Shown here: positions 1-64,000 of the stretch, piece by piece
Position numbering within the stretch: the first letter of the stretch is position 1
How the letters are laid out: the number at the start of each line of letters is the position of its first letter
Source: Hyphomicrobium sp.
Lineage (GTDB): Bacteria > Pseudomonadota > Alphaproteobacteria > Rhizobiales > Hyphomicrobiaceae
NCBI GenBank assembly: GCA_017512425.1
Contig: JAFWGI010000016.1
Location: 1-64,000 of the forward strand
Length of the DNA stretch: 64,000 nt
Direction: 5' to 3'
Made by a program: the position numbers and the translations under genes
Notes under the pieces: model-generated
Database searches by the model: none
Seen by the model: the letters and a program-made list of their open reading frames with translations, nothing else
Told to the model about the DNA's origin: nothing

Positions 1-135
1 ATTGCCGCGCCATTCTTGCTTGGCTTCACCGCTCTGGCTTCGATCTACTACCCGGTTATGGCAGCTGGCGTGATCGCGGTGGTTACCTGTACCTCGCGAG
101 CCAACCAATCAGGCCGAAAGAACGCCGCTGCCTGA
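1..135 (+). CDS. C-terminal end of a membrane protein (5' truncated by window)
   Basis: Frame 1 is open from the first base and ends with TGA at 133-135, giving 44 residues. The visible part has two hydrophobic stretches (roughly residues 5-17 and 18-31, broken by YYP) and then a short polar, basic tail ending in AAA. This is the look of the last membrane segments and cytoplasmic tail of a multi-pass membrane protein. The family cannot be named from so little sequence. Confidence 0.5.
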   Translation: MAAPFLLGFTALASIYYPVMAAGVIAVVTCTSRANQSGRKNAAA

Positions 136-422
136 GCACGTCTATCAAGGACACAAGAGTTGTTATCAACAATGCCACCCTGCATGCCCCGATCACGGCA
201 TGCAGGGTTTGCCACGTCTGGAGTTTGGCGCTCCACGACCTGAGCCATAGCCCAACGCCCTCAGCGCCATGATTTAGTCGGCAGAAAAATTACGGGTACG
301 GAACTCAATTCCTCACTATTCTGACCTTTGCAGAATCAGCCAACAGCGTTGAGCCCGTGAAAGCGGGCCCGCTTGTCGCAAGGCGAGGCGGTGTGCGGAT
401 CCCAACAGAGGCACCGCTCCGC

Positions 423-980
423 TTATTTCTTGAGCACCGGATAGCCATCGACATAAATCGAGTCAGTCGCATTGGCTGGCAAGTGGCAAGTCAGACAATC
501 GGTCTTGTAATCGGTCGATTTCGTCTTGGTCGGGGCGCCCTGATCAAACCATGCCCAGCCCCAGCCGTCGCCCCACAACTTGTTGTCGGGATGGCTGTTC
601 TTGCTGTCCTTCACCATAACGAACCAGCCTTTCAAGGCTTTCGTATGGCTGACAGTGCCCGTTGTCATTGGTCCCGTCGTCGCCTCGAACACCTCTTTTA
701 CTAGCGTCGTGCCGTCCGCGAACGTGCCGGTAGCGCGATGCCCGGCTGCAGCACCGGGCGAGGCATAGACGATATGCATCTCCTTTGATCCGGGTGTGCC
801 ATCGGCCGCCACAGCCCAAGTGCCGAGATATTGATAGGTATCACGATAATCGGCAGGTACGCGCAAGGTGCCTGCGGCGTCAGCGCCGCTATTTTCCGCT
901 CTCGTTTCGGTCGCCTCGCTACACCCGGCCAACAAAAGCGCCGAGGCTGCAAACAGCAGCGAACCCTTCGGAATGTGCAT
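423..980 (-). CDS. Cytochrome P460-family lipoprotein
   Basis: A 185-residue exported haem protein. The N terminus is a lipoprotein signal with lipobox LAGC (Cys20), so the protein is probably anchored on the periplasmic side. The C-terminal part holds a single c-type haem motif, C162-LT-C165-H166, and the region before it, rich in Trp and Gly with a GWGWAW run, matches the cytochrome P460 family, whose members oxidise hydroxylamine or related small N compounds, or detoxify them. The ATG at 980 was chosen because an AGGGAG-like ribosome site lies about 8 bases upstream; a longer reading to 1007 would destroy the signal peptide. It is divergent from the AraC-type regulator at 1082, which may control it. 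The substrate is not predictable here. Confidence 0.85.
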   Translation of the reverse strand: MHIPKGSLLFAASALLLAGCSEATETRAENSGADAAGTLRVPADYRDTYQYLGTWAVAADGTPGSKEMHIVYASPGAAAGHRATGTFADGTTLVKEVFEATTGPMTTGTVSHTKALKGWFVMVKDSKNSHPDNKLWGDGWGWAWFDQGAPTKTKSTDYKTDCLTCHLPANATDSIYVDGYPVLKK

Positions 981-1081
981 GAGATATCTCCCTGTTGACG
1001 TAGGCATTCGCTAACGCAATGCTTGTCTCTTCATGATGAAAGCCATGTAGATCAAATATTTGTGCAGAAGGGCTCTTTCTC

Positions 1082-2023
1082 TTGTCCAAACGTCTCTTGT
1101 CGCGAATCGACCTTGATGCGCTGTTCGATCAACTGCGTGTCGAGCCGATCGCTTTTTCCGAATGCTTCATTGCCCCCGCTTGGGCGTTGGCCTTTTCAGC
1201 CACCCCGGCATCAGGTCTTCACTATGTGTTGCATGGCGAAGGTGAACTGGTGTTAGGGTCGGGCGCGCCTGTTCCCTTCGGCCCGGAAACGCTGCTTGTT
1301 ACCCCGCGGGACACCCCTTACCGCATCCAGGCGCGGTCTACTCCAGAGGCACGGACAGGTTGTGGAGGTGTGGTCGCGGTAACCATCGACCTTGGACAAC
1401 CCACACTGAAGCGCTGGCAGGCAGGAAGTGACGAGCCAGCGCTGAAGATCGTCTGCGGCCATTTCCGTGCAATACAGGCTGGCGATCGCGACTTATTCGG
1501 TGCGCTTGATGCACCGGTGGTGGAGCATTCCGGCAAAGATAGTGTCGGCAGTCTGATGCCATTGATCCGCACCGAACTCAGTGGGAACAACACGGGCGGC
1601 CGGACTATGGCCGCAGCGATGCTGCGCCAGGTTTTGGTGATACTGTTGCGCCGCGGGCTCGCCGAACAGCAGAGTTGGCTTGGTGCGCTTGATCTGGTTA
1701 GCGATGAGCAGGTGATGCGTGCCTTCAGCGCCATGGTGCATGAGCCCGGTGCGGCACACAGTGTGATGTCCCTGGCGCAGCTGGCATGCTTAAGTCGGTC
1801 GGCCTTCATTAAGCGGTTCCAGGCGTCGTTCGGACACCCTCCCGCCACAGTGCTGCGCGAACTGCGCTTGCTCGCTGCGGCAGACCGGTTGCTGCGTAGC
1901 CGCGCATCCGTCGAGCAAGTCGCGCGCGGCGTGGGCTATGCGACCCCAAGCAGTTTTTCGCGTGCCTTTACCACGCGTTTCGGCGTTAACCCGGCGGCAT
2001 ATCAGGCGAGCGCCGAAGAATGA
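1082..2023 (+). CDS. AraC-family transcriptional regulator with N-terminal cupin domain
   Basis: A 313-residue regulator. Residues about 15-170 form the cupin-type sensor found in many AraC-family proteins (a segment with HYVLHGEGEL followed by a PRDTPY turn). Residues about 205-310 carry the two helix-turn-helix units of the AraC DNA-binding domain; the signature near the end reads SFSRAFTTRFGVNPAAYQ. The start is a TTG, preceded by a GAAGGG-like ribosome site; no in-frame ATG lies nearby. The gene is divergent from the cytochrome P460 gene across 101 bases, so it probably acts on that shared promoter region. The effector is unknown. Confidence 0.88.
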   Translation: MSKRLLSRIDLDALFDQLRVEPIAFSECFIAPAWALAFSATPASGLHYVLHGEGELVLGSGAPVPFGPETLLVTPRDTPYRIQARSTPEARTGCGGVVAVTIDLGQPTLKRWQAGSDEPALKIVCGHFRAIQAGDRDLFGALDAPVVEHSGKDSVGSLMPLIRTELSGNNTGGRTMAAAMLRQVLVILLRRGLAEQQSWLGALDLVSDEQVMRAFSAMVHEPGAAHSVMSLAQLACLSRSAFIKRFQASFGHPPATVLRELRLLAAADRLLRSRASVEQVARGVGYATPSSFSRAFTTRFGVNPAAYQASAEE

Positions 2024-2371
2024 GGCGCTTGATCTCCGCACAGATAAATCTCTTGCGGCTAACGTGTTGTTTTATTCATTTTGGCGGAGGCATATAATGT
2101 AAATGTTGAAAAAAAATTGTGGCGAAACGCGAACATAGGTGTTCGCCTAGTCGCTCGTCTCAACAAATGAAGATCCGTATGAAATTGTGAAGTAATGGCC
2201 TGATGTAACATAAGCGGTTGCGTTGTGCTCCCATAATTCAATCGGGCCGCGCCATAGCATCGCGCAGCGGTTGTTCGTCGCTCGATGTAGCTTGGATAAA
2301 GGAACCTAGGGGCTTCGGGCTTTTGGTGATAGCGCGAAGCACGGGGATAAAGATAAGGGTCGCAAAGCCTT
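2024..2371. other. 348-base intergenic region with promoter-like and inverted-repeat sequence
   Basis: AT-rich relative to its surroundings between 2060 and 2180. It holds a TATAAT box at 2093-2098 without a convincing -35 element, a run of eight or more A at about 2109-2116, and a strong inverted repeat at 2129-2146. It lies upstream of the LysR-type gene, so it probably contains that gene's promoter and operator. No gene was found; a 60-codon reading on the minus strand has no ribosome site and no family features. Confidence 0.5.
2129..2146. repeat. Inverted repeat, 7-base arms, 4-base spacer
   Basis: GCGAACA (2129-2135) and TGTTCGC (2140-2146) are perfect inverted repeats separated by TAGG. 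A dyad of this size, about 225 bases before a LysR-type gene and 30 bases after a TATAAT box, fits a regulator binding site. A terminator role is unlikely because no T tract follows it on the plus strand. Confidence 0.5.
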
Positions 2372-3265
2372 ATGATCGAAGTGCGTCAGCTCAGATTTGC
2401 GGTAGCCACCGCCGATGCCCAGAATTTCTCACGCGCCGCCGAAGCAATGCGCATCAAGCAATCGACCTTGAGCAGACGAATAGCCGCCCTGGAAGCGCGC
2501 CTCGGGATCAAGCTCTTCGAACGCAGCACGCGCGGCGCAATACCGACCGAACAAGGCAAGGCGTTCCTCAGTGTTGCCCGGCGCATTCTCACCGATATCG
2601 ACAATCTTCAGACGACAGCCCGCGCGGTCAGCTATGGCGAGGAAGGCAGGATCGCGGTCGGCTTTTCTGCGTCCCTGATGGCCGGCAATATGCGCGCGAC
2701 CATTGGCGAATATATGCGGCGTCACCCCGATATTCAGTTTGACGGGATCGAAGCCGATCCCGAGCGGATGCTCAGCGATCTGAAGGCCCGGATCATCGAC
2801 GTCGCGCTGATGCCATCGGACGCGCACGACGCCGGCATCTCGCGGCGCTCGGCATGGTCGGAGCGATTGCTTGTTGCGTTGCCGAAAGACCATCAATTGG
2901 CCACATCAGACCGGATTCACTGGAGTGATTTGCGCCGACAGGTTCTCGTGCTGCCCAGCCAAGGCGTGGGGCCCGCCATGGCCCGCAATCTGAAGCGTCG
3001 ATTGTCAGATCAGGGCTATCGTGCCCACCTGATCGTGCAAGACACAAGCCTCGAAAGTGTTCTGAGCACGGTCCCGTTCGGGCGGTACGTCACGCTTGCC
3101 ACCGAAGCCTCGATCGGGGTGCAATGGCCGGAACTGACGTTCCTCGAGATCATGGATCAGGGCGGCCCTGCGCGGCTCGACTATGCGTTCTACTGGCGCG
3201 AGGATAACGACAACCCAGCGCTGAAGCGGTTCTTTGAACTGCTCAGCGAACGCTACCCGGCCTGA
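2372..3265 (+). CDS. LysR-family transcriptional regulator
   Basis: A 297-residue protein. Residues 1-60 are the winged helix-turn-helix of LysR regulators (AAEAMRIKQSTLSRRIAALE, then LGIKLFER), and residues about 90-295 form the two-lobed periplasmic-binding-like effector domain. LysR-type genes often sit at this end of trb conjugation clusters in alphaproteobacterial integrative elements, so it may regulate transfer, but that is inferred from position only. Its last 13 bases overlap the convergent DUF2274 gene. Confidence 0.9.
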   Translation: MIEVRQLRFAVATADAQNFSRAAEAMRIKQSTLSRRIAALEARLGIKLFERSTRGAIPTEQGKAFLSVARRILTDIDNLQTTARAVSYGEEGRIAVGFSASLMAGNMRATIGEYMRRHPDIQFDGIEADPERMLSDLKARIIDVALMPSDAHDAGISRRSAWSERLLVALPKDHQLATSDRIHWSDLRRQVLVLPSQGVGPAMARNLKRRLSDQGYRAHLIVQDTSLESVLSTVPFGRYVTLATEASIGVQWPELTFLEIMDQGGPARLDYAFYWREDNDNPALKRFFELLSERYPA

Positions 3266-3480
3266 CCCGAGCGCCGCAATCTGGCGAAGGACCGGTCGGT
3301 CGCGATGAAGCGCTCGATCATCGGCGGGATCAGCCGTTCAGGTGATGGAGCATCTTTGGTATCGCCGCCGTTGATCGCCAAGCCATAGGCGAGCAGTTCG
3401 CGGTGAAGGCGGGACGACAGCTCGATGGTTACCTTGACCGGCTTTTCGTCGGCCAGATCGGCCAATTTCAATCGAGTCAC
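3253..3480 (-). CDS. DUF2274-family protein of trb conjugation clusters
   Basis: A 75-residue protein with the sequence pattern of DUF2274 (KLADL near the start, then VKVTIELSSRLHRELLAYG, then PERLIPPMIERF). The amphipathic pattern resembles a small ribbon-helix-helix protein, but DNA binding has not been shown to my knowledge. Members of this family are typically the last gene after trbI, exactly as here: its ATG overlaps the trbI stop by 4 bases, so the two are translationally coupled. The role in mating-pair formation is unknown. Confidence 0.85.
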   Translation of the reverse strand: MTRLKLADLADEKPVKVTIELSSRLHRELLAYGLAINGGDTKDAPSPERLIPPMIERFIATDRSFARLRRSGQAG

Positions 3481-4649
3481 GATCCGCCTCCCAGTACGAG
3501 GTCACGGGTCACCAGCACGCGCACAGGAAAACCCGGACGGATCGTCAGTGTCGGCCGTACGTCGAGCTCGCGGCTGACCACCTGTTCGCCCGCGCGGTCG
3601 ATGCTGTCCTGCGAGCCGCGGCGCAGCGCGCGGGTGAGATTGTCGTCATTGCCAGCGCCAAGCTCGCCGCCAACACCCAGCAGAGTCGAGACCAGTGCTG
3701 CCCGCAGAACGCCGCCCCAATGGAAGTCCACGCCGTCTTGCAGCCCGACAAAGCCGGATGGGTCCCCGCCGGGTTGGCGTTCCAGCACAATCGACCGGCC
3801 ATCGGGCAAGATCAGGCGGTTCCATGCGAGTTGGACCCGGCGCTGGCCGAAGGACACGTCGGCATTATAGTCGCCGATCAGTCGCGATCCCTGGGGGATG
3901 AGCAGGATGCGGCCGGTGACGCTGTCATAGACTGGCTCGGTGACCTGCGCGGTGACCTGACCTGGAAGATCGGAGCGAATCCCGGTGATGAGGGCAGCAG
4001 GAATGATACTGCCCGCCTGCAAGACATAGGTGCCCGCAGGTGGCTCGATCCGACTCGCTGATACCGTCCGGCGCTCGGCGGGGCGGTCGGCAAAGGCGGG
4101 ACGCTGAGCCTCTGCTGCAAGTTGCGGCACCGGCGGCCCACCGCCGGGATCGGCAACTTCCGATCCGTCACCGACAGCAGCTGCTCCCGCACCGCCACCA
4201 AAGAACAGGCGGCTTTCGCGAGCGGCGCTGCGTTCCTGCATAAGCCGCTGTCGTTCGGTCTCGGCTGCCGTTTGCGCAGGCGTTGGCGCAGGACCAGTGG
4301 GCGGCGCAGCGCCGATCGGTGGGAGCTCGGCGACATCGCCGCGCTGTTGTGCCGCCAGGATCGGCGCGCCGAGATCGCCGGGCAGGGGCGGGCCCAGCTT
4401 GGGGACATCACCATAGTCGCGAGGGGCATCGGCCAATGCATCGGGCCGCGCCGCGCCTTCGGTGTTGAGCAGCTCCTCGCGCTCGGCCCGGCTCGCGGGC
4501 TGCAGGGCATAGATCAACGCACCGCCGACAAGGGCAAAGCCGCAAGCCGACGCGATGCCGATGGCCTTGCGCGACAGCCGCATGACGCGCGGCGGATCTC
4601 CGCGCAGCTTGACCGCCTCTTCTGGCGTTGGAGCAGCTTCGTCGCTCAT
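3477..4649 (-). CDS. trbI: TrbI/VirB10-like conjugative transfer protein
   Basis: A 390-residue bitopic protein. A short cytoplasmic N terminus is followed by one membrane helix (about residues 28-48, IGIASACGFALVGGALIYAL), a long Pro/Ala/Glu-rich periplasmic linker to about residue 190, and a C-terminal beta-barrel domain with the VirB10 features GSIIPAALITGI and LIPQGSRLIGDYN. VirB10 homologues span the envelope and link the inner-membrane ATPases to the outer-membrane pore of type IV secretion systems. It overlaps trbG and the DUF2274 gene by 4 bases each. Confidence 0.95.
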   Translation of the reverse strand: MSDEAAPTPEEAVKLRGDPPRVMRLSRKAIGIASACGFALVGGALIYALQPASRAEREELLNTEGAARPDALADAPRDYGDVPKLGPPLPGDLGAPILAAQQRGDVAELPPIGAAPPTGPAPTPAQTAAETERQRLMQERSAARESRLFFGGGAGAAAVGDGSEVADPGGGPPVPQLAAEAQRPAFADRPAERRTVSASRIEPPAGTYVLQAGSIIPAALITGIRSDLPGQVTAQVTEPVYDSVTGRILLIPQGSRLIGDYNADVSFGQRRVQLAWNRLILPDGRSIVLERQPGGDPSGFVGLQDGVDFHWGGVLRAALVSTLLGVGGELGAGNDDNLTRALRRGSQDSIDRAGEQVVSRELDVRPTLTIRPGFPVRVLVTRDLVLGGGS

Positions 4650-5611
4650 GACGGCGTCCTCCGGCGTTCCTTGCGGATCTCGACGCGCTGCTGCGAACGG
4701 CGGTCGCCAAGGCGCAGTTCGGCGCGCTCGAGCAGCCGGTCGACGACCATGAAGCGGCCTGACACGCGGTAGTTGAGGAGCTCGGCTTGATTGCCTTCGC
4801 CAAGCCCGAACAGCGGCGGCATCTGACCTTGCGAAACGCTTTCGGGAAACTCGATGAAAGTCTGCCGCCCGTCATCGAACACGCGCACCGGTCGCCACGC
4901 AGGCCGATCGCCCGACAGACGGTAGGCAAAATTGAGCGCCTCGACCGGAATATTGGCAGCAATTGGTGCTGCGCGCCTCTCGGCTTCCTGCGCCTGCTGC
5001 AAGGCGATCAACTCGTCCTGCGGATAGGTCCAGGAGACCGACGCCATGTAGACCGACGGATTGGCGCGCAGCTCGATATGATAGGTGCGCCGGTCGGTAT
5101 TGATGACGAGGTTTGTTGTGATATCGGAGCGGACCGGCTTGACCAGAATGTGGACACGGGCGCTGGCCCCGCGTCCGCTTACGGTGTCGCCGATCAGCCA
5201 GCGCACGGTATCGCCGGCAGCGACAGGTCCGGCGCCAACCAGCTGCTCGCCTTCCTGCAGCGCAATGTCGGTCACCTGTCCCGGCGCGGTATAGACCTGA
5301 TAGAGCGCGCCGGGCGCCCAGGCGTAGTTCTGGATCGCGTTGATGAACTGCTCGCCCTCGGGTTGCACGCGCGCGGCGGCGTTTGCCGCTCCCACCCGAT
5401 CCCGGGGCAAGGAAGGTTGGGAGCGGCGCGCGGCGGGGGAGGGGGCTCGCCGCGATTCGGATTGCGTCTGCATTGTTGCGCTGGTCCCCGAATCGATGAC
5501 CACTTGCGCCGGTTCTAGGGCCACCATCTGTGCTGAAGCCGGACAGGCGGTTGTTCCAAGCAAAACGGGCAAGAGGGTGACCGCAAGGCGACCGTGAATG
5601 GGCGAGATCAT
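4646..5611 (-). CDS. trbG: TrbG/VirB9-like conjugative transfer protein
   Basis: A 321-residue periplasmic/outer-membrane protein of the transfer channel. An N-terminal signal peptide (hydrophobic to about residue 25, ending PASA) is followed by a low-complexity linker and the VirB9 beta-sandwich domain: residues with YTAPGQVTDIALQEGE, then DRRTYHIELRA, and near the C terminus FRLxG-like and RPVRVFDDGRQTFIEFP stretches. It forms the outer-membrane ring with TrbI. ATG and stop overlap those of trbF and trbI by 4 bases. Confidence 0.95.
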   Translation of the reverse strand: MISPIHGRLAVTLLPVLLGTTACPASAQMVALEPAQVVIDSGTSATMQTQSESRRAPSPAARRSQPSLPRDRVGAANAAARVQPEGEQFINAIQNYAWAPGALYQVYTAPGQVTDIALQEGEQLVGAGPVAAGDTVRWLIGDTVSGRGASARVHILVKPVRSDITTNLVINTDRRTYHIELRANPSVYMASVSWTYPQDELIALQQAQEAERRAAPIAANIPVEALNFAYRLSGDRPAWRPVRVFDDGRQTFIEFPESVSQGQMPPLFGLGEGNQAELLNYRVSGRFMVVDRLLERAELRLGDRRSQQRVEIRKERRRTPS

Positions 5612-6291
5612 GAGCCAAGTTCCTTTGACCAGTTGATGGCATTGACGAAGATGCCGAGCGGATTCTTGCGCAGGGCATCGGGGGTGCGCGGGGTCTGGAC
5701 GGTGATCGTCAGGATCGCGGTCCAGCGACTGGTCTCGGCAAGGCTACCATCGCGGTAGCGGCGTTCGACCCAGGCAACGCGAAAGCTGGCCGGCGAGGCG
5801 CGGATGACGCTGGTGACATCGATCCCGACCTGTTCGCGGCCTACAGCCGCGAAGGGATCGTTGGTCCGGGCATAATCGTTGAGCACCAATGCGCCGCGGT
5901 CGGTGACAAAGTCATAGGCGCGCAGCCAGTTTTGGCGGACAATGATCGGATCGTCGGGAATGCTGCGCACCTGTTCGATAAACCGCGCCAGGTGGAAGGC
6001 GATCTGCGGGTCGCTTGGGTTAAAGTCGCTGACCGCAGGGGCGACGGCCTGGGCTTCGCCAAGCTTGTCGACCTGCACCACCCATGGAATGATCGAGCCC
6101 TGTGAACCCTGCCAGACGATCCCCGCAGTGAGACAGGCGGACAGACCGAGCGCGCCGAAAAAGGCATAGCGCCAGCTTCGCGCCTGTATCCGCGCCGAGC
6201 CGATGCGCTCGTCCCAGACTTGGGCTGCGCGTTGGTAGGGCGTCTCCGGTTCGGGCGTCTTGCCGTAGCGGATCGAAGGTCGTCGGAACAT
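5608..6291 (-). CDS. trbF: TrbF/VirB8-like conjugative transfer protein
   Basis: A 227-residue inner-membrane protein with a short cytoplasmic N terminus, one membrane helix (about residues 44-62) and a periplasmic VirB8-like NTF2-fold domain (ARFIEQVRSIPDDPIIVRQNW, later SRWTAILTITVQTPRTPDALRKNPLGIFVNAI). VirB8 homologues nucleate assembly of the type IV secretion complex. It lies 5 bases downstream of trbL and overlaps trbG by 4 bases. Confidence 0.95.
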   Translation of the reverse strand: MFRRPSIRYGKTPEPETPYQRAAQVWDERIGSARIQARSWRYAFFGALGLSACLTAGIVWQGSQGSIIPWVVQVDKLGEAQAVAPAVSDFNPSDPQIAFHLARFIEQVRSIPDDPIIVRQNWLRAYDFVTDRGALVLNDYARTNDPFAAVGREQVGIDVTSVIRASPASFRVAWVERRYRDGSLAETSRWTAILTITVQTPRTPDALRKNPLGIFVNAINWSKELGS

Positions 6292-6296
6292 GTGCG

Positions 6297-7622
6297 TCAG
6301 TCCTTTTCTGAAGTGTCGATCGACGCGCCGCCGCCGTGGCTGTCGCCCGATTTGAGTGTGTGCGCGGCGATGCTCGCGCCGTGGGAAATCGTCTGCCGGT
6401 CCTTCATCGCCTTGGCCCAGGCTGGCTGGTCGGCACCGGTATCTGACGGCGCAGGCGGCGATGGCGGCGGCGTGTTAGGTCCGGGAGTGATGCTGCCGCC
6501 GGTCTTGGTGATGGCGTCGCGGCTGCCTTCGCGGAACGATTGCTTCACGCCGTCACCGGCCTTCCTCAGCGGCGATGTTGCAGCGCTGGCGGCATATTCG
6601 CCGACGGCACGCGCGCCGCTTGCCACCGCTGCGCCGCCCGACTTGCCGGCAGAGCCGAGGGCGTAAGCCATGGTCGCGCCGCCTGCGGCGCGCGACGTCC
6701 CTTGCGCGACATTGGAGGCAGCACTGGCGACCGCGCCGCCCGCCAGTTTCGCGCCGGCGACAGCGCCTGCGGCAGCGCCGCTCGCGAGCAGCGCGGTGCC
6801 GGCTGCGGCGCCGGCGCCAAGCTGAGGTCCGCCCGACACGATGCCATTGGCGATCCCGGGACCGAAGATGCCAAGGCCGAGCAGCGCCAGGCTTGCCAGC
6901 ACGATCGACAGCGCGTCCTCAATCGTGGGTTCGCCCGCGATGGCAGTTGTGAACTCGGAGAAGATGGTCGAGCCGATGCCAACGATCACCGCGAGCACCA
7001 GCACCTTGATGCCCGACGAGACGACATGGCCAAGAACGCGCTCGGCCATGAAGGCAGTCTTGCCGAACAGGCCGAACGGGATCAGCACGAAGCCGCAGAG
7101 CGTGGCCAGCTTGAACTCGATGAGCGTGATGAACAGCTGAATCGATAGAATAAAGAAGGCGATGATGACGATCGCCCAGGCGACCAGCAGGATCACGATC
7201 TGCAGGAAATTCTCGAAGAAGCTGACAAAGCCGAGCAGCTCGGAGATCGATTCCAGCAAGGGATAGGCGGCATCGAGCCCCACTTGCGCGACCCTTCCTG
7301 GCTGTAACAGTTCGGCAGCCGTAAACCCGGTGCCACTGGCCTTGAGGCCAAGCCCGGCGAAACTCTCGAACACGATGCGTGCGAGGCTGTTCCAGTTGCC
7401 GATGATGTAGGCGAAGATCCCGACAAACAGGGTCTTCTTGACGAGGCGGGCAAGAATGTCGTCCTGCTCGCCCCATGACCAGAACAGCGCTGCCAGCGTG
7501 ACGTCGATGACGATCAGCGTGGTCGCGATGAAGGCGACTTCGCCGCCCAGAAGGCCGAACCCGCTGTCAATGTAGCGCGAAAAGATGTCGAGGAAGCGGT
7601 CGACGACGCCGGTGCCACCCAT
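6297..7622 (-). CDS. trbL: TrbL/VirB6-like conjugative transfer protein
   Basis: A polytopic inner-membrane protein of 441 residues from the chosen start. The reading frame stays open upstream to 7826, but the ATG at 7622 (MGGTGVVDRFLDIFSRYIDS) matches the usual TrbL N terminus and sits 1 base after the trbK stop. Several membrane helices fill residues about 25-290; the rest is an Ala/Gly-rich then polar C-terminal tail, as is common in this family. TrbL/VirB6 forms part of the inner-membrane channel. Confidence 0.93.
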   Translation of the reverse strand: MGGTGVVDRFLDIFSRYIDSGFGLLGGEVAFIATTLIVIDVTLAALFWSWGEQDDILARLVKKTLFVGIFAYIIGNWNSLARIVFESFAGLGLKASGTGFTAAELLQPGRVAQVGLDAAYPLLESISELLGFVSFFENFLQIVILLVAWAIVIIAFFILSIQLFITLIEFKLATLCGFVLIPFGLFGKTAFMAERVLGHVVSSGIKVLVLAVIVGIGSTIFSEFTTAIAGEPTIEDALSIVLASLALLGLGIFGPGIANGIVSGGPQLGAGAAAGTALLASGAAAGAVAGAKLAGGAVASAASNVAQGTSRAAGGATMAYALGSAGKSGGAAVASGARAVGEYAASAATSPLRKAGDGVKQSFREGSRDAITKTGGSITPGPNTPPPSPPAPSDTGADQPAWAKAMKDRQTISHGASIAAHTLKSGDSHGGGASIDTSEKD

Positions 7623-7623
7623 G

Positions 7624-7950
7624 TCAGCGATCCCCCGCCATATCGAGGGTGGGATCCCCGCTGTTGTCAGCCACAGGGGGCACGACCGCCGCATCACGCT
7701 CGGCTTGCCCCAGGAACCGGCGGCGTTCCTCTGCCCAGGCTGCGGTGCAGATATCGACCGATGCCGCCTCAATGCCCAGTCTTGAGCAATAGCCAAGGGT
7801 GGCCTTTGCACCGTCTCCGGATACATCCGCCGCAGCTATCGGAGCGCTTGGCGGCGGCGCAGGCTCTTCGCGCAATTCGAGCATGGCCATGGTGATGGCA
7901 ATGGCGACGAAGGCGCTGGACCCAATCCGCGCAAAGAGCTTGCTGTCCAT
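7624..7950 (-). CDS. trbK: TrbK-like protein (alternative TrbK family)
   Basis: A 108-residue protein with one N-terminal membrane helix (about residues 10-25, FVAIAITMAMLEL) and a periplasmic tail with Cys residues in YCSRLG and DICTAAWAEERRRFLG. Short proteins of this pattern between trbJ and trbL are annotated as putative entry exclusion or 'trbK-alt' proteins. The ATG at 7950 was preferred over 7989 because it begins right before the signal-like helix and follows the trbJ stop by 4 bases. An entry-exclusion function is inferred from position. Confidence 0.8.
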   Translation of the reverse strand: MDSKLFARIGSSAFVAIAITMAMLELREEPAPPPSAPIAAADVSGDGAKATLGYCSRLGIEAASVDICTAAWAEERRRFLGQAERDAAVVPPVADNSGDPTLDMAGDR

Positions 7951-7954
7951 CGCC

Positions 7955-8713
7955 TCAGTTCCCGAACAGCCGGGCATTGCCGGGAACATAGGGCCGGCGA
8001 TCGCCGAGGAAGCGGCGCAGCTGTTCGCGTGCCTGCGCCTTGGCGGTCGCTTGCGCAGCGGCGTCGAGCGATTGTGCGCGCGCGAGCGAGGCGACCGTGG
8101 CGGTCAGGTCCGCGAGTTGCTGCGCCTGCACTGCCAGTAGCTGATTGCCAGCCTGGGCGGCCTGAAGCGCGCCGGTTGCCGACTGACTTGAGCCAACGAG
8201 GCTGTCGACGGCGGCGCGCGTGCCGTCGATATTGCCAACCACGCCGGCTTGAACCCGTAGGGCATCCTCGAACGCGCCGACGCTGTTCTGCCACCGGGCT
8301 TCAGCACCCTGGACCAGCTCGCGCTGCGGCCCGGTCATCGAGCCCGCGCGATAGTTGTTCTGGAACTCGCGTTCGATCTGACGGACGTCGTAAGCCACGC
8401 GCTGCGCCTGCCCGAGCAAGGCCTGGGTCCGCCGGATCTGCGCCTGCAGCGGTTCGAGCACGGTGAGTGGCAGCGATTGCAGGTTGCGCGCCTCGTTGAC
8501 GAGCGAGGTGGCCTGGTTCTGGAGCTGCCGGATCTGGTTGTTGATCTGCTCGAGCGTGCGCGCGGCGGTCAGGATGTTCTGGGCATAGTTGCGCGGGTCG
8601 AACACCACGCCGCCGATCTGGGCGCTGGCGGCCGTCGGCTGCATGGCGCTGACGCTGACCGAGAGGACGGCTGCACCGGCAGCGAGCATCGAGGCGAGTC
8701 TATGGCGTTTCAT
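7955..8713 (-). CDS. trbJ: TrbJ/VirB5-like conjugative transfer protein
   Basis: A 252-residue exported protein. A signal peptide (about residues 1-31, ending ASAQ) is followed by FDPRNYAQNILTAARTLEQINNQ, the standard TrbJ/VirB5 opening, and long amphipathic helices rich in Gln and Ala. VirB5-like proteins sit at the pilus tip or in the periplasm. The ATG at 8713 has a GGAG site 8 bases upstream, located inside the end of trbE; a GTG at 8719 is too close to that site. Confidence 0.93.
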   Translation of the reverse strand: MKRHRLASMLAAGAAVLSVSVSAMQPTAASAQIGGVVFDPRNYAQNILTAARTLEQINNQIRQLQNQATSLVNEARNLQSLPLTVLEPLQAQIRRTQALLGQAQRVAYDVRQIEREFQNNYRAGSMTGPQRELVQGAEARWQNSVGAFEDALRVQAGVVGNIDGTRAAVDSLVGSSQSATGALQAAQAGNQLLAVQAQQLADLTATVASLARAQSLDAAAQATAKAQAREQLRRFLGDRRPYVPGNARLFGN

Positions 8714-8718
8714 GGGCA

Positions 8719-11196
8719 CTACTCCTGGGGTTGGTCCAACCGGGGACCGGGCTGGGGAAGGGGCGAAGGGCCGGGCAGTAGCTCGGCTGCCCAGGCCAGA
8801 CCGCGATGGCGCAGCCAGCGCGGAGCAAAGTCGGCGCAGCCGTGCACGCCCGTGATCGCATCGATCGCGAGCTGGTCGGCCTTTGATGAGGTGGCAGTGA
8901 AGGCGAGCGCGACTTCGCCCAGGCCAAGTTCGAACAATCGGTTGCCGCGCGCCGACTGACAGTAATAGTCGCGCTTGGGCGTCGCCCGCGCGATGATCTC
9001 GATCTGCCGGTCATTGAGGCCGAAGCGCCGATAGATCGCCAATATTTGTGGTTCGACCGCACGTTCGTTGGGGAGGAAGATGCGGGTGGGGCAGCTCTCG
9101 ATGATGGCAGGCGCGATCGCCGAGCTTTCGATGTCGGCGAGGCTCTGGGTCGCAAACACCACGCTCGCATTCTTCTTGCGCAGCGTCTTGAGCCATTCAC
9201 GCAGTTGTGCGGCAAAGGCCGGGCTGTCGAGGACAAGCCAGCCCTCGTCGATGATGATCATCGTCGGCGAGCCGTCGAGCCGGCCTTCGATGCGGTGGAA
9301 CAGATAGGACAGCACGGCAGGGGCTGCGGCCGAGCCCGTCAGTCCTTCGGTTTCGAAGGCCTGAAAGCTGGCCTCGCCCAGACGTTCGCTCTCGGCATCG
9401 AGCAGCCGCCCGAACGGCCCGCCAATGCAATAGGGCGCCAGCGCCTGCTTCAAGGCCTGCGATTGGAGCAGGACGGCCAACCCGGTGAGCGTGCGCTCGG
9501 TCATGGGCGCGGTGGCGAGCGAGGTCAGCGCCGACCAGAGATGCTCCTTGGTAGCGGGATCAACCGTTACGCCTTGAGCGGTAAGGATCGCCTGGAGCCA
9601 TTCGGCCGCCCAATTGCGCTCCGCCGGTTCGTCGATCCGGGCCAGCGGTTGCAACAGCACCGTGCCAGTGCTGTCCTCAGCCAGGCCGGAACCGGTCAAC
9701 GAATTGCCGAGGTCCTGCCAGTCCCCACCGCATGCGAGCGCCGCTGCCCGGATAGAGCCGCCGAAATCGAAGGCAAAGACCTGGGCGCGATCATAGCGCT
9801 GAAACTGCAGCGCCATCAGCGCGAGCAGCACCGACTTGCCGGCCCCGGTCGGGCCGACGATCAGAGTGTGCCCGACGTCGCCAACATGGAGCGAAAACCG
9901 GAATGGGGTCGAGCCTTCGGTCCGCGCATAGAATAATGGGGCGGCGTTGAAGTGATCGTCCCGTTCCGGCCCGGCCCACACGGCAGACAGGGGGATCATG
10001 TGGGCAAGGTTCAATGTGGAGATCGGCGGTTGCCGGACATTGGCGTAGACATGGCCGGGGAGCGATCCGAGCCAGGCCTCGACCGCGTTCATGCCTTCGA
10101 CGATCACGGTAAAGTCGCGGCCCTGGATGACCTTTTCGACCAGACGCAGCTTCTCCGCAGCCAGCGCCGGATCCTCGTCCCACACCGTCACCGTCGCGGT
10201 GACATAGGCCTGGCCGACAAAATCCGATCCGAGCTCCTGCAGCGCGGCATCGGCATCGGCGGCCTTGTTCGAGGCATCGCTGTCGAGCAGCGTCGAAGCC
10301 TCGTTGGTCATCACCTCCTTGAGGATGCTTGCAACCGACTTGCGCTTGGCGAACCATTGCCGGCGGATCTTGGCGGTCAGCTTTGTGGCGTCGATCTTGT
10401 CGAGCATGACTGCGCGGGTCGACCAGCGATAGGCGAAGGCGAGCCGGTTGAGCTCGTCGAGCAGACCCGGGAAGGTGCTGCTGGGAAAGCCGACCACGGT
10501 CAGCGTGCGCAGATGCGCGCGACCGAGGCGCGGCTCGAGCCCGCCAGTTAACGGCTGATCGGCCAGCAGCGCGTCCAGATGCATCGGGATCTCGGGAACG
10601 CGGACGCGGTGACTGCGGGTGGAAACGCAACTGTGCAGGTATGTCAGCGTCTCACCGTCATCGAGCCACGCGACCTCGGGCACAAAGCCATCGATCAGGC
10701 GCAGCAGGCGCTCGGTGCGGTCGACGAAGAGGTCGAGCAGTTCTTTGGGATTGATGCCCTTTTCGGCCTTGCCCTCGTAGAGCCAGCTTTCGGCGCGGGC
10801 CGCGTCTTCGGCGGGCGGCATCCACAGCAGGGTCAGGAAATAGCGGCTTTCGAAATGGGCGCCTTCCTCGGCAAACTGCGCGGCGCGTTCGCGCTCGATT
10901 AGCGCAGAAGCGGGATCGGGAAAGTCGCTGTCGGGGTAGTCCAGCGCCGGGCGGCGCACTGCCTCGACGAAGATGGCCCAGCCTGAACCCAGTCGCCGCA
11001 GCGCGCTGTTCAGGCGCGCGGTCGTCGCGATCAGTTCTGCGGGCGTCGCGCTGTCGAGATCGGGACCGCGAAAGCGGGCCGAGCGCTGAAAGCTACCGTC
11101 CTTGTTGAGCACGACGCCGGGTGCGACCAGCGCAGCCCAGGGCAGGAAGTCGGCAAGCCGGTCGGCCTTGTTCCGGTATTCGCGAAGCGAAAGCAT
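8719..11196 (-). CDS. trbE: TrbE/VirB4-like conjugation ATPase
   Basis: An 825-residue ATPase of full family length. Residues 1-430 form the VirB4 N-terminal domain; the C-terminal motor has Walker A GPTGAGKS at 448-455 and Walker B MIIIDEGW around 646-653, followed by a conserved segment VVFATQSLADIESS. It powers pilus assembly and substrate transfer at the inner membrane. It starts 4 bases after the trbD stop and its stop is followed by trbJ. Confidence 0.96.
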   Translation of the reverse strand: MLSLREYRNKADRLADFLPWAALVAPGVVLNKDGSFQRSARFRGPDLDSATPAELIATTARLNSALRRLGSGWAIFVEAVRRPALDYPDSDFPDPASALIERERAAQFAEEGAHFESRYFLTLLWMPPAEDAARAESWLYEGKAEKGINPKELLDLFVDRTERLLRLIDGFVPEVAWLDDGETLTYLHSCVSTRSHRVRVPEIPMHLDALLADQPLTGGLEPRLGRAHLRTLTVVGFPSSTFPGLLDELNRLAFAYRWSTRAVMLDKIDATKLTAKIRRQWFAKRKSVASILKEVMTNEASTLLDSDASNKAADADAALQELGSDFVGQAYVTATVTVWDEDPALAAEKLRLVEKVIQGRDFTVIVEGMNAVEAWLGSLPGHVYANVRQPPISTLNLAHMIPLSAVWAGPERDDHFNAAPLFYARTEGSTPFRFSLHVGDVGHTLIVGPTGAGKSVLLALMALQFQRYDRAQVFAFDFGGSIRAAALACGGDWQDLGNSLTGSGLAEDSTGTVLLQPLARIDEPAERNWAAEWLQAILTAQGVTVDPATKEHLWSALTSLATAPMTERTLTGLAVLLQSQALKQALAPYCIGGPFGRLLDAESERLGEASFQAFETEGLTGSAAAPAVLSYLFHRIEGRLDGSPTMIIIDEGWLVLDSPAFAAQLREWLKTLRKKNASVVFATQSLADIESSAIAPAIIESCPTRIFLPNERAVEPQILAIYRRFGLNDRQIEIIARATPKRDYYCQSARGNRLFELGLGEVALAFTATSSKADQLAIDAITGVHGCADFAPRWLRHRGLAWAAELLPGPSPLPQPGPRLDQPQE

Positions 11197-11200
11197 GGGA

Positions 11201-11476
11201 TCAGACCCTCAGGAAAGTGGGGAAGCGCAGATGCCGTCGCGCGACATCGACGAATTGCGGATCGCGCCGCGCCGCCCAGACCGAGACCATGTGGCCCAGC
11301 GCGAAGATCACCACGCCGGCGATCCACAGGCGCAGGCCAAGCCCGATCGCGGCGGCCAGCGTCGCATTGGTGATCGCCAGCCCGCGCGGTGCGCCACCAA
11401 GCAGGATATGCTCGGTCAGCGCGCGGTGAACCGGAACGACAAAGCCCGGCACGGCTTCTGGCGCCGCGGTCTCCAT
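11201..11476 (-). CDS. trbD: TrbD/VirB3-like conjugative transfer protein
   Basis: A 91-residue membrane protein: a short N terminus (VPVHRALTEHILLGGAPRG, typical of VirB3/TrbD), two adjacent membrane helices (about residues 33-68) and a basic C-terminal tail ending LRFPTFLRV. The ATG at 11476 overlaps the trbC stop by one base, fixing the start; the longer open frame upstream is only the shadow of trbC. VirB3 partners the VirB4 ATPase encoded next to it. Confidence 0.92.
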   Translation of the reverse strand: METAAPEAVPGFVVPVHRALTEHILLGGAPRGLAITNATLAAAIGLGLRLWIAGVVIFALGHMVSVWAARRDPQFVDVARRHLRFPTFLRV

Positions 11477-11808
11477 CAGACGAGAGCCCCGCCGCCGAAC
11501 GAGAAGAACGACAGGAAGAAGGATGAGGCGGCAAAGGCGATCGACAGGCCGAACACGATCTGGATCATCCGTCGCGCCCCGCCCGAGGTGTCGCCGAAAG
11601 CGAGTGCTAGACCAGTCGCAATGATGATCATCACCGCGACGATCTTGGCGACGGGGCCCTGGATGGACTCGAGGATCGACTGGAGCGGCGCCTCCCACGG
11701 CATCGATGAGCCCGCCGCATGGGCAGGGCCCGTAATGGCAAGAGCAACGAAGCCGCCGAGCATGGCAGCGGAGAGGCGGGCACGGGCGCGCGATAGGGTG
11801 CGGATCAC
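11476..11808 (-). CDS. trbC: TrbC/VirB2-like pilin
   Basis: A 110-residue prepilin. A basic N terminus and long signal peptide (to about residue 32, ITGPAHAA) are followed by the mature pilin with two membrane helices (about 52-70 and 85-103) separated by a short polar loop containing SGGARRM. This is the VirB2/TrbC architecture for the conjugative pilus subunit. It overlaps trbB by 4 bases. Confidence 0.92.
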   Translation of the reverse strand: MIRTLSRARARLSAAMLGGFVALAITGPAHAAGSSMPWEAPLQSILESIQGPVAKIVAVMIIIATGLALAFGDTSGGARRMIQIVFGLSIAFAASSFFLSFFSFGGGALV

Positions 11809-12788
11809 GATGAAACTCCTGTGGCTGGGGGTGTGATTGGTAGGATCTGGTAGTCGCCGCGATCATCGAGCCCGGTGACCTCAGCGAGTTCGGCGAGCCG
11901 CCGTCCGGTCCCGTCGCGGACCAGGACGGCGATCACATCAATGGTCTCGGCGATCAGCGCGCGCGGCACAGTGACGACGCTTTCCTGGATCAGCTGCTCC
12001 ATGCGCCGCAGGACCCCAAGCGCCGATCCTGCGTGGATCGTGCCGACGCCTCCGGGATGGCCGGTGCCCCAGGCTTTGAGTAGGTCGAGCGCTTCGGCTC
12101 CGCGCACCTCGCCGATCGGGATGCGGTCGGGCCGCAGGCGCAGGGCCGAGCGAACCAGGTCGGAGAGCGTGACCACGCCGTCTTTGGTGCGCAGCGAGAC
12201 AAGGTTGGGCGCTGCGCATTGCAGTTCGCGCGTGTCCTCGATCAGGACCACGCGGTCGTCGGTCTTGGCGACTTCGGCCAGCAGCGCGTTGGTGAGGGTG
12301 GTCTTGCCGGTCGACGTGCCGCCAGCGACCAAGATGTTCTTCCGGGCCGCAACGGTGCGAACCAGCGCGTCGGCCTGCCATGCAGACATGATGTTCGCTG
12401 CAACGTAATCTGCGAGCGTGAACACCGCGACGGCGGGCTTGCGGATCGCGAAGCTCGGCGCTGCCACCACCGGCGGCAGCAGACCTTCGAAGCGCTCACC
12501 CGTATCGGGAAGCTCCGCCGACACCCGCGGCGCCTTGGCATGAACCTCGGCTCCGACATGATGCGCCACCAAGCGGATGATCCGCTCGCCATCGGCAGCA
12601 CACATCCCGCTCCCCGTATCGGCGATCCCGGCTCCGAGCCGGTCGATCCACAGCCGTCCATCGGGATTGAGCATGACCTCGATGACCGAGGCATCTTCAA
12701 GCCAGGCGGCAATCTCCGGCCCGAGCGCAGTGCGCAGCATGCGCGCTCCGCGCGACGATGCTTGCGACTGGATGGGGATGACGCTCAT
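11805..12788 (-). CDS. trbB: TrbB/VirB11-like conjugation ATPase
   Basis: A 327-residue hexameric-type traffic ATPase from the chosen ATG at 12788 (MSVIPIQSQ). Walker A GGTSTGKT lies at 156-163; the Asp box [12 protein letters not shown], the segment [12 protein letters not shown] and the His box [15 protein letters not shown] follow in the usual order. The protein energises pilus assembly with TrbE. It is the first gene of the visible transfer operon: no traG-type coupling protein or ribbon-helix-helix gene lies upstream, where these usually are. Confidence 0.95.
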
Positions 12789-13155
12789 GAATTGCCTCGT
12801 GTCGGCGAGGCAACCAATCATCGGCTGCGCTCGTGAGGCAGATCAAAGAGACATCAAAGCGGGTGAATGCAACAGCGAGTTGCGGGCGGCGTATCTTAGC
12901 GGAAAGGCAGAAAGGCTAGCGTAGTATGAGCCTCAAATGACCGCTTGATTGGACAATCCGGAAAGTCGGCTTTTAAGCTGTGGAGGGGCTACGCGGCCCT
13001 CCGCTCATAAGGCAAGCATCTTGGCAAGTAAGTCGGCGGAGGCATGTGCACCGACGCGATCAACTGGCGCTTTGCGCGCGCGCAGCGGGCAGGAGATTTG
13101 GTGACGCCTGCCGCGGTAACAAGCTATACTTGGGCGGCAACGAAGCGGTTGGTCT
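12789..13155. other. 367-base region without a recognised gene upstream of trbB
   Basis: The place where traG and a small copG-like gene are usually found ahead of trbB. Neither is present; short open frames here have no ribosome site or family features. The promoter of the trb operon (minus strand) and of the HEPN-like gene (plus strand) should lie here, but I see no clear -35/-10 pair. It may mark the edge of a deletion within the conjugative element. Confidence 0.4.
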
Positions 13156-13650
13156 ATGGCATTCAAAAGAGTTGATCAGATTCTCACGGCGGACGCTCGC
13201 TATGCAGGACTTGTCGTCGTCGACGGCGACGGCGCTCGTCCGATCGACCTGCCCGCGCACCACGCCGCCGTCGCGTCCGTCACGCTGCGCGGCACCGCGC
13301 CGGGCGAGGTGCGGGATGCATTCGACCGTGCGCGCAATCTCGTCATCTATGCCTATTTCGATTATGATCTATTGGTGAATGCCGAAATCCAGGCGCTCGG
13401 CGCGGTCGAACTCGCGCTTCGATTACGGCTGGCGGGGCAATCGAGCGACACGTTGCACAACCTCGTCGAGCGCGCGCGCAAACACGCTATCTTTCCCAAA
13501 TGGTCTCGCGCGCAACCGATCGATCGCGCGCAGTCGCTGGTCGCGATGCGCAATGGCCTGTCGCACGGCACCACCGACATCCACACGCCGGGAATGACGA
13601 TGATCGTACTCGAAGGCTGCGCCTGGGCGATCGACTGCGCCTTTCCTTGA
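13156..13650 (+). CDS. HEPN-like protein of unknown function
   Basis: A 164-residue helical protein. Residues about 50-140 are mostly amphipathic helices and end with R132-NGLS-H137, an Arg-x4-His arrangement that is the catalytic signature of HEPN ribonuclease domains, followed by Gly as in many Abi/MNT-type members. No signal peptide or membrane helix is visible. It stands alone: the next gene is convergent 7 bases away and no nucleotidyltransferase antitoxin is adjacent, which would be the usual partner. An RNase toxin or abortive-infection role is inference from the motif and the nuclease-rich surroundings. Confidence 0.6.
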   Translation: MAFKRVDQILTADARYAGLVVVDGDGARPIDLPAHHAAVASVTLRGTAPGEVRDAFDRARNLVIYAYFDYDLLVNAEIQALGAVELALRLRLAGQSSDTLHNLVERARKHAIFPKWSRAQPIDRAQSLVAMRNGLSHGTTDIHTPGMTMIVLEGCAWAIDCAFP

Positions 13651-13657
13651 TCGGCGC

Positions 13658-14851
13658 TCAGTGTTGGGGATAGCCGAGCTTGCCTAAGGGAAGTCCGGGC
13701 GGCGCGAATCGCTTCTTCGACAGGTCGAGCTCGCCCAAGGTCCGCAATTTGTCTTCAAGGCGTTCGTCGATCCACGCCCGCGATCGGTCGGTGAGCACCA
13801 TGCCCGGTTTGCGGTTATAGGCGATCATCGGATCGATATTGCCCCTGCCTGCCGCAGCGTTTCGCTGCGTCGAGGCGAAGCTGTCCGATTTCATCGCCGC
13901 CATCATCGCGCGGAACGACACGCCATCGTCGAGCGTCCCGTCGAGGAACCGAGTATCGTGCACCCGCACATAATTGGCCCAATTTTGCTTCCACGGCCGC
14001 AGGGCGATCTCCGCCCTGCTGGCGACATCGACATCGTCACGATGTTCGCGGCCGATTGCCTTGCCGAAGATCATCAGATCGTCCGGGCTATGGACGAGGC
14101 GCCCGAGATACAGAACGTCGCCGTCCTTGACCTGCCGGGGATGGATTGCGCTGGGATACGTGAACGCCCAATTAGCGCCCGACTCCGCGACGACATCGTC
14201 GGTGCGGAGATCACGGCTCGCCTTGTTGTCACCCGTTCCTGAGAATTTGACAAAGGCCTGATTGGCAAAGGAGGGCGTGGCCGCAGTCGACGTGACGAAC
14301 GGACTGTCGGCGGGAACCTTCGCGCCGAAATCGGGGAGCGATTGCTTGGGCTTTCCCGGATTGGCGACGCGCCGCGCTTCGAGGATTTTCTCCCACTCCT
14401 TGAGCTTCACCGGGGTGAGATCGGCGCCGGCCAGCTTCCATAGCCGCTCGAAATAGTCGCCGCAGGTCGAGACGATCGCGGGATCGCCGGCGGCGAAGCC
14501 GAATTCGTGGTTTCGCCGCATCGCCGCCTCGGTGACGTTGGCGCTCGTCGCGATCACGCTGGCGTTGCCGAACAGATAGAGCTTCGCGTGCAGCCCGCGC
14601 ACGCCGCGCACCTTGCCGCCCGCCGCCAACACCGCGCGCAGTGCCGCGATGTCGCTGACGCCCTGGTCGAAGCAGTTTAGATCGAAGCGCGTGATCAGTT
14701 CGATGTTCTTGGCCGTGCCCTCGCGGACGATCCGTTGTAGCGCCGTCGCCTTAACGAACGGGCAGACGATCCGGAGACCGGAAGGATGGGCGCGTCGCGC
14801 CGCCAGGAGCTCGCGCTCCCACGCCTCGCTGATCAACCGAAAATCCGCCAT
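13658..14851 (-). CDS. Phospholipase D-like domain protein
   Basis: A 397-residue protein from the ATG at 14851 (MADFRLISEAWEREL). The N-terminal 120 residues show a PLD-like core: IVCPFVKATAL, then the motif LHAKLYLF with His88 and Lys90, followed by TSANVTEAAM. The usual Asp of HxKxxxxD is replaced, and only one copy of the motif is seen, so a homodimeric active site or a degenerate enzyme is possible. The C-terminal 250 residues are unassigned. It is the last gene of an apparent operon with a small membrane protein and an XRE regulator. PLD-like nucleases of this type occur in helicase- or restriction-linked defence genes, but no helicase is present. Confidence 0.65.
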   Translation of the reverse strand: MADFRLISEAWERELLAARRAHPSGLRIVCPFVKATALQRIVREGTAKNIELITRFDLNCFDQGVSDIAALRAVLAAGGKVRGVRGLHAKLYLFGNASVIATSANVTEAAMRRNHEFGFAAGDPAIVSTCGDYFERLWKLAGADLTPVKLKEWEKILEARRVANPGKPKQSLPDFGAKVPADSPFVTSTAATPSFANQAFVKFSGTGDNKASRDLRTDDVVAESGANWAFTYPSAIHPRQVKDGDVLYLGRLVHSPDDLMIFGKAIGREHRDDVDVASRAEIALRPWKQNWANYVRVHDTRFLDGTLDDGVSFRAMMAAMKSDSFASTQRNAAAGRGNIDPMIAYNRKPGMVLTDRSRAWIDERLEDKLRTLGELDLSKKRFAPPGLPLGKLGYPQH

Positions 14852-14898
14852 CCGCCCCCTCTTTCCCTCAACCCCCGGCGTCATGCCTGGATATACCA

Positions 14899-15030
14899 TC
14901 AGGATGGTAGCAGGATATAGCCACTGGTGGCCGCGACCACCAAGGCGATCACCACGCGCGCCGCCCATTTGCCGAGTTCCTCGACGAACGCGCCGGTGAA
15001 CCGGTCGATCGGCCTGGGCTCGCTCGCCAT
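14899..15030 (-). CDS. Small single-pass membrane protein
   Basis: A 43-residue product: a short polar N terminus (ASEPRPIDRFTGAFVEELG) followed by one hydrophobic helix (about residues 25-42, AARVVIALVVAATSGYIL) up to the end. Its ATG overlaps the stop of the XRE gene by one base, a strong sign that it is translated. The downstream PLD-like gene begins 48 bases later. The function is unknown; position suggests a membrane-bound component of the same module. Confidence 0.55.
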   Translation of the reverse strand: MASEPRPIDRFTGAFVEELGKWAARVVIALVVAATSGYILLPS

Positions 15031-15776
15031 CAGTCGTCCTCGGCGAAATAGTCGGCAAGCATCTGCTGCTCGTCGACCCGAGCGTCTGCCCACAAGATCG
15101 GGATCGTCCCTGCGGCGGGATTTGAGCGGCGCGAGCGCACCGCGAGGAGCGCTATCGCGATCGGCTCACCGCCGTGGGTCGGTTCAGCGTCATAGGTGCC
15201 GGTGAGGATCGCCGCCGCGTGCGTGCGCTCGATCCGCTCGACACAGGCGAGGAGGTCGCGCCACAGCGGCCTGACTCGGAAGTCGCGCTCGGGCTTGCGC
15301 CCGATCAGCCCGAGGCGTTCGGCCTGGACGAAGGACGCGAGATCGAGCCATTCGCGCAATTCTGCGAGGTCGTCAGCGGCATCCGGCCCGAGATCGGATT
15401 GAAAAAGCAGGCTGTGGGTGGCGAGCATCGCCTTGAGCTGTAGTTCGCTCCGAAATGGTGCCACCGGTACCGGTACGCGGCCCTCGGTCCAAGCGAACAT
15501 CTCCACGAAATTGGCGGCGGCCTCTTCGGCCGTGGGGCGCATACGCGGACGAAGGAATTCATCCTCGGGCTGGCGCAGCGCGACGGCGATTTTGCGGAGC
15601 TGCGCTGGGCGCACCCGGATGCCGCGCTCGACGCGCTGCACCGTCGCGAGCGAGACACGGGCTTCGCATGCCAGCGTTTGCTGCTTCCAGCGGAAGAACA
15701 TCCGCTGCAATTTCACGAAATTGGCGATGGCGGCGCCGTCGAGGACAAAAGTCGCTGAGGGATCGATCGTAGTCAT
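15030..15776 (-). CDS. XRE-type helix-turn-helix protein with unknown C-terminal domain
   Basis: A 248-residue protein starting at the ATG at 15776. Residues about 28-75 form a Cro/C1-type helix-turn-helix (LACEARVSLATVQRVERGIRVRPAQLRKIAVALR), placed after a short N-terminal helix. The remaining 170 residues are acidic and helical with no family I recognise. It leads the operon with the small membrane protein and the PLD-like gene, so it may be both regulator and sensor, as in several phage-defence modules. The upstream ORF extension to 16085 is the shadow of the divergent PIN-like gene. Confidence 0.7.
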   Translation of the reverse strand: MTTIDPSATFVLDGAAIANFVKLQRMFFRWKQQTLACEARVSLATVQRVERGIRVRPAQLRKIAVALRQPEDEFLRPRMRPTAEEAAANFVEMFAWTEGRVPVPVAPFRSELQLKAMLATHSLLFQSDLGPDAADDLAELREWLDLASFVQAERLGLIGRKPERDFRVRPLWRDLLACVERIERTHAAAILTGTYDAEPTHGGEPIAIALLAVRSRRSNPAAGTIPILWADARVDEQQMLADYFAEDD

Positions 15777-15908
15777 GGCTGTCAGTATGATGCAGTTTGT
15801 CTGTAAATTAGAGAGTGATATGCACGTCAGTTTGGTCACCCAACCCCCGTCCGAAAATCCATGCGGGAGCCACCCCACGCCGGCGAACGGATCGATAAGG
15901 ACGTCACG

Positions 15909-16760
15909 GTGGCGGTGAAGCGTCACGTCATTGATACCAACTATCTCGGCTATGATGACTTGGCCGCGTTTCTTGGCCGCTCGACCGACAATTACGCGGT
16001 GATCGCGGAGATGACATTGGTCGAGGTGCACAAGAAAGCGGCGGCGTTCCAGGCGCGCCAGCTCCTCAAAATCCTGTGTCGGCACCCGCGCCAGGTCATC
16101 ATCCTACGCAGCACGCTCGATCTCTATCGCGATCGAGGTGACAGCAAAGGGCTGGTCAACCGCCTCATCGAGCCGAAACAGACCGGGTCATTCGGCGAAT
16201 ATTGCCGCACCGTGATTGACGTTCCCGACGACGAGCACGTCGATGCGCACTTCGCGCTGATGGAGGAGCAGTCGCGCGCGCAGGTCGCCGACCTGCAAGC
16301 GTCGGTCGGCAACATCCTCAACCTATTCGAGCGCTGCGTGACGATCTTCGAGCGTGGTGAGCTCGACAGGTTGCGCAAGCGGATTCCTTATTCGGAAGCG
16401 TTGCAGCGCAAGCTCATCCACCTCAGCATGGACATCCACAAAGTGTTGCTGCGATCGCTCAACATCGAGCAGCGCTTCTACCCCAAGACGACGCCATGCA
16501 CGCTTAACACGTTTGTGTTCCGCTACGCACTTTGCGTCGTGATCTTCCTGACACGCTGGATCCGTCACGGCGAGGCCAAAGAGATTCGGCAAGAGCGGCT
16601 CGTCAACCACGTGATGGATTTGAAGACGGCGGCGGTCGCGACCTTCTTCGACGGACTCAAGACGCATGACGAAATGCCCAAGGACGTCCATCTCGAGGCG
16701 AAATATGTGCTATCGGCGATCGGTGCCTATACCAATTGCGGCAAAGGCGGATGGCGATGA
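15909..16760 (+). CDS. PIN-like nuclease-type protein of unknown function
   Basis: A 283-residue protein. The N terminus reads KRHVIDTNYLGYDDLAAFL, the first strand and Asp-containing motif of PIN-like domains, followed by VIAEMTLVEVHK with the expected second acidic residue. The C-terminal two thirds are helical and unassigned. The GTG at 15909 has an AAGG site 8 bases upstream and gives the standard PIN opening; an ATG at 15861 is possible but has no ribosome site. The gene overlaps the next one by 10 bases, so the two are probably one transcription unit. PIN-domain proteins are usually RNases; the target here is unknown. Confidence 0.55.
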   Translation: MAVKRHVIDTNYLGYDDLAAFLGRSTDNYAVIAEMTLVEVHKKAAAFQARQLLKILCRHPRQVIILRSTLDLYRDRGDSKGLVNRLIEPKQTGSFGEYCRTVIDVPDDEHVDAHFALMEEQSRAQVADLQASVGNILNLFERCVTIFERGELDRLRKRIPYSEALQRKLIHLSMDIHKVLLRSLNIEQRFYPKTTPCTLNTFVFRYALCVVIFLTRWIRHGEAKEIRQERLVNHVMDLKTAAVATFFDGLKTHDEMPKDVHLEAKYVLSAIGAYTNCGKGGWR

Positions 16761-18172
16761 CGCCCAGACGCACCATGCAGCGGACGATCGAGATTGCTGA
16801 CTTTGAACTGCCGCGCGGGGCGGTGTCGATCCAGCAGCTGATGGCGATGCCGCGGTCGGTATGGGATCATCTGCGCAGCGAGATAACCCGCCGCCGTCAG
16901 ACCGATCCCGCGCATCCAATCGCGCGGTGCCGCTTGTGCAAGGGGCCGATCTTCATTCGCGCGCATTTCGCCGACGGCGAACATGCACCGGTCTTCGCAC
17001 ACTATCCCGAGAGTCCGACCGACTGTCCCTGGTATCAGGGCGTCAACCTGAAGCCCGACGACGCGCGCGCCGCGCAATATCAGGGTCATCAGGAATCGGC
17101 GCTGCATCGCTGGCTGTGCGAGACGATTGCCGAAGTGCTCGGCAAAGACCCGCGCTGCCAGCTCGTCACCGTAGAAACCTACCGGCGCCCCGCAATCGCG
17201 GCCCGGGGACGTTTTCCCGATGTCTATGCCGAGTTGGACGGGCTCGGAAAATTCGCGATCGAAGTACAGCTCTCCAAACCCTTCGCGCCCGAGATCATCG
17301 CGCGTCACCTTCATTATGAAGCCGAGGGCGTGGCGCTGCTGTGGGTGTTCCGCGAACTTCCTCCAGAACTGCCGCAAGGCTTTCACGATGTCATCACGCT
17401 CCAGCGCGGCAACGTCTTCCTGTTCGACGACGCGGCGCTCGCAGCATCGATCGCGCAGGGCAAGCTCGTGCTGACCGCCCTTCTCGAGACCGATCGCGGC
17501 GGATTTCTCAAACCACGGCAGGCATCGCTCGACGACCTCGATCGCAGCACCGGGCGCGCTGTCTTCATCGAGGATCGTCGCTCGGACCGACTGCTCGAAT
17601 ATTGCCGCCTCGGCCGGGAAAAATGGTGGGAGGCATTTCGCGAAGCGCCGCCGTCGGACTTCGACTTTCCGTTCAGCGAACCCTGCTTTCATCGCGCCTG
17701 GGATTCGATCAAGGGTTTCGTGCCAGCGCTCAGCCCGTGGAAGCGCGAATGCTGGTCGACGCAATTCATGCGGGGTGATCAGCATTTTGCGGAACTGGCG
17801 GCGATCCTCTTCTCGATCGCCCGAACCGCCGCGACGGCCAAGGATCGCGTCTACGTCACGCGCTATACCGGCGAGGGCGCCTTGGTCGCGATGCTCAATG
17901 CCAAGCTCTCATCACAGTTTTTCGCACCCTATGCGTCATTGATCGAGACCATGCTTCGGGCCGGACCTGCGCGCGATCGTCTCGATCGCGCGTCATTGAA
18001 GACAGCGTTCGCCAAAGCCGCGGCGATGGCCGAGCAGGTCAAGTCCGGCCATCCCGTCTGGGCGGGGGCCGCGCGACTGTTTCCGGAGGTCTTCGACGGG
18101 CTGCGGCGCGCGGAGCTCGACGATCTCGGCAGGCTGCCCGGATGGGCGGGCGGAGCGGAGCAGCCGACTTAG
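16751..18172 (+). CDS. CoiA-like / DUF6035-type protein with zinc-finger and nuclease-like segments
   Basis: A 473-residue protein. Near residue 60 there is a CRLCKGPIF motif followed by His and Cys residues (HFAHYP-like segment, then DCPWY), resembling the zinc ribbon of competence-protein-CoiA-like proteins. Residues about 150-185 read GRFPDVYAELDG and then KFAIEVQLS: an Asp plus E-x-Q spacing fitting a PD-(D/E)XK-type nuclease core of the CoiA family. The C-terminal half is helical and unassigned. The start ATG lies inside the end of the PIN-like gene; its stop overlaps the convergent gene at 18169 by 4 bases. A role in handling foreign DNA is inferred. Confidence 0.6.
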   Translation: MAMTPRRTMQRTIEIADFELPRGAVSIQQLMAMPRSVWDHLRSEITRRRQTDPAHPIARCRLCKGPIFIRAHFADGEHAPVFAHYPESPTDCPWYQGVNLKPDDARAAQYQGHQESALHRWLCETIAEVLGKDPRCQLVTVETYRRPAIAARGRFPDVYAELDGLGKFAIEVQLSKPFAPEIIARHLHYEAEGVALLWVFRELPPELPQGFHDVITLQRGNVFLFDDAALAASIAQGKLVLTALLETDRGGFLKPRQASLDDLDRSTGRAVFIEDRRSDRLLEYCRLGREKWWEAFREAPPSDFDFPFSEPCFHRAWDSIKGFVPALSPWKRECWSTQFMRGDQHFAELAAILFSIARTAATAKDRVYVTRYTGEGALVAMLNAKLSSQFFAPYASLIETMLRAGPARDRLDRASLKTAFAKAAAMAEQVKSGHPVWAGAARLFPEVFDGLRRAELDDLGRLPGWAGGAEQPT

Positions 18173-19152
18173 GCCCTTTCTGCGGGACGCAGGAACGGCG
18201 GCACTTCTGCTGGCTGCTGATGGAGGATCAGCGTCACGACGTCCTGTTCAAGCGCGCGATCGAGCGCAGCCGTGAAATTGGTGATGCTTGATACCACCTT
18301 GTCTCGGCGGATTGCGTGCCGCCAGTTGATTTGTTCTCCCGGTTGCTGCCGCCAGGCGATGAGCTGGACTAGCGCCATATGGCCGAACATCATCCCCTCT
18401 TCGCCGGCCTGGAAGGCGATGTGGATATGCGTCGGAGTGAAGGTCTGCCGCTCTTCCAGATCCCAAGTCGTGAACAAGGTGGCGACGTCTTCGTGGATAT
18501 CGTCACGCGGCTGCCCGCCGCTGGCGGTAAACCGGACGCGGTCAATCCGCATGCGCCATTGCTCGGTCGTGGTATCCCCGCTGGTTTCGGTTTCGAGCAA
18601 TTCTTCCTTGAGGCACTCCAAGACGATCCCGGCACCTGGCGCGATCTTGTAGGACACGTCGCCGGCAAGCACACCGAGCAGGTTCTGCCGCATCGCCTGG
18701 TCGAAACGGATATTGAAGTTTTTCCTCGCCTTTCGGAGATGCCGCACCTCGAACAGCATCCAGACGCTGTAAAATTTCCAGGCGATGAGCAGTGGCTTGC
18801 CGAGCAGGTCGGCATAGGCGTTCAATCGGCCGAGATATTCTGGGGTGAACGAGAGCGTCTGGCTCCGCTTCACCTTTACCTCGATCAGGACTGGCCCTGA
18901 TGACTGAAAGTCGGCGAGCAGGTCGGGAACCTGATAGGTCTCTCGAGACGCGGGTGGCGACTGGTGCTGGTCGAGCTTGTGGATCAACCGGGTCTGGCCG
19001 AGCCAGGCGCAGACCGCCATGAATTCGTCCTCAGCAGGCAGGCCGCGGTCGAGCTGGCGGACCTTGTCCGCAATCCGACGCGCATCGCTCGCCCAGCCAA
19101 GCTCGGCGAGCACGTCCTGAATCAGGCGGTCGGTATCGTCGGGTTCGGCCAA
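18169..19152 (-). CDS. PD-(D/E)XK-type protein of unknown function
   Basis: A 327-residue soluble protein. Residues 75-95 hold a PD-(D/E)XK pattern, VPD (Asp77), then 13 residues, then IEVKVK with Glu91 and Lys93, as in restriction-endonuclease-like folds. Flanking helix and strand predictions fit: a long helix before and GKPLLIAWKFYSVWMLF after. The C-terminal half (from about 180) is unassigned and Thr/Gln rich. It is convergent with the CoiA-like gene. A nuclease role is inferred from the motif; no methyltransferase partner is present. Confidence 0.6.
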   Translation of the reverse strand: MAEPDDTDRLIQDVLAELGWASDARRIADKVRQLDRGLPAEDEFMAVCAWLGQTRLIHKLDQHQSPPASRETYQVPDLLADFQSSGPVLIEVKVKRSQTLSFTPEYLGRLNAYADLLGKPLLIAWKFYSVWMLFEVRHLRKARKNFNIRFDQAMRQNLLGVLAGDVSYKIAPGAGIVLECLKEELLETETSGDTTTEQWRMRIDRVRFTASGGQPRDDIHEDVATLFTTWDLEERQTFTPTHIHIAFQAGEEGMMFGHMALVQLIAWRQQPGEQINWRHAIRRDKVVSSITNFTAALDRALEQDVVTLILHQQPAEVPPFLRPAERA

Positions 19153-19230
19153 CTTTCACGGTCCTGTTTGTGCGAGCGTCGGTATTGGCCCCATTCTAGG
19201 CGGATTGGGTGGTTGACGCACCCCGCGCGC

Positions 19231-19266
19231 GGCATAGAGCGTTATATTTTGCGCGCACTCTATGCC
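19231..19266. repeat. Inverted repeat upstream of abiE operon
   Basis: GGCATAGAG (19231-19239) and CTCTATGCC (19258-19266) are perfect 9-base inverted repeats with an 18-base spacer. They lie just upstream of the -35 box of the likely abiE promoter. AbiEi antitoxins are known to repress their own operon by binding inverted repeats ahead of it, so this is a good candidate operator. Confidence 0.55.
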
Positions 19267-19269
19267 CCT

Positions 19270-19299
19270 TTGGGCTACGTTCTTGCCAATAAATATAAT
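19270..19299 (+). promoter_or_regulatory. Predicted promoter of the abiEi-abiEii operon
   Basis: A -35-like TTGGGC (19270-19275) and a perfect TATAAT (19294-19299) are separated by 18 bases. This is the best sigma70-type promoter match I found in the left half, 45 bases before the abiEi ATG. Confidence 0.55.
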
Positions 19300-19310
19300 A
19301 GTCGTTATAT
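19293..19310. repeat. Inverted repeat overlapping the abiE -10 box
   Basis: ATATAA (19293-19298) and TTATAT (19305-19310) form a dyad with 6-base spacer directly over the -10 element. A repressor bound here would block transcription, in line with the autoregulation known for AbiE systems. Confidence 0.45.
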
Positions 19311-19344
19311 CCAGTGCTCGTAACATCGCATCTGGAGCGACGAA

Positions 19345-20175
19345 ATGCGCGCAAACTATAAGTCGAAGACACTGGGTCCACGCGCCGCGCAGCTCGTCGT
19401 CGAACTGAACGAGCGGCGCAAGACCATCTTTTCGCTCGAGGACGTCACAGAGATCACCGGCCTGAGCCTTCCGTCGGCCCGCAGCCTCGTCGCTAACACC
19501 GAAGCGCGCGGGATCGTTACACGCCTCAAGCCCGGGCTCTATAACCTCGTTCCGTTCGAGCGCGGCCGTGACACTGAGCATGTCAGCGACCCTTATCTGA
19601 TCGCGAAAAGCCTGGTCGGCGACACGCCCTACTTCATCTCGCATGCCAGTGCGCTTGAACTGCATCGCATGGTCACGCAGCCCCAGCTTGCGATTACGGC
19701 ATCAGTCGCCAAGCGATTGCGCCCCCAGCGACTGCACGGCTATGAATTCCAATTCATCCACGTCAAGCAAGCCAACTTCTTCGGGCTCATGGATCATTGG
19801 ATCACGCACGAGGAGCAGGTCAGGGTCAGTGATCCCGAGCGAACCATCATCGACGGTCTGAACCATCCGCAATATGTCGGGGGCATCACCGAAGTCGCCA
19901 AAGGGCTTTGGATGAAGCGCGACACGCTGCATATCCCCCGCCTTGTCGAGTATGCGGTGCGGATTGATGTCGGCGCCGTCATTCGCCGCCTCGGCTACCT
20001 GCTCGAATTCTACGGCCTCGCCGAGTCCCCAGCGCTGGAGCCGCTGCGCGCCAAGCTGACCTCGACCTATCAACGCCTCGATCCGCTGTTCCCAGCCGAA
20101 GGCAGGATGCTCGCGCGCTGGCGCATCCGCATCAACCTCGAACCCGATGAACTAGACGCGATCCGGAGCAGCTGA
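19345..20175 (+). CDS. abiEi: AbiEi-family antitoxin / transcriptional regulator
   Basis: A 276-residue protein with an N-terminal winged helix (about residues 25-75, IFSLEDVTEITGLSLPSARSLV, then GIVTRLKPGLYNLVP) and the AbiEi C-terminal domain (PYFISHASALELHRM, then VSDPERTIIDGLNHP). AbiEi proteins neutralise the AbiEii nucleotidyltransferase toxin and repress their own promoter. Its stop overlaps the ATG of abiEii by one base. Together they form a type IV toxin-antitoxin or abortive-infection module. Confidence 0.9.
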   Translation: MRANYKSKTLGPRAAQLVVELNERRKTIFSLEDVTEITGLSLPSARSLVANTEARGIVTRLKPGLYNLVPFERGRDTEHVSDPYLIAKSLVGDTPYFISHASALELHRMVTQPQLAITASVAKRLRPQRLHGYEFQFIHVKQANFFGLMDHWITHEEQVRVSDPERTIIDGLNHPQYVGGITEVAKGLWMKRDTLHIPRLVEYAVRIDVGAVIRRLGYLLEFYGLAESPALEPLRAKLTSTYQRLDPLFPAEGRMLARWRIRINLEPDELDAIRSS

Positions 20176-21008
20176 TGATACCGCAACGCGACATTTCCCG
20201 CATCGCGAACGCACTGTTTCAAGCCGGGGGCGGGCGCCGCATCCCCGAAGCTGTCATCGAGCGCGACTATTGCCTGGCGTGGTTTCTAACTGCGCTGGCC
20301 CGGCATCCGTTGCGTGAGCGGCTCGCGTTCAAGGGCGGCACGGCGTTGCGGCGCTGCTGGTTCGAAAACTATCGATTCTCGGAGGATCTGGATTTCTCGT
20401 TGATCGAGCCGACCGAGCTCGATGCCATCCTCGCCGGGTTCGCCGAGATCTTCGCCGACATGCAGGCCGCCTCGGGCATCGTCATGGCCTACGACCGGCC
20501 CGATCGGCACGGCCATCAAAACACCCACACCTTATATCTCAATTACAAAGGACCGCTGCCGGCGGCGAGCGACGTCAAGGTCGATATCACGATCAACGAG
20601 GTGTTCTGCTTCGGTCTCGTCGACCGGCCGATCCTGCGCACCTTTGACGAATTTGCCGATCTGCCCGAGGGGCCGACGGTGCGCACATACAGCCTCGAGG
20701 AGATTTTCGTCGAAAAGCTCGCGGCGCTGTCGGACAAGGCCCGCACCGAACCCCGCGATCTCTACGACTTGTGGAACCTCGTCGACGAACACGACATCCG
20801 GCCGGGCGAACTGCTCAGCGAACTCACGGCGAAGCTGGAACTGCGCGGCCGCAAGCCCGAGGGGCTGGCTGATGCGATCGCGGCGAAGGAGGCCCGTCTC
20901 GCACGGTTGTGGAAGGATCGACTGTCGCAACAGATGAGCGATCTGCCCGAATACGAGGGAGTCTTCCGGCAAGTGATGCGGGCGCTTCGCGAGGCGGCGC
21001 TACCCTAG
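20175..21008 (+). CDS. abiEii: AbiEii-family nucleotidyltransferase toxin
   Basis: A 277-residue protein. The nucleotidyltransferase core is clear: FKGGTALRR at 52-60 (motif with Gly-Gly-Thr), then FSEDLDFSL with Asp71 and Asp73 as metal-binding residues, and the later signature SLEEIFVEKLAALSDKA followed by PRDLYDLW. AbiEii-like enzymes block growth, in characterised relatives by adding nucleotides to tRNA acceptor ends. The gene is coupled to abiEi, and all motifs are intact, so the system should be functional. Confidence 0.92.
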   Translation: MIPQRDISRIANALFQAGGGRRIPEAVIERDYCLAWFLTALARHPLRERLAFKGGTALRRCWFENYRFSEDLDFSLIEPTELDAILAGFAEIFADMQAASGIVMAYDRPDRHGHQNTHTLYLNYKGPLPAASDVKVDITINEVFCFGLVDRPILRTFDEFADLPEGPTVRTYSLEEIFVEKLAALSDKARTEPRDLYDLWNLVDEHDIRPGELLSELTAKLELRGRKPEGLADAIAAKEARLARLWKDRLSQQMSDLPEYEGVFRQVMRALREAALP

Positions 21009-21098
21009 CAGCCGTTGCGGCCCATCTCGTGCATGTCTTCCGCAGATAAGCCTAAAGGAGCAAATTGAGTGCATGTGTATTCTTAGGAAAGGACGACG

Positions 21099-22433
21099 TT
21101 GATCGAACTGAGCCAGCAGCGGTTTGAAGCCTTGGCCGGTTACACCCGCCTGCCGCAGATCGTTTTGCTGATCCAGGAGGCCGCATGGTTCTCGACGGAG
21201 GACGAACGGCTGCTCGGGCTGATAACCTGGGATAGATATGACCGCGACTTCGGCTGGATCGTGTTGGGGCGGGATCAGCGACTTTGCTACCGCGCGATCG
21301 ATCAGGATGTGTCGCTTCCGACGTTCGTGGCCGCCAGGGAGCGCCTGAGCGAAGCCATCGATCGCCACGCGGCGCTTCCCGACGAAGCCTATCATCAGGG
21401 TGACGAACACGGCGCCCCGGTCGATTTCTTTGCGCCGCGCGTGCCTGTTGACCGCCTGAACCCGACCTTTCGCATTCTGACCGAAGAAGCCCGCTATTCA
21501 CCGGCTCGCGAGCTGATCGCAGCGATGATGAGGTTTCACGAGGATGCCGACGGCAACTTCGTACAGCAATTCCAGACCACGGCGTTCGATCCACGGATTT
21601 GGGAGCTCTATTTGTTCGCCGCTTTCACCGAGCTGGGCTACGCGGGTCAAGCCGATGTCGCCGTACCGGACTTCGTGCTGGCAGGACCGCGCGGCGAACT
21701 GGCGGTCGAGGCGACCACGGTCAATCCGCCCCAGCGCGGTACGGTTCCGCAACCGAAGACCGAGCGCGAGATCCGCGCGTTCGTCGACAATTATGTCCAG
21801 ATAAAACTCGCGCGGGTGCTGACCCGTAAACTCAACCACCAGCCACCTTATTGGGCGTTGCCGGGGGTCGCCGATATTCCGTTCGTGCTCGCCCTCCAGG
21901 ATTTCCACGCGCCCGGCGCAATGAGCCGGATCGTGATGCCGGCGACCGAATATATCTTCGGGGTCCGGCATTCGATCGTTGACGGGCAACGCCGGATCGA
22001 GCGGCTCGACGAGCATGTCTATGGCCGAAATCGCGAGCTTTCCCACTTCTTCGGTTTGCCGGGCTCGGAAAACGTCAGTGCGGTCATGCTCAATCCGTTG
22101 GGCACGATCACCAAGTTCAACCGGATGGGATATATCGCCGGGTTCGGCGATCGGCGCGTCAAGATGGTGCGTTCCGGCCTTCGGCGTGGTGAGCTCGACG
22201 ACGATGGTCCCGCACCGAAAGAGTTCCGCCAGGAAGTGTACGCGCCTGACTATCGGGAAACGTGGATCGAGGGTGCTGTCATTCTCCACAATCCCAATGC
22301 GCGAGTGCCGCTCGACCCGGATCTCATTCCCGATGTGAACCACGAATTTCTGCAACCTGACGGCAGCATCATGTCGTTGCTCCCGCCGTTCCAGCCCTAT
22401 ATCTCGCATACCAGTGTGACGCTCGGCGACTGA
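21099..22433 (+). CDS. Hypothetical protein with restriction-endonuclease-like segment
   Basis: A 444-residue soluble protein starting at a TTG preceded by AGGAAAGG. I do not recognise the family. Residues 164-206 show a helix with Glu169 (IWELYLFAAFTELG), then PDF (Asp191), then ELAVEATT with Glu204, which is the order helix-Asp-strand-Glu of a PD-(D/E)XK fold; the usual Lys position is Thr206, so activity is uncertain. The long C-terminal part is unassigned. It lies between the abiE operon and the Avs-like gene, with which it is convergent (33-base gap). Confidence 0.5.
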   Translation: MIELSQQRFEALAGYTRLPQIVLLIQEAAWFSTEDERLLGLITWDRYDRDFGWIVLGRDQRLCYRAIDQDVSLPTFVAARERLSEAIDRHAALPDEAYHQGDEHGAPVDFFAPRVPVDRLNPTFRILTEEARYSPARELIAAMMRFHEDADGNFVQQFQTTAFDPRIWELYLFAAFTELGYAGQADVAVPDFVLAGPRGELAVEATTVNPPQRGTVPQPKTEREIRAFVDNYVQIKLARVLTRKLNHQPPYWALPGVADIPFVLALQDFHAPGAMSRIVMPATEYIFGVRHSIVDGQRRIERLDEHVYGRNRELSHFFGLPGSENVSAVMLNPLGTITKFNRMGYIAGFGDRRVKMVRSGLRRGELDDDGPAPKEFRQEVYAPDYRETWIEGAVILHNPNARVPLDPDLIPDVNHEFLQPDGSIMSLLPPFQPYISHTSVTLGD

Positions 22434-22466
22434 CAGCTGCACGACATTCCGTGGCGGCGGCGCGCG

Positions 22467-25400
22467 CTAGACGCTGCTGGCTGCCAGCTCTTCCATATGC
22501 GTGCGGATCATTGCTGGGATGCTCGTCGAAGCGGCGGGGGCGCCGGCCAGCAACAACCGCGCGGCCGCGGCCAATGTTCGGTCCGGTTGCGCGAGAATCG
22601 CTTCGATCGGCGGCGCGTTGATGGCTGGCATCGCCAAGCGGAACCGCGAATCCTGCACCAATGTCGTCCAGCCGTCGAAGAGCCATGTAATGAACGGGTC
22701 GGCGACTCCGTCGCGCAGCTTTGAGATACGGGCATGGAGGAGCAGCCAAATCGCTGCCCAGCAGAATTCGGCAGGCCGCGCGGTGAGATCCTGGCGGAGC
22801 GCGTTGACCGCAATGGCAGCTCCCTCGCGATCGGTGGTCAATCCGGTGGCGCGGCCGGCCATACGTTCGAGGAGCGGATGTAAGGCGACGAGCTCGGGCG
22901 CCGCCAAGCCGGCTGCGATCACGGTGTCGACAGCGGCAAAGTCGCCGGCGATCGCGGTTGCGATCGCAAAGCTCAGCAGATAATCCTCCGCCCCGCGCAG
23001 AATCTCCGCGCTGGCATCACCGTCAATCACCGCGAGCGGAATCATGCCGCGCGCGGGATTCTTGAGGTCTTCGCCTAAATCGCGGCCGCCGCCTGATCCC
23101 ACGATCTCGGACATCGTCGCGTGACGCCTGATCCGCGATACGAAATCGTCGGTGTCGTGCGCACCGATCGCGTTGCGGTCCTGCGCGATGGCGAGCGTAA
23201 TCTCCGACGACAGGATCGGCCCGTCGGTCAGATAGTCTCGAAACTCGCGATAGAAGCCGGTCGGCTCGGCGAGCGCCTCATCGGCTTCGGCGAGAAAGTA
23301 GAAGGCAAGGTCGAGCGCGATCACGGGATGCGACCGGATCGCCTCCAGCGGGTCCGGATTGCTCGCGCATCCAGGGGAATACGGAACCTCCTGGTCCGCA
23401 CCGGACAGGCGGCCGGTCAGCTCCTTGAACACCCATAGCATCGCGTGGCGCACGACCCGGTGGCAATGGGCTTCGTGCAGCGTCCCCTCGGGATCGAGGC
23501 TCGGCAAGCTGACCAGCGCGTCACGCAGCTTCACGATCGCGACATCCGGATGTCCGGCGCGGCATGCTGCATGCGCGGTGTCGGCGAGCAGCCCAACCGC
23601 CATCGCCCGCACCGCGGGCAGCGTAAGGGTCGACGCGATCGTCTGGGCGCGGTCGAACCAGTTCAGGGCCGCCGCCCAATCGCCGAGCTCTGCGGCGCTG
23701 ATGCCGGCTTCGCGGGCGATATAGGCGCGCTCGATCGGATCTTGGCCGCCCTGTTCCGCCGCGGCGGTCAGCAGGGGCAGAGCCTCGGCATGATCGCGCC
23801 GGCGCCAATGTATCTTGGCGCGCGCCCGGACGAGAGCTATGTCGAATCCGAACCGCGTCTCGGCATCGGACAGGCAGGCGAGCGCCCGCTCGGCGTCGTT
23901 GCCGTTTTCGTCGAGGCAGACCGCCTGGGCGATCGCACAGCGCGCGGCCAGACCCGGGTTTGGCCAACCTATAGCGATGTCCGCGCAAGCGGCGTAGTCG
24001 CTGGCGGCAGCTTCCCAATCGAATCCTTCTGTCTTCGATTCCTTGAGCCAGCCATGATTGACGAGGATCAAGAGGTCGCCGCGACCTGGCTGAAAAGACG
24101 AGAGGAACCGATCGCGCAGCGCGGGCTCCTCACGGTCGAGCCGTTCGATAAGGCTCCGAAATCCCGCGACCGTGCGGATATTGCGCATCTGGCCGGCGAG
24201 CAGGACGCCGCTGACATGGGGGTTGCCGACCGCCTTCGATTGAAAATTACCGCCGGCCGTGGCGAGACGCGGGTCAGTTGCAGTAAGCTTGTCGAAGCGC
24301 AGGAGCAGTTCGATCCAGTCGGGGAACAATTCTCCGGCGCGCGGATGCAGCAGCAGTTTCGAGAGGGCCAGACCTTCGAACAGGATTTCGCCCTTAACGT
24401 CGCCGCGCTCCCGCTCGAGGGCAGCCCAACATTGCTGCGCCGCCGACACCGAACCGTAGGGCAACAGCGCGAGAAGCTGGGCAAGCCGCAGCATCGCCGA
24501 CGCCGCGAGATCCTGAGGGAAAATCGGAACATCGCTCGGAAACGATTGCAACTCGCCGACGAACGGGGCGATGATGTCGAGCATTTCGGAGTTGCAGGTG
24601 ACCACACTGTGAGCGAAGGCGGCCACGAGCGTACCGTCCTCGCTGCAAAGCGCATGGTGCAACACCATTCCGGCATCGAACACCGAGAGATCGCCGCTGC
24701 GCATCTTCGTGTCGGCGATGCAGTGATGGATCGCCCGGCACTCGTCGATGCTGAAGACATCCTGCGCCGCGCCTTCGAGCAGCGGCGATACGCGCAGCCT
24801 GTCGCGGCGCATCGGCTCAATCCACGGCCCGACAAGGCGGTCGAGTACAAGACCGGCAAGCGACACCGGTGGCGATAGGCTGCCGAGTGCCATCGCCAGT
24901 CCGCGGTTGAAACTACCCTCGATCATGCTGGCGCGAAACAGCAGCAGCTGTGCTTCGGCGGGCATCGCCGCGACGAGCCGTTGGCGTACGGCACGTCGCT
25001 CTGCGCCAAGCTCGGTGTGCAGCTCGCCACCAAGCACCGCCGCCAGCGACGCGCGCGACCAATTCGCCGCCGAAAGATGCAGGAGGGCCGCCATGGTCAA
25101 CTGCGGATGTCCGCGAGACGTGGCGCGATAGACGGGACCGGCAAATTTGGCGTCGCCCCCTGTGAACGCGACGAGGTCGGCCACTTCCTCCTCGCTCAGA
25201 TACGGAATTTCGACCACTGGCGTCGCAGCGGGCGACAATTGGTGCAGCGTAGCGGCGGTCGGCGCGCGGTAACTCGTTATGATCGCCGTTGCATCGCGAC
25301 GTCGCAGACCGGCCATCACGCGAAGCAGCAGATCGCGGATCGCGGGATCGTCGATCTCGTTCAGATCGTCGAGAATGATGCTCGTCGCCGACGATGCCGC

Positions 25401-26468
25401 CAATTCACCGAGCAGGAGTTGCAACCGCGCGGATGTATCTGCCGGGCTGAGATTGCGGAAATCGACGATTGCCCATTGGCTATCGGTTGGCGCAGCGACG
25501 AGGCGCGCGAGGAGCGATTTACCCAGACCCGTCGCACCGGTCGCAAAGACAAGTCCAGCAGCGCGCCGGGTCTCATCGAGCGCCATCACCAGCGGCGCAC
25601 GCGGCGCGAGGATCGTGGGCAGCGGCAGCTCGGCGGAGGGGACCAACAGCGACGGACGCGAGAACGCACCGGTCCCCGCCGGCCCCTGGAATGCCGTCGC
25701 TAGCTGATCGACGGGCACAGCCACCATCGCCGTCTCGTCGATCAAGGCGAGCAAATCGGCCCGGCGCAATTGGCGGGGACCATCGGATACTGCGGTCATG
25801 AGCAGCCGCTCGACGACCGCCGGTAACACCGCCTTACCAACCTGGCTCGACAGTCGACGGGTCGACGCGACAAATTCGATCAGGCCCGCACCGAGGTCGG
25901 CACGGACGTCATCCAGGCCAGGGGCACCGCACGACCAATGGATGCGGGCGAGGAACTCGCGACGCAGCGCCGCGTCGGACAGCGAGGCAATATATGTCTT
26001 GGTCGCAGGTTTCAGATTGAGGTCTTCGAGCACCGTGCGCAACGGCGCGATATCGGCGCCAGCCGCCGCTTGGCGCCAATATCGCAGCGCGGATTCGCCG
26101 GCGATGCGTTGGTCCTTGCGACGCTCGAGGCCGATTGCCGCCGTCGTCAGATAATGGAGCGAAACAATGCGTCCGGGATTACGTGCGACGAGATCGACAT
26201 AGGCATCGATCGCTGTGTACACATCAGCGGACTGGAGCGTAATGCTACCGCTAGTGGCCTTTACCTGCGTGCCAATTAGCGCTTCGCGGCTCGCGATGGC
26301 ATAGTCTTCCGCGACTTCCAGGTAGAGTAGCTCGCCGTCGGCCAAACCCAGCCAGGCAAGACCCGAAGTGTAGAGTTGATATCCGTAGCCGCGCAGAGAA
26401 GCGACCGCTTGGCGGGCTTTATCCCCCTGAGGCGCGTCGAGGCGCGGGCCAGATCCAAAGACATTCAT
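22467..26468 (-). CDS. Avs-like antiviral sensor: Cap4-type nuclease, STAND NTPase, helical repeats
   Basis: A 1,333-residue protein with three parts. Residues about 20-115 resemble the Cap4/DUF4297-type nuclease: GYGYQLYTSGLAWL, then YLEVAEDYAIA with acidic residues 51, 54 and 55, and GTQVKATSG with Gln68 and Lys70, the ExD...QxK pattern. Residues 300-470 are a STAND-type P-loop domain: Walker A GATGLGKS at 311-318, Walker B SIILDDLNEI near 363-372, and the GHPQLT motif near 453 seen in STAND proteins. From about 480 to the end are helical TPR-like repeats, the likely ligand-sensing part. This order matches Avs2-type proteins, which recognise conserved phage proteins and then degrade DNA. 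No partner gene is needed in that family. Whether it belongs to a known Avs clade needs alignment. Confidence 0.75.
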   Translation of the reverse strand: MNVFGSGPRLDAPQGDKARQAVASLRGYGYQLYTSGLAWLGLADGELLYLEVAEDYAIASREALIGTQVKATSGSITLQSADVYTAIDAYVDLVARNPGRIVSLHYLTTAAIGLERRKDQRIAGESALRYWRQAAAGADIAPLRTVLEDLNLKPATKTYIASLSDAALRREFLARIHWSCGAPGLDDVRADLGAGLIEFVASTRRLSSQVGKAVLPAVVERLLMTAVSDGPRQLRRADLLALIDETAMVAVPVDQLATAFQGPAGTGAFSRPSLLVPSAELPLPTILAPRAPLVMALDETRRAAGLVFATGATGLGKSLLARLVAAPTDSQWAIVDFRNLSPADTSARLQLLLGELAASSATSIILDDLNEIDDPAIRDLLLRVMAGLRRRDATAIITSYRAPTAATLHQLSPAATPVVEIPYLSEEEVADLVAFTGGDAKFAGPVYRATSRGHPQLTMAALLHLSAANWSRASLAAVLGGELHTELGAERRAVRQRLVAAMPAEAQLLLFRASMIEGSFNRGLAMALGSLSPPVSLAGLVLDRLVGPWIEPMRRDRLRVSPLLEGAAQDVFSIDECRAIHHCIADTKMRSGDLSVFDAGMVLHHALCSEDGTLVAAFAHSVVTCNSEMLDIIAPFVGELQSFPSDVPIFPQDLAASAMLRLAQLLALLPYGSVSAAQQCWAALERERGDVKGEILFEGLALSKLLLHPRAGELFPDWIELLLRFDKLTATDPRLATAGGNFQSKAVGNPHVSGVLLAGQMRNIRTVAGFRSLIERLDREEPALRDRFLSSFQPGRGDLLILVNHGWLKESKTEGFDWEAAASDYAACADIAIGWPNPGLAARCAIAQAVCLDENGNDAERALACLSDAETRFGFDIALVRARAKIHWRRRDHAEALPLLTAAAEQGGQDPIERAYIAREAGISAAELGDWAAALNWFDRAQTIASTLTLPAVRAMAVGLLADTAHAACRAGHPDVAIVKLRDALVSLPSLDPEGTLHEAHCHRVVRHAMLWVFKELTGRLSGADQEVPYSPGCASNPDPLEAIRSHPVIALDLAFYFLAEADEALAEPTGFYREFRDYLTDGPILSSEITLAIAQDRNAIGAHDTDDFVSRIRRHATMSEIVGSGGGRDLGEDLKNPARGMIPLAVIDGDASAEILRGAEDYLLSFAIATAIAGDFAAVDTVIAAGLAAPELVALHPLLERMAGRATGLTTDREGAAIAVNALRQDLTARPAEFCWAAIWLLLHARISKLRDGVADPFITWLFDGWTTLVQDSRFRLAMPAINAPPIEAILAQPDRTLAAAARLLLAGAPAASTSIPAMIRTHMEELAASSV

Positions 26469-26531
26469 CGTAGCGCTCTACACGAACCGGCTCAGCTGCG
26501 GCGATCCTAGACTCGACCGTCGACATAAATT

Positions 26532-26548
26532 TTCTCACAAATTGAGAA
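26532..26548. repeat. Inverted repeat between divergent Avs-like and type IIG-like genes
   Basis: TTCTCA (26532-26537) and TGAGAA (26543-26548) with a 5-base spacer, 64 bases ahead of the Avs-like start and 129 bases ahead of the type IIG-like start. Dyads of this size in divergent promoters are usually regulator binding sites. Confidence 0.4.
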
Positions 26549-26612
26549 CGGCTAGAATTGCCACCCTGGACGAACGGCTGCTGTCAGGCCGCAGGTCATA
26601 ACTGCCCAATCT

Positions 26613-26624
26613 CCAAAATTTTGG
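26613..26624. repeat. 12-base perfect palindrome
   Basis: CCAAAATTTTGG at 26613-26624, 53 bases before the ATG of the type IIG-like gene, in the same 208-base divergent region as the previous repeat. It could be an operator; there is no direct evidence. Confidence 0.35.
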
Positions 26625-26676
26625 CGCCTGCCGTCAATGTCTCCAATCCCATTTTGCATAGCGCCAATCATACGAG

Positions 26677-28738
26677 ATGTCGTCTAACAATAACAATTCG
26701 CTAGGCATCGCAGCGCGATGCGAATCTACGCCTAGGGCTCCCCGCCAAGGAATCGCTTCATTCCTCCGTCAAAACTGGCTAGCTCGGGCTGACGGGAGGC
26801 GGCGTTTGCATCAAGGTGCTTTATTCACAACAGATTGGCTGACGGAAGGGATCACGGCGACGCCGCAGTGGCTGGCGCTGGATGATGCCCGAATTACGCA
26901 ATTGTGGGCGCAATCACGCCATTTGCTCGACGAACTTCTGAAGCGCAAAAATCCCACCGAGGCCGATACCGAGCAGAAGTTGATTTACCCGTTACTTGGG
27001 CTGCTGGGCTGGGATCATATTTCGGTTCAGCAAAATCTTACCGTCCGCGGGCGCAAAGATGTGCCGGATGCGCTGCTGTTTCCCGATGCAGATGCCGATG
27101 CCACCGCTAGTGGGCTGGAGCCGTGGCAGCGGTTCCGCCATGGCTCGGCGCTAGTGGAGGCCAAGCGCTGGGGGCGACCGCTCGATCGGCAAGGCACGGG
27201 CGATCAAGGTGTCCCGTCCACCCAAATCATGCACTACCTGCAGCGTGCCAGCGTGGTTACCGAAGGCCGGATGCCATGGGGCATTTTGACCAACGGGCGA
27301 AATTGGCGGCTGTATTATCAAAACGCGCTTTCGGTTGCCGAAGATTTTTTCGAGATCGACCTTGGCAAGCTGTTCGGTTTGCCTGGTTGCACACCCGAAC
27401 TTTTTGACGTCGGCATGTCCCCCGAACACGCCTTTCGCCTGTTCGTTCTAGCGTTCGGGCGTGAGGCGTTCCTGCCGACCGAGCAAGGCCGCAGCTTCCA
27501 TCTAATCGCGCTTGATGAAACGAAACGCTGGGAAGAGCGTGTCCGAAAGGATCTCGCCGAAACCGTCTTCTCGAACGTGTTTCCCAAGTTGATCGCAGCG
27601 ATCCCCTTGGCCGACCCCAATCGGCCTGCCGAGATCAATGCGACCTATGCAGAGGAAGTACGCTCCTCCGCGCTGTTCCTTCTCTACCGGCTGTTGTTCA
27701 TTCTCTATGCCGAAGACCGCAATCTTCTGCCCGATGAGACTGGCCCCTATTCGCCTTATTGTCTCACCCGGCTGCGGCAGGAAATCGAGCAACTGGATAA
27801 TGAGGGTCGCAAGCCCCTGGAGCGGAGCCACGCCTACTGGTCGCGGCTCGAAACGATCTTCGGGGCTATTGCCGAGGGCGACGACAGCCTTGGCATCCCG
27901 CCCTATAATGGTGGCCTATTCGATGCAGCGGAATCTCCGCTGCTCTCGCGTATCCGCTTGCCCGACACCGTGTTGGCTGAAGTCATATTGGCACTGTCGC
28001 ACCGCCGCGAGGACGGGAGACTGCGTTACATCAACTATCGCGATCTTTCGGTGCAGCAGCTGGGCTCAATCTATGAATCCATCCTCGAATATGGCGTGGA
28101 GCCAGATCTTGAGGCCCGCAGCGTCAAGCCGCGAGCCGACAATCAGGCCCGCCATCGTTCCGGGCCGTATTACACACCCGAGCCACTGGTTTCGCTGATT
28201 ATTGACGACTATCTCGACGTCGAAGATGCCGTACAGAAACTTCAACCCGAACTCGTGCTTGGCACTCAGATGGAGCGCCATATCGCCAAACGGCTTGGAA
28301 TTCCATGTGCCGTGATCTCAGCGCCCGTGCACGTTCAGGATTTTCCCGCGCGTTACTCGCCACAAATGGGCTTTGAAGGCGCCAACGTGCTCTTCGACAC
28401 CTGGGTCCATCCTCTGATGATGGGTCTCGAAGAACATTTGCTCGCGATGTTCCGCAACGACTTCGAATTCCACGACGCGGCAGCGCCCTCGCATCTCGGC
28501 AAAAGTTCTGCGCCGAAGGCTGGCCCGGCACAAACCGACGTATCGCAACCCAACGCGCCGCAGCCCGAAACTGGGGCCTCTGAGCGTGGACAACCGGCGC
28601 CGGCAATCGCGCAATGGACCGCGGACGCTGAGAAAGAGCTGGGCAAAATTCCATTCTTTGTGCGGGGGAAAGCCCGCCGGAATACCGAACGATATGCTTC
28701 CGAACACGGCCTGACGAGCATTTCAATCGAGACATTAT

Positions 28739-28767
<29 letters not shown>
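26677..28767 (+). CDS. Chimeric open frame: type IIG restriction-methylation N terminus joined to BchB C terminus
   Basis: A 696-residue open frame made of two unrelated pieces. Residues 1 to about 507 belong to a type IIG/Eco57I-like restriction-methylation or PglX-like protein: PD-(D/E)XK pattern with Asp131, Glu161 and Lys163 (VPDALLF ... LVEAKRWG), helical region, then [16 protein letters not shown] and [14 protein letters not shown], the opening of the methyltransferase domain. There it stops: SAM-binding and NPPY motifs are absent. From about residue 510 ([11 protein letters not shown]) to the end it is the C-terminal 187 residues of BchB, the light-independent protochlorophyllide reductase B subunit. 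The join lies at about 28,195-28,215. Neither enzyme can work from this product: one lacks its methyltransferase, the other its N-terminal two thirds. Confidence 0.85.
28201..28767 (+). pseudogene. bchB: 3' remnant of bchB (light-independent protochlorophyllide reductase subunit B)
   Basis: The 187 codons before the stop at 28765-28767 match the end of Bch[20 protein letters not shown], then [39 protein letters not shown], a variable Pro/Ala linker, and [18 protein letters not shown]. BchB with BchN forms the catalytic component of dark-operative protochlorophyllide reductase, fed by BchL. The first two thirds, with the Fe-S cluster Cys, are missing. Placement directly before bchH, overlapping it by 29 bases, is the normal bchB-bchH arrangement, so the loss is at the 5' side only. 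Confidence 0.9.
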
Positions 28768-33419
<4,652 letters not shown>

Positions 33420-33420
<1 letters not shown>

Positions 33421-34139
33421 TGTACACATTATCTTACCGCAACCGCCGGCGCGAATTGGAAACGTATTTCGACCGGACCGCTTCTGAGACATGGGCGCGG
33501 CTCACCTCCGACGCGCCGGTCAGCCGGATACGCGCCACCGTGCGCGCAGGCCGCGATCAAATGCGCGGTATTCTGCTCGATATGCTTCCGAAAGATTTGA
33601 CGGGCCGGCGCATCCTGGATGCAGGTTGCGGCACCGGCGCGCTGGCGCGCGAAGCGGCAAGGCGCGGTGCTCGTGTCGTTGCTATCGATATCGCGCCGAC
33701 GCTCGTCACCGTCGCACAAGACCGCACCGGATTTAAAGACTTGGCCGAGTTCGACACCGGCTGCGGACGTGTCGACTATCTCGTCGGCGATATGCTTGAT
33801 CCGGCACTCGGGCGTTTCGATCATGTCATCGCGATGGATAGCCTCATCCATTACAAAACGAGCGACATGGTTGCGATGATCGCTGCGCTCGCATCGCGCA
33901 CCGAGCATTCGATCAGCTTTACGTTCGCCCCTGGGACATTACCGCTCGTTGCGATGCGCGCCGTCGGACGCCTATTCCCGAGAAGCGATCGGTCACCAAT
34001 GATTGAGCCCGTCGACATCAATGTTCTGCGCCGGAAGATCGCCAACGATCGCGCATTGTCCGGATTTGAAGAACGCAGAACCGAACGCGTCACGTCTGGA
34101 TTTTACATTTCGCAAGCGATGGACCTCTCCAGAACATGA
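33420..34139 (+). CDS. bchM: Magnesium protoporphyrin IX methyltransferase
   Basis: A 239-residue SAM-dependent methyltransferase acting on the 13-propionate of Mg-protoporphyrin IX, the step after BchH. Motif I is ILDAGCGTGALARE at about 65-78, followed by VVAIDIAP; a motif with DHVIAMDSLIHY fits the family. Its ATG overlaps the bchL stop by one base and its stop overlaps lhaA by 4 bases, so it belongs to the same operon. Confidence 0.95.
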
Positions 34140-35569
34140 AAAGCTGGAATGACAAGCTCGCACTGAAATGGGCACAGGTCAGCCCCGCGATGCTGCCGTT
34201 TGCCGATGTGGCGACGACTGAACTTCCGCTCGGCCGTTTGCTTCGTTTGTCTCTGTTCCAAGTATCGGTGGCGATGGCCGTCGTATTGCTCAACGGAACG
34301 CTCAACCGCGTCATGATTGTCGAACTCGGCGTGCCGAGCGCAGTCGTTGGTCTTATGATTTCGCTTCCGTTGTTGTTCGCTCCGTTCCGAGCTTTGATCG
34401 GATTCCGGTCGGACAATCATCGAACAGCTCTCGGATGGCGGCGCGCTCCGTTCATTTGGTTTGGGTCGTTGTTGCAGTTCGGTGGCCTGGCGATCATGCC
34501 GTTTGCAATTATCCTGCTGTCCGGCGACAGCATCGGTCCGGCTTGGGTCGGCGTGACCGGAGCCGCGCTTGCGTTTCTACTCGTTGGCATCGGCCTTCAC
34601 ACAACGCAGACGGCGGGAATCGCGCTTGCGACCGACATCGCGTCAGCCAGCAACCGGCCGCGCGTGGTGGCATTTCTGTACGTCATGCTCCTGATTGGAA
34701 CCGTCGTCAGCTCACTGGCATTCGGCGCATTGCTGTCGGCATTCAGTCAGCTTCGCCTGATCCAAGTCGTTCAAGGCGCAGCTGTCGTGACGATCGTCCT
34801 CAATGTCATTGCGCTATGGAAGCAGGAAGCGCGCGGCCGCCTCCCGGCGTTAGCAGACGGCGAAGCATCGGATTTCTTTGCTGCTTGGCATGACTATGCC
34901 GAGGCGCCCGGCGCGCGGAGGACTCTCATTGCGATTGGCTTCGGCACGGCCGCGTTCAGCATGCAGGACATTCTGCTGGAGCCATACGGCGGCGAAGTCC
35001 TTGGGTTCACTGTCGGGGAAACCACGGCGCTGACGGGTATGCTGGCCGCGGGGACGCTTGCAGGCTTTGCCGTTGCAGCGAACCAGTTGACCCGCGGGAA
35101 CGATACGTATCGGATCGCAGCACTCGGCGTCCTCGTCGGACTCATCGCATTTCCTACCGTGCTTCTCGCCGGCGCGACGGACTCGGGCCTCTTGTTCCGC
35201 ATCGGCACGGTTCTGATCGGCTTCGGTACGGGATTATTTTCGGTCGGCAGCCTGACAGCGGCGATGGCGATTGCAACGCGCGGTGGCAACGGCATGGCAC
35301 TCGGTGCCTGGGGCGCGGTAACCGCGACCGCTGCCGGACTGGCGATCGCGTTCAGCGGCGCAATTCGCGACACGGTGAGTGCGCTCGCGCATGCAGGTGA
35401 CCTCGGCGCGGCCTTTCAAAGTGCCGCCGCCGGATACAACGTCGTCTACCTCATCGAACTCATGCTGCTGTTTGCAACGCTCGTTGCCATCGGTCCGCTC
35501 GTCGGTCGCGGAAGGCTCGAGCGTAGACATGCCACGACCCGTTTCGGTATCGCAGAATTTCCGGGCTAG
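34136..35569 (+). CDS. lhaA: LhaA/PucC-type light-harvesting assembly protein (BCD-family MFS)
   Basis: A 477-residue protein with about 12 membrane helices of the bacteriochlorophyll-delivery (BCD) branch of the major facilitator superfamily. Family segments include LFQVSVAMAVVLLNGTLNRVMIVELGVP, FRALIGFRSD and AFSMQDILLEPYGGEVLG. LhaA and PucC help assemble light-harvesting complexes, probably by supplying pigment. Position directly after bchM is the standard place of lhaA. Confidence 0.93.
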   Translation: MKSWNDKLALKWAQVSPAMLPFADVATTELPLGRLLRLSLFQVSVAMAVVLLNGTLNRVMIVELGVPSAVVGLMISLPLLFAPFRALIGFRSDNHRTALGWRRAPFIWFGSLLQFGGLAIMPFAIILLSGDSIGPAWVGVTGAALAFLLVGIGLHTTQTAGIALATDIASASNRPRVVAFLYVMLLIGTVVSSLAFGALLSAFSQLRLIQVVQGAAVVTIVLNVIALWKQEARGRLPALADGEASDFFAAWHDYAEAPGARRTLIAIGFGTAAFSMQDILLEPYGGEVLGFTVGETTALTGMLAAGTLAGFAVAANQLTRGNDTYRIAALGVLVGLIAFPTVLLAGATDSGLLFRIGTVLIGFGTGLFSVGSLTAAMAIATRGGNGMALGAWGAVTATAAGLAIAFSGAIRDTVSALAHAGDLGAAFQSAAAGYNVVYLIELMLLFATLVAIGPLVGRGRLERRHATTRFGIAEFPG

Positions 35570-35593
35570 CTCCCACGATCAAGGAGGACAAAA

Positions 35594-36361
35594 ATGAAAC
35601 TCGGTCAAATTACAAGCTACATCGACGTAGCGCAGGTCACCCTGTATGTCTTCTGGATATTCTTCGCCGGCCTTCTGTTTTACCTACGGCGCGAAGACCG
35701 GCGCGAGGGATATCCTCTCTTCTCGGAGCCATCGAATACCTACAAGGATCAAGGGTTCCTCTACATTCCGCCGCCTAAGGTATTCCGCCTCGCAAACGGC
35801 GCTACTGCACAAGCGCCGACCGGCAAGGTCGATGACCGCATTCTCAAGGCAGAGAAAATCGCGGTCTGGCCGGGTGCACCACTCGATCCTACCGGCGACG
35901 CAATGCTCGCCGAGGTTGGCCCCGGCTCTTATGCCGAGCGCGCTGACGTGCCGGACACGACCGCCGACGGCCGGGCTCGGATTGTACCGTTGCGGGTTGC
36001 AACCGACTATGCGGTTGAGGTCCGCGATGGAGACCCGCGCGGCTACGCGCTGATCGGCGGAGACAAATCGGCAGCCGGTACGATCACCGACGTTTGGGTC
36101 GATCGGTCGGAGCAGATCATCCGCTATCTCGAAGCCGATATTCCAGGAGTCGGTGCGCGCCTTGTTCCAATGAATTTCGCACGCGTCGATAAACGCCGCG
36201 GAACGGTCAATGTCCACGCGCTCTTCGCGCAGCACTTTGCAAACGTGCCAGCAATTGCCAATCCCGACTCCGTGACGCGGCTCGAGGAAGACAAGATCTG
36301 CGGCTACTACGGCGCCGGAACGCTTTATGCGCATCCCACCAGAACGGAGGTTTTGCTGTGA
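35594..36361 (+). CDS. puhA: Photosynthetic reaction centre H subunit
   Basis: A 255-residue protein with a short periplasmic N terminus, one membrane helix (about residues 12-30, VTLYVFWIFFAGLLFYLRRE) and a cytoplasmic beta domain. The pattern REGYPLFSEP after the helix and KICGYYGAGTLYA near the end are conserved in PuhA. The H subunit stabilises the quinone-reducing side of the type II reaction centre. A strong AAGGAGG site lies 7 bases before the ATG. pufL and pufM are outside the window. Confidence 0.97.
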   Translation: MKLGQITSYIDVAQVTLYVFWIFFAGLLFYLRREDRREGYPLFSEPSNTYKDQGFLYIPPPKVFRLANGATAQAPTGKVDDRILKAEKIAVWPGAPLDPTGDAMLAEVGPGSYAERADVPDTTADGRARIVPLRVATDYAVEVRDGDPRGYALIGGDKSAAGTITDVWVDRSEQIIRYLEADIPGVGARLVPMNFARVDKRRGTVNVHALFAQHFANVPAIANPDSVTRLEEDKICGYYGAGTLYAHPTRTEVLL

Positions 36362-37023
36362 GCGAGTACGACACAGAACCCGTGCCAGGACTGCCGCAAA
36401 ATCTGCCGGAGGGCGAAACGCTTCTCTGGCAGGGGTCGCCAGAGCCGAAAGCCGTTGCACGTCAGGTTCTACATACCAAAGCGGTTACGATTTACTTCGC
36501 AGTGTTGGCACTCGTGCCGCTTGTAATTTGCGCGGCCCAGGGATCTGAGCTGGCGCCTGCGCTGTTCGCAACCGCACGTTTGGCAATCGTCGGCGCGATC
36601 GCGATCGCGATTTTGAATACACTGTCACGCGCAATCGCGCGCACGACGATCTATTCAATGACCAGCAAACGGATCGTCATGCGTTACGGCGTAGCCTTCC
36701 CGCTTTCTTTGAACATACCGTTCAAGGAAATATCGGCGATCGACTGCAAATCTTATGCGGATGGCACCGCGGACGTTGCTCTGTCCGTCAGCGGGCCGCT
36801 TCGCATGAGCTATTTGCATCTATGGCCGCATTGCCGCGCGTGGCGCTTCGAGAATGCTCAACCGACGTTGCGCGTCCTTCCGGCCGGCACAGAAATCGCG
36901 CAGACGATTGCATCTACCATGATGGCGGCTGGTGTGCAGGGCGCGCAGGTTCGCACCCGAGCCTCCGCGCAGCCGGAAAAGCAGCAGAATGGAATGCCGA
37001 TTTTGACGTCGGCGCCAGCGTAA
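36358..37023 (+). CDS. puhB: Photosynthetic complex assembly protein PuhB
   Basis: A 221-residue membrane protein starting with GTG, overlapping the puhA stop by 4 bases. The N terminus has LPEGETLLWQGSPEPKA, typical of PuhB, followed by membrane helices at about 45-85 and a PH-like cytoplasmic domain containing TIYSMTSKRIVMRYGVA. PuhB assists assembly of the reaction centre and core antenna. Confidence 0.93.
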   Translation: MSEYDTEPVPGLPQNLPEGETLLWQGSPEPKAVARQVLHTKAVTIYFAVLALVPLVICAAQGSELAPALFATARLAIVGAIAIAILNTLSRAIARTTIYSMTSKRIVMRYGVAFPLSLNIPFKEISAIDCKSYADGTADVALSVSGPLRMSYLHLWPHCRAWRFENAQPTLRVLPAGTEIAQTIASTMMAAGVQGAQVRTRASAQPEKQQNGMPILTSAPA

Positions 37024-37035
37024 AAGAGGTGTGCC

Positions 37036-37497
37036 ATGCACGAAGACGCCATAGATGCCAGGCCGTTCCCACGCGGTATGCTGATGGCCGCTGGCGCGCT
37101 CATTTTCACGTCACTGGCGTTCGCAACAATCGCGCGGCAAACGGACTATGGCGCCACGCGATTGGAACTCGCACCGGTCACATCCAGTCGCGATATCACG
37201 TTCAAAAATGAAGTTGCCGGATACATTACCGCGTTCGACGCAACGACCGGCGAGCGCATCGCAGATATCGAGAATAGCGGAAACGGCTTTGTCGGTGTCG
37301 TCATAAAGGGCTTCAATCGCGATCGCATCGTTGCTGGACGTGACCTGAGTCTGCCGTTTCGTATCAGCACGCTCGCCGACGGCCGATCTATTATTGAAGA
37401 TCCTGCGACCGGGCGCCTTGTCACGCTCGGCGCATTCGGCGCCGGCAATCTTCAAGCGTTCTCGCAACTCCTAGCGCCGAATGGGGACATCAAATGA
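37036..37497 (+). CDS. puhC: Photosynthetic complex assembly protein PuhC
   Basis: A 153-residue protein with one N-terminal membrane helix (about residues 15-35) and a periplasmic domain containing DRIVAGRDLSLPF-like and GRLVTLGAFGAGN segments seen in PuhC. It supports formation of the reaction centre-LH1 core. It lies 12 bases after puhB and overlaps the next small gene by 4 bases. Confidence 0.92.
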   Translation: MHEDAIDARPFPRGMLMAAGALIFTSLAFATIARQTDYGATRLELAPVTSSRDITFKNEVAGYITAFDATTGERIADIENSGNGFVGVVIKGFNRDRIVAGRDLSLPFRISTLADGRSIIEDPATGRLVTLGAFGAGNLQAFSQLLAPNGDIK

Positions 37498-37799
37498 TGC
37501 AAGCGCTCTTCCCTCCCCGTGCGGTCGAAACCGTCAACTGCACGATCGAGATCGAGAACACATTTGAAAGCCTGCATGCGCACGTCGAACTGCACGATAC
37601 GGCACCTGCCGAAGTGGGCGACGAAGTCCTCGTGCACGGCGACATGATCCGCGTGCCCTATGGTCAAAAAATAACGCTGCAGCGCCAGGCGACGGTAACC
37701 CGCGCAAATTGGCTTGATCGCCAGATCACAAAATTGACCGCCCGGCTCGAATTCACGGAACTCTATGAAGTCAGCTTTTCGTCAGGGAACAGGCTATGA
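37494..37799 (+). CDS. Small conserved-position protein between puhC and acsF
   Basis: A 101-residue soluble protein with no signal peptide or membrane helix, probably beta-rich ([54 protein letters not shown]). Both ends overlap neighbouring genes by 4 bases, so it is part of the translationally coupled puh-acsF string. A gene of this size occupies this place in other alphaproteobacterial photosynthesis clusters; its role is unknown, and cyclase assembly is one possibility. Confidence 0.7.
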
Positions 37800-38863
37800 C
37801 CATTGAGACAATTTCGCTCGCGCCGACGGAAACGACGCGCAAAGCCGCTGAAGAAGCGATGCTCAGTCCGCGGTTCTACACAACTGACTTCGCCGCGTTG
37901 GACAAGATCGACATATCATCCGTCCGCAAGGAGTGGGATGCGCTTTTGACCGAAATGCGCAACGATCCAAACAAGGGACACTTCCGCAGAACGGAGGCTT
38001 GGGACCATTTTGAGCTCGAAGGTCTCCCGCCGGATCTGCGCAAGGAATTCGTCGACTTCCTCGTCAGTTCCCTGACGTCCGAGTTTTCCGGCTGCGTGCT
38101 TTATGCCGAAATGCGCAAGCGCGGCAAGAACAAGGACATCGTTGAACTTTTCAAATACATGAGCCGCGACGAAGCGCGTCACGCCGGCTTCATCAACGAC
38201 AGTTTGAAGGATCTCGGCATCGGCATCGACCTAGGCTTTCTCACGAAAGTCAAAAAGTACACGTTCTTCCAGCCGAAATTCATCTTCTATGCGACTTACC
38301 TGTCGGAGAAGATCGGCTATGCGCGCTACATCACGATCTTCCGCCATTTGGAACGCCACCCGGAGAAGCGCTTCCATCCAATTTTCAAGTGGTTCGAAAA
38401 GTGGTGTAACGATGAATTCCGCCACGGAGAAGCGTTTGCTCTCCTGATGCGCTCCAACCCGCAGCTTTTGGAGGGCGTAAACAAACTATGGGTGCGCTTC
38501 TTCGTGCTCGCTGTTTATGCGACGATGTATGTCCGTGACCATGCACGTCCAGCATTTCATGAGGCGATCGGCGTTGATCCGACGGACTACGATTTCAAAG
38601 TGTTCCGCCTGACGTCCGAAATTGCCCGGCAAGTCTTCCCGGTCGAAATCGATATCGACAACCCGCGTTTCCATCGTGGGCTTGAGAAGTTGCGCACGAT
38701 CAACAATCAGCTCGAAGCGATGCGCGACGAGACGGGCTTGGCAGCGCGCGCGAAACGGACGTGGCTCGGCGCATCCGCATTCGCCGCTTTCGCCGGTCTT
38801 TACACGATCCCTGCCCGCAAAAACGCACTACCGAAACAAATCCGTCTGGAGCCGGTCTGGTAA
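37796..38863 (+). CDS. acsF: Mg-protoporphyrin IX monomethyl ester oxidative cyclase
   Basis: A 355-residue di-iron protein that makes the fifth ring of bacteriochlorophyll with O2. Two EXXH-type iron ligand motifs are visible: DEARH at 125-129 and DEFRH at 206-210, with Glu105 (LYAEMRKRG) as further ligand. The use of the O2-dependent AcsF rather than the radical-SAM BchE points to an aerobic phototroph. It overlaps the preceding small gene by 4 bases. Confidence 0.97.
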
Positions 38864-38879
38864 GCGAAAAGGAACGCGC

Positions 38880-39779
38880 GTGGACCTCTATGTGATGCCA
38901 CCATTGTTTGCACTGTTCGTCTGGTGGTTTTCCACCGGAGCGGTGCTGTACGTTGTTGGCCGTCCCCGCGCGACGCACTTGAATGCGATGCTTGGTGCAA
39001 CGGTCTTCCTCTTCATCGGCCTATGGGGCCTTTGGTCGAGTGCCACCGACACGACGGTCGCCGGAGCTTACGTCGCATTCACGTCTGCGCTGCTTGTCTG
39101 GGGCTGGCACGAAGTTGCGTTCTTGCTTGGATACGTCACCGGCCCACGAACAACGCCAGAATTAAAAGCCGCCAGCACCCGCGCACCACTCAGCGCCGCC
39201 ATCGAAGCAATCATTTATCACGAGTTCGCCATCGCATTGACGGCGGCACTTATCGTCATAGTGACCGCCGATGCGGCCAATCAAACCGGCGTCTGGACGT
39301 TCTGCATTCTGTGGCTGGCCCGGCTGAGCACGAAGCTGAACATCTATTTGGGCGTGCCAAACCATACCGAGCAATTTCTACCCAAGCATCTCAAGTACAT
39401 CGCGACGTACTTCTGCCGCCGGCCGATGAACCTGCTGTTTCCCGTCACGGTGACGGCGACGACGCTCGTCACGGCGCTGCTGATCAATCAGGCGCTACAG
39501 CCCGACGCATTGCCGTTTGAAATCGCGGGTTATGTGTTCCTGGCAACGCTGATGGCACTGGCCGTTCTGGAGCATTGGTTCTTGGTATTGCCGATCCCAT
39601 CCGCGGAACTGTGGACATGGGGGCTAAGGTCGCGCGACGCGTCGGAGCGACAGACATCGGCAGAACGTACGCCGCAAATCGCAAACGACGGGGAACCGCA
39701 AGCTATCCTGCACGGTAGCCGTCAGCCAAATCGCACGATCTCGACATCTTGCGTCGCTGTACCTGGAGCGAACGCATGA
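38880..39779 (+). CDS. puhE: Photosynthetic complex assembly protein PuhE
   Basis: A 299-residue protein with about eight membrane helices of the PuhE (DUF3623) family; family features include VWGWHEVAFLLGYVTGPR, EAIIYHEFAIALTA and RLSTKLNIYLGVPN. It acts in assembly of photosynthetic complexes. The GTG at 38880 has an AAAAGGA site 7 bases upstream; the longer frame back to 38622 is only the shadow of acsF. The C-terminal tail of about 50 residues is polar and poorly conserved. Confidence 0.92.
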   Translation: MDLYVMPPLFALFVWWFSTGAVLYVVGRPRATHLNAMLGATVFLFIGLWGLWSSATDTTVAGAYVAFTSALLVWGWHEVAFLLGYVTGPRTTPELKAASTRAPLSAAIEAIIYHEFAIALTAALIVIVTADAANQTGVWTFCILWLARLSTKLNIYLGVPNHTEQFLPKHLKYIATYFCRRPMNLLFPVTVTATTLVTALLINQALQPDALPFEIAGYVFLATLMALAVLEHWFLVLPIPSAELWTWGLRSRDASERQTSAERTPQIANDGEPQAILHGSRQPNRTISTSCVAVPGANA

Positions 39780-39843
39780 CAACATCTCACAAAACTAGGA
39801 ATGGCGCAGCGCTACACGTGTCGCGCTCGATCGGGAGGCATTC

Positions 39844-41076
39844 ATGAACTACGACAATATTTTCGCCGGCCACCTGGACGGACTGCGCAAAGAGGGAAGG
39901 TATCGCGTGTTTGCGGATATTCTGCGGACGCGCGGCGCCTTCCCTGCGGGCCGGCGGCATGCAGCTGGCGAGATATCGCCGATTACGGTCTGGTGCTCAA
40001 ACGACTATCTTGGCATGGGCCAGCATCCGGCGGTTTTAAAGGCGATGTACGACGCAATAGATGGCGTCGGTGCAGGCTCTGGCGGCACGCGCAATATTTC
40101 AGGCACGACACACTACCACGTCGAACTCGAGGCCGAGATCGCCGATCTGCACGGCAAGGAATCGGCGCTTCTGTTTACGTCGGCATACGTTGCAAACGAC
40201 GCCACGCTCTCGACGCTCGTCAAGCTCCTTCCCGGCGCCGTGATTTTCTCGGATGAGAAAAATCATGCGTCGATGATTGAGGGTATCCGGCACGGCGGCG
40301 GTGCAAAGAAAATTTTCAAGCATAACGACCTCGACGATCTCGAAGCCAAATTGCGGGAAACGCCGATCGGCATTCCAAAAATCATCGCTTTTGAGAGCGT
40401 CTACTCGATGGACGGCGACATTTCACCGATCGGCGGCATCTGTGACCTCGCCGAAAAATATGGGGCGCTGACCTACATCGATGAAGTTCATGCGGTCGGC
40501 ATGTATGGTCCGCGCGGTGCTGGCATCGCAGAGCGCGAAGGCCTCATGCACCGCATCGACGTGATCAACGGCACAATGGCCAAAGGCTTCGGGGTTATGG
40601 GCGGATACATAGCCGCCAGCCGTAATCTATGCGATGCTATACGCTCATTTGCTCCGGGCTTTATCTTCACGACGTCGCTGGCACCAGTCATCGCAGCCGG
40701 CGCGCTCGCGAGCATTCGTCACCTGAAGACAAGCTCTGTCGAACGCGTTGCCCATCAGGAACGCGCGCGGAAGCTCAAAGCGATGCTGCGTGCCGAGCAG
40801 ATCCCGGTCATAGAAAATCCGAGCCACATCGTCCCAATCCTCGTCCGCAATCCGGTCCACTGCAAAATCGTCACCGACATTCTGCTCAATGAGCACAATA
40901 TCTATGTGCAGCCGATCAATTATCCGACGGTTCCGAAAGGCACTGAACGGATGCGGCTCACGCCTTCGCCGCTGCACACAGACGCGCAGATGGAGGCTCT
41001 CGTTCGCGCGCTCGCGACGCTGTGGTCCGCTTGTCCGATGGCAAACGGTCAGTTTGTAAAACTTGCCGCTGCCTAA
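39844..41076 (+). CDS. hemA: 5-aminolevulinate synthase
   Basis: A 410-residue PLP enzyme that condenses glycine and succinyl-CoA to 5-aminolevulinate, the precursor of haem and bacteriochlorophyll. Motifs: SNDYLGM near 52, [15 protein letters not shown] near 78-92, [10 protein letters not shown] at 213-222, and the PLP Lys247 in TMAKGFG. Being inside the photosynthesis cluster, it probably provides precursor in step with pigment synthesis. It has a GGGAGG ribosome site. Confidence 0.96.
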
Positions 41077-41258
41077 GGTTTTGGCGCGGAACCCGGTATT
41101 GGCTTAGCTCGACGAGCGAGTTGTATGTCTGTATGGTGGCGCGAGTTGAATGGTTCGTCCGCTGATCGGCGCCCGACGATCCGCTGGGTTCAGGTCTGTC
41201 CCGGCGGTTCAGCGAAGCCTTTTCGCGGCAGGTATATCGCTGTTCTGGAGGCCACCTC

Positions 41259-41708
41259 ATGACCCTCGTCTCGAATCCCAACGGATTGCTGATTGCCAGC
41301 GCACTCTTTGCTCTTAGTGGCCTTGCAATACTCGCCAGAGCACTCTTCGAAAGCTACGCATCGCTGGATGAAGCCGCCCCCTCCCGGTCGCAAAACAAAA
41401 TTGCAGCGCTGTTCGGCGCGCCGTTGATCGCCATAGGCTTGTTTTTGAATGGCGCCGGGCAATTCGCAAGCGGACCTATGGGAGCTGGTCTCACCTGCCT
41501 GCTTCTCTCCCTCGCATTCGCGCTGTTGCTATATGCAATGAGCGTCGGCTCATTTGATGACGAAACCGCGGCCAACATAGCCAGCGCCGGCGTAGCAGCC
41601 GATGCGCCGCCGCGGCTTCTCGTGCCACCGCCTAAGTTGATTGCCGTTGAAGCGACTGCCGATGACAAAAGCGCGTCCGACACATCGCGGCAGGCCCTGC
41701 CTGCCTGA
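41259..41708 (+). CDS. Small membrane protein of unknown function
   Basis: A 149-residue protein with three hydrophobic helices (about 8-28, 48-68 and 73-92) and a Pro/Ala-rich polar C-terminal tail. A GGAGG ribosome site precedes the ATG. It lies between hemA and crtI in the same direction but separated from hemA by 182 bases, so it may have its own promoter. I do not recognise the family. Confidence 0.6.
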   Translation: MTLVSNPNGLLIASALFALSGLAILARALFESYASLDEAAPSRSQNKIAALFGAPLIAIGLFLNGAGQFASGPMGAGLTCLLLSLAFALLLYAMSVGSFDDETAANIASAGVAADAPPRLLVPPPKLIAVEATADDKSASDTSRQALPA

Positions 41709-41770
41709 TTGACGTCCGGCGTAAAAATTGCGCGGCATAGCGCGGCGATATACGTCGGAAAGAAATTGCG

Positions 41771-43279
41771 ATGCTCAATCAAGTTCGCGACGATCGCCCT
41801 CATGCCATTGTGATCGGCTCCGGATTTGGCGGCCTTGCGGCCGCTGTCCGGCTCGGTGCGCGCGGCTATCGCGTAACGATTTTGGAACGCCTGGACGCAC
41901 CCGGCGGCCGCGCCTACGTTTTCCGGCAAGACGGTTTCACGTTTGATGCCGGGCCAACGATCATTACGGCGCCCTACGTTTTCGAGGAGCTCTGGGCACT
42001 GTGCGGCAGGCGCATGTCGGACGATATCGACCTCCGCGCGATCGATCCGTTCTATAAAATTCGTTTCGATGACGGTGACACGTTCAGCTATACCGCCGAC
42101 CACGACAAGATGCGCGCAGAGGTCGCCCGCATCAATCCACGCGACGTTCAGGGCTACGATCGCTATCTCCGCGACAGTGGCGAGATTTTCAATGTCGCGT
42201 TTACCGGCCTGGCCGATCAGCCGTTTCACGCCGTACGCAAGCTGCTGACGTCAATCCCTGATCTCTTGCGCCTCGGCGGATACCGGTCCGTCTATGCAAA
42301 AGTCTGCGATTACTTCGAGAATGAGAAGTTGCGCCTCGCGTTCTCATTTCATCCGCTCCTTATCGGCGGCAATCCATTCACCACCACATCCTACTACTGC
42401 TTGATTGCGCACTTAGAGCGAACATTCGGCGTGCACTACGCCATCGGTGGTACCGGCGCGCTGGTTCGGGGGATCGCTGAACTTGTCGAACGGCAAGGCG
42501 GCCTGCTTCGCTGCAATGCAGACGTACAAGCGATTATCGTTGACCGGCGGCGCGCGACCGGCGTCCGGCTTGCAACAGGCGAACGCATTGCCGCCGACAT
42601 CGTCGTATCGAATGCCGATCCGGCGTGGACGTATTCACGGCTCCTTGCACGGCAACCCAGACGCCGCTGGAGCGACGCCAAACTGAAGCGTTCGAGCTAT
42701 TCAATGAGCTTGTTTGTCTGGTACTTCGGCACCAACAGGCGCTTCGACGACGTCTATCACCACACTATGTTGCTCGGCCCGCGATACCGCGGATTGCTTG
42801 ACGATATATTCAAGCACAAGCGTCTTGCCGACGACTTCAGCCTCTACCTGCATCGGCCGACGGCCAACGACCCGTCATTGGCGCCGGCCGGTTGCGACAG
42901 CTTTTATGTTCTCTCGCCCGTTCCACACCTGCAAAGCGGCACCGACTGGCGTGCGTATAGTGAAACCTATCGCAAGAAAATCGCATCGCGCTTGGAAGAG
43001 ACACTGTTGCCGGGGCTATCGGATGCGATCGTGACGTCTCGGGTCATGACGCCGCAAGATTTTAAAGATCGGCTATGCTCCGTGAATGGCGCAGCGTTTG
43101 CACTCGAGCCGAAACTCTTTCAGAGCGCTTGGTTCCGCCCACATAATAAGAGTGAGGAAGTCGACCGGCTATATCTGGTTGGTGCCGGCACGCACCCGGG
43201 CGCAGGCCTACCTGGCGTCGTGTCATCTGCCAGCGTTCTCGATAAGATTGTGCCCCATGCGTCGGCCCTAACGCGCTAA
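41771..43279 (+). CDS. crtI: Phytoene desaturase
   Basis: A 502-residue FAD-dependent desaturase. The dinucleotide-binding motif IGSGFGGLAAAVRLGARGY is followed by PGGRAYVFRQDGFTFDAGPTIIT, and the C terminus has the second FAD motif YLVGAGTHPGAGLPGV. CrtI introduces double bonds into phytoene to give neurosporene or lycopene. It is convergent with crtD (16-base gap), an arrangement seen in carotenoid gene sets for spirilloxanthin-type pigments. Confidence 0.94.
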   Translation: MLNQVRDDRPHAIVIGSGFGGLAAAVRLGARGYRVTILERLDAPGGRAYVFRQDGFTFDAGPTIITAPYVFEELWALCGRRMSDDIDLRAIDPFYKIRFDDGDTFSYTADHDKMRAEVARINPRDVQGYDRYLRDSGEIFNVAFTGLADQPFHAVRKLLTSIPDLLRLGGYRSVYAKVCDYFENEKLRLAFSFHPLLIGGNPFTTTSYYCLIAHLERTFGVHYAIGGTGALVRGIAELVERQGGLLRCNADVQAIIVDRRRATGVRLATGERIAADIVVSNADPAWTYSRLLARQPRRRWSDAKLKRSSYSMSLFVWYFGTNRRFDDVYHHTMLLGPRYRGLLDDIFKHKRLADDFSLYLHRPTANDPSLAPAGCDSFYVLSPVPHLQSGTDWRAYSETYRKKIASRLEETLLPGLSDAIVTSRVMTPQDFKDRLCSVNGAAFALEPKLFQSAWFRPHNKSEEVDRLYLVGAGTHPGAGLPGVVSSASVLDKIVPHASALTR

Positions 43280-43295
43280 TCTGTGGCACGCCGAG

Positions 43296-44828
43296 CTAAG
43301 GCGCAAATGATTGCGACGTACGTTTGCCGCCACGACTAACAGCAAGATCATCAAGCAGCCGCGCTGCTGCTAGTCGTCCAGACATCGCGGCCATCGGTAT
43401 ACCTGGGCCAGGGTGCACTGACCCGCCCGCCAAATAGAGCCCGCGCACGTCGCTCGCCGACCCTGGGCGTTTAAATGAAGCGAATGCGCCGTGATTGGCG
43501 CGGCCGTAGAGTGCGCCGCCGGTACCAGGAAATAGCGCATCGAACTCAGTCGGCGTCGTCGCAATGCTGTCCGCGTTTGTCCTGTCTATAGAAAGCCCGC
43601 AACGCTTCAGCATCGACAGTGTGCGTGCCAAGTATTCGGACGCCAGAAATTCGCGCTTATCTCCATCCGGCGGAGCGTTGATCAGCAGAAGCATACGCTC
43701 GCGCGCGCCAGGGGCCGGCAGATCATGGGCGCCGCGATCCTGAGCGCAAATATAGACCGTAGGCGATTGAACGATGTCCCGGCGCCTGAATACAGCGTCG
43801 AATTCGTCGGGATAATTATCTGCAAAGAAAACGTTGTGATGCGCCAATTCGAAACCCGATGTCGGGGCTGAAACGCACCAAGTCACCGCAGACAGCGAGC
43901 GCTCTTCGCGTGAGACCACCGCCGTCGCGCGCGAAATGTCTGCGCCGAGCAATTTCGACGCAAGCGCCGAGGCGTCGCCGTTGAAGACGATGGCATCGGC
44001 CTCGAGCCTTTCTCCCGACTGCAGCACGACGCCATCGGCACGGCCGCCGGACGTTGTAATCGCGGCGACGGGCGTAGAAAACCTGTATACCGCGCCGTGC
44101 CGTTCACCGAGTTGATGCAATGCCTGAGCGACCTTGACCATGCCGCCATTGACCAGCCAAACGCCGTCTTGCTCAACGTGCGCGACGAGCATCATCGTTG
44201 CTGGTGCCAGAAGCGGCGAGGAGCCGACATATGTTGCATACCGGCCGAACAATTGCCTCAGCCGCGGATCGGCGAAATGCTCCGCTAGCGCGGACCAGAG
44301 CACTTTCATCGGCGAAATGGTGATCAGTTGATCGACGCGGCCAAGCCCCACGCGCATCGTTAGATCGAATACCGACGGCCGTTCGGCTCCAATGAACGTG
44401 CCGGCCAACGTCTGATACATGGCGGCGCTGCGACGGCAGAAATCACGATATCCTTGCGCGTCTGCCGCGCCCGCGAAGGCCGCGATCGCGTCAGAAGATC
44501 GATCGATATCAGCAAACAGATCGAGTTGGCCGCCTGACGTCCAGGCGTGCCGCGCCAGCAATTCTGCGGGCTTGAGATCGAGATAATCAGAGAGATCAGC
44601 GCCAGCATCAGAGAACAAGCGCTCAAATATCCAACGCATCGTAAAAACTGTTGGTCCGGCGTCAATACCGGCACCCGCGACCGTGACTTGGCGCATCTTT
44701 CCGCCGGGATATGGCGCCGTTTCAAGAACGGTGACTTTGGCACCACGGCGCGCGAGATCAACGGCAGCCGTCAATCCGCCGACACCTGCACCAATGACGA
44801 TAACAGCGTCGTTTTTCCAGGTACTCAT
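43296..44828 (-). CDS. crtD: Hydroxyneurosporene/1-hydroxycarotenoid desaturase (CrtD)
   Basis: A 510-residue relative of CrtI. FAD motif VIVIGAGVGGLTAAVDLARRG, then PGGKMRQVTVAGAGIDAGPTVFTMRWIFE; the MRWIFE segment and the C-terminal LYLAGGSVHPGPGIPMA are typical of CrtD rather than CrtI. CrtD makes the 3,4-double bond of hydroxylated carotenoids. The ATG at 44828 (MSTWKNDAV) was chosen over the longer frame because it starts right before the FAD motif and overlaps the upstream gene's stop by 4 bases. Confidence 0.88.
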   Translation of the reverse strand: MSTWKNDAVIVIGAGVGGLTAAVDLARRGAKVTVLETAPYPGGKMRQVTVAGAGIDAGPTVFTMRWIFERLFSDAGADLSDYLDLKPAELLARHAWTSGGQLDLFADIDRSSDAIAAFAGAADAQGYRDFCRRSAAMYQTLAGTFIGAERPSVFDLTMRVGLGRVDQLITISPMKVLWSALAEHFADPRLRQLFGRYATYVGSSPLLAPATMMLVAHVEQDGVWLVNGGMVKVAQALHQLGERHGAVYRFSTPVAAITTSGGRADGVVLQSGERLEADAIVFNGDASALASKLLGADISRATAVVSREERSLSAVTWCVSAPTSGFELAHHNVFFADNYPDEFDAVFRRRDIVQSPTVYICAQDRGAHDLPAPGARERMLLLINAPPDGDKREFLASEYLARTLSMLKRCGLSIDRTNADSIATTPTEFDALFPGTGGALYGRANHGAFASFKRPGSASDVRGLYLAGGSVHPGPGIPMAAMSGRLAAARLLDDLAVSRGGKRTSQSFAP

Positions 44829-45556
44829 CCAACGGCACCAGCAGTGCGCGTCGCCGAACCATGTCTTCGACTGACCTGGCGCCAATGGTACAAGATCAAT
44901 ACAATTCCCGTCGTCAGCGGAATGGCCCACAAAACCGGGCTCAGCGCGAGTTCCGGCATCAAGCGCACGGCGCCAAATGCAAAGAATGCCGTGTAGACAG
45001 AGATGCCGGCACCGACGCCGCCCTTGATATGCTCATACTGCCAGTCCATGCGTCCCGGAGCGGACTTATAAATGAAATAGAGGTTGGTCGCGACCGTCGC
45101 AAAGCCTATCACCGAGATCCCGATCATCAGGTGCTGACCGATCAGAATGCCCTGCGCAGCGCAATTGATCGCTGCCCCGAGAAGAACAATCTGCAAGCCA
45201 ACGTTACGCCAATCTTGATTTCGCGCGTGCTCGCGTTTGTTGAGGACGCACTGCCAACTATACCACGCGAGATTGATCGTCAGGATCGCGAGATACTGCA
45301 TCATCCATCCGAAAATTCCGACGATCAGAGAAACGTCCTCAATTTTTGGATGCGTTTCGCGCGGTTCGATCAAGGTGCAGGTACTTATGCCGACCGCAAT
45401 TGCGCCAGTGATCAACATCGACCAAGTGAATACCTTGCCCCACCAGCGATGATTGCTGCCGCCTTTCTTCGAGACGATCGGAACCCAGAACGCAAGCAGG
45501 CCAACGGCACCCACCGCGATGTGCGCATAGACGAGTGCGTGGAACACCTCGACCAT
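44825..45556 (-). CDS. Multi-pass membrane protein (DUF2306-like)
   Basis: A 243-residue protein with about seven membrane helices. The N-terminal region (HALVYAHIAVGAVGLLAFW, then HRWWGKVFTWSML) resembles DUF2306-type predicted membrane proteins, where the His residues may bind haem. The ATG at 45556 has GAGG 7 bases upstream; a GTG sits one codon earlier. It is coupled to crtD by a 4-base overlap, so it may act in carotenoid or membrane pigment metabolism, but this is positional inference only. Confidence 0.65.
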   Translation of the reverse strand: MVEVFHALVYAHIAVGAVGLLAFWVPIVSKKGGSNHRWWGKVFTWSMLITGAIAVGISTCTLIEPRETHPKIEDVSLIVGIFGWMMQYLAILTINLAWYSWQCVLNKREHARNQDWRNVGLQIVLLGAAINCAAQGILIGQHLMIGISVIGFATVATNLYFIYKSAPGRMDWQYEHIKGGVGAGISVYTAFFAFGAVRLMPELALSPVLWAIPLTTGIVLILYHWRQVSRRHGSATRTAGAVG

Positions 45557-45728
45557 CACGTTTCCTCAATCGTCGATGGGCAATCCTGCACTGCGCGGAA
45601 CGTCCATTTCAAGCGCAAAGCCAAACGGCATTTCGTTTCGCAGCGCATCATTGTCATTGCGCCTTGATCGCTGCGCGTTGCCATGCTGCACATGTGGGCG
45701 ACACCCTTCTGCAAACCGGAATGTCCTC

Positions 45729-47102
45729 GTGTACACGCCGCCAAGACCCAATCCGCTTTGGGCCGTCGCTGGCCTAATCCGAACGGCGTTCGGCGGCGAA
45801 GGCAATCTGCTCAGCCTGCTCCCTGCCGCAGCATACCGCATGCGTATCGGTACGCTCGGTTGGTCGCGGCGGATGATTTTGATCGTGAATGCCCCCGACC
45901 TTTTAAGGGGCATTCTGACCGACCCGGCCGACATTTATCCAAAAAACGACCTGATGGTCGGCGCGCTCGCACCGCTTGTCGGCGACTCGATGTTCGTATC
46001 AAGCGGCGATACGTGGCGTCAGCAACGCCGAATGATCGACCCGGCGTTCTCACATATGCGACTAAACCGCGCCTTCGAGTCGATGTCCGCCGCCGTCAAT
46101 GACTACGAAAAGCATCTCGACCGTCTGGCTTTGGATGCCGAACCCTTCTCGCTCGACCTCGCGATGAGCCACCTCACGGCCGATATCATTTGCCGAACCG
46201 TCTTTTCGACCTCGCTTAAGTCAGAAACCGCGCGGGACGTCTTCGATGACTTCTCGTTCTTTGAGCGCAGTGTCGCCCACGTCGAGCTGAAGCGCCTGAT
46301 CTTTGATCCGGCATGGTCGGACATTCCGCATCATCAGGCGGTACTAACCGCCTGCGAGCGCATTCGCAGTCATCTTGGCGAACTGGTCGACGAACACATC
46401 AAATCCGGCGCGGCAACTTTTAACGATATCGCTACGGCACTCATCGCGGCACGCGACCTCGAAACCGGAGCGACCTTTTCCCGCAAAGAACTCATCGATC
46501 AGCTCGGCGTGTTTTTCCTAGCCGGACACGAGACCACGGCGAGCGCTTTGACGTGGGCGTTCTATATCCTGTCGCAGCAACCTCAGGCGGCACAACGCAT
46601 TCGCGACGAGGTCGAGAACGTTTGCGGCGATAGCGAAGTTGCATTTGAGCATGTGAAGCGCCTCACATTCACGCGCAACGTGTTCCGAGAGACCATGCGG
46701 CTCTATCCGCCGATTACATTCATTCCCCGCGTTGCTGCAGAAGCGACGAAAATTGGCACATTCGACGTCAAAAAGGGTGCGATGATTATGATTGCCCCTT
46801 GGACGATCCATCGGCATTCCAGCCTTTGGAAAAACCCTCACGCTTTCGACCCTGACCGCTTCAGCGCCGCACGCGAACACGAACTTGTGCCGGGCGCCTA
46901 CATCCCGTTCGGCTGGGGGCCGCGAGTCTGTATCGGCGCCGCATTTGCAACGACCGAAAGCGCCTTGATACTGGCACGGCTGATCAGGCGATACGATTTC
47001 AGCGTCGATAATCCAGATACGGTCCGACCCGTCGCACGACTGACAACGCGCCCGGCAGAGCAGATAGTCTGCCGCGCCACGCGGCGTGGTGCCACGAGCT
47101 AA
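45729..47102 (+). CDS. Cytochrome P450
   Basis: A 457-residue monooxygenase of normal P450 length. I-helix FLAGHETTASALTW, ExxR in FRETMRLYPP, and the haem-binding FGWGPRVCIG with Cys401 are all present. The start GTG at 45729 was chosen because it gives the usual length; the frame is open to 45576. It shares a 172-base divergent region with the DUF2306-like/crtD pair and its 3' end overlaps the convergent ATP-grasp gene by 4 bases. The substrate is unknown; carotenoid, hopanoid or fatty acid are possibilities given its neighbours. Confidence 0.9.
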   Translation: MYTPPRPNPLWAVAGLIRTAFGGEGNLLSLLPAAAYRMRIGTLGWSRRMILIVNAPDLLRGILTDPADIYPKNDLMVGALAPLVGDSMFVSSGDTWRQQRRMIDPAFSHMRLNRAFESMSAAVNDYEKHLDRLALDAEPFSLDLAMSHLTADIICRTVFSTSLKSETARDVFDDFSFFERSVAHVELKRLIFDPAWSDIPHHQAVLTACERIRSHLGELVDEHIKSGAATFNDIATALIAARDLETGATFSRKELIDQLGVFFLAGHETTASALTWAFYILSQQPQAAQRIRDEVENVCGDSEVAFEHVKRLTFTRNVFRETMRLYPPITFIPRVAAEATKIGTFDVKKGAMIMIAPWTIHRHSSLWKNPHAFDPDRFSAAREHELVPGAYIPFGWGPRVCIGAAFATTESALILARLIRRYDFSVDNPDTVRPVARLTTRPAEQIVCRATRRGATS

Positions 47103-48238
47103 GCGGGCGCCGTCCATTCGATATCGCGTGTTGCCGCCTCCCCGAAGCTCAGGCCTTCGAAGATCGACATGGCTAATATCTGATAGGACGTCATAGGCAT
47201 CAGAAGGAATGGCAGCGGATCGCTAGCGCGCCAAATCACGTCGCGGGACGACAAGAGATGCTTCAGGTTGCGCATGGCGTGCTCTCGCTGAAAAACGGAC
47301 TTCTGTGTCTCCGTCAAGCAGGGATAGAACTGCTGGAACTTGGTTTTCGTTTTGAAGCGCACCGGAGGGGCCGTCAGCGGCGCCAGCATGGCCGCAACGA
47401 CATCGCGCTCATCGAGAAAATGGATACCGCTCGTGACGCGCGGGTTGCACTCAATCGCCGACACGGTGCCATCCGCGGATTCAATGAGATCGAACGAGAT
47501 AAATCCGCTGTAATCCGCCGAAGATATGAAGCGTTCGATCCAGTAGCGCACGGCGTTCGCGTGATCAACGCGCTCGAATGCGACCGCAACCGTTCCGGAG
47601 ACGACGGTTGCCTTGTAGATTGACGTAATGACCGAACGGCCTTTATGCGCAATCGAGAAACTGCTGTAGACCTGTCCAGGTATGAATCGCTGCACGATCG
47701 TCAGTGCGTTGCGATCATCCGGGTTTAACGGAGCGCCCGCCTTCAGAATCTTCACACCCTTACCGGAGCATGAGAACACTGGCTTGATCACATGCGGTCC
47801 GGATTCAGCAAGCGCTGCCGCATCGGCGCTCATGGCCGGGAACGTGCGCGGAACCGGTAGACTGTACGACACCGCGATCTCGATAAAACGCAACTTGTCG
47901 TGCAATTCCAAAAGCACCTTTTGAGACGGTGCAAATATATCAACGTCCAGCGGCAAGAGGTTGCGCAAAGCTGCGACGTGCATCGATTCTTCAGAGACCG
48001 GAACGACGAGTTGGACGCGCTCGTCAGCAACGATCCTTCGGAGATCTTCGAGATAGCAGTGCCGATCGATCGCAGGAGCCGTAACCTGTAGCGATTTGTC
48101 GACGGCACGCGACACCCTAGATAAATGCCAAGCAAATGGCTCGGCAACGACGACACGCCACCCCGCGGACGCGAACGCGCGCGCCAAATCCAGCGCCTTC
48201 GGCAGGCGTCCAAGGGTTAAAAGGACGGTCTTCGTCAT
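47099..48238 (-). CDS. ATP-grasp family ligase
   Basis: A 379-residue protein. The N-terminal domain (MTKTVLLTLGRLPKALDLARAF) is a Rossmann-like carboxylate-binding fold; the ATP-grasp part has LRFIEIAVSYSLPVPRT, HVIKPVFSCSGKGVKI, IVQRFIPGQVYSSF and the metal/ATP site ISFDLIESADGTVSAIECNPRVTSG. ATP-grasp enzymes join a carboxylate to an amine or thiol with ATP. Its partner substrates are unknown. It is convergent with the P450 gene. Confidence 0.82.
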   Translation of the reverse strand: MTKTVLLTLGRLPKALDLARAFASAGWRVVVAEPFAWHLSRVSRAVDKSLQVTAPAIDRHCYLEDLRRIVADERVQLVVPVSEESMHVAALRNLLPLDVDIFAPSQKVLLELHDKLRFIEIAVSYSLPVPRTFPAMSADAAALAESGPHVIKPVFSCSGKGVKILKAGAPLNPDDRNALTIVQRFIPGQVYSSFSIAHKGRSVITSIYKATVVSGTVAVAFERVDHANAVRYWIERFISSADYSGFISFDLIESADGTVSAIECNPRVTSGIHFLDERDVVAAMLAPLTAPPVRFKTKTKFQQFYPCLTETQKSVFQREHAMRNLKHLLSSRDVIWRASDPLPFLLMPMTSYQILAMSIFEGLSFGEAATRDIEWTAPA

Positions 48239-48316
48239 GTCACCCAGCGAGCTTCAAACAGCCCAGCGTATCGGCACGCCAGCCAGTTGTCACTCGCCGG
48301 CAAGACGGCATTCGGA

Positions 48317-49510
48317 TTAGTCCGTCGCAGACGGCGCTGCCTTAGAGACGGCTGAGATATCCCAGATGCGCGCCGTCTTGTCGTATGACGCGGTTAGCAC
48401 CTGTTGCCCGCTAGGGCTGAACGCCGCGCCATCGACTTCCTTGAAATGACCGCGCAAGGTTGCAAGCGCTTGCCCAGTCGCAGCATCCCAGACAACCGCC
48501 GTCTTGTCGTGCGATGCCGTGACGATGCGTTTGCCGTCGGCACTGAACATGACACGCGGGATCAACCGCTTGTGTTGCCCTGCCAAGGTTGCGATCAGCG
48601 CGCCACTCGCAACGTCCCAGACTTTGGCCGTCTTGTCGCTGGAGGTCGTGACTATCCTCTTGCTGTCTGGACTAAAGGCGACGCGCAAAGCGGCTCTCTC
48701 GTGGCCAGCGGCCGTCAGCACTTCCTTGCCATCGACCGCCGACCAAACCTTGGCCGTCTTGTCACTAGACGATGTCGCAATGAGCCGTCCGTCTGGACTG
48801 AAGGCAACGCTTGCGACGAGCCCATCGTGTCCCGCGAGCGTATAGAGCGCCGCGCCTGTGCGCGCATTCCAAACGCGAGCGGTCGTATCGCTCGACGACG
48901 TTACGATTTTGCTGCTGTCCGGACTGAAGTCGAAGCCCGACAGCCATTCGGTATGGCCTTTGAGCTGCGCCACTTCCGCTCCTGTCTTGACGTCGAAGAG
49001 CTTCGCGGTTGCGTCGCGCGATGCGGTCGCGACAATTGAATCATCCGGGCTAAAGCCGATCTGTTCGATCATTTCGCCATGACCTGAGAGCGTGAATAAA
49101 ACGCTGCCTGCCTCGACATCCCAAATCCGAGCAGATCCGCTCCGGCAAGCCGTTACGGCTTTCTTGCCATCGTGGCTGAACGCCGCCGAACGCACCGCTT
49201 CGTCATGGCCGGACAACGTTTTCATGAGCGCGCCAGATTTTGCGTCCCAGATTTTGGCTGTCTTGTCGCTCGACGCCGTGATTACGCGTGTACCGTCGGC
49301 ACTGTAACTAGCACCCCAAAGATCGGCGGAATGCCCTGCAAGTTCGATGTATGGCGGGGAAGCTGGCTCCGGCGATGCCTGCGTCGAACTGGGTGGTGCT
49401 ACACCCGCATCACCCGCGAACGCTACAGCGCTGAACACGAGCTTGAAAGCAATCGTAGCAAGGCCTGTGGTCAAAACCCTCTGCTGTCGCGACGAAGTAC
49501 GATGCATCAT
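48317..49510 (-). CDS. Exported WD40-repeat beta-propeller protein
   Basis: A 397-residue protein with a signal peptide (hydrophobic to about residue 32, ending AFAG) and eight WD40 blades of about 42 residues, each with GH...SSDKTAKIWD-like ends. At DNA level this appears as an approximately 126-base periodicity with repeated 'gccgtcttgtcg' words. Such propellers are usually scaffolds. It is the last gene of the minus-strand run that includes two PQQ-associated genes, so it may serve periplasmic methanol oxidation. No catalytic motif is seen. Confidence 0.85.
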   Translation of the reverse strand: MMHRTSSRQQRVLTTGLATIAFKLVFSAVAFAGDAGVAPPSSTQASPEPASPPYIELAGHSADLWGASYSADGTRVITASSDKTAKIWDAKSGALMKTLSGHDEAVRSAAFSHDGKKAVTACRSGSARIWDVEAGSVLFTLSGHGEMIEQIGFSPDDSIVATASRDATAKLFDVKTGAEVAQLKGHTEWLSGFDFSPDSSKIVTSSSDTTARVWNARTGAALYTLAGHDGLVASVAFSPDGRLIATSSSDKTAKVWSAVDGKEVLTAAGHERAALRVAFSPDSKRIVTTSSDKTAKVWDVASGALIATLAGQHKRLIPRVMFSADGKRIVTASHDKTAVVWDAATGQALATLRGHFKEVDGAAFSPSGQQVLTASYDKTARIWDISAVSKAAPSATD

Positions 49511-49534
49511 TGAAGCGTCTCCGTTTGGATTTGC

Positions 49535-50020
49535 CTATTGTTGCTGCAAACGCTGCCAGCCCGGATGGTCGAAGGTCGCTCCGTATGTCTCAAGAGCCGA
49601 CACGACATCGACAAGACCATCGACTTGACCGCGCTCGACCGTCGGATGCGCAATCGTCGTTGCTCCTTGCCTAATCCTTTGCAGGATCGGCACTATGGGA
49701 TCGTTATGCTGATGCAGCGCCTGCCGGACCTGAGACACGCGCTCCATATCGGCGTCAACCTCGCGGCCGAACTGCACCGCGCCTGCGACAGGCAAACGGC
49801 GATGTGTGATGAGCGTGTGAATGTTGATGACGCGGCGGCGAATGGTCTCCATTGCAGCGCGCGTCTCAGGCTCGGCCGGGAATTTGATCTGCTCTTGGAC
49901 TTGTTTTTCGGGCGTAATCGTCGCGTCAGCGGCGAAAGCTTCGACAGAAGACGACGCCGCGATCGTCAGCCAGATCGCAGCGGGCGGACCGATCCGATAA
50001 GCAAATCGCGCAGCCGACAT
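49535..50020 (-). CDS. Exported helical protein of unknown function
   Basis: A 161-residue protein from the ATG at 50020, with a signal peptide (about residues 1-31, ending AFAA) and an all-helical mature part containing RRRVINIHTLITHRR, rich in Gln, Arg and His. I do not recognise a family. It starts 17 bases after the stop of the beta-propeller gene and ends 24 bases before the WD40 gene, so it is part of the PQQ-associated run. A longer start at 50062 would overlap the upstream gene and lacks a signal peptide at its start. Confidence 0.6.
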   Translation of the reverse strand: MSAARFAYRIGPPAAIWLTIAASSSVEAFAADATITPEKQVQEQIKFPAEPETRAAMETIRRRVINIHTLITHRRLPVAGAVQFGREVDADMERVSQVRQALHQHNDPIVPILQRIRQGATTIAHPTVERGQVDGLVDVVSALETYGATFDHPGWQRLQQQ

Positions 50021-50037
50021 CGCGAAAGCGACCTCAC

Positions 50038-51018
50038 TTAAGGCTTCATGACGACGCCCCACGGCAAACGTCCAACCGTGATCGATTTTTCCGGCTTCTG
50101 CGTGGCGACGTCGATGACGGTCATATCGTTCGTCAAACCGTTGACGGTGTAGATTTTCTCTCCCGCTTCATCGATCGCGAGATGCCACGGCCGCTGTCCC
50201 ACCAGGATGTAATTTTTTACCTCATACGTCGCCGTATCAACGACAGCTATGCGGTTGGCCGTGCTCAACGCCACGAACGCGAGCTTGCCGTCCTTGGAAA
50301 ACTGGACGCCCATCGGCTGAATAAGCTCTGGGCGAATGCCCGGTATCTCGAACCCAAACTTCTTGATGACTTTTCTGGTCGCCTTATCGATCACTGCAAC
50401 CGTGCCGCCGATTTCTGCAGTTACCCAAACGTGCTTGTCGTCGCGTGTAAAGCGGGCGACGCGTGGACGGACATCGACGAGAATGTTGGCAACAACCTTC
50501 AATGTCGCATTGTCGATGATGTGCGCCATGCTGGTTTGTTCTGACGTGGCGACGGTGATCGTGTTGTCCGCACTAACCGCCATGCCTTCCGGCTCGACAC
50601 CAACGGGTATTTCGGCAAGAATTTTGCCGTCGCCACGCTGCAGCACGGTCACCATGCCATCGTCTTCATTCGCAACGTAGATCCGATCTCCCGCCGGATC
50701 GATATCGACGAGTTCGGGATCGGGACCAGATTCGAGCGAGCGAACGACTTCGAGTTTTTCGGTATCGATAATATCGATCCGGTTGTCGTCGCCTGCGCAG
50801 ACGATCAACTCTTTAAAGTCTGGCGTAAGCACCATCCCGCGAGGCCGTAGACCTGTCGGAATCGTTTTGACGACTTTCAAAGTCTCGCTATCGATAACGG
50901 TGACGGTATTATCCTTCTCATTGCTGATGAAAAGCGTTCCGGCACTCGCCGGCGTCAATGAAAGCGCGCCAGCGATCAAAAGGCTGCCAACTACCGTTAG
51001 GTTTTCATGCATTTTCAT
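50038..51018 (-). CDS. PQQ-associated YVTN beta-propeller protein (copy 1)
   Basis: A 326-residue exported protein: signal peptide to about residue 26, then YVTN-type propeller repeats such as LFISNEKDNTVTVIDSETLKVV, IPTGLRPRGMVLTPD and RIYVANEDDGMVTVL. Proteins of this type are encoded beside PQQ-dependent alcohol dehydrogenases and are annotated as 'PQQ-dependent catabolism-associated beta-propeller'. Their biochemical role is not known. The gene follows the ABC-type binding protein by 15 bases. A close paralogue lies at 62820. Confidence 0.88.
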   Translation of the reverse strand: MKMHENLTVVGSLLIAGALSLTPASAGTLFISNEKDNTVTVIDSETLKVVKTIPTGLRPRGMVLTPDFKELIVCAGDDNRIDIIDTEKLEVVRSLESGPDPELVDIDPAGDRIYVANEDDGMVTVLQRGDGKILAEIPVGVEPEGMAVSADNTITVATSEQTSMAHIIDNATLKVVANILVDVRPRVARFTRDDKHVWVTAEIGGTVAVIDKATRKVIKKFGFEIPGIRPELIQPMGVQFSKDGKLAFVALSTANRIAVVDTATYEVKNYILVGQRPWHLAIDEAGEKIYTVNGLTNDMTVIDVATQKPEKSITVGRLPWGVVMKP

Positions 51019-51033
51019 GTCCGCTGGTAAGCC

Positions 51034-52299
51034 TCAACTTGAAAGACGGCACTTCGACTCTGATTTGTCGAAGCCCATCGTATCGGTCTGGTTGTGCTGA
51101 TGCAGGAAGCCGTCTTGCGGCGAAATAGAAACGAGCGCGCGCGGGCCTGATAACAATATCGGCTGACGGAGCTGCTGATCCCACGTGCGAAACGTCAAGC
51201 CAACGCCCTTGAAGCCAGCTACTCCGAAGTCCTTCGACAGCATAAAGGCTTTGAGCGTTGCGACGTCAGCAGAGTTCGTCCGCAATACAGCTTCGCCGAA
51301 GATGCGCACGGCAAGCCAGGCATAGTAGTCACGCTCCGTCATCGCGCGTTTGGCCTGCCGCTCGAAGCGGTTCTGCATCTGCGTACCGGCATACTGTTCA
51401 AAGGAGCGGTGCCAGCCGACGGCAACGAGGCCATGCGTGCCGATCACGGGTTTTGGATCGAAGGTGCGAAAAAGCAGATAATCGCCGAACGCTTCCTCCG
51501 CGTCGGTGACGAACAGCACGTCGTATTCCGACGAGGTCTGCGTCAGCAGTGGCATCTGCGTTTGAATTTGCTGATGACCGCTATCTGTGCGGCGCGACCC
51601 TGCATCAAATTTGTAGGTCTTTTCGTCGACGATTTTGTTGCCGAACTTCGCAGCCGCTCGACGCACGGCCGCGGCATACTGCAAGTCCTTCTTTCCCTGG
51701 CCGCTGACCAACAACCAACGCCGCCATTTCTTCCAAGTCATATACTGCGCGAGAGCATCGGCACGCATGGCCCAAGACGGCGGAAGGTGAAAGACATTCT
51801 GGCGGCACTGCTCTTGCCTTAGATCGTCATCACTGTCGCGAATATTCAGGATGATGGCGTCTTTGGCTTCGGGCAAATCCGAAACCGCGAGCAGATCCTC
51901 GTGTTCGAGGTCAGCGATGATCAGCTTTTCATTGTTTTTGAATAGCTCTCGCGCCTTGGCAACGACGTCCGCATCAGCTTCCAGAACAACTTCGGAAATG
52001 TCGTGCTGATGACCGATCAACCGGCCAGTCATATTGTTTTCTTTGATTGCGACGCGCGTGCCTTGCACGCCTTCGTCGGTCAGAACTTTGTCGAGAAGCG
52101 AGAGCGGCACCGGCTCGGGATATTTTTTCCCGAGATAGACGAAATGCGCCTTGAGTGTAGGTGGGGCTGATGGATCGACCGCGGTAGCACTTGCGTCGGC
52201 CCATGCGCGCGGCAAATGATGCACTGGCAGAAGTATTGAAATCAAAGCGACCGCAACAACCCTGCGGCAACAGCTTGTTGCAAACCTCACGAATACCAA
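51034..52299 (-). CDS. PQQ-associated ABC-type substrate-binding protein
   Basis: A 421-residue exported protein with an N-terminal signal (about residues 1-35, ending AWADA) and a periplasmic-binding fold of the branched-chain amino-acid-receptor type: LKAHFVYLGKKYPEPVPLSLLDK, TWKKWRRWLLVSGQGKKD and EYDVLFVTDAEEAFGDYL. This matches the binding-protein family linked to PQQ-dependent catabolism; its ligand is unknown, and no cognate permease is in view. The start is uncertain: TTG at 52299 or GTG at 52290, neither with a good ribosome site. Confidence 0.82.
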   Translation of the reverse strand: MVFVRFATSCCRRVVAVALISILLPVHHLPRAWADASATAVDPSAPPTLKAHFVYLGKKYPEPVPLSLLDKVLTDEGVQGTRVAIKENNMTGRLIGHQHDISEVVLEADADVVAKARELFKNNEKLIIADLEHEDLLAVSDLPEAKDAIILNIRDSDDDLRQEQCRQNVFHLPPSWAMRADALAQYMTWKKWRRWLLVSGQGKKDLQYAAAVRRAAAKFGNKIVDEKTYKFDAGSRRTDSGHQQIQTQMPLLTQTSSEYDVLFVTDAEEAFGDYLLFRTFDPKPVIGTHGLVAVGWHRSFEQYAGTQMQNRFERQAKRAMTERDYYAWLAVRIFGEAVLRTNSADVATLKAFMLSKDFGVAGFKGVGLTFRTWDQQLRQPILLSGPRALVSISPQDGFLHQHNQTDTMGFDKSESKCRLSS

Positions 52300-52382
52300 T
52301 CCAATCTAGGCTGGTCTGCAGCCAGTAAACGGTTACGAACGGTGCGATTGGGAGCCGCCATATGACGGCTCCCAAAAACTGT

Positions 52383-52988
52383 TCAGTGCGCCCAGTTTTT
52401 CTTTTCTTCACGTCCGTTGAACACGGAGCGGATGAACAGAATGAGCTTCCAAAGATGCTCTTCATCCTCGATGATTTCTGCGTACGGCGGCATTGGGCCA
52501 GTCACCGTTTCCTTCGCAATCGGTGCGTAACCCGAAGCTTTCAAGTCCTTCGAGCCAAGCGTGATCAAACGGAACAAGGTATCGTCGTCGCTTCCGTACA
52601 CCCATGTTTCGTTGGTCAGCGGCGGACACATGCCGCCACCACCACCTCCGCCATGGCAGCCGTTGCAGCTATTGCCCATGTAGTACTTCTTGCCCTCGGC
52701 AATATTCTCAGGCGTGAACGGATAAGGGTTTTTAAGTTTTCCTTTTTCTGTCGCTTTGACGCGATCGATGGGCTTCATCTTGTCACCCGAGGCTGGTGCA
52801 GCGGCGGCATCCGCTGGCGCTGCAGCCGGCGCTGCGGCCGCCGGTTCGGCGGGCTTCGCGGCCTCACTCACCGCTTCCGGTTTTGGATCCTCGGCATAAA
52901 CGTGCGGACTCGAAATCGCGCCGAGCGAGATCATGACAGCGGCAGTGATACCGGCAATCCGCGTTTTTCTCAATCCAGTCACTGGCAT
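52383..52988 (-). CDS. Methanol-oxidation c-type cytochrome (XoxG-like)
   Basis: A 201-residue periplasmic cytochrome. Signal peptide to about residue 32, an Ala/Pro-rich linker to about 68, and a class I cytochrome domain with haem motif C108-NG-C111-H112 followed by a run of seven Gly and MCPPL; a Met in GPMPPY is the likely sixth ligand. This matches the methanol-metabolism-related cytochrome family found next to xoxF and should accept electrons from the dehydrogenase. It lies between the XoxJ-like gene and the binding protein. Confidence 0.88.
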   Translation of the reverse strand: MPVTGLRKTRIAGITAAVMISLGAISSPHVYAEDPKPEAVSEAAKPAEPAAAAPAAAPADAAAAPASGDKMKPIDRVKATEKGKLKNPYPFTPENIAEGKKYYMGNSCNGCHGGGGGGGMCPPLTNETWVYGSDDDTLFRLITLGSKDLKASGYAPIAKETVTGPMPPYAEIIEDEEHLWKLILFIRSVFNGREEKKNWAH

Positions 52989-53104
52989 TCACCTTCCATG
53001 TGTTCGTTCACCACCAACCGTTCCTACAATCGGAACGGCGAACCCTTTTTTCTCGCCGCCACCCTTCTCTTTTTTGCCCGCGCAGCTTCAGCGCGCGCGT
53101 GACG

Positions 53105-54940
53105 TCACTGACTACTCCCTGCTTGATCCAGAAGTTTCAGAAGGCTGACGACGGCAGTATTGCCATTCTGAACAGCGAGGTCAGAGGCGGTTTTCCCTTC
53201 AGGGTTCTTAAAATTTCGGTTCGCGCCGGCGTCCGCGAGAAGCCCAACGATCGGGGCGTTGTTGTGCGCCGCGGCGAGCAGCAGCGCCGATAATCCGGAG
53301 CCACTGACGGCATTAACATTCGCACCTTTCGCCAGCAGCGCCCGCGCAATGTCGATGGGACCTGGATCTTTCGGGTTGAACTTCTCGACGCGAGATACGC
53401 CGGCGCCGAGCGTCAGGCGGTTCCCTTCCTTGCCCGACACCAACATCAATGGTGTCAGCTTTGCCGGTCCAACGGCAGTCTCCAGAGGAGCGCCTGCTTC
53501 GATCAACGCCATCGCTGATTTGAACTGATCTTCGATGATCGCAATTGCTAGCGGCGTGTATCCAGCCTGGTTCGGAACATCTAGCTTTGCGCCCCCCGCA
53601 GCGAGCGCCATGATGGTCTCGGGGTGATTTCGCATAACGGCGTGATGCAACGCTGTCATCCCGTCACTATCTGTTGCGTTGACGTCGGCTTTCAAAGCCA
53701 GCAGCTCCGTGACGATTTTGTCGTCGCGGTTGCGCGCTGCGTTTTGCAGAACCGCGTATCCTTGATTATCGCGGCCGTTGATATCGGCGCCTTTGTCGAC
53801 CAGAAAACGCACGCGCTCGGCATCGGACGCAAGCACGGCATTTGCCAGTTCTAGATTGAGATCGGCGCCATCCTGCAACCAGGCCTCAAGACGTTGACGC
53901 GTAACCATTTGATCCGGTGATTTTGTTGTCGCTGGCGTATGCTCGTCCGGCGCCGTGTAGATCGGCTTCGTGTAAATACCGTGCTGCGGAAGATTGCCTT
54001 GCACGACGCACTTGCTGCACTCAACCAATGGCACGCCGAATTCGCGCAAGATCTTTTCGACGTCGGCGCGACGCGCATCGAGCGCCAGATCAAACTTGTA
54101 TTTTAATACCCAGTCGATTTTTCTAAGACCGATCGCAAGTTCGAACTCTTGCGGAATTTCATCTTCCCAAAGATTCACGGGTTGGACGATCAATGGATCG
54201 CCGCGCTCTTTCAACCAACCCGCAAACGGTCCCCAAACACCTGCGACGTCCAGCTTGCCATCGAGGACATGCTTGACCTGCTGCCACGGCTGATTGTCCG
54301 GGTTGAGGTCTGAGTTGTGGCTGACGACGTGCAGCGACACGTTCGAAATGATCCCGCGGCGGGTCAAAGCGGTGCGCAGGCCAGACGTTTGAAAAACGCC
54401 GATTTTGACGTCGCGCAGCTTAGGATCATCAAGGCTTTTGATATCCAGCCCTTTATCGGAGCGGTAAGCCAAAACGTATGTCGTTTTGTAAATCGGGTTG
54501 GTGGTTATGATGCCGCCGGCGAAGCCTGAAGCCGGCATATCGAGAAGAATATCGCAATCGTTGGTGTCGAACGTCTGCCGCGTGATTCCGCGCATCAGAT
54601 AAGGACGCCAGAAATAATTGACCTCCGCGCCCATCTCTCGCGCGATCAGTTCAATGATCTTATTTTGATAACCGGCGCGGTTGATGTCGGACAGCGGAAG
54701 GTTGCCGGGATCGCCGCAAACTCTGAGCGTCGAAACGTTGCGCGCTGCTGCAGCCTTCTTGAGAGCCGTGTGATCGCCGGCCGTCAGGGGTAACTGCGCT
54801 TCAAGGCGCGAAAAGGCGGCACGGAGCTGGTCATTAACAGCTTCTGCAACCGCGGGCGACGCCTGAGCGCAGATAGCACACGAAAGAAGCGCGAACTGAA
54901 AACAGCGCGAGGCCATCGAAAGTTGAATGGAGAAACGCAT
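53105..54940 (-). CDS. XoxJ-like periplasmic binding protein fused to ankyrin repeats
   Basis: A 611-residue exported protein from the ATG at 54940. Signal peptide to about residue 32. Residues about 60-330 are an extracellular solute-binding fold of the quinoprotein-dehydrogenase-associated family: LRVCGDPGNLPLSDINRAGYQNKII, TFDTNDCDILLDMPASGF and TTYVLAYRSDKGLD. From about 370 to the end are six to seven ankyrin repeats (VDKGADINGRDNQGYAVLQNAA and so on). XoxJ proteins are thought to help activate XoxF, and most are only the binding domain; the fused ankyrin part is unusual and may bind the dehydrogenase or cytochrome. It follows xoxF with a 136-base gap. Confidence 0.85.
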   Translation of the reverse strand: MRFSIQLSMASRCFQFALLSCAICAQASPAVAEAVNDQLRAAFSRLEAQLPLTAGDHTALKKAAAARNVSTLRVCGDPGNLPLSDINRAGYQNKIIELIAREMGAEVNYFWRPYLMRGITRQTFDTNDCDILLDMPASGFAGGIITTNPIYKTTYVLAYRSDKGLDIKSLDDPKLRDVKIGVFQTSGLRTALTRRGIISNVSLHVVSHNSDLNPDNQPWQQVKHVLDGKLDVAGVWGPFAGWLKERGDPLIVQPVNLWEDEIPQEFELAIGLRKIDWVLKYKFDLALDARRADVEKILREFGVPLVECSKCVVQGNLPQHGIYTKPIYTAPDEHTPATTKSPDQMVTRQRLEAWLQDGADLNLELANAVLASDAERVRFLVDKGADINGRDNQGYAVLQNAARNRDDKIVTELLALKADVNATDSDGMTALHHAVMRNHPETIMALAAGGAKLDVPNQAGYTPLAIAIIEDQFKSAMALIEAGAPLETAVGPAKLTPLMLVSGKEGNRLTLGAGVSRVEKFNPKDPGPIDIARALLAKGANVNAVSGSGLSALLLAAAHNNAPIVGLLADAGANRNFKNPEGKTASDLAVQNGNTAVVSLLKLLDQAGSSQ

Positions 54941-55076
54941 CAAACCGCAATCTCTGAACGCCAAGCGTTTCCCGTGCGCCGGGGAACCGCAGGCTCAGTA
55001 AGAGTTTCAGGGAAACGGCGCCCGATGCGTTGAAAGCATCGGGCGCCATCTAACTTGCGATCGTCACACCGCGCGG

Positions 55077-56960
55077 TTAGTCACCGACGCGGAACGTGAA
55101 CAGCGTGCCAGCCTGCGGGATCTTGTCGAGGTTGGCCGCTTTCGTCATAGCCGTCGCACCGATCGCACCGAACTTGTCGTTCAGGTCGAGACCAGCGGTC
55201 ACCGGCACGCCGATCCAGCCGCCGATACCGGACAGGATCGAGACGTACTGCTTACCCTTGATCTTGTACGTGATCGGGTTAGCGATGGAGCCTGAAGCAA
55301 GCTTGCGGCTCCAGAGCACCTTGCCGGTCTTGCGATCGACAGCGCGGAAGTCACCACCAAGCGAGCCATAGAACATCAGGCCACCGTCGGTTACGAGCGT
55401 GCCACCCCAGTTCGGATACGGATCCGGGATTTCCCACTCGGTCTTGCCGCTCAGCACGTCGAACTTCTTGATCTTGCCCGTTGTGCCTGGCTTTTCCGGG
55501 AACATGTAGACGTTCGCGAACACGTAGACCGTACCCTGCTGTGTGTGGCTGCGTTCTTGCGGCTCCAGCTCCATGCACCAGTTGTTGGTCGGGCAGTACG
55601 CGAGGTTCGGTTCCTTCGGGTCGATCGAGCACGGCTGCTGGTCCTTGCCACCCATTGCCGACGGGCAGGCAGCAACGTTGCGGCCGAGTTCCAGCGGCGA
55701 GTGCTTCTGAACCTTCACAGGACGTCCGGTCTTCATGTCGACCTTTTCGGCCCAGTCGGTCGTCACGTACTTATGAGCGCGCAACAGCGTGCCGTCGACG
55801 CGATCGAGGACGTATGCGAAGCCGTTACGGTCGAAGTGCACGAGAGTCTTGCGCTTCTTGCCGTCGACATCCATGTCGACCAGGATGTTTTCGTTGACGC
55901 CGTCATAGTCCCACTGGTCGAACGGGGTCATCTGATAGGCGAATACGGCTTCGCCATTCTCGACCTTGCGTCCGAAGATGGTCATCGACCACTTGTTGTC
56001 GAACTCGCCGGTGTTGCACTCGTCGTGGGTTTTCTTGGCACAGCGATAGCTCGGCGACCACAGACCGGGGTTACCCGTCGCATAGTACACCATCTTCAAA
56101 TCGCTGTCGTATGAGAACCAGCCCCAAGCTGCGCCACCGCCAATTTTGTAGTCTTCGCCGACGTGCGTCTTGATGCCGAGATCCTGGCCAGCTGTGCCGT
56201 AGTGCGGGTTGGCCTTGTTCGTGTCAGCCGTCAGGCAGACATCCTTGTCGGAACCCGTCGAATGACATTTCCAAACTTCTTTGCCATCGGCAATGTTGTA
56301 GGCCGTGACGCGGCCGCGCGCTGCAAACTCATCGCCGCCGAAGCCGACGATGACGAGGTTTTCAGCGATCAACGGAGCGTTGGTGATCGTTTCACCCTTT
56401 TCCGGCCACGCGTGTTTGACAACCCAGACTTCCTTGCCGGTCACGGCGTCGAGTGCGATCACGAAGCCATCGAGCGTCGCGAAGATCACTTTTCCGTCTG
56501 CATATGCCGGACCGCGGTTGACCGTATCGCAGCACGCGCGCGGAACCGCCGACTCGTCACGGTCCGTCTGCTTCACGTAGTTCCAGATTTGCTTCGGATT
56601 GTCGGGATCCGAAAGATCAAGACCCTGAACGATATTGCACTTCGACATTTCGGGGCAGCCCGAAACGAAGAACATCATCGGTTTGCCGGCGACGTCTTCA
56701 ATAACGACGGGCTGGCCTTCATGACCGCGCAATGCGCCTGTCGACTGCGACCACATCATTTGAAGTTTCGACACGTTCGCGGTCGTAATGTCTGCAAGGG
56801 GGCTATGACGCGTCAAATGGTTGTCGCGACCCGGAGCCCCCCATTCGTTGGGATTTGCGGCGCGCTTATTAACCTCGGCATTAGCGAATGCGGGGCTAGC
56901 AAGCCCGAGCACCGCAACTGCGAGGCCGCCCGAAAGGGCCAAAGCCTGTCTAAAATTCAT
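55077..56960 (-). CDS. xoxF: XoxF-type PQQ-dependent methanol dehydrogenase, lanthanide type
   Basis: A 627-residue eight-bladed quinoprotein starting at the ATG at 56960 (MNFRQ), with GGAGAGGAA 5 bases upstream. Signal peptide to about residue 26. The adjacent-cysteine disulphide that lies over PQQ is Cys143-Cys144 (RACCDTV). Likely metal ligands are Glu211, Asn297 (ATGNPG) and Asp351, with Asp353 two residues further (WDYDGVNE); this extra Asp separates lanthanide-dependent XoxF from calcium-dependent MxaF, which has Ala there. It oxidises methanol, and often formaldehyde, in the periplasm. An insert near 305-320 adds two Cys (RCAKKTHDEC). Confidence 0.95.
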   Translation of the reverse strand: MNFRQALALSGGLAVAVLGLASPAFANAEVNKRAANPNEWGAPGRDNHLTRHSPLADITTANVSKLQMMWSQSTGALRGHEGQPVVIEDVAGKPMMFFVSGCPEMSKCNIVQGLDLSDPDNPKQIWNYVKQTDRDESAVPRACCDTVNRGPAYADGKVIFATLDGFVIALDAVTGKEVWVVKHAWPEKGETITNAPLIAENLVIVGFGGDEFAARGRVTAYNIADGKEVWKCHSTGSDKDVCLTADTNKANPHYGTAGQDLGIKTHVGEDYKIGGGAAWGWFSYDSDLKMVYYATGNPGLWSPSYRCAKKTHDECNTGEFDNKWSMTIFGRKVENGEAVFAYQMTPFDQWDYDGVNENILVDMDVDGKKRKTLVHFDRNGFAYVLDRVDGTLLRAHKYVTTDWAEKVDMKTGRPVKVQKHSPLELGRNVAACPSAMGGKDQQPCSIDPKEPNLAYCPTNNWCMELEPQERSHTQQGTVYVFANVYMFPEKPGTTGKIKKFDVLSGKTEWEIPDPYPNWGGTLVTDGGLMFYGSLGGDFRAVDRKTGKVLWSRKLASGSIANPITYKIKGKQYVSILSGIGGWIGVPVTAGLDLNDKFGAIGATAMTKAANLDKIPQAGTLFTFRVGD

Positions 56961-57525
56961 GTGCTTCCTCTCCATTTTGGATCGGCGTCGCGAGCGTTGA
57001 CCGCCCGTTCCAGCCGCAAGACCACGTCGGCACTTCCGATTGCAAAAAAGCCGGAACTGCCGATCTTTCGAATACGCAGATGCCTGCAGCGTCCGCGTTC
57101 CGGGCCGACAAAACCGCTCAGTAGCCCTTCGATATGAGACTAATTGGCAGTGTCATCGCGCCGCACTTTCGATTGACACGCGCATCGGCGCGACGGGACT
57201 CGTTCCCTTTGTCTGTGGGACGCCATCCCCTTCACTAATTCTTGAAATCGCACGCCTGCGGATGAATTAGGGAACGGGAATTTTGGAAGCGATTGGAGCT
57301 TGGCGTTGCGCACCTAAGCAATCGGGCAGCGCAAAAAAAATAACGCCGGGCGCTGAAAGAACCAATGGAGGAGGCTGTGTCAGTGCCCGGCGTCAAGGCG
57401 CAAGCATTCTTCGTGTAAGCGGCGAAAATGGGCTGCGCGATGGGATGACTTCCCTATTTATGGCAACAGCAAATCCCTCACCGCATTGTGACTGTTGCGT
57501 GAGGTAAAGCAGCCGCGTTTGACGA
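56961..57525. other. 565-base region upstream of xoxF with dyads
   Basis: The promoter region of xoxF (minus strand) and the 3' region of the response-regulator gene. It holds the intrinsic terminator at 57333-57395 and, nearer xoxF, an inverted repeat CTAATTC (57235-57241) / GAATTAG (57264-57270), with CGTTCCC (57201-57207) / GGGAACG (57270-57276) around it. These could bind the MoxX-like regulator. No clear -35/-10 pair for xoxF was seen, and no gene. Confidence 0.5.
57333..57395 (-). terminator. Intrinsic terminator downstream of the moxX-like gene
   Basis: Arms at 57380-57395 and 57341-57356 are 16-base inverted repeats with two mismatches (core GCCCGGCG/CGCCGGGC), separated by 23 bases. 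Read on the minus strand, the hairpin is followed directly by eight T (57340-57333). This lies 131 bases after the response-regulator stop and insulates xoxF from the two-component operon. Confidence 0.8.
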
Positions 57526-58143
57526 CTAACGATTGCGACTTTCGAGTGAGACGCGGATCAAATCCGTCGTCCTTTCGAGACCTAGTTTGGTCTTCAGACG
57601 GCTGCATGAGTTCGCAACTGTCTTGTATGCAATGCCAAATGTCGCCGCGATCTGACTGAGGCTCTTGCCTTCCCCAAGCAGCCGCAGGATTTCGATTTCG
57701 CGGTTTGAAAGTTTGGAAAACGGATCGTCGGCCGCTGCAGGCGAGAACGCCAAATCACGCGCCAGATTGCGATCGAGATAGCGTTCGCCCGCAGCAACGC
57801 GTTTGACGGCAACAAGCAACTCATCGAGCGGTGCGCTTTTGCTGACGTAACCCATCGCGCCAGCGCGGATTGCCCTCAAAGCGTAGCTCTGCTCAGAGTG
57901 CATCGTGAACATGACGATACGCGCCGTCTTCGATTCATTTCGCAAGCGCTGCAGAAGCTCGATGCCGCTGCTGCCTTCAAGATTGACGTCCAGGATCGTG
58001 ACATGCGGGCTGTGCTTGCGAAACTGCGCAAGAGCATCAGCCGCCGTCGTTGCCTCCAAGAACTCAATGCCGGGAATAGCGCTGAGCAGACGACGAACGC
58101 CCTCTCTCAGCACCGCATGGTCATCGACGATCAAAACCTTCAT
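57526..58143 (-). CDS. LuxR/NarL-type response regulator (MoxX-like)
   Basis: A 205-residue regulator: receiver domain at 1-115 with acidic pocket Asp7-Asp8 and phosphoacceptor Asp52 (TILDVNLEG), Thr/Ser switch in VMFTMHSE, Lys in GYVSKSAP; LuxR-type helix-turn-helix at about 140-200 (LSNREIEILRLLGEGKSLSQIA). Its start overlaps the stop of the kinase gene by 4 bases. The kinase's MoxY-type sensor and the adjacent xoxF make it likely to control methanol dehydrogenase genes, as MoxYX does in Paracoccus. Confidence 0.88.
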   Translation of the reverse strand: MKVLIVDDHAVLREGVRRLLSAIPGIEFLEATTAADALAQFRKHSPHVTILDVNLEGSSGIELLQRLRNESKTARIVMFTMHSEQSYALRAIRAGAMGYVSKSAPLDELLVAVKRVAAGERYLDRNLARDLAFSPAAADDPFSKLSNREIEILRLLGEGKSLSQIAATFGIAYKTVANSCSRLKTKLGLERTTDLIRVSLESRNR

Positions 58144-59528
58144 GAAACTGCCGCCTCAATAAATTCATTCTTGCGTTTGGCGCGTTCCGGTTCATTCGTT
58201 TTTGGCAACGATGCCTTAACGACCACGCCGGACTTATCGTGCGCCATCTCGACAGTCAGCATGCCGCCGAGCTTCGTTGCTCGCTCCTTCATGCCAAGAA
58301 TTCCGAAGCCGCCCTCTGTGATCGGACACTTAAGGCCGCCCCCATTGTCGCGCACTTCCAACGCCACGCATTCGCTCGCCTCGCTGACCGTTATTGCGAT
58401 CTTCCGCGGCGTGCCGTGCTTCAGAGAATTGCTGACGGCCTCGCGAACGATCGACCCAACGGCGTCGTCGATCTTAGCGCCCCAAGAATCGCGGTTTACG
58501 TCTGCCTCGATATGCACCGATGGATGCCGCGCGCCCCAGAACGCCACCAGATCGTCAATCGAATCTTTCAATGACAACGCGTGCAGCGTAGACGGGCGCA
58601 AATCGCCGAGAATGCCTTTGACGTTTTCTTTCAGATCGTCGATCGCCGATTGGATCGCATTGGCATGGCCGACAATTGCCTCATCGTCTGCGCGTTCGGC
58701 GATGCGCCGGATACTCATGGCATCGACGTCGACACAGAACAGCAAGGGGCTGATTTCGTCATGCAGGTTGCGCGCAAGTTCGATACGCTCTTCCTCTTGG
58801 ATCGTCTCGGCATGCGCCAGAAGTTGCTTGTTGGAGGATTCAGCGCTCGCAAGGCGCCCAGCCATCTGATTGAACCCGCGCGCAAGCTCGACGAGTTCTT
58901 GTGCACCATGCTCACTGATGCGCGGCGTATAATTTCCGGTTCCGATTTGATGAAACGCCGACGTCAACAGCCGCAATGGCTTCAACGCGCGGCCCAGGAT
59001 GTACAGGGTGACGGCGACGCCAGACGCGCAAAAGAACGCAAGGATCTTGGCAAAGAGCTGGATGTCGCTCCACGCCTCTCCGATTTCGTTGCCGGCGTCC
59101 GTTTGCAGCGCAAATTTACCGAAACCGTCAAACACGTCAGGCAATGGCAGCACGACGGGCTTTGAATCGTAACGGAGAAGATTTTCGAACCACGCCGGTG
59201 CTTCGCTTTCGTCGGCGCCGATTTTTGACTGGACGTTGGTCTGCCCATTTGGCTCAATGATGAAGGCCTTGAGATGCCGATCGCCGTCGAAATCCGCGAC
59301 AAGGAGTTCGAGACGGCGGCGCGGATTGACGACTTCTTCAACATCATCGACCGCGTTGTGCGCGATGCGCGAGCCGACACCGATGGCGGCGACCATCTCC
59401 GTCTCGATTTTATTCAGCGCATGACGATAGGTAAGCCACGCCGCAAGCAGCAGCGTGCCAAGCAAGACAATGGCAATCGTGCCGAGCAACTGGAATCGAA
59501 GCGACATCGCGAGTTTGAGCTTCTGCAT
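58140..59528 (-). CDS. MoxY-like sensor histidine kinase
   Basis: A membrane kinase of 462 residues from the ATG at 59528; an ATG at 59606 would add 26 residues and cannot be excluded. Two membrane helices (about 12-32 and 150-170) flank a periplasmic sensor of the LapD/MoxY N-terminal type (TYRHALNKIETEM, VNPRRRLELLVADFDGDRHLKAFI). A HAMP segment leads to a NarX-type HisKA_3 core with the phospho-His in ELARNLHDEISPLL, and the ATPase lobe has VREAVSNSLKHG and GFGILGMKERA. It probably senses an alcohol-oxidation or envelope signal and phosphorylates the regulator encoded next to it. Confidence 0.85.
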   Translation of the reverse strand: MQKLKLAMSLRFQLLGTIAIVLLGTLLLAAWLTYRHALNKIETEMVAAIGVGSRIAHNAVDDVEEVVNPRRRLELLVADFDGDRHLKAFIIEPNGQTNVQSKIGADESEAPAWFENLLRYDSKPVVLPLPDVFDGFGKFALQTDAGNEIGEAWSDIQLFAKILAFFCASGVAVTLYILGRALKPLRLLTSAFHQIGTGNYTPRISEHGAQELVELARGFNQMAGRLASAESSNKQLLAHAETIQEEERIELARNLHDEISPLLFCVDVDAMSIRRIAERADDEAIVGHANAIQSAIDDLKENVKGILGDLRPSTLHALSLKDSIDDLVAFWGARHPSVHIEADVNRDSWGAKIDDAVGSIVREAVSNSLKHGTPRKIAITVSEASECVALEVRDNGGGLKCPITEGGFGILGMKERATKLGGMLTVEMAHDKSGVVVKASLPKTNEPERAKRKNEFIEAAVS

Positions 59529-59627
59529 AACCCAAGACGTTATAACATTCCGGTGTAAGGAAGACAGGAATTCGTTTCGGGACTTCTTCCCGATCAATGT
59601 ATTCATCCCGATTGGGGCCGGGAATGA

Positions 59628-60590
59628 CTACGTACCGTCGCGCGCGACGCGAAAGCCGACGCTGAAATTCCGGAAGCCGGGGAAGTTTCTGAGGCGCGAT
59701 GCCGAGCGAATTTTATCGGGGCCATAATAGGTTGATCCTCCGCGAAGGGTACGAAGCCCGTTCGCATCCTTGATCTCGCAGTCGTCCTCGGCGCGCGCGC
59801 TGCCATTAGCAGGACGCTTTGTGTTGTCATCGCAGTAGGTGTCAGCAACCCACTCCCAAACATTGCCCGGCATATTGAAAAGCCCCCACGGATTTGGAGC
59901 TAAGCTGTCGGCTGGAGCAGGACCTCGACCGTCAAAGCCCGAACCGCAGCCACGGCAATGCGCCATGGCCTTTCCATCGGAAGGCACGCCTTCGGCACCC
60001 CACCAATACGCTGTGACCGTTCCGGCGCGGGCTGCATATTCCCACTCAGCTTCAGATGGCAAACGGTAATTTGCACCCGTCACTTTTGTCAGCCAGTTGG
60101 CGTAACTGATCGCGTCGACATAACTAACGCCCGTTATCGGTTGGCCAGGATCGGTGATCGACTTTCCCAGATTGCGGTAATAGTGCCCCGTGCCCGAGGT
60201 CACGTTGTGCGGACTATTCGCATCGCGCCACTCAGGCTCTGCGCAGGCCTTTGCCGCGACGCACGTCAGATATTCGGCAACTGTGACTTCGAACCGGCCG
60301 AGCGAGAAGGCTGCGATTTTTACTTTTGTTTCCGCCTCGTTGACGACACGGCCCACTTCGTTGAGCGGCGAACCAATCGTTACTTCAGAAACGGACGCGA
60401 CTATCGGCACCATCTCCGGGCAACCGTTACTTTCGGTGCAGTCACGAAAGACACGCGGTGCTTTATTTGCGTTCGCCTCAGACGACGGCAACGCGTTGAA
60501 GAGACAAATTCCCGTTGCCGCCAGGAAAACCGCACGATTGTGCAAAAACGGCTGAATGCGATGGCCTAAAGAGGGATTGGGATACTTCAT
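59628..60590 (-). CDS. SUMF1/formylglycine-generating-enzyme-like protein without catalytic cysteines
   Basis: A 320-residue exported protein (signal to about residue 40). The fold signatures of the FGE-sulfatase family are clear: FEVTVAEYLTCVA, GVSYVDAISYANWL, YRLPSEAEWEYAARAGT, NPWGLFNMPGNVWEWVAD, TLRGGSTYY and SASRLRNFP. In true formylglycine-generating enzymes two copper-binding Cys sit just after RGGS; here that stretch reads YGPDKIRSASR with no Cys, so cysteine-to-formylglycine oxidation is unlikely. Relatives of this kind occur in PQQ-dehydrogenase clusters, function unknown. It is divergent from the SoxYZ-like gene. Confidence 0.85.
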   Translation of the reverse strand: MKYPNPSLGHRIQPFLHNRAVFLAATGICLFNALPSSEANANKAPRVFRDCTESNGCPEMVPIVASVSEVTIGSPLNEVGRVVNEAETKVKIAAFSLGRFEVTVAEYLTCVAAKACAEPEWRDANSPHNVTSGTGHYYRNLGKSITDPGQPITGVSYVDAISYANWLTKVTGANYRLPSEAEWEYAARAGTVTAYWWGAEGVPSDGKAMAHCRGCGSGFDGRGPAPADSLAPNPWGLFNMPGNVWEWVADTYCDDNTKRPANGSARAEDDCEIKDANGLRTLRGGSTYYGPDKIRSASRLRNFPGFRNFSVGFRVARDGT

Positions 60591-60674
60591 TTTTTATTCG
60601 TTCCGTGTTCGACTTTTCAGGAGCGTTTCTTAGCCAGATCACGATGAAACCCAACATCACTTTTGAGAGAGAGC

Positions 60675-61496
60675 ATGCGAATGAAAAATATGCTGCGCAT
60701 TCTCGGAGCTGCACTTGGCTTGATCCTCTCGCCGCCGCTCACGGCTCAAGCAGCCGACGCAGACGCCTGGCCTGATATCCGCAAACAACTCTATGACGAA
60801 CGCGCCGTCGCATCGGCGGCAACATCCGACCTCGTACTCTATGCACCTAATCAAGCCGCAGATGGTGCGCTTGTGCCTGTGTCGGTCCACATGCCCGCCA
60901 GCATCGCGAAACAAGCAAAGCAACTGACACTGATAATCGACCGCAATCCTGCACCGATTGCAGCATCCGTCACGTTCGGGCCCGTTTGGCAACGCGATGA
61001 CGATATCGGCGATCGAATTTTCGCGACGCGCGTACGCGTCGACAGCTTTTCCGTGATGCGAGCAGTATTGGAAACCACCGATGGCCGCCTGCTTATGTCG
61101 CACAAATTCGTTGCCGGAGCTGGCGGTTGCTCCGCACTGCCGTCAAAGGATATTGCCCAAGCTCTCGCCGATCTGGGTAAAGTGAAACTGAAGACTTCCA
61201 GCAACACGATCCGTGGCGGTCGCTGGCGTGAAGGCCTCGCTATGATCCGCCATCCCAATTTTACGGGGATGCAACTCGATCCGAAGTCGGGTGCATACAC
61301 GCCAGCGCGGTACGTCAGTAAAATCGAGGTGACAGATGGCGAGCAACAGATTTTTATGGTCGAAGCCAACATCTCATTGTCGGAAGACCCAAACCTGCGT
61401 TTCACCTATCCGTCTGACTCACATCGCCTCGAACTCAAGGCGATCGATAGCGATGGCGTGCAAATCTCTGGTTCGTCGCTCGGACCGCCGTCCTAG
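60675..61496 (+). CDS. Quinoprotein-dehydrogenase-associated SoxYZ-like carrier protein
   Basis: A 273-residue exported protein (signal peptide to about residue 27, ending AQAA). The N-terminal part is SoxY-like, ending in AGAGGCS with Cys152 as the likely swinging-arm residue; the C-terminal part is SoxZ-like (MIRHPNFTGMQLDP, YVSKIEVTDGEQQIFMVEANIS). Fused SoxYZ proteins of this type are encoded with PQQ dehydrogenases. In sulfur oxidation SoxYZ carries intermediates on Cys; what is carried here is unknown. The ATG at 60675 has a GAGAGAG site; upstream TTG is less likely. Confidence 0.88.
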   Translation: MRMKNMLRILGAALGLILSPPLTAQAADADAWPDIRKQLYDERAVASAATSDLVLYAPNQAADGALVPVSVHMPASIAKQAKQLTLIIDRNPAPIAASVTFGPVWQRDDDIGDRIFATRVRVDSFSVMRAVLETTDGRLLMSHKFVAGAGGCSALPSKDIAQALADLGKVKLKTSSNTIRGGRWREGLAMIRHPNFTGMQLDPKSGAYTPARYVSKIEVTDGEQQIFMVEANISLSEDPNLRFTYPSDSHRLELKAIDSDGVQISGSSLGPPS

Positions 61497-61516
61497 CGGC
61501 CGCTCGTTTCAACTCG

Positions 61517-62032
61517 TTACTGGACCAAGACCTTCTGACCGTCCGCTGTTAGGGCTTGTCCTGGCGCGAGGTCGCCGCATGACTCGCCTATGTACGTACC
61601 TTCCTGTGTGATCACACGGTGCACGGTGACTGTACGCGTCTCGTTGGCAGCGTCGTCAGACGTTGTGCTCTCAATTCTCACTTTGAAAGCCGATTTGAAG
61701 TCGCCGGACATTTCGGTCTTTCCGGTGACGTGCCGGTTGTTAAATTTGCACGACATGTCGACAGTGGTGGCGTCGCTCAATCTGACAACCTCGTATTTTT
61801 CACAATTGGCCTTGTGTTCGTTGAAACTTGTTTTCACGGTGGTCGCCTCCATCGTCGCATCGATGCAAAGCTTCATCGCATTCTCTCGCGGACCAGCACC
61901 CTCATCCATCGATGTTTTGAGTTCCCAGAGCCCAGCCTTCCGCTCTGGCAGAGTCACCTCATTTGCGAACGGTGCGGTCGAAATTGCGGTCAACGCAAAC
62001 AATGCGGTCGATGCCTGTCGTATCTTCAGCAT
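61517..62032 (-). CDS. DUF3617-family exported protein
   Basis: A 171-residue periplasmic protein. Signal peptide to about residue 23, then the DUF3617 opening LPERKAGLWELKTSMDEG, paired Cys residues (LCIDAT, ANCEKYEV, MSCKFNN, ESCGDL) that probably form disulphides, and a short C-terminal tail. The family is widespread and of unknown function. It is convergent with the SoxYZ-like gene (20-base gap). Confidence 0.82.
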   Translation of the reverse strand: MLKIRQASTALFALTAISTAPFANEVTLPERKAGLWELKTSMDEGAGPRENAMKLCIDATMEATTVKTSFNEHKANCEKYEVVRLSDATTVDMSCKFNNRHVTGKTEMSGDFKSAFKVRIESTTSDDAANETRTVTVHRVITQEGTYIGESCGDLAPGQALTADGQKVLVQ

Positions 62033-62198
62033 GAAACCCTCGAAGCGATCGTGGTGGAGCCATCTGGCAAACGCCCGCAGTTATGCGATCCGGATCTGCC
62101 AAAGCTAGATGGATTGCCAATTCGGCAAGAAAATAGGGAGAATTATCCCAAGTGTCGACCAGCCGTTCGCGGCGACTGACCGGCAGACTGCGCGCGGT

Positions 62199-62684
62199 TT
62201 ACTTGCCAGCCTTTTCGGCCAATGCCTCAAGGCCGGACTTGAAAATGCCTGCGATCACGCCCTTGGCTTCGGTATCCGGTTTGCCTTTGGCGGCAAAGTT
62301 CGAACTCCAAACGACGATCGATGTGCCAGGCTCATCGGCGTCTGGTTTCGCTGAGAACGACGCGAAGTAATCTTTGACCGGCAACGGGCTTTCGATGATC
62401 TGATAGGTGTATCCGGTGGGGCTGGTCCCTGTCAGCTTTTCCTTGATCTGGCCACCGTCTTTCAATGTCAGCGTGCGTAACTTGGCATCGCCTTCGGAAC
62501 TCTCTTCGCAATTCGCAACCGCTGGGTGCCAGTCCTTGATCGCGCAGAACGCGCCGAATTTGGCCCATACGTCGGCGTCGCTAGCTTTGACCTTCGCAAC
62601 TTCGCGCACTGATAAACCGGCGGCCGCAAAGGCAGCACCTGACATCAGTACGATCGCGAAGCCGGCAATAACTATCTTACGCAT
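62199..62684 (-). CDS. SRPBCC/START-like exported protein
   Basis: A 161-residue protein with a signal peptide (to about residue 20, ending AFAA) and a single SRPBCC-type lipid or polyketide-binding fold: VREVAKVKASDADVWAKFGAFCAIKDWHPAV, ending with the long C-terminal helix IFKSGLEALAEKAG. Members bind hydrophobic ligands; the ligand is unknown. It lies downstream of the second beta-propeller gene in the same direction. Confidence 0.82.
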   Translation of the reverse strand: MRKIVIAGFAIVLMSGAAFAAAGLSVREVAKVKASDADVWAKFGAFCAIKDWHPAVANCEESSEGDAKLRTLTLKDGGQIKEKLTGTSPTGYTYQIIESPLPVKDYFASFSAKPDADEPGTSIVVWSSNFAAKGKPDTEAKGVIAGIFKSGLEALAEKAGK

Positions 62685-62819
62685 GTCGTCGCTCCCTCGA
62701 TTTTTATGATCTGTTTGTTAGTCCACGCGAATGTCGTTGCCGCATGGGCCGCGCGACGATGCCTCAAACGACGTTGGGAGAGTTTCCCGAATTCGAGCGC
62801 GCGCGTGGTCGGAATTTAA

Positions 62820-63794
62820 TCACGGCATCACCGCAACGCCCCACGGCAGCCGGCCTACCGGCACTGATTTGATCGGTTTCTCAGTGGCAACGTCGATGAT
62901 CGTCATGTCGTTCGTAAGACCATTGGCGACATAGAGCGTCTTGCCATCGGGATGAATTGCCAAATGCCACGGCCTTTGTCCGAGGATGATGTAGCGGATG
63001 ACGGCATACGTTTCAGTGTCGACGACCGCGACGCGATTGGCGTGGCTGAGCGCAATAAAGGCCCGTTTGCCGTCGAGCGAGAACTGCACGCCAATGGGCT
63101 GAATCAGATCAGCGTCGACTCCCGGAATTTCAAATCCAAACTTCTTGTCGATTTTAAAAGTCTCGGGGTTGATGACCGACACGGTCCCGCCGATTTCCGA
63201 CGTCACCCAGACGTGCTTGCCATCGCGCGTCCATTCAGCAACGCGCGGCCGCGTATCAACCAGGACATTGGCGATAACTTTATGTGCGGCATTGTCGATG
63301 AAGTGCGCCATGCTGGTCGCTTCGGACGTTGCAACAGTGAGCTTGTTGTCAGGACTAACGCCCATACCCTCAGGCTCAATACCGACATCGAGTTGCGCGA
63401 CCGTCGTACCGTCTTCGAAATTGACGATTGAGACCATCGCATCGTCCTCGTTGGCGACGTAAATGAACTTGCCGTCTTTGGAGATGTCGAGCAGTTCAGG
63501 ATCGGGGCCTGACGCAAGCGTGCGCACGACCTCGAGCTTCTCGGTATCGACGACGTCCAGACGATTGTCGTCGCCTATGCACACGACGAGAAATTTGTGA
63601 TCTGGCGTCAGGCGAATGCCGCGCGGCCTAAGACCTGTCGGGATAACCTTTTTGACAGCGAGCGTATCGCCGTCCAGGACTGTGATTGTATTGTCTTTTT
63701 CGTTACTGACAAAAACGGTGGTCGCCGAGGCTTGGTGCGCGCTTGCAAGAACAAATGTCATTGCAGCCAAGCACCTGAAATTTCTCCACTTCAA
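62820..63794 (-). CDS. PQQ-associated YVTN beta-propeller protein (copy 2)
   Basis: A 324-residue exported protein with a signal peptide (to about residue 24) and the same YVTN repeats as the gene at 50038: VFVSNEKDNTITVLDGDTLAV, IPTGLRPRGIRLTPD and IYVANEDDAMVSIV, ending VGRLPWGVAVMP. By eye the two proteins are alike along their whole length, at roughly two thirds identity, so they arose by duplication. It follows the partial ankyrin gene at the window edge. Confidence 0.88.
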   Translation of the reverse strand: MKWRNFRCLAAMTFVLASAHQASATTVFVSNEKDNTITVLDGDTLAVKKVIPTGLRPRGIRLTPDHKFLVVCIGDDNRLDVVDTEKLEVVRTLASGPDPELLDISKDGKFIYVANEDDAMVSIVNFEDGTTVAQLDVGIEPEGMGVSPDNKLTVATSEATSMAHFIDNAAHKVIANVLVDTRPRVAEWTRDGKHVWVTSEIGGTVSVINPETFKIDKKFGFEIPGVDADLIQPIGVQFSLDGKRAFIALSHANRVAVVDTETYAVIRYIILGQRPWHLAIHPDGKTLYVANGLTNDMTIIDVATEKPIKSVPVGRLPWGVAVMP

Positions 63795-63858
63795 AACGCT
63801 CTCCTTGCCGACGCCTCGTTGCGCTGCCGGGACAGCGCCGATCGAAAAAAGGGGTAGT

Positions 63859-64000
63859 TCAATTACCGGTCGACGGTACTGTGCCGGCCTTCGGATTACT
63901 GGCAGCTGACGTCAGGAATTTTAGCGTTCCTATGGCCGTTTCGTTGCCTGCGCGCTCGGCGATTTGCAACGCCGTCAGCCCTTCATTTGAGGTCAACGCC
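63859..64000 (-). CDS. C-terminal end of an ankyrin-repeat protein (5' end beyond window)
   Basis: The minus strand is open from the window edge to a TGA at 63859-63861, giving 46 codons. The opening residues (NEGLTALQIAERAGNETAIGTLKFL) are one ankyrin repeat, followed by a Ser/Pro/Gly tail. It is therefore the end of a second ankyrin protein immediately upstream of a beta-propeller gene; it could be another XoxJ-ankyrin fusion or a stand-alone ankyrin protein. Confidence 0.6.
   Translation of the reverse strand, partial: ALTSNEGLTALQIAERAGNETAIGTLKFLTSAASNPKAGTVPSTGN

What the first reader, a model, noticed from the sequence alone, without database searches (positions are those of the whole stretch)
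22467..26468. Avs2-like antiviral sensor with Cap4-type nuclease
The 1,333-residue protein joins an N-terminal DUF4297/Cap4-like nuclease (acidic residues 51-55, Gln68, Lys70) to a STAND NTPase (Walker A 311-318, GHP motif) and about 850 residues of helical repeats. This matches the AVAST logic, in which the repeats bind a conserved phage protein and trigger DNA cleavage. The repeat part determines specificity and has no obvious close match to terminase or portal sensors I can name, so a new sensing specificity is possible.
Basis: partly seen in the sequence, partly recalled or inferred. Interest (0 to 1): 0.72.

Follow-up and report, generated by a model that had tools for sequence, protein, structure and literature searches.

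The report
Unclassified bacterial NLR-like suicide nuclease receptor
This gene encodes a bacterial counterpart of plant and animal NLR/Apaf-1 immune receptors (a DNA-cutting domain, an ATP-driven switch and a protein-sensing superhelix) that sits in a cluster of anti-virus genes on a mobile element and belongs to a family that no curated defence database models yet.

Summary
In detail: window 22467-26468 holds an intact 1,333-residue gene, on the minus strand. Residues 19-250 are a DUF4297/Cap4-type nuclease with the E51...D55...Q68-x-K70 motif. Residues 286-571 are a STAND ATPase switch, and about 760 helical-repeat residues with a TPR core follow. Sixteen aligned full-length relatives (28-69% identity, mostly alpha- and betaproteobacterial; others on plasmids) keep the same layout and motifs, under purifying selection, with no conserved partner gene.

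The gene lies between a PD-T7-1 defence gene and a truncated IIG/DrmMI restriction gene, on an integrase- and Trb-conjugation-bearing element inserted in bchB. Relatives lie beside Gabija, Lamassu and other defence genes.

It is not Avs2. None of 17 family members matches an Avs model, while the same models recognise divergent Avs2 and Avs3. The switch is closest to AP-ATPases (Apaf-1, CED-4, NB-ARC; MalT ties on fold alone). The Cap4-type effector is described for Avs3, not Avs2.

Best reading: a single-gene, NLR-like abortive-infection receptor that oligomerises on sensing an invader and degrades DNA. The architecture is well supported, the defence role likely, the trigger unknown. New variant of a known kind.

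The parts
22467..26468 (-). complete gene, 1,333 aa nuclease-NOD-TPR protein (P0001)
25719..26414 (-). residues 19-250: DUF4297/Cap4-type PD-(D/E)xK-like nuclease domain
   Evidence: PADLOC LmuA 3e-9; hmmsearch to solved DUF4297 8xav 6e-6; fold Z 17.5 HerA-DUF4297, 15.4 LmuA, 13.4 Cap4
26259..26318 (-). residues 51-70: active-site stretch E51, D55, Q68-x-K70
   Evidence: E51 and D55 invariant in 17, Q68 in 16, K70 in 13 (R in 4); aligned to E, D, Q, K of solved DUF4297
24756..25613 (-). residues 286-571: STAND NOD (NBD-helical-winged helix), AP-ATPase/NB-ARC-like
   Evidence: fold Z 20.4 Apaf-1, 20.2 STAND-TPR 6mfv, 19.7 NRC1, 19.0 MalT, CED-4/NRC4 18-19; hhalign to NB-ARC proteins 96%
25515..25538 (-). 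residues 311-318: Walker A GATGLGKS
25365..25379 (-). residues 364-368: Walker B (IILDD)
   Evidence: D368 in 16 of 17, D/E at 367
25104..25112 (-). residues 453-455: GHP, the GxP motif of STAND NODs
   Evidence: G and P invariant, H in 16 of 17
24783..24794 (-). residues 559-562: R-V-S-P, at the position of the MHD motif of NB-ARC winged helices
   Evidence: S561 and P562 invariant; aligned with R-M-H-P of NB-ARC proteins in hhalign
23979..24755 (-). residues 572-830: helical arm between NOD and TPR core
   Evidence: model, all helical; less conserved, 27% mean pairwise identity
23379..23978 (-). residues 831-1030: TPR superhelix core
   Evidence: Pfam TPR 882-945, weak; TPR-protein fold matches (LGN, Rap, consensus TPR) over model residues 379-799; 39% mean pairwise identity, the best-conserved part of the sensor
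22470..23378 (-). residues 1031-1333: variable helical C-terminal part
   Evidence: model helical; 27% mean pairwise identity; barely tested by the fold search
21099..22433 (+). convergent neighbour: PD-T7-1 defence gene (context, not shown to be part of the system)
   Evidence: PADLOC PD-T7-1 E 5e-163
26677..28767 (+). divergent neighbour: N-terminal part of a type IIG/DrmMI restriction enzyme running in frame into the BchB C terminus (context)
19345..21008 (+). AbiEi/AbiEii pair in the same island (context)

Best explanation
A single-gene, NLR-like intracellular immune receptor of a family not covered by curated defence models. In the resting state the AP-ATPase-type NOD is expected to be closed and ADP-bound. 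When the C-terminal TPR/helical sensor binds an invader-derived protein (or an invader-induced host change), the NOD exchanges ADP for ATP, opens and oligomerises, bringing the N-terminal DUF4297/Cap4 nuclease domains together. The activated nuclease cuts DNA indiscriminately, so the infected cell dies or stalls before phage or plasmid spreads. Shown here: gene, domain order, catalytic and nucleotide-binding motifs, fold models, conservation, purifying selection, defence-island and mobile-element context. Inferred from relatives (Avs1-4, HerA-DUF4297, bNACHT25): autoinhibition, oligomerisation, DNA degradation, abortive outcome. Unknown: the trigger.
For: Nuclease homology by sequence and fold; HerA-DUF4297 is a proven dsDNA nuclease acting by abortive infection (PMC11291478). 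NOD fold and motifs of Apaf-1/CED-4/NB-ARC. TPR sensor. Sixteen aligned full-length homologues with the same architecture and no conserved partner gene. Immediate neighbours are PD-T7-1 and a truncated IIG/DrmMI gene, with AbiE and a DrmC-like PLD protein in the same island. Homologue neighbourhoods include GajA/GajB, LmuB, PD-Lambda-4, PDC and SoFic model matches; an Agrobacterium plasmid copy lies next to an AAA ATPase plus ATP-dependent helicase pair and an integrase. Patchy horizontal spread: 69% identity to a Magnetospirillum protein but about 30% to the copy in a same-genus genome.
Against: No experiment. K70 is Arg in 4 of 17 members, so some nucleases may be weakened. Two Bradyrhizobium copies are frameshifted near Walker A. 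The fold was predicted in two overlapping pieces with shallow alignments (pTM 0.53 and 0.58), so inter-domain geometry is unknown. Defence-island context is correlative, and the neighbour tally had no matched control.
Confidence: 0.8

Rival explanations
1. It is a divergent AVAST receptor (Avs2 or Avs3 lineage) that recognises the phage terminase or portal like the known ones.
For: Same order nuclease-STAND-repeats; Avs3 (8dgc) is the top Foldseek hit of the N-terminal half, E 2.4e-9, and aligns over both domains (Z 15.2, 380 residues, but 18 A rmsd).
Against: None of 17 members hits PADLOC Avs models and P0001 hits none in NCBIfam; positive controls hit them strongly. hhalign to Avs2: NOD only, 65%; to Avs3: no credible match (only two sequences). 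The NOD aligns better with AP-ATPases (96%), while the Avs3 NODs register as NACHT in Pfam. Length 1,333 against a model of 2,083 positions for Avs3a.
Confidence: 0.12
2. It defends the mobile element against competing plasmids or conjugative elements rather than phages (same mechanism, different trigger).
For: It sits on a Trb-conjugation, integrase-bearing element and relatives are on plasmids; none found in phage or viral records.
Against: The neighbouring systems (PD-T7-1, AbiE, relatives' Gabija and Lamassu) are mainly known as anti-phage systems; carriage on a mobile element is common for anti-phage genes too.
Confidence: 0.25
3. A MalT-like STAND regulator or housekeeping ATPase, not a defence gene.
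For: The NOD fold is as close to MalT (Z 19.0) as to NB-ARC proteins (19.7), a tie.
Against: The effector end is a conserved nuclease and no DNA-binding HTH was found; rare and patchily distributed; defence-island context.
Confidence: 0.04

Closest known systems
Avs3 (AVAST type 3; 8dgc)
   Same: Cap4-type nuclease at the N terminus, STAND NTPase, helical-repeat sensor, single effector protein
   Different: No Avs model match; NOD closer to AP-ATPase than NACHT; much shorter sensor; no sequence similarity of sensors found
Avs2 (AVAST type 2)
   Same: Similar length and tripartite order; P-loop STAND core weakly alignable
   Different: No match to Avs2 models; nuclease domain not alignable to Avs2; sensor unrelated by profile comparison
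HerA-DUF4297 nuclease / LmuA (Lamassu) / Cap4 (CBASS)
   Same: Same nuclease fold and active-site motif
   Different: Those are controlled by HerA, an SMC complex or cyclic nucleotides; here the nuclease is fused to its own STAND switch and sensor
bNACHT25/bNACHT32
   Same: PD-(D/E)xK nuclease fused to a STAND switch in one bacterial NLR-related protein
   Different: Those have NACHT modules; this family has an AP-ATPase-like NOD and TPR sensor
Apaf-1, CED-4 and plant NB-ARC NLRs; bacterial AP-ATPase-TPR proteins (e.g. 6mfv)
   Same: NOD fold (NBD-helical-winged helix) with GxP motif and an MHD-position motif, repeat sensor
   Different: Nuclease effector instead of CARD, TIR or coiled coil; MHD position reads S-P, with invariant Ser561

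Membership tests
Avs2 (AVAST type 2) | match to curated Avs2 models | tested here: not met
   P0001 none in NCBIfam at E<=1; none of 17 members in PADLOC at E<=0.01; own genome no match to NF041813; positive control: divergent Avs2 hit at 1e-100 and better
Avs2 (AVAST type 2) | homologous sensor region | tested here: not met
   hhalign finds only the NOD, 65% (Avs2 side has four sequences)
Avs2/Avs3 | activation by phage terminase large subunit | not testable with these tools
   no co-folding or assay available
Avs3 (AVAST type 3) | Cap4-type N-terminal nuclease fold | tested here: met
   Foldseek top hit 8dgc, VIA rows; Avs3 described as carrying Cap4 (PMC11291478); sequence profiles do not align (Avs3 side has two sequences)
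Avs3 (AVAST type 3) | match to curated Avs3 model and length near 2,080 aa | tested here: not met
   positive control; 1,333 aa
DUF4297/Cap4 nuclease superfamily | fold and E...D...QxK motif | tested here: met
STAND NTPases, AP-ATPase/NB-ARC side | Walker A/B, GxP, NBD-helical-winged-helix fold | tested here: met
   Pfam NB-ARC itself not hit, so the family is divergent
STAND NTPases | nucleotide-dependent oligomerisation | not testable with these tools
   needs purified protein
bNACHT | NACHT module | tested here: inconclusive
   Pfam NACHT not hit at E<=1, but that model is weak even on Avs2
MalT-type activators | C-terminal LuxR-type HTH effector | tested here: not met
   no HTH in Pfam scan; nuclease at the N terminus
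Lamassu | LmuA next to an SMC-like LmuB | tested here: not met
   neighbours are PD-T7-1 and IIG/DrmMI; no conserved partner in homologue loci

The most novel reading that the evidence does not exclude
A distinct, undescribed type of bacterial NLR: an Apaf-1/NB-ARC-like switch that fires a Cap4-type DNA-degrading domain, with a TPR sensor for an invader signal different from the terminase, portal and other known triggers.
Probability: 0.5. Interest if true: 0.6.

Novelty: new variant of a known kind. Interest (0 to 1): 0.45.

Why it matters
The bacterial immune receptors with nuclease effectors that I could find described use Avs-type or NACHT switches. A family that couples a Cap4-type nuclease to the switch type of Apaf-1, CED-4 and plant NLRs would give a tractable one-gene model for how such switches trigger DNA destruction, and a sensor with no known ligand. 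Public records mostly call these proteins 'hypothetical protein' or 'AAA family ATPase', so defence finders are likely to miss them.

Tried and rejected
Avs2 membership: curated models and profile comparison. Conserved partner gene: none found. Phage or viral carriers: none by tblastn in phage records nor by conserved-peptide patterns in viral contigs. Class-wide profile search gave 44 hits but nearly all are short P-loop matches; apart from the window's own genome only one genome has a long match. Pfam gives only weak AAA and TPR hits. PDB sequence search with the whole family or the NOD returns generic AAA+ proteins such as p97/Cdc48, uninformative. Avs3 is absent from the 50 rows listed for the NOD-sensor model, which proves nothing. 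Literature searches for a Cap4-STAND family gave no description of this one; the library is open-access only.

Full report
What is there. The finding's coordinates hold one intact ORF on the minus strand (22467-26468, 1,333 aa). Relatives that align over the full length occur at 69% (Magnetospirillum sulfuroxidans), 63% (Bradyrhizobium sp. 141, frameshifted), 61% (Pseudogemmobacter), about 54% (Agrobacterium plasmids) and 28-36% in other alpha- and betaproteobacteria, Gemmatimonadota and Bryobacterales. dN/dS against the two nearest is about 0.10 and 0.16, with synonymous sites near saturation. So it is a gene under selection, not a chance frame.

Domains. Nuclease: residues 19-194 match the PADLOC LmuA model at 3e-9, and 8 of 17 family members match an LmuA model and 9 of 17 a DUF4297 model at E<=0.01. 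A profile of the domain finds the DUF4297 protein of the solved HerA complex at 6e-6 with E, D, Q and K of the motif aligned. The predicted fold (pLDDT 84.7) aligns with HerA-DUF4297 (Z 17.5, 3.4 A, 194 residues), LmuA (15.4), Cap4 (13.4) and HamA (13.3). NOD: residues 286-571 have Walker A, Walker B, the GxP motif and an invariant S-P at the MHD position, and align with Apaf-1 (Z 20.4), a TPR-STAND protein 6mfv (20.2), NRC1 NB-ARC (19.7) and MalT (19.0), and with NRC4 and CED-4 in a second model. These Z values are near ties, so fold alone does not separate NB-ARC from MalT; profile comparison with bacterial NB-ARC proteins gives 96% probability. No MalT profile was compared. Sensor: residues 572-1333 are all helical (pLDDT 87), with a TPR core around 831-1030 that is better conserved (39%) than the flanking arm and C terminus (27% each). 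The fold of the last 300 residues was hardly tested.

Context. The gene has no conserved partner in its homologues, so it acts as a single-gene unit. It is convergent with a PD-T7-1 gene (5e-163) 33 bases away and divergent from a type IIG/DrmMI restriction gene; AbiEi/AbiEii and a DrmC-like PLD protein lie further on. Among 131 neighbouring ORFs of the homologues, strong matches to GajA, GajB, LmuB, PD-Lambda-4, PDC candidates and SoFic occur (no matched control was run). One Agrobacterium plasmid copy lies beside an AAA ATPase plus ATP-dependent helicase pair and an integrase.

The mobile element. The left part of the window carries TrbI, CagX, TrbL, TrbC, VirB4-like and VirB11-like conjugation genes. 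The 696-aa ORF at 26677-28767 runs from a IIG/DrmMI N terminus into the C terminus of BchB. The N-terminal part of bchB lies on another contig next to bchN, followed directly by a tyrosine integrase gene, and both junctions share the 9-base word CGCTGATTA. This fits an integrative conjugative element inserted in bchB, carrying the receptor as cargo. A contig break lies between the two ends, so continuity is inferred.

What it is not. NCBIfam contains an Avs2 model (NF041813) and an Avs3a model (NF041816), and PADLOC several Avs models; divergent Avs2 and Avs3 proteins match the PADLOC models strongly, yet P0001 and its relatives match none. Profile-profile comparison with Avs2 aligns only the P-loop region at 65%, and with two Avs3 sequences nothing credible. 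The Cap4 effector is described for Avs3 (PMC11291478). Avs3 is nevertheless the top Foldseek hit of the nuclease-NOD half, so it works like an Avs protein in outline without being a member by the tests run.

Mechanism. From relatives: Avs1-4 nucleases cut host and phage DNA after sensing phage proteins (PMC12931631), HerA-DUF4297 degrades DNA in an abortive response (PMC11291478), and bNACHT25 needs its nuclease and the host chaperone DnaJ (PMC12169576). By analogy, sensor engagement should open the AP-ATPase switch, drive oligomerisation and activate the nuclease. These steps are inferred, not shown. The trigger may be a phage protein, a plasmid product or an indirect host signal.

Caveats. 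K70 is Arg in 4 of 17 members; two copies are frameshifted near Walker A. The structure was modelled in two pieces from 16-17 sequences. Sampling suggests rarity: full-length copies in 3 of about 149 other related genomes and one long match among about 384 other genomes in a class-wide sample.

Noticed in passing
window 28193-28201 and the start of contig C1 of the same genome (L042): An integrase- and Trb-conjugation-bearing element appears inserted in bchB inside the photosynthesis gene cluster; both junctions share CGCTGATTA.
   Followed up: partly
whole genome G000: No light-dependent protochlorophyllide reductase above the family cut-off (best 44 bits against 331), so the bchB insertion may abolish bacteriochlorophyll synthesis in this strain.
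   Followed up: partly
window 26677-28767: In-frame fusion ORF: type IIG/DrmMI N-terminal part joined to the BchB C terminus; the match to the restriction-enzyme models stops well short of their ends.
   Followed up: partly
L013:7953-14375, L014:7977-9128, L020-L022: The same nuclease module (33-57% identity) occurs with other partners: a 2,140-aa protein with no recognised NTPase domain, and 1,250-1,317-aa proteins with a different P-loop region and C terminus, suggesting effector swapping.
   Followed up: partly
L004:7995-11985 and L011:7884-12025: Two Bradyrhizobium copies are frameshifted at nearly the same place around Walker A; pseudogenes, sequencing errors or something else.
   Followed up: no
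window 16736-18172 and 18169-19152: Two island genes with weak CoiA-like and Hjc-like nuclease matches and no PADLOC hit; possible further defence candidates. A homologue of the first lies beside the swapped nuclease protein in L021.
   Followed up: no
window 13658-15058: DrmC-like phospholipase-D-family protein (1e-99) without an evident complete DISARM set nearby.
   Followed up: no

Follow-up and report, generated by a model that had tools for sequence, protein, structure and literature searches.

A XoxJ-type binding protein fused to ankyrin repeats adjoins XoxF1-type lanthanide methanol dehydrogenase genes in Hyphomicrobium sp. and other genomes

The window, a stretch of 64,000 nucleotides from Hyphomicrobium sp., carries a methanol dehydrogenase operon on its minus strand. 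The operon begins with a gene for a XoxF1-type lanthanide methanol dehydrogenase (55077–56975), followed 136 bp downstream by the gene for P0001 (53105–54940), a XoxJ-ankyrin fusion of 611 aa. Then come a c-type cytochrome gene in a XoxG-like position (52383–52988), a gene for a TIGR03863 PQQ-associated ABC-type binding protein (51034–52299; 454.3 bits against a cut-off of 413.6) and a gene for a TIGR03866 PQQ-associated beta-propeller (50038–51018; 426.3 bits against 287.3). The cytochrome matched Pfam Cytochrom_C at 35.0 bits, the cut-off being 21.3, and fell far under the cut-off of TIGR03872 (37.3 bits against 147.8). At the operon end, a protein that looks exported and has about eight WD40 repeats is encoded (48317–49510, minus strand), and a two-component system, with its histidine kinase at 58140–59606, lies upstream of xoxF1. 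Between this operon and a second xox cluster, described below, a plus-strand gene (60663–61496) encodes a single secreted-looking protein (277 aa) with both a SoxY and a SoxZ domain, presumably of a kind that occurs near quinoprotein dehydrogenases. Beside the second cluster, a minus-strand gene (62199–62684) encodes an exported-looking Polyketide_cyc2 (SRPBCC) protein, possibly MxaD-like, which was also seen in the surveyed loci L008 and L010. Promoter and terminator scans did no better than shuffles.

In the sequence-only reading, a XoxJ-type domain and ankyrin repeats share a single signal peptide and are encoded within a methanol dehydrogenase operon, which agrees with the profile matches and with the adjoining XoxF1-type gene. 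Its coordinates were exact, but the gene is read from the minus strand; stops fill the plus strand across the interval, and a single minus-strand frame encodes the whole protein. P0001 consists of an N-terminal segment that, judged by eye, resembles a signal peptide, a XoxJ/MxaJ-type periplasmic binding domain (residues 72–306; 54023–54727) and, beyond a linker of 50 residues, seven ankyrin repeats (residues about 356–607; 53120–53875). In a profile search, TIGR03871 matched residues 72–306 with 213.7 bits, a narrow pass of the 212.15-bit cut-off, and in the whole-genome profile search the score was 216.2 bits. The possibility that P0001 is a MxaJ was rejected, because its score against the MxaJ equivalog TIGR03870 was far below the cut-off (91.4 bits against 258.1). 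Over residues about 360–605, the Pfam ankyrin families were well above cut-off (Ank_2, 95.9 bits against 27.3). An AlphaFold2 model built from ten fused sequences was modest overall (mean pLDDT 73.5, pTM 0.46). Its ankyrin part showed seven helix pairs between residues 361 and 607 at a pLDDT of about 90, hence our count of seven repeats, where six to seven had been proposed; the fifth repeat has an insert of 20–25 residues. The binding domain was modelled with a pLDDT mostly of 50 to 90, and the linker, residues 307–344, was left disordered, with a pLDDT below 50. In a structure search this modest model of the binding domain matched the solved XoxJ 6ONP with a TM-score of 0.87 by target length and chain B of 9ISM, the MxaJ of an entry titled as a MxaF/MxaJ complex, with 0.76; the MxaJ structure 5SV6 was matched as well. 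P0001 thus departs from the usual single-domain form of XoxJ, the ankyrin part being absent in 56 of 56 stand-alone relatives.

The partner dehydrogenase had as its best PDB match 7o6z, the XoxF1 of Methylacidimicrobium, with 841 bits, and the next match was 4mae, with 530 bits. At residues 355–358 it carries the motif WDYD, whose second Asp, two residues after the catalytic Asp, we take to be the lanthanide-type residue; this Asp was present in 51 of 51 window-like sequences. It also has an Asp before the metal-binding Glu, in the motif GGDEF at 213, and this Asp has been called diagnostic for XoxF1 (PMC8546591). The diagnostic Asp was found in 39 of the 51 window-like sequences (the others had 6 Asn, 5 Ser and 1 Ala) and in none of 41 XoxF5-like ones. 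At this place, Ser or Asn stands in the tandem XoxF1 copies of one family. The Asp also occurs in PQQ dehydrogenases that are not XoxF1 and are about 30% identical, at L013 12788–14695 and L046 6928–9327.

A survey of ankyrin-fused XoxJ proteins, which the sequence-only reading had suggested, brought the fusion to light in 39 fetched loci, which hold 40 fused frames besides P0001 (one being a duplicate), and in addition one frame-shifted copy. A scan of named genomes yielded nine related loci, mostly from Hyphomicrobium-type metagenome bins and including two Methyloceanibacter strains, and all nine were ankyrin-fused. TIGR03871 was then searched in overlapping sets of genomes at the level of order, class and phylum, with matches in 90 of 297, 31 of 385 and 40 of 398 genomes, respectively. 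All sites with frames of at least 530 aa were fetched, together with a hand-picked part of the stand-alone XoxJ proteins (54 regions). Short or repeated cuts (L001–L003, L095–L101, L116 and L117) were left out of the count, as were L083, whose sequence equals that of L012, and L053, a stand-alone XoxJ beside a 45%-identical XoxF5-like gene whose inclusion would leave the picture unchanged. The fetched loci then held 97 XoxJ-type frames of countable length, 40 with ankyrin repeats and 57 without in-frame ankyrin repeats. The fused frame at L094 12892–14721 repeats that of L006; it is among the 40 and was omitted from the tree and from the CxxC count below. L016 has its ankyrin part in an overlapping second frame of 330 aa and was therefore counted as a frame-shifted fused copy, and the fragmented copies L106 and L109 were kept out of the fused-frame count. 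Several long frames were rejected as fusions for want of an ankyrin match, namely L075 (G010:C6, 938 aa), L020 (G373:C43, 537 aa) and L021–L024 (471–507 aa). Plasmid records gave partial relatives only: of 125, not one reached 80% coverage of the query. An association confined to the window genome was rejected, fused loci being present in many other genomes. As to the worry, raised with the original reading, that a frameshift or misassembly had joined two genes, an artefact of this kind has a practically negligible chance and can be treated as excluded, because fused orthologues exist in independent assemblies and at a second locus of the same genome. Each of the two domains is complete.

The fused frames kept a single kind of company. 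An XoxF1-type gene, 57–93% identical to that of the window, directly adjoined 39 of the 40, the remaining one being at a contig edge, and the window pair adjoins likewise. The 57 frames without in-frame ankyrin repeats lay beside XoxF5 or other types (45), in stretches without a XoxF (11) or, in the case of L016, beside XoxF1 (1); no intact stand-alone XoxJ adjoined a XoxF1-type gene among the stand-alone XoxJ proteins fetched. The converse search, with the window XoxF against the 297 genomes of the order, found 37 genes of at least 73% identity in 17 genomes. XoxJ-ankyrin was next door to 26 of these (fragmented at L106 and L109, frame-broken at L016 and L087); of the rest, 5 were tandem copies one gene upstream of a pair, 2 were at contig ends and 4 had no XoxJ at all. 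These 4 lone XoxF1 paralogues, at L102–L105 in four genomes of one family, retain the extra cysteine pairs described below. Outside the order, an XoxF1-type gene was found in 1 of 148 genomes, from another order of the same class; outside the class, it was found in 6 of 150 genomes of one order and in 3 of 274 genomes of that order's class, with one genome shared. All nine distinct XoxF1-type genomes from these two other orders and the other class had an adjoining XoxJ-ankyrin gene. Four of the XoxF proteins from outside the order (57–62% identical, with Asn or Ala at the diagnostic place) may, by sequence, be a sister type.

The window genome (3.45 Mb in 16 contigs), when searched with TIGR03871, was found to hold two more XoxJ-type proteins besides P0001. 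One is a second XoxJ-ankyrin protein of 605 aa, 47% identical to P0001 and encoded at 63859–65676 of the contig, straddling the window end. It adjoins a second XoxF1-type gene whose product is 74% identical to the window XoxF1. This diverged second cluster of XoxF1, XoxJ-ankyrin and propeller (L013 2821–7685; propeller at window 62820–63794) lies a few kb from the first. The other protein is a stand-alone XoxJ of 347 aa in a XoxF5 cluster (L014), so that the genome has two XoxF1/XoxJ-ankyrin pairs and one pair of XoxF5 and stand-alone XoxJ. The XoxF5 cluster has two tandem xoxG copies (L014 5465–7308), the second of which, 358 aa, has a long Ala/Pro/Lys/Glu-rich extension followed by a nearly identical cytochrome domain. 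A further repeat protein with a PQQ dehydrogenase as its neighbour is encoded at L013 12047–14695, where a pentapeptide-repeat protein adjoins a PQQ enzyme of the ethanol-dehydrogenase-like kind, an arrangement like that at pedD/pedE in Pseudomonas.

The neighbours of the fused gene bear on what the ankyrin part might bind. The ankyrin repeats could dock the cytochrome, or another electron carrier, beside XoxF1, which would make the fusion a scaffold for electron transfer. A c-type cytochrome gene does follow the fusion in the window and is found, at most 5 kb away and in the same orientation, in 24 of the 37 loci with more than 3 kb of downstream sequence, and in Methylorubrum extorquens the losses of XoxG and XoxJ look similar (PMC7391723). 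The other 13 loci, including the genome's own second cluster, retain the ankyrin part although no cytochrome gene was recognisable at this distance and orientation. There, a cytochrome from another part of the genome could serve. Unlike the cytochrome, XoxF1 is present wherever the stretch lets it be seen. Docking of the cytochrome is less supported because of these 13 loci, and we think it rather unlikely. The sequence-only reading had offered XoxF or the cytochrome as the docked partner; docking to XoxF is the function with the best support, and the cytochrome half of the suggestion has fared less well.

Two other sets of neighbours were considered in the same way. It is distinctly unlikely that the ankyrin part binds the TIGR03866 propeller or the TIGR03863 protein to form a larger periplasmic assembly. 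The propeller gene is present in 36 of the 37 loci and the TIGR03863 gene in 27, but both proteins are also encoded near XoxF5 with a stand-alone XoxJ (L014), and they therefore do not need an ankyrin part. In L009 (2997–6083), from Methyloceanibacter marginalis, the XoxJ-ankyrin frame continues into the TIGR03863 protein to give a frame of 1028 aa, which would fit such an assembly, though the ankyrin end before the join appears frame-shifted relative to L012; the long frame could reflect an error of sequencing or a genuine fusion of three parts, and we make no claim to the latter. We consider it very unlikely that the protein is a true solute receptor, for a lanthanide chelate, PQQ or an alcohol, with ankyrin repeats that relay a signal, for example to the kinase encoded at 58140–59606. 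Such a role would suit the binding-protein fold and the two-component system upstream of xoxF1, a related kinase or regulator being encoded in several other loci; however, known XoxJ and MxaJ proteins act on the dehydrogenase, and the L005 and L007 stretches showed no recognisable kinase gene.

The fusion had been put forward as a new arrangement, and it is not a one-off. In a tree of 97 binding domains, made by a quick method, the 41 fused sequences, including L016, fell on one side of one branch with a SH-aLRT of 99. The fusion is an old, conserved arrangement that arose once and is found in two or more classes of the phylum. For eight orthologue pairs, dN/dS was 0.06–0.33 in the ankyrin part and 0.07–0.24 in the binding domain, with dS near saturation in several pairs, and these values indicate that the ankyrin part is under purifying selection. 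It is somewhat more variable than the binding domain, the mean pairwise identities being 44% and 54%. Distance-matrix correlations with XoxF1 were 0.79 for the ankyrin part and 0.88 for the binding domain; shared ancestry alone would give both, and these mirror-tree correlations do not tell apart the partner of the ankyrin part.

Two cysteine traits go with the fusion. Straight after the binding domain, within the linker stretch left disordered by the AlphaFold2 model, lies a CxxC motif (C308-x-x-C311; 54008–54019) that was found in 41 of 41 fused proteins (39 of 39 surveyed sequences, the window and L016) and in 0 of 56 stand-alone ones. The XoxF1-type partners have extra cysteine pairs, both members of which were present in 38 of 51 sequences for 107/113, 48 of 51 for 237/247, 51 of 51 for 312/320 and 27 of 51 for 449/461, the 51 including the window and one duplicate; each pair was absent from all 41 XoxF5-like sequences. 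These cysteines are gained and lost pairwise, a pattern that disulfides would give. Alignment showed the pairs of the window XoxF1 to be absent from Methylacidimicrobium 7o6z, so the trait is not general to XoxF1. The pair C312–C320 lies just after the GNPG loop at 301, the Asn of which we take to be a lanthanide ligand from the numbering of solved enzymes. XoxJ-ankyrin might be imagined as a disulfide-handling chaperone, in which the ankyrin part clamps XoxF1 and the linker CxxC makes, breaks or reshuffles the XoxF1-specific disulfides, above all C312–C320, letting PQQ and the lanthanide enter before the loop locks. We regard the proposal as a long shot. The fusion, the CxxC and the XoxF1 cysteines may all trace to one evolutionary event, which would make theirs a correlated history and not proof of interaction; the association of the fusion with XoxF1 is accordingly not a count of independent events.

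The reading we favour, with moderate confidence, is that the gene encodes the XoxJ of the XoxF1-type lanthanide methanol dehydrogenase, the binding domain holding XoxF1 for maturation and the ankyrin part adding a second grip that gives specificity for XoxF1. From the pairing of the genes, the two-part XoxJ is probably a dedicated assembly partner of XoxF1, and the four lone XoxF1 paralogues without an adjoining XoxJ stand against this. By analogy within the family, XoxJ-ankyrin would be exported, and its binding domain would hold XoxF1 or apo-XoxF1, as MxaJ holds MxaF, to help with cofactor loading and activation. The ankyrin domain, on its flexible CxxC linker, could then take a second grip on the same XoxF1, as a dimer or a folding intermediate, and such a grip might make this XoxJ specific for XoxF1 and not for the XoxF5 of the same genome. 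On methanol with La3+, M. extorquens without xoxJ fares as it does without xoxF1 and xoxF2 (PMC7391723), and PedG, XoxJ and MxaJ are described as binding the partly folded apo-enzyme for insertion of PQQ and metal (PMC12997753); because XoxJ is needed for XoxF and is described as an apo-enzyme binder, we assign the holding of XoxF1 to the binding domain and see in the ankyrin repeats a second contact for the same client. As for the importance of such systems in the cell, three of the four xoxF genes of Methyloceanibacter caenitepidi, which are 70–94% identical to one another, are expressed at relatively high levels on methanol (PMC6417678). These genes would be of the XoxF1 type, judging from related genomes, and a relevance of XoxF1 systems is plausible from their expression.

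Comparison with known systems places the fusion among relatives that each share a part of it. Like the XoxJ of M. extorquens AM1 (6ONP), P0001 has a periplasmic binding-protein fold of the TIGR03871 type and a gene in a xoxF operon; unlike P0001, the AM1 protein is single-domain and its partner is of the XoxF5 type, AM1 XoxF belonging to clade 5 (PMC8546591). MxaJ (5SV6; 9ISM) has the same fold, and its complex with the large subunit of the dehydrogenase has, going by the PDB titles, been solved, but P0001 scores far below the cut-off of the MxaJ equivalog, as noted above. The PedG/ExaJ-type proteins of ethanol dehydrogenase clusters belong to the same superfamily and are likewise encoded next to a PQQ dehydrogenase (PMC12997753), but no ankyrin part is reported for them. 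Elsewhere there are ankyrin proteins whose genes accompany that of a cofactor-bearing redox enzyme and on which this enzyme depends: AnkB of Pseudomonas aeruginosa, which is periplasmic, and Cj1386 of Campylobacter jejuni, which is cytoplasmic (PMC7567364, PMC11442138), are required for catalase activity (PMC7567364). Unlike P0001, these are stand-alone ankyrin proteins for heme catalases and have no binding-protein domain; by analogy, they could offer a precedent for ankyrin proteins as helpers of cofactor enzymes.

The component families are known. In the open-licence literature we found no description of the architecture, of how strictly it is paired with XoxF1 or of the CxxC motif, and none of XoxJ or MxaJ with ankyrin repeats. 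In the same literature, XoxF1-type enzymes have a solved structure, yet no maturation partner was found described for them. A two-handed XoxJ belonging to XoxF1 would explain how XoxF1 and XoxF5 are matured separately in one cell, and it would serve as a genome marker of XoxF1 systems. With the CxxC and the extra disulfides, the assembly of a lanthanide enzyme would gain a redox step, of a kind that we did not find described for other clades in open-licence literature.
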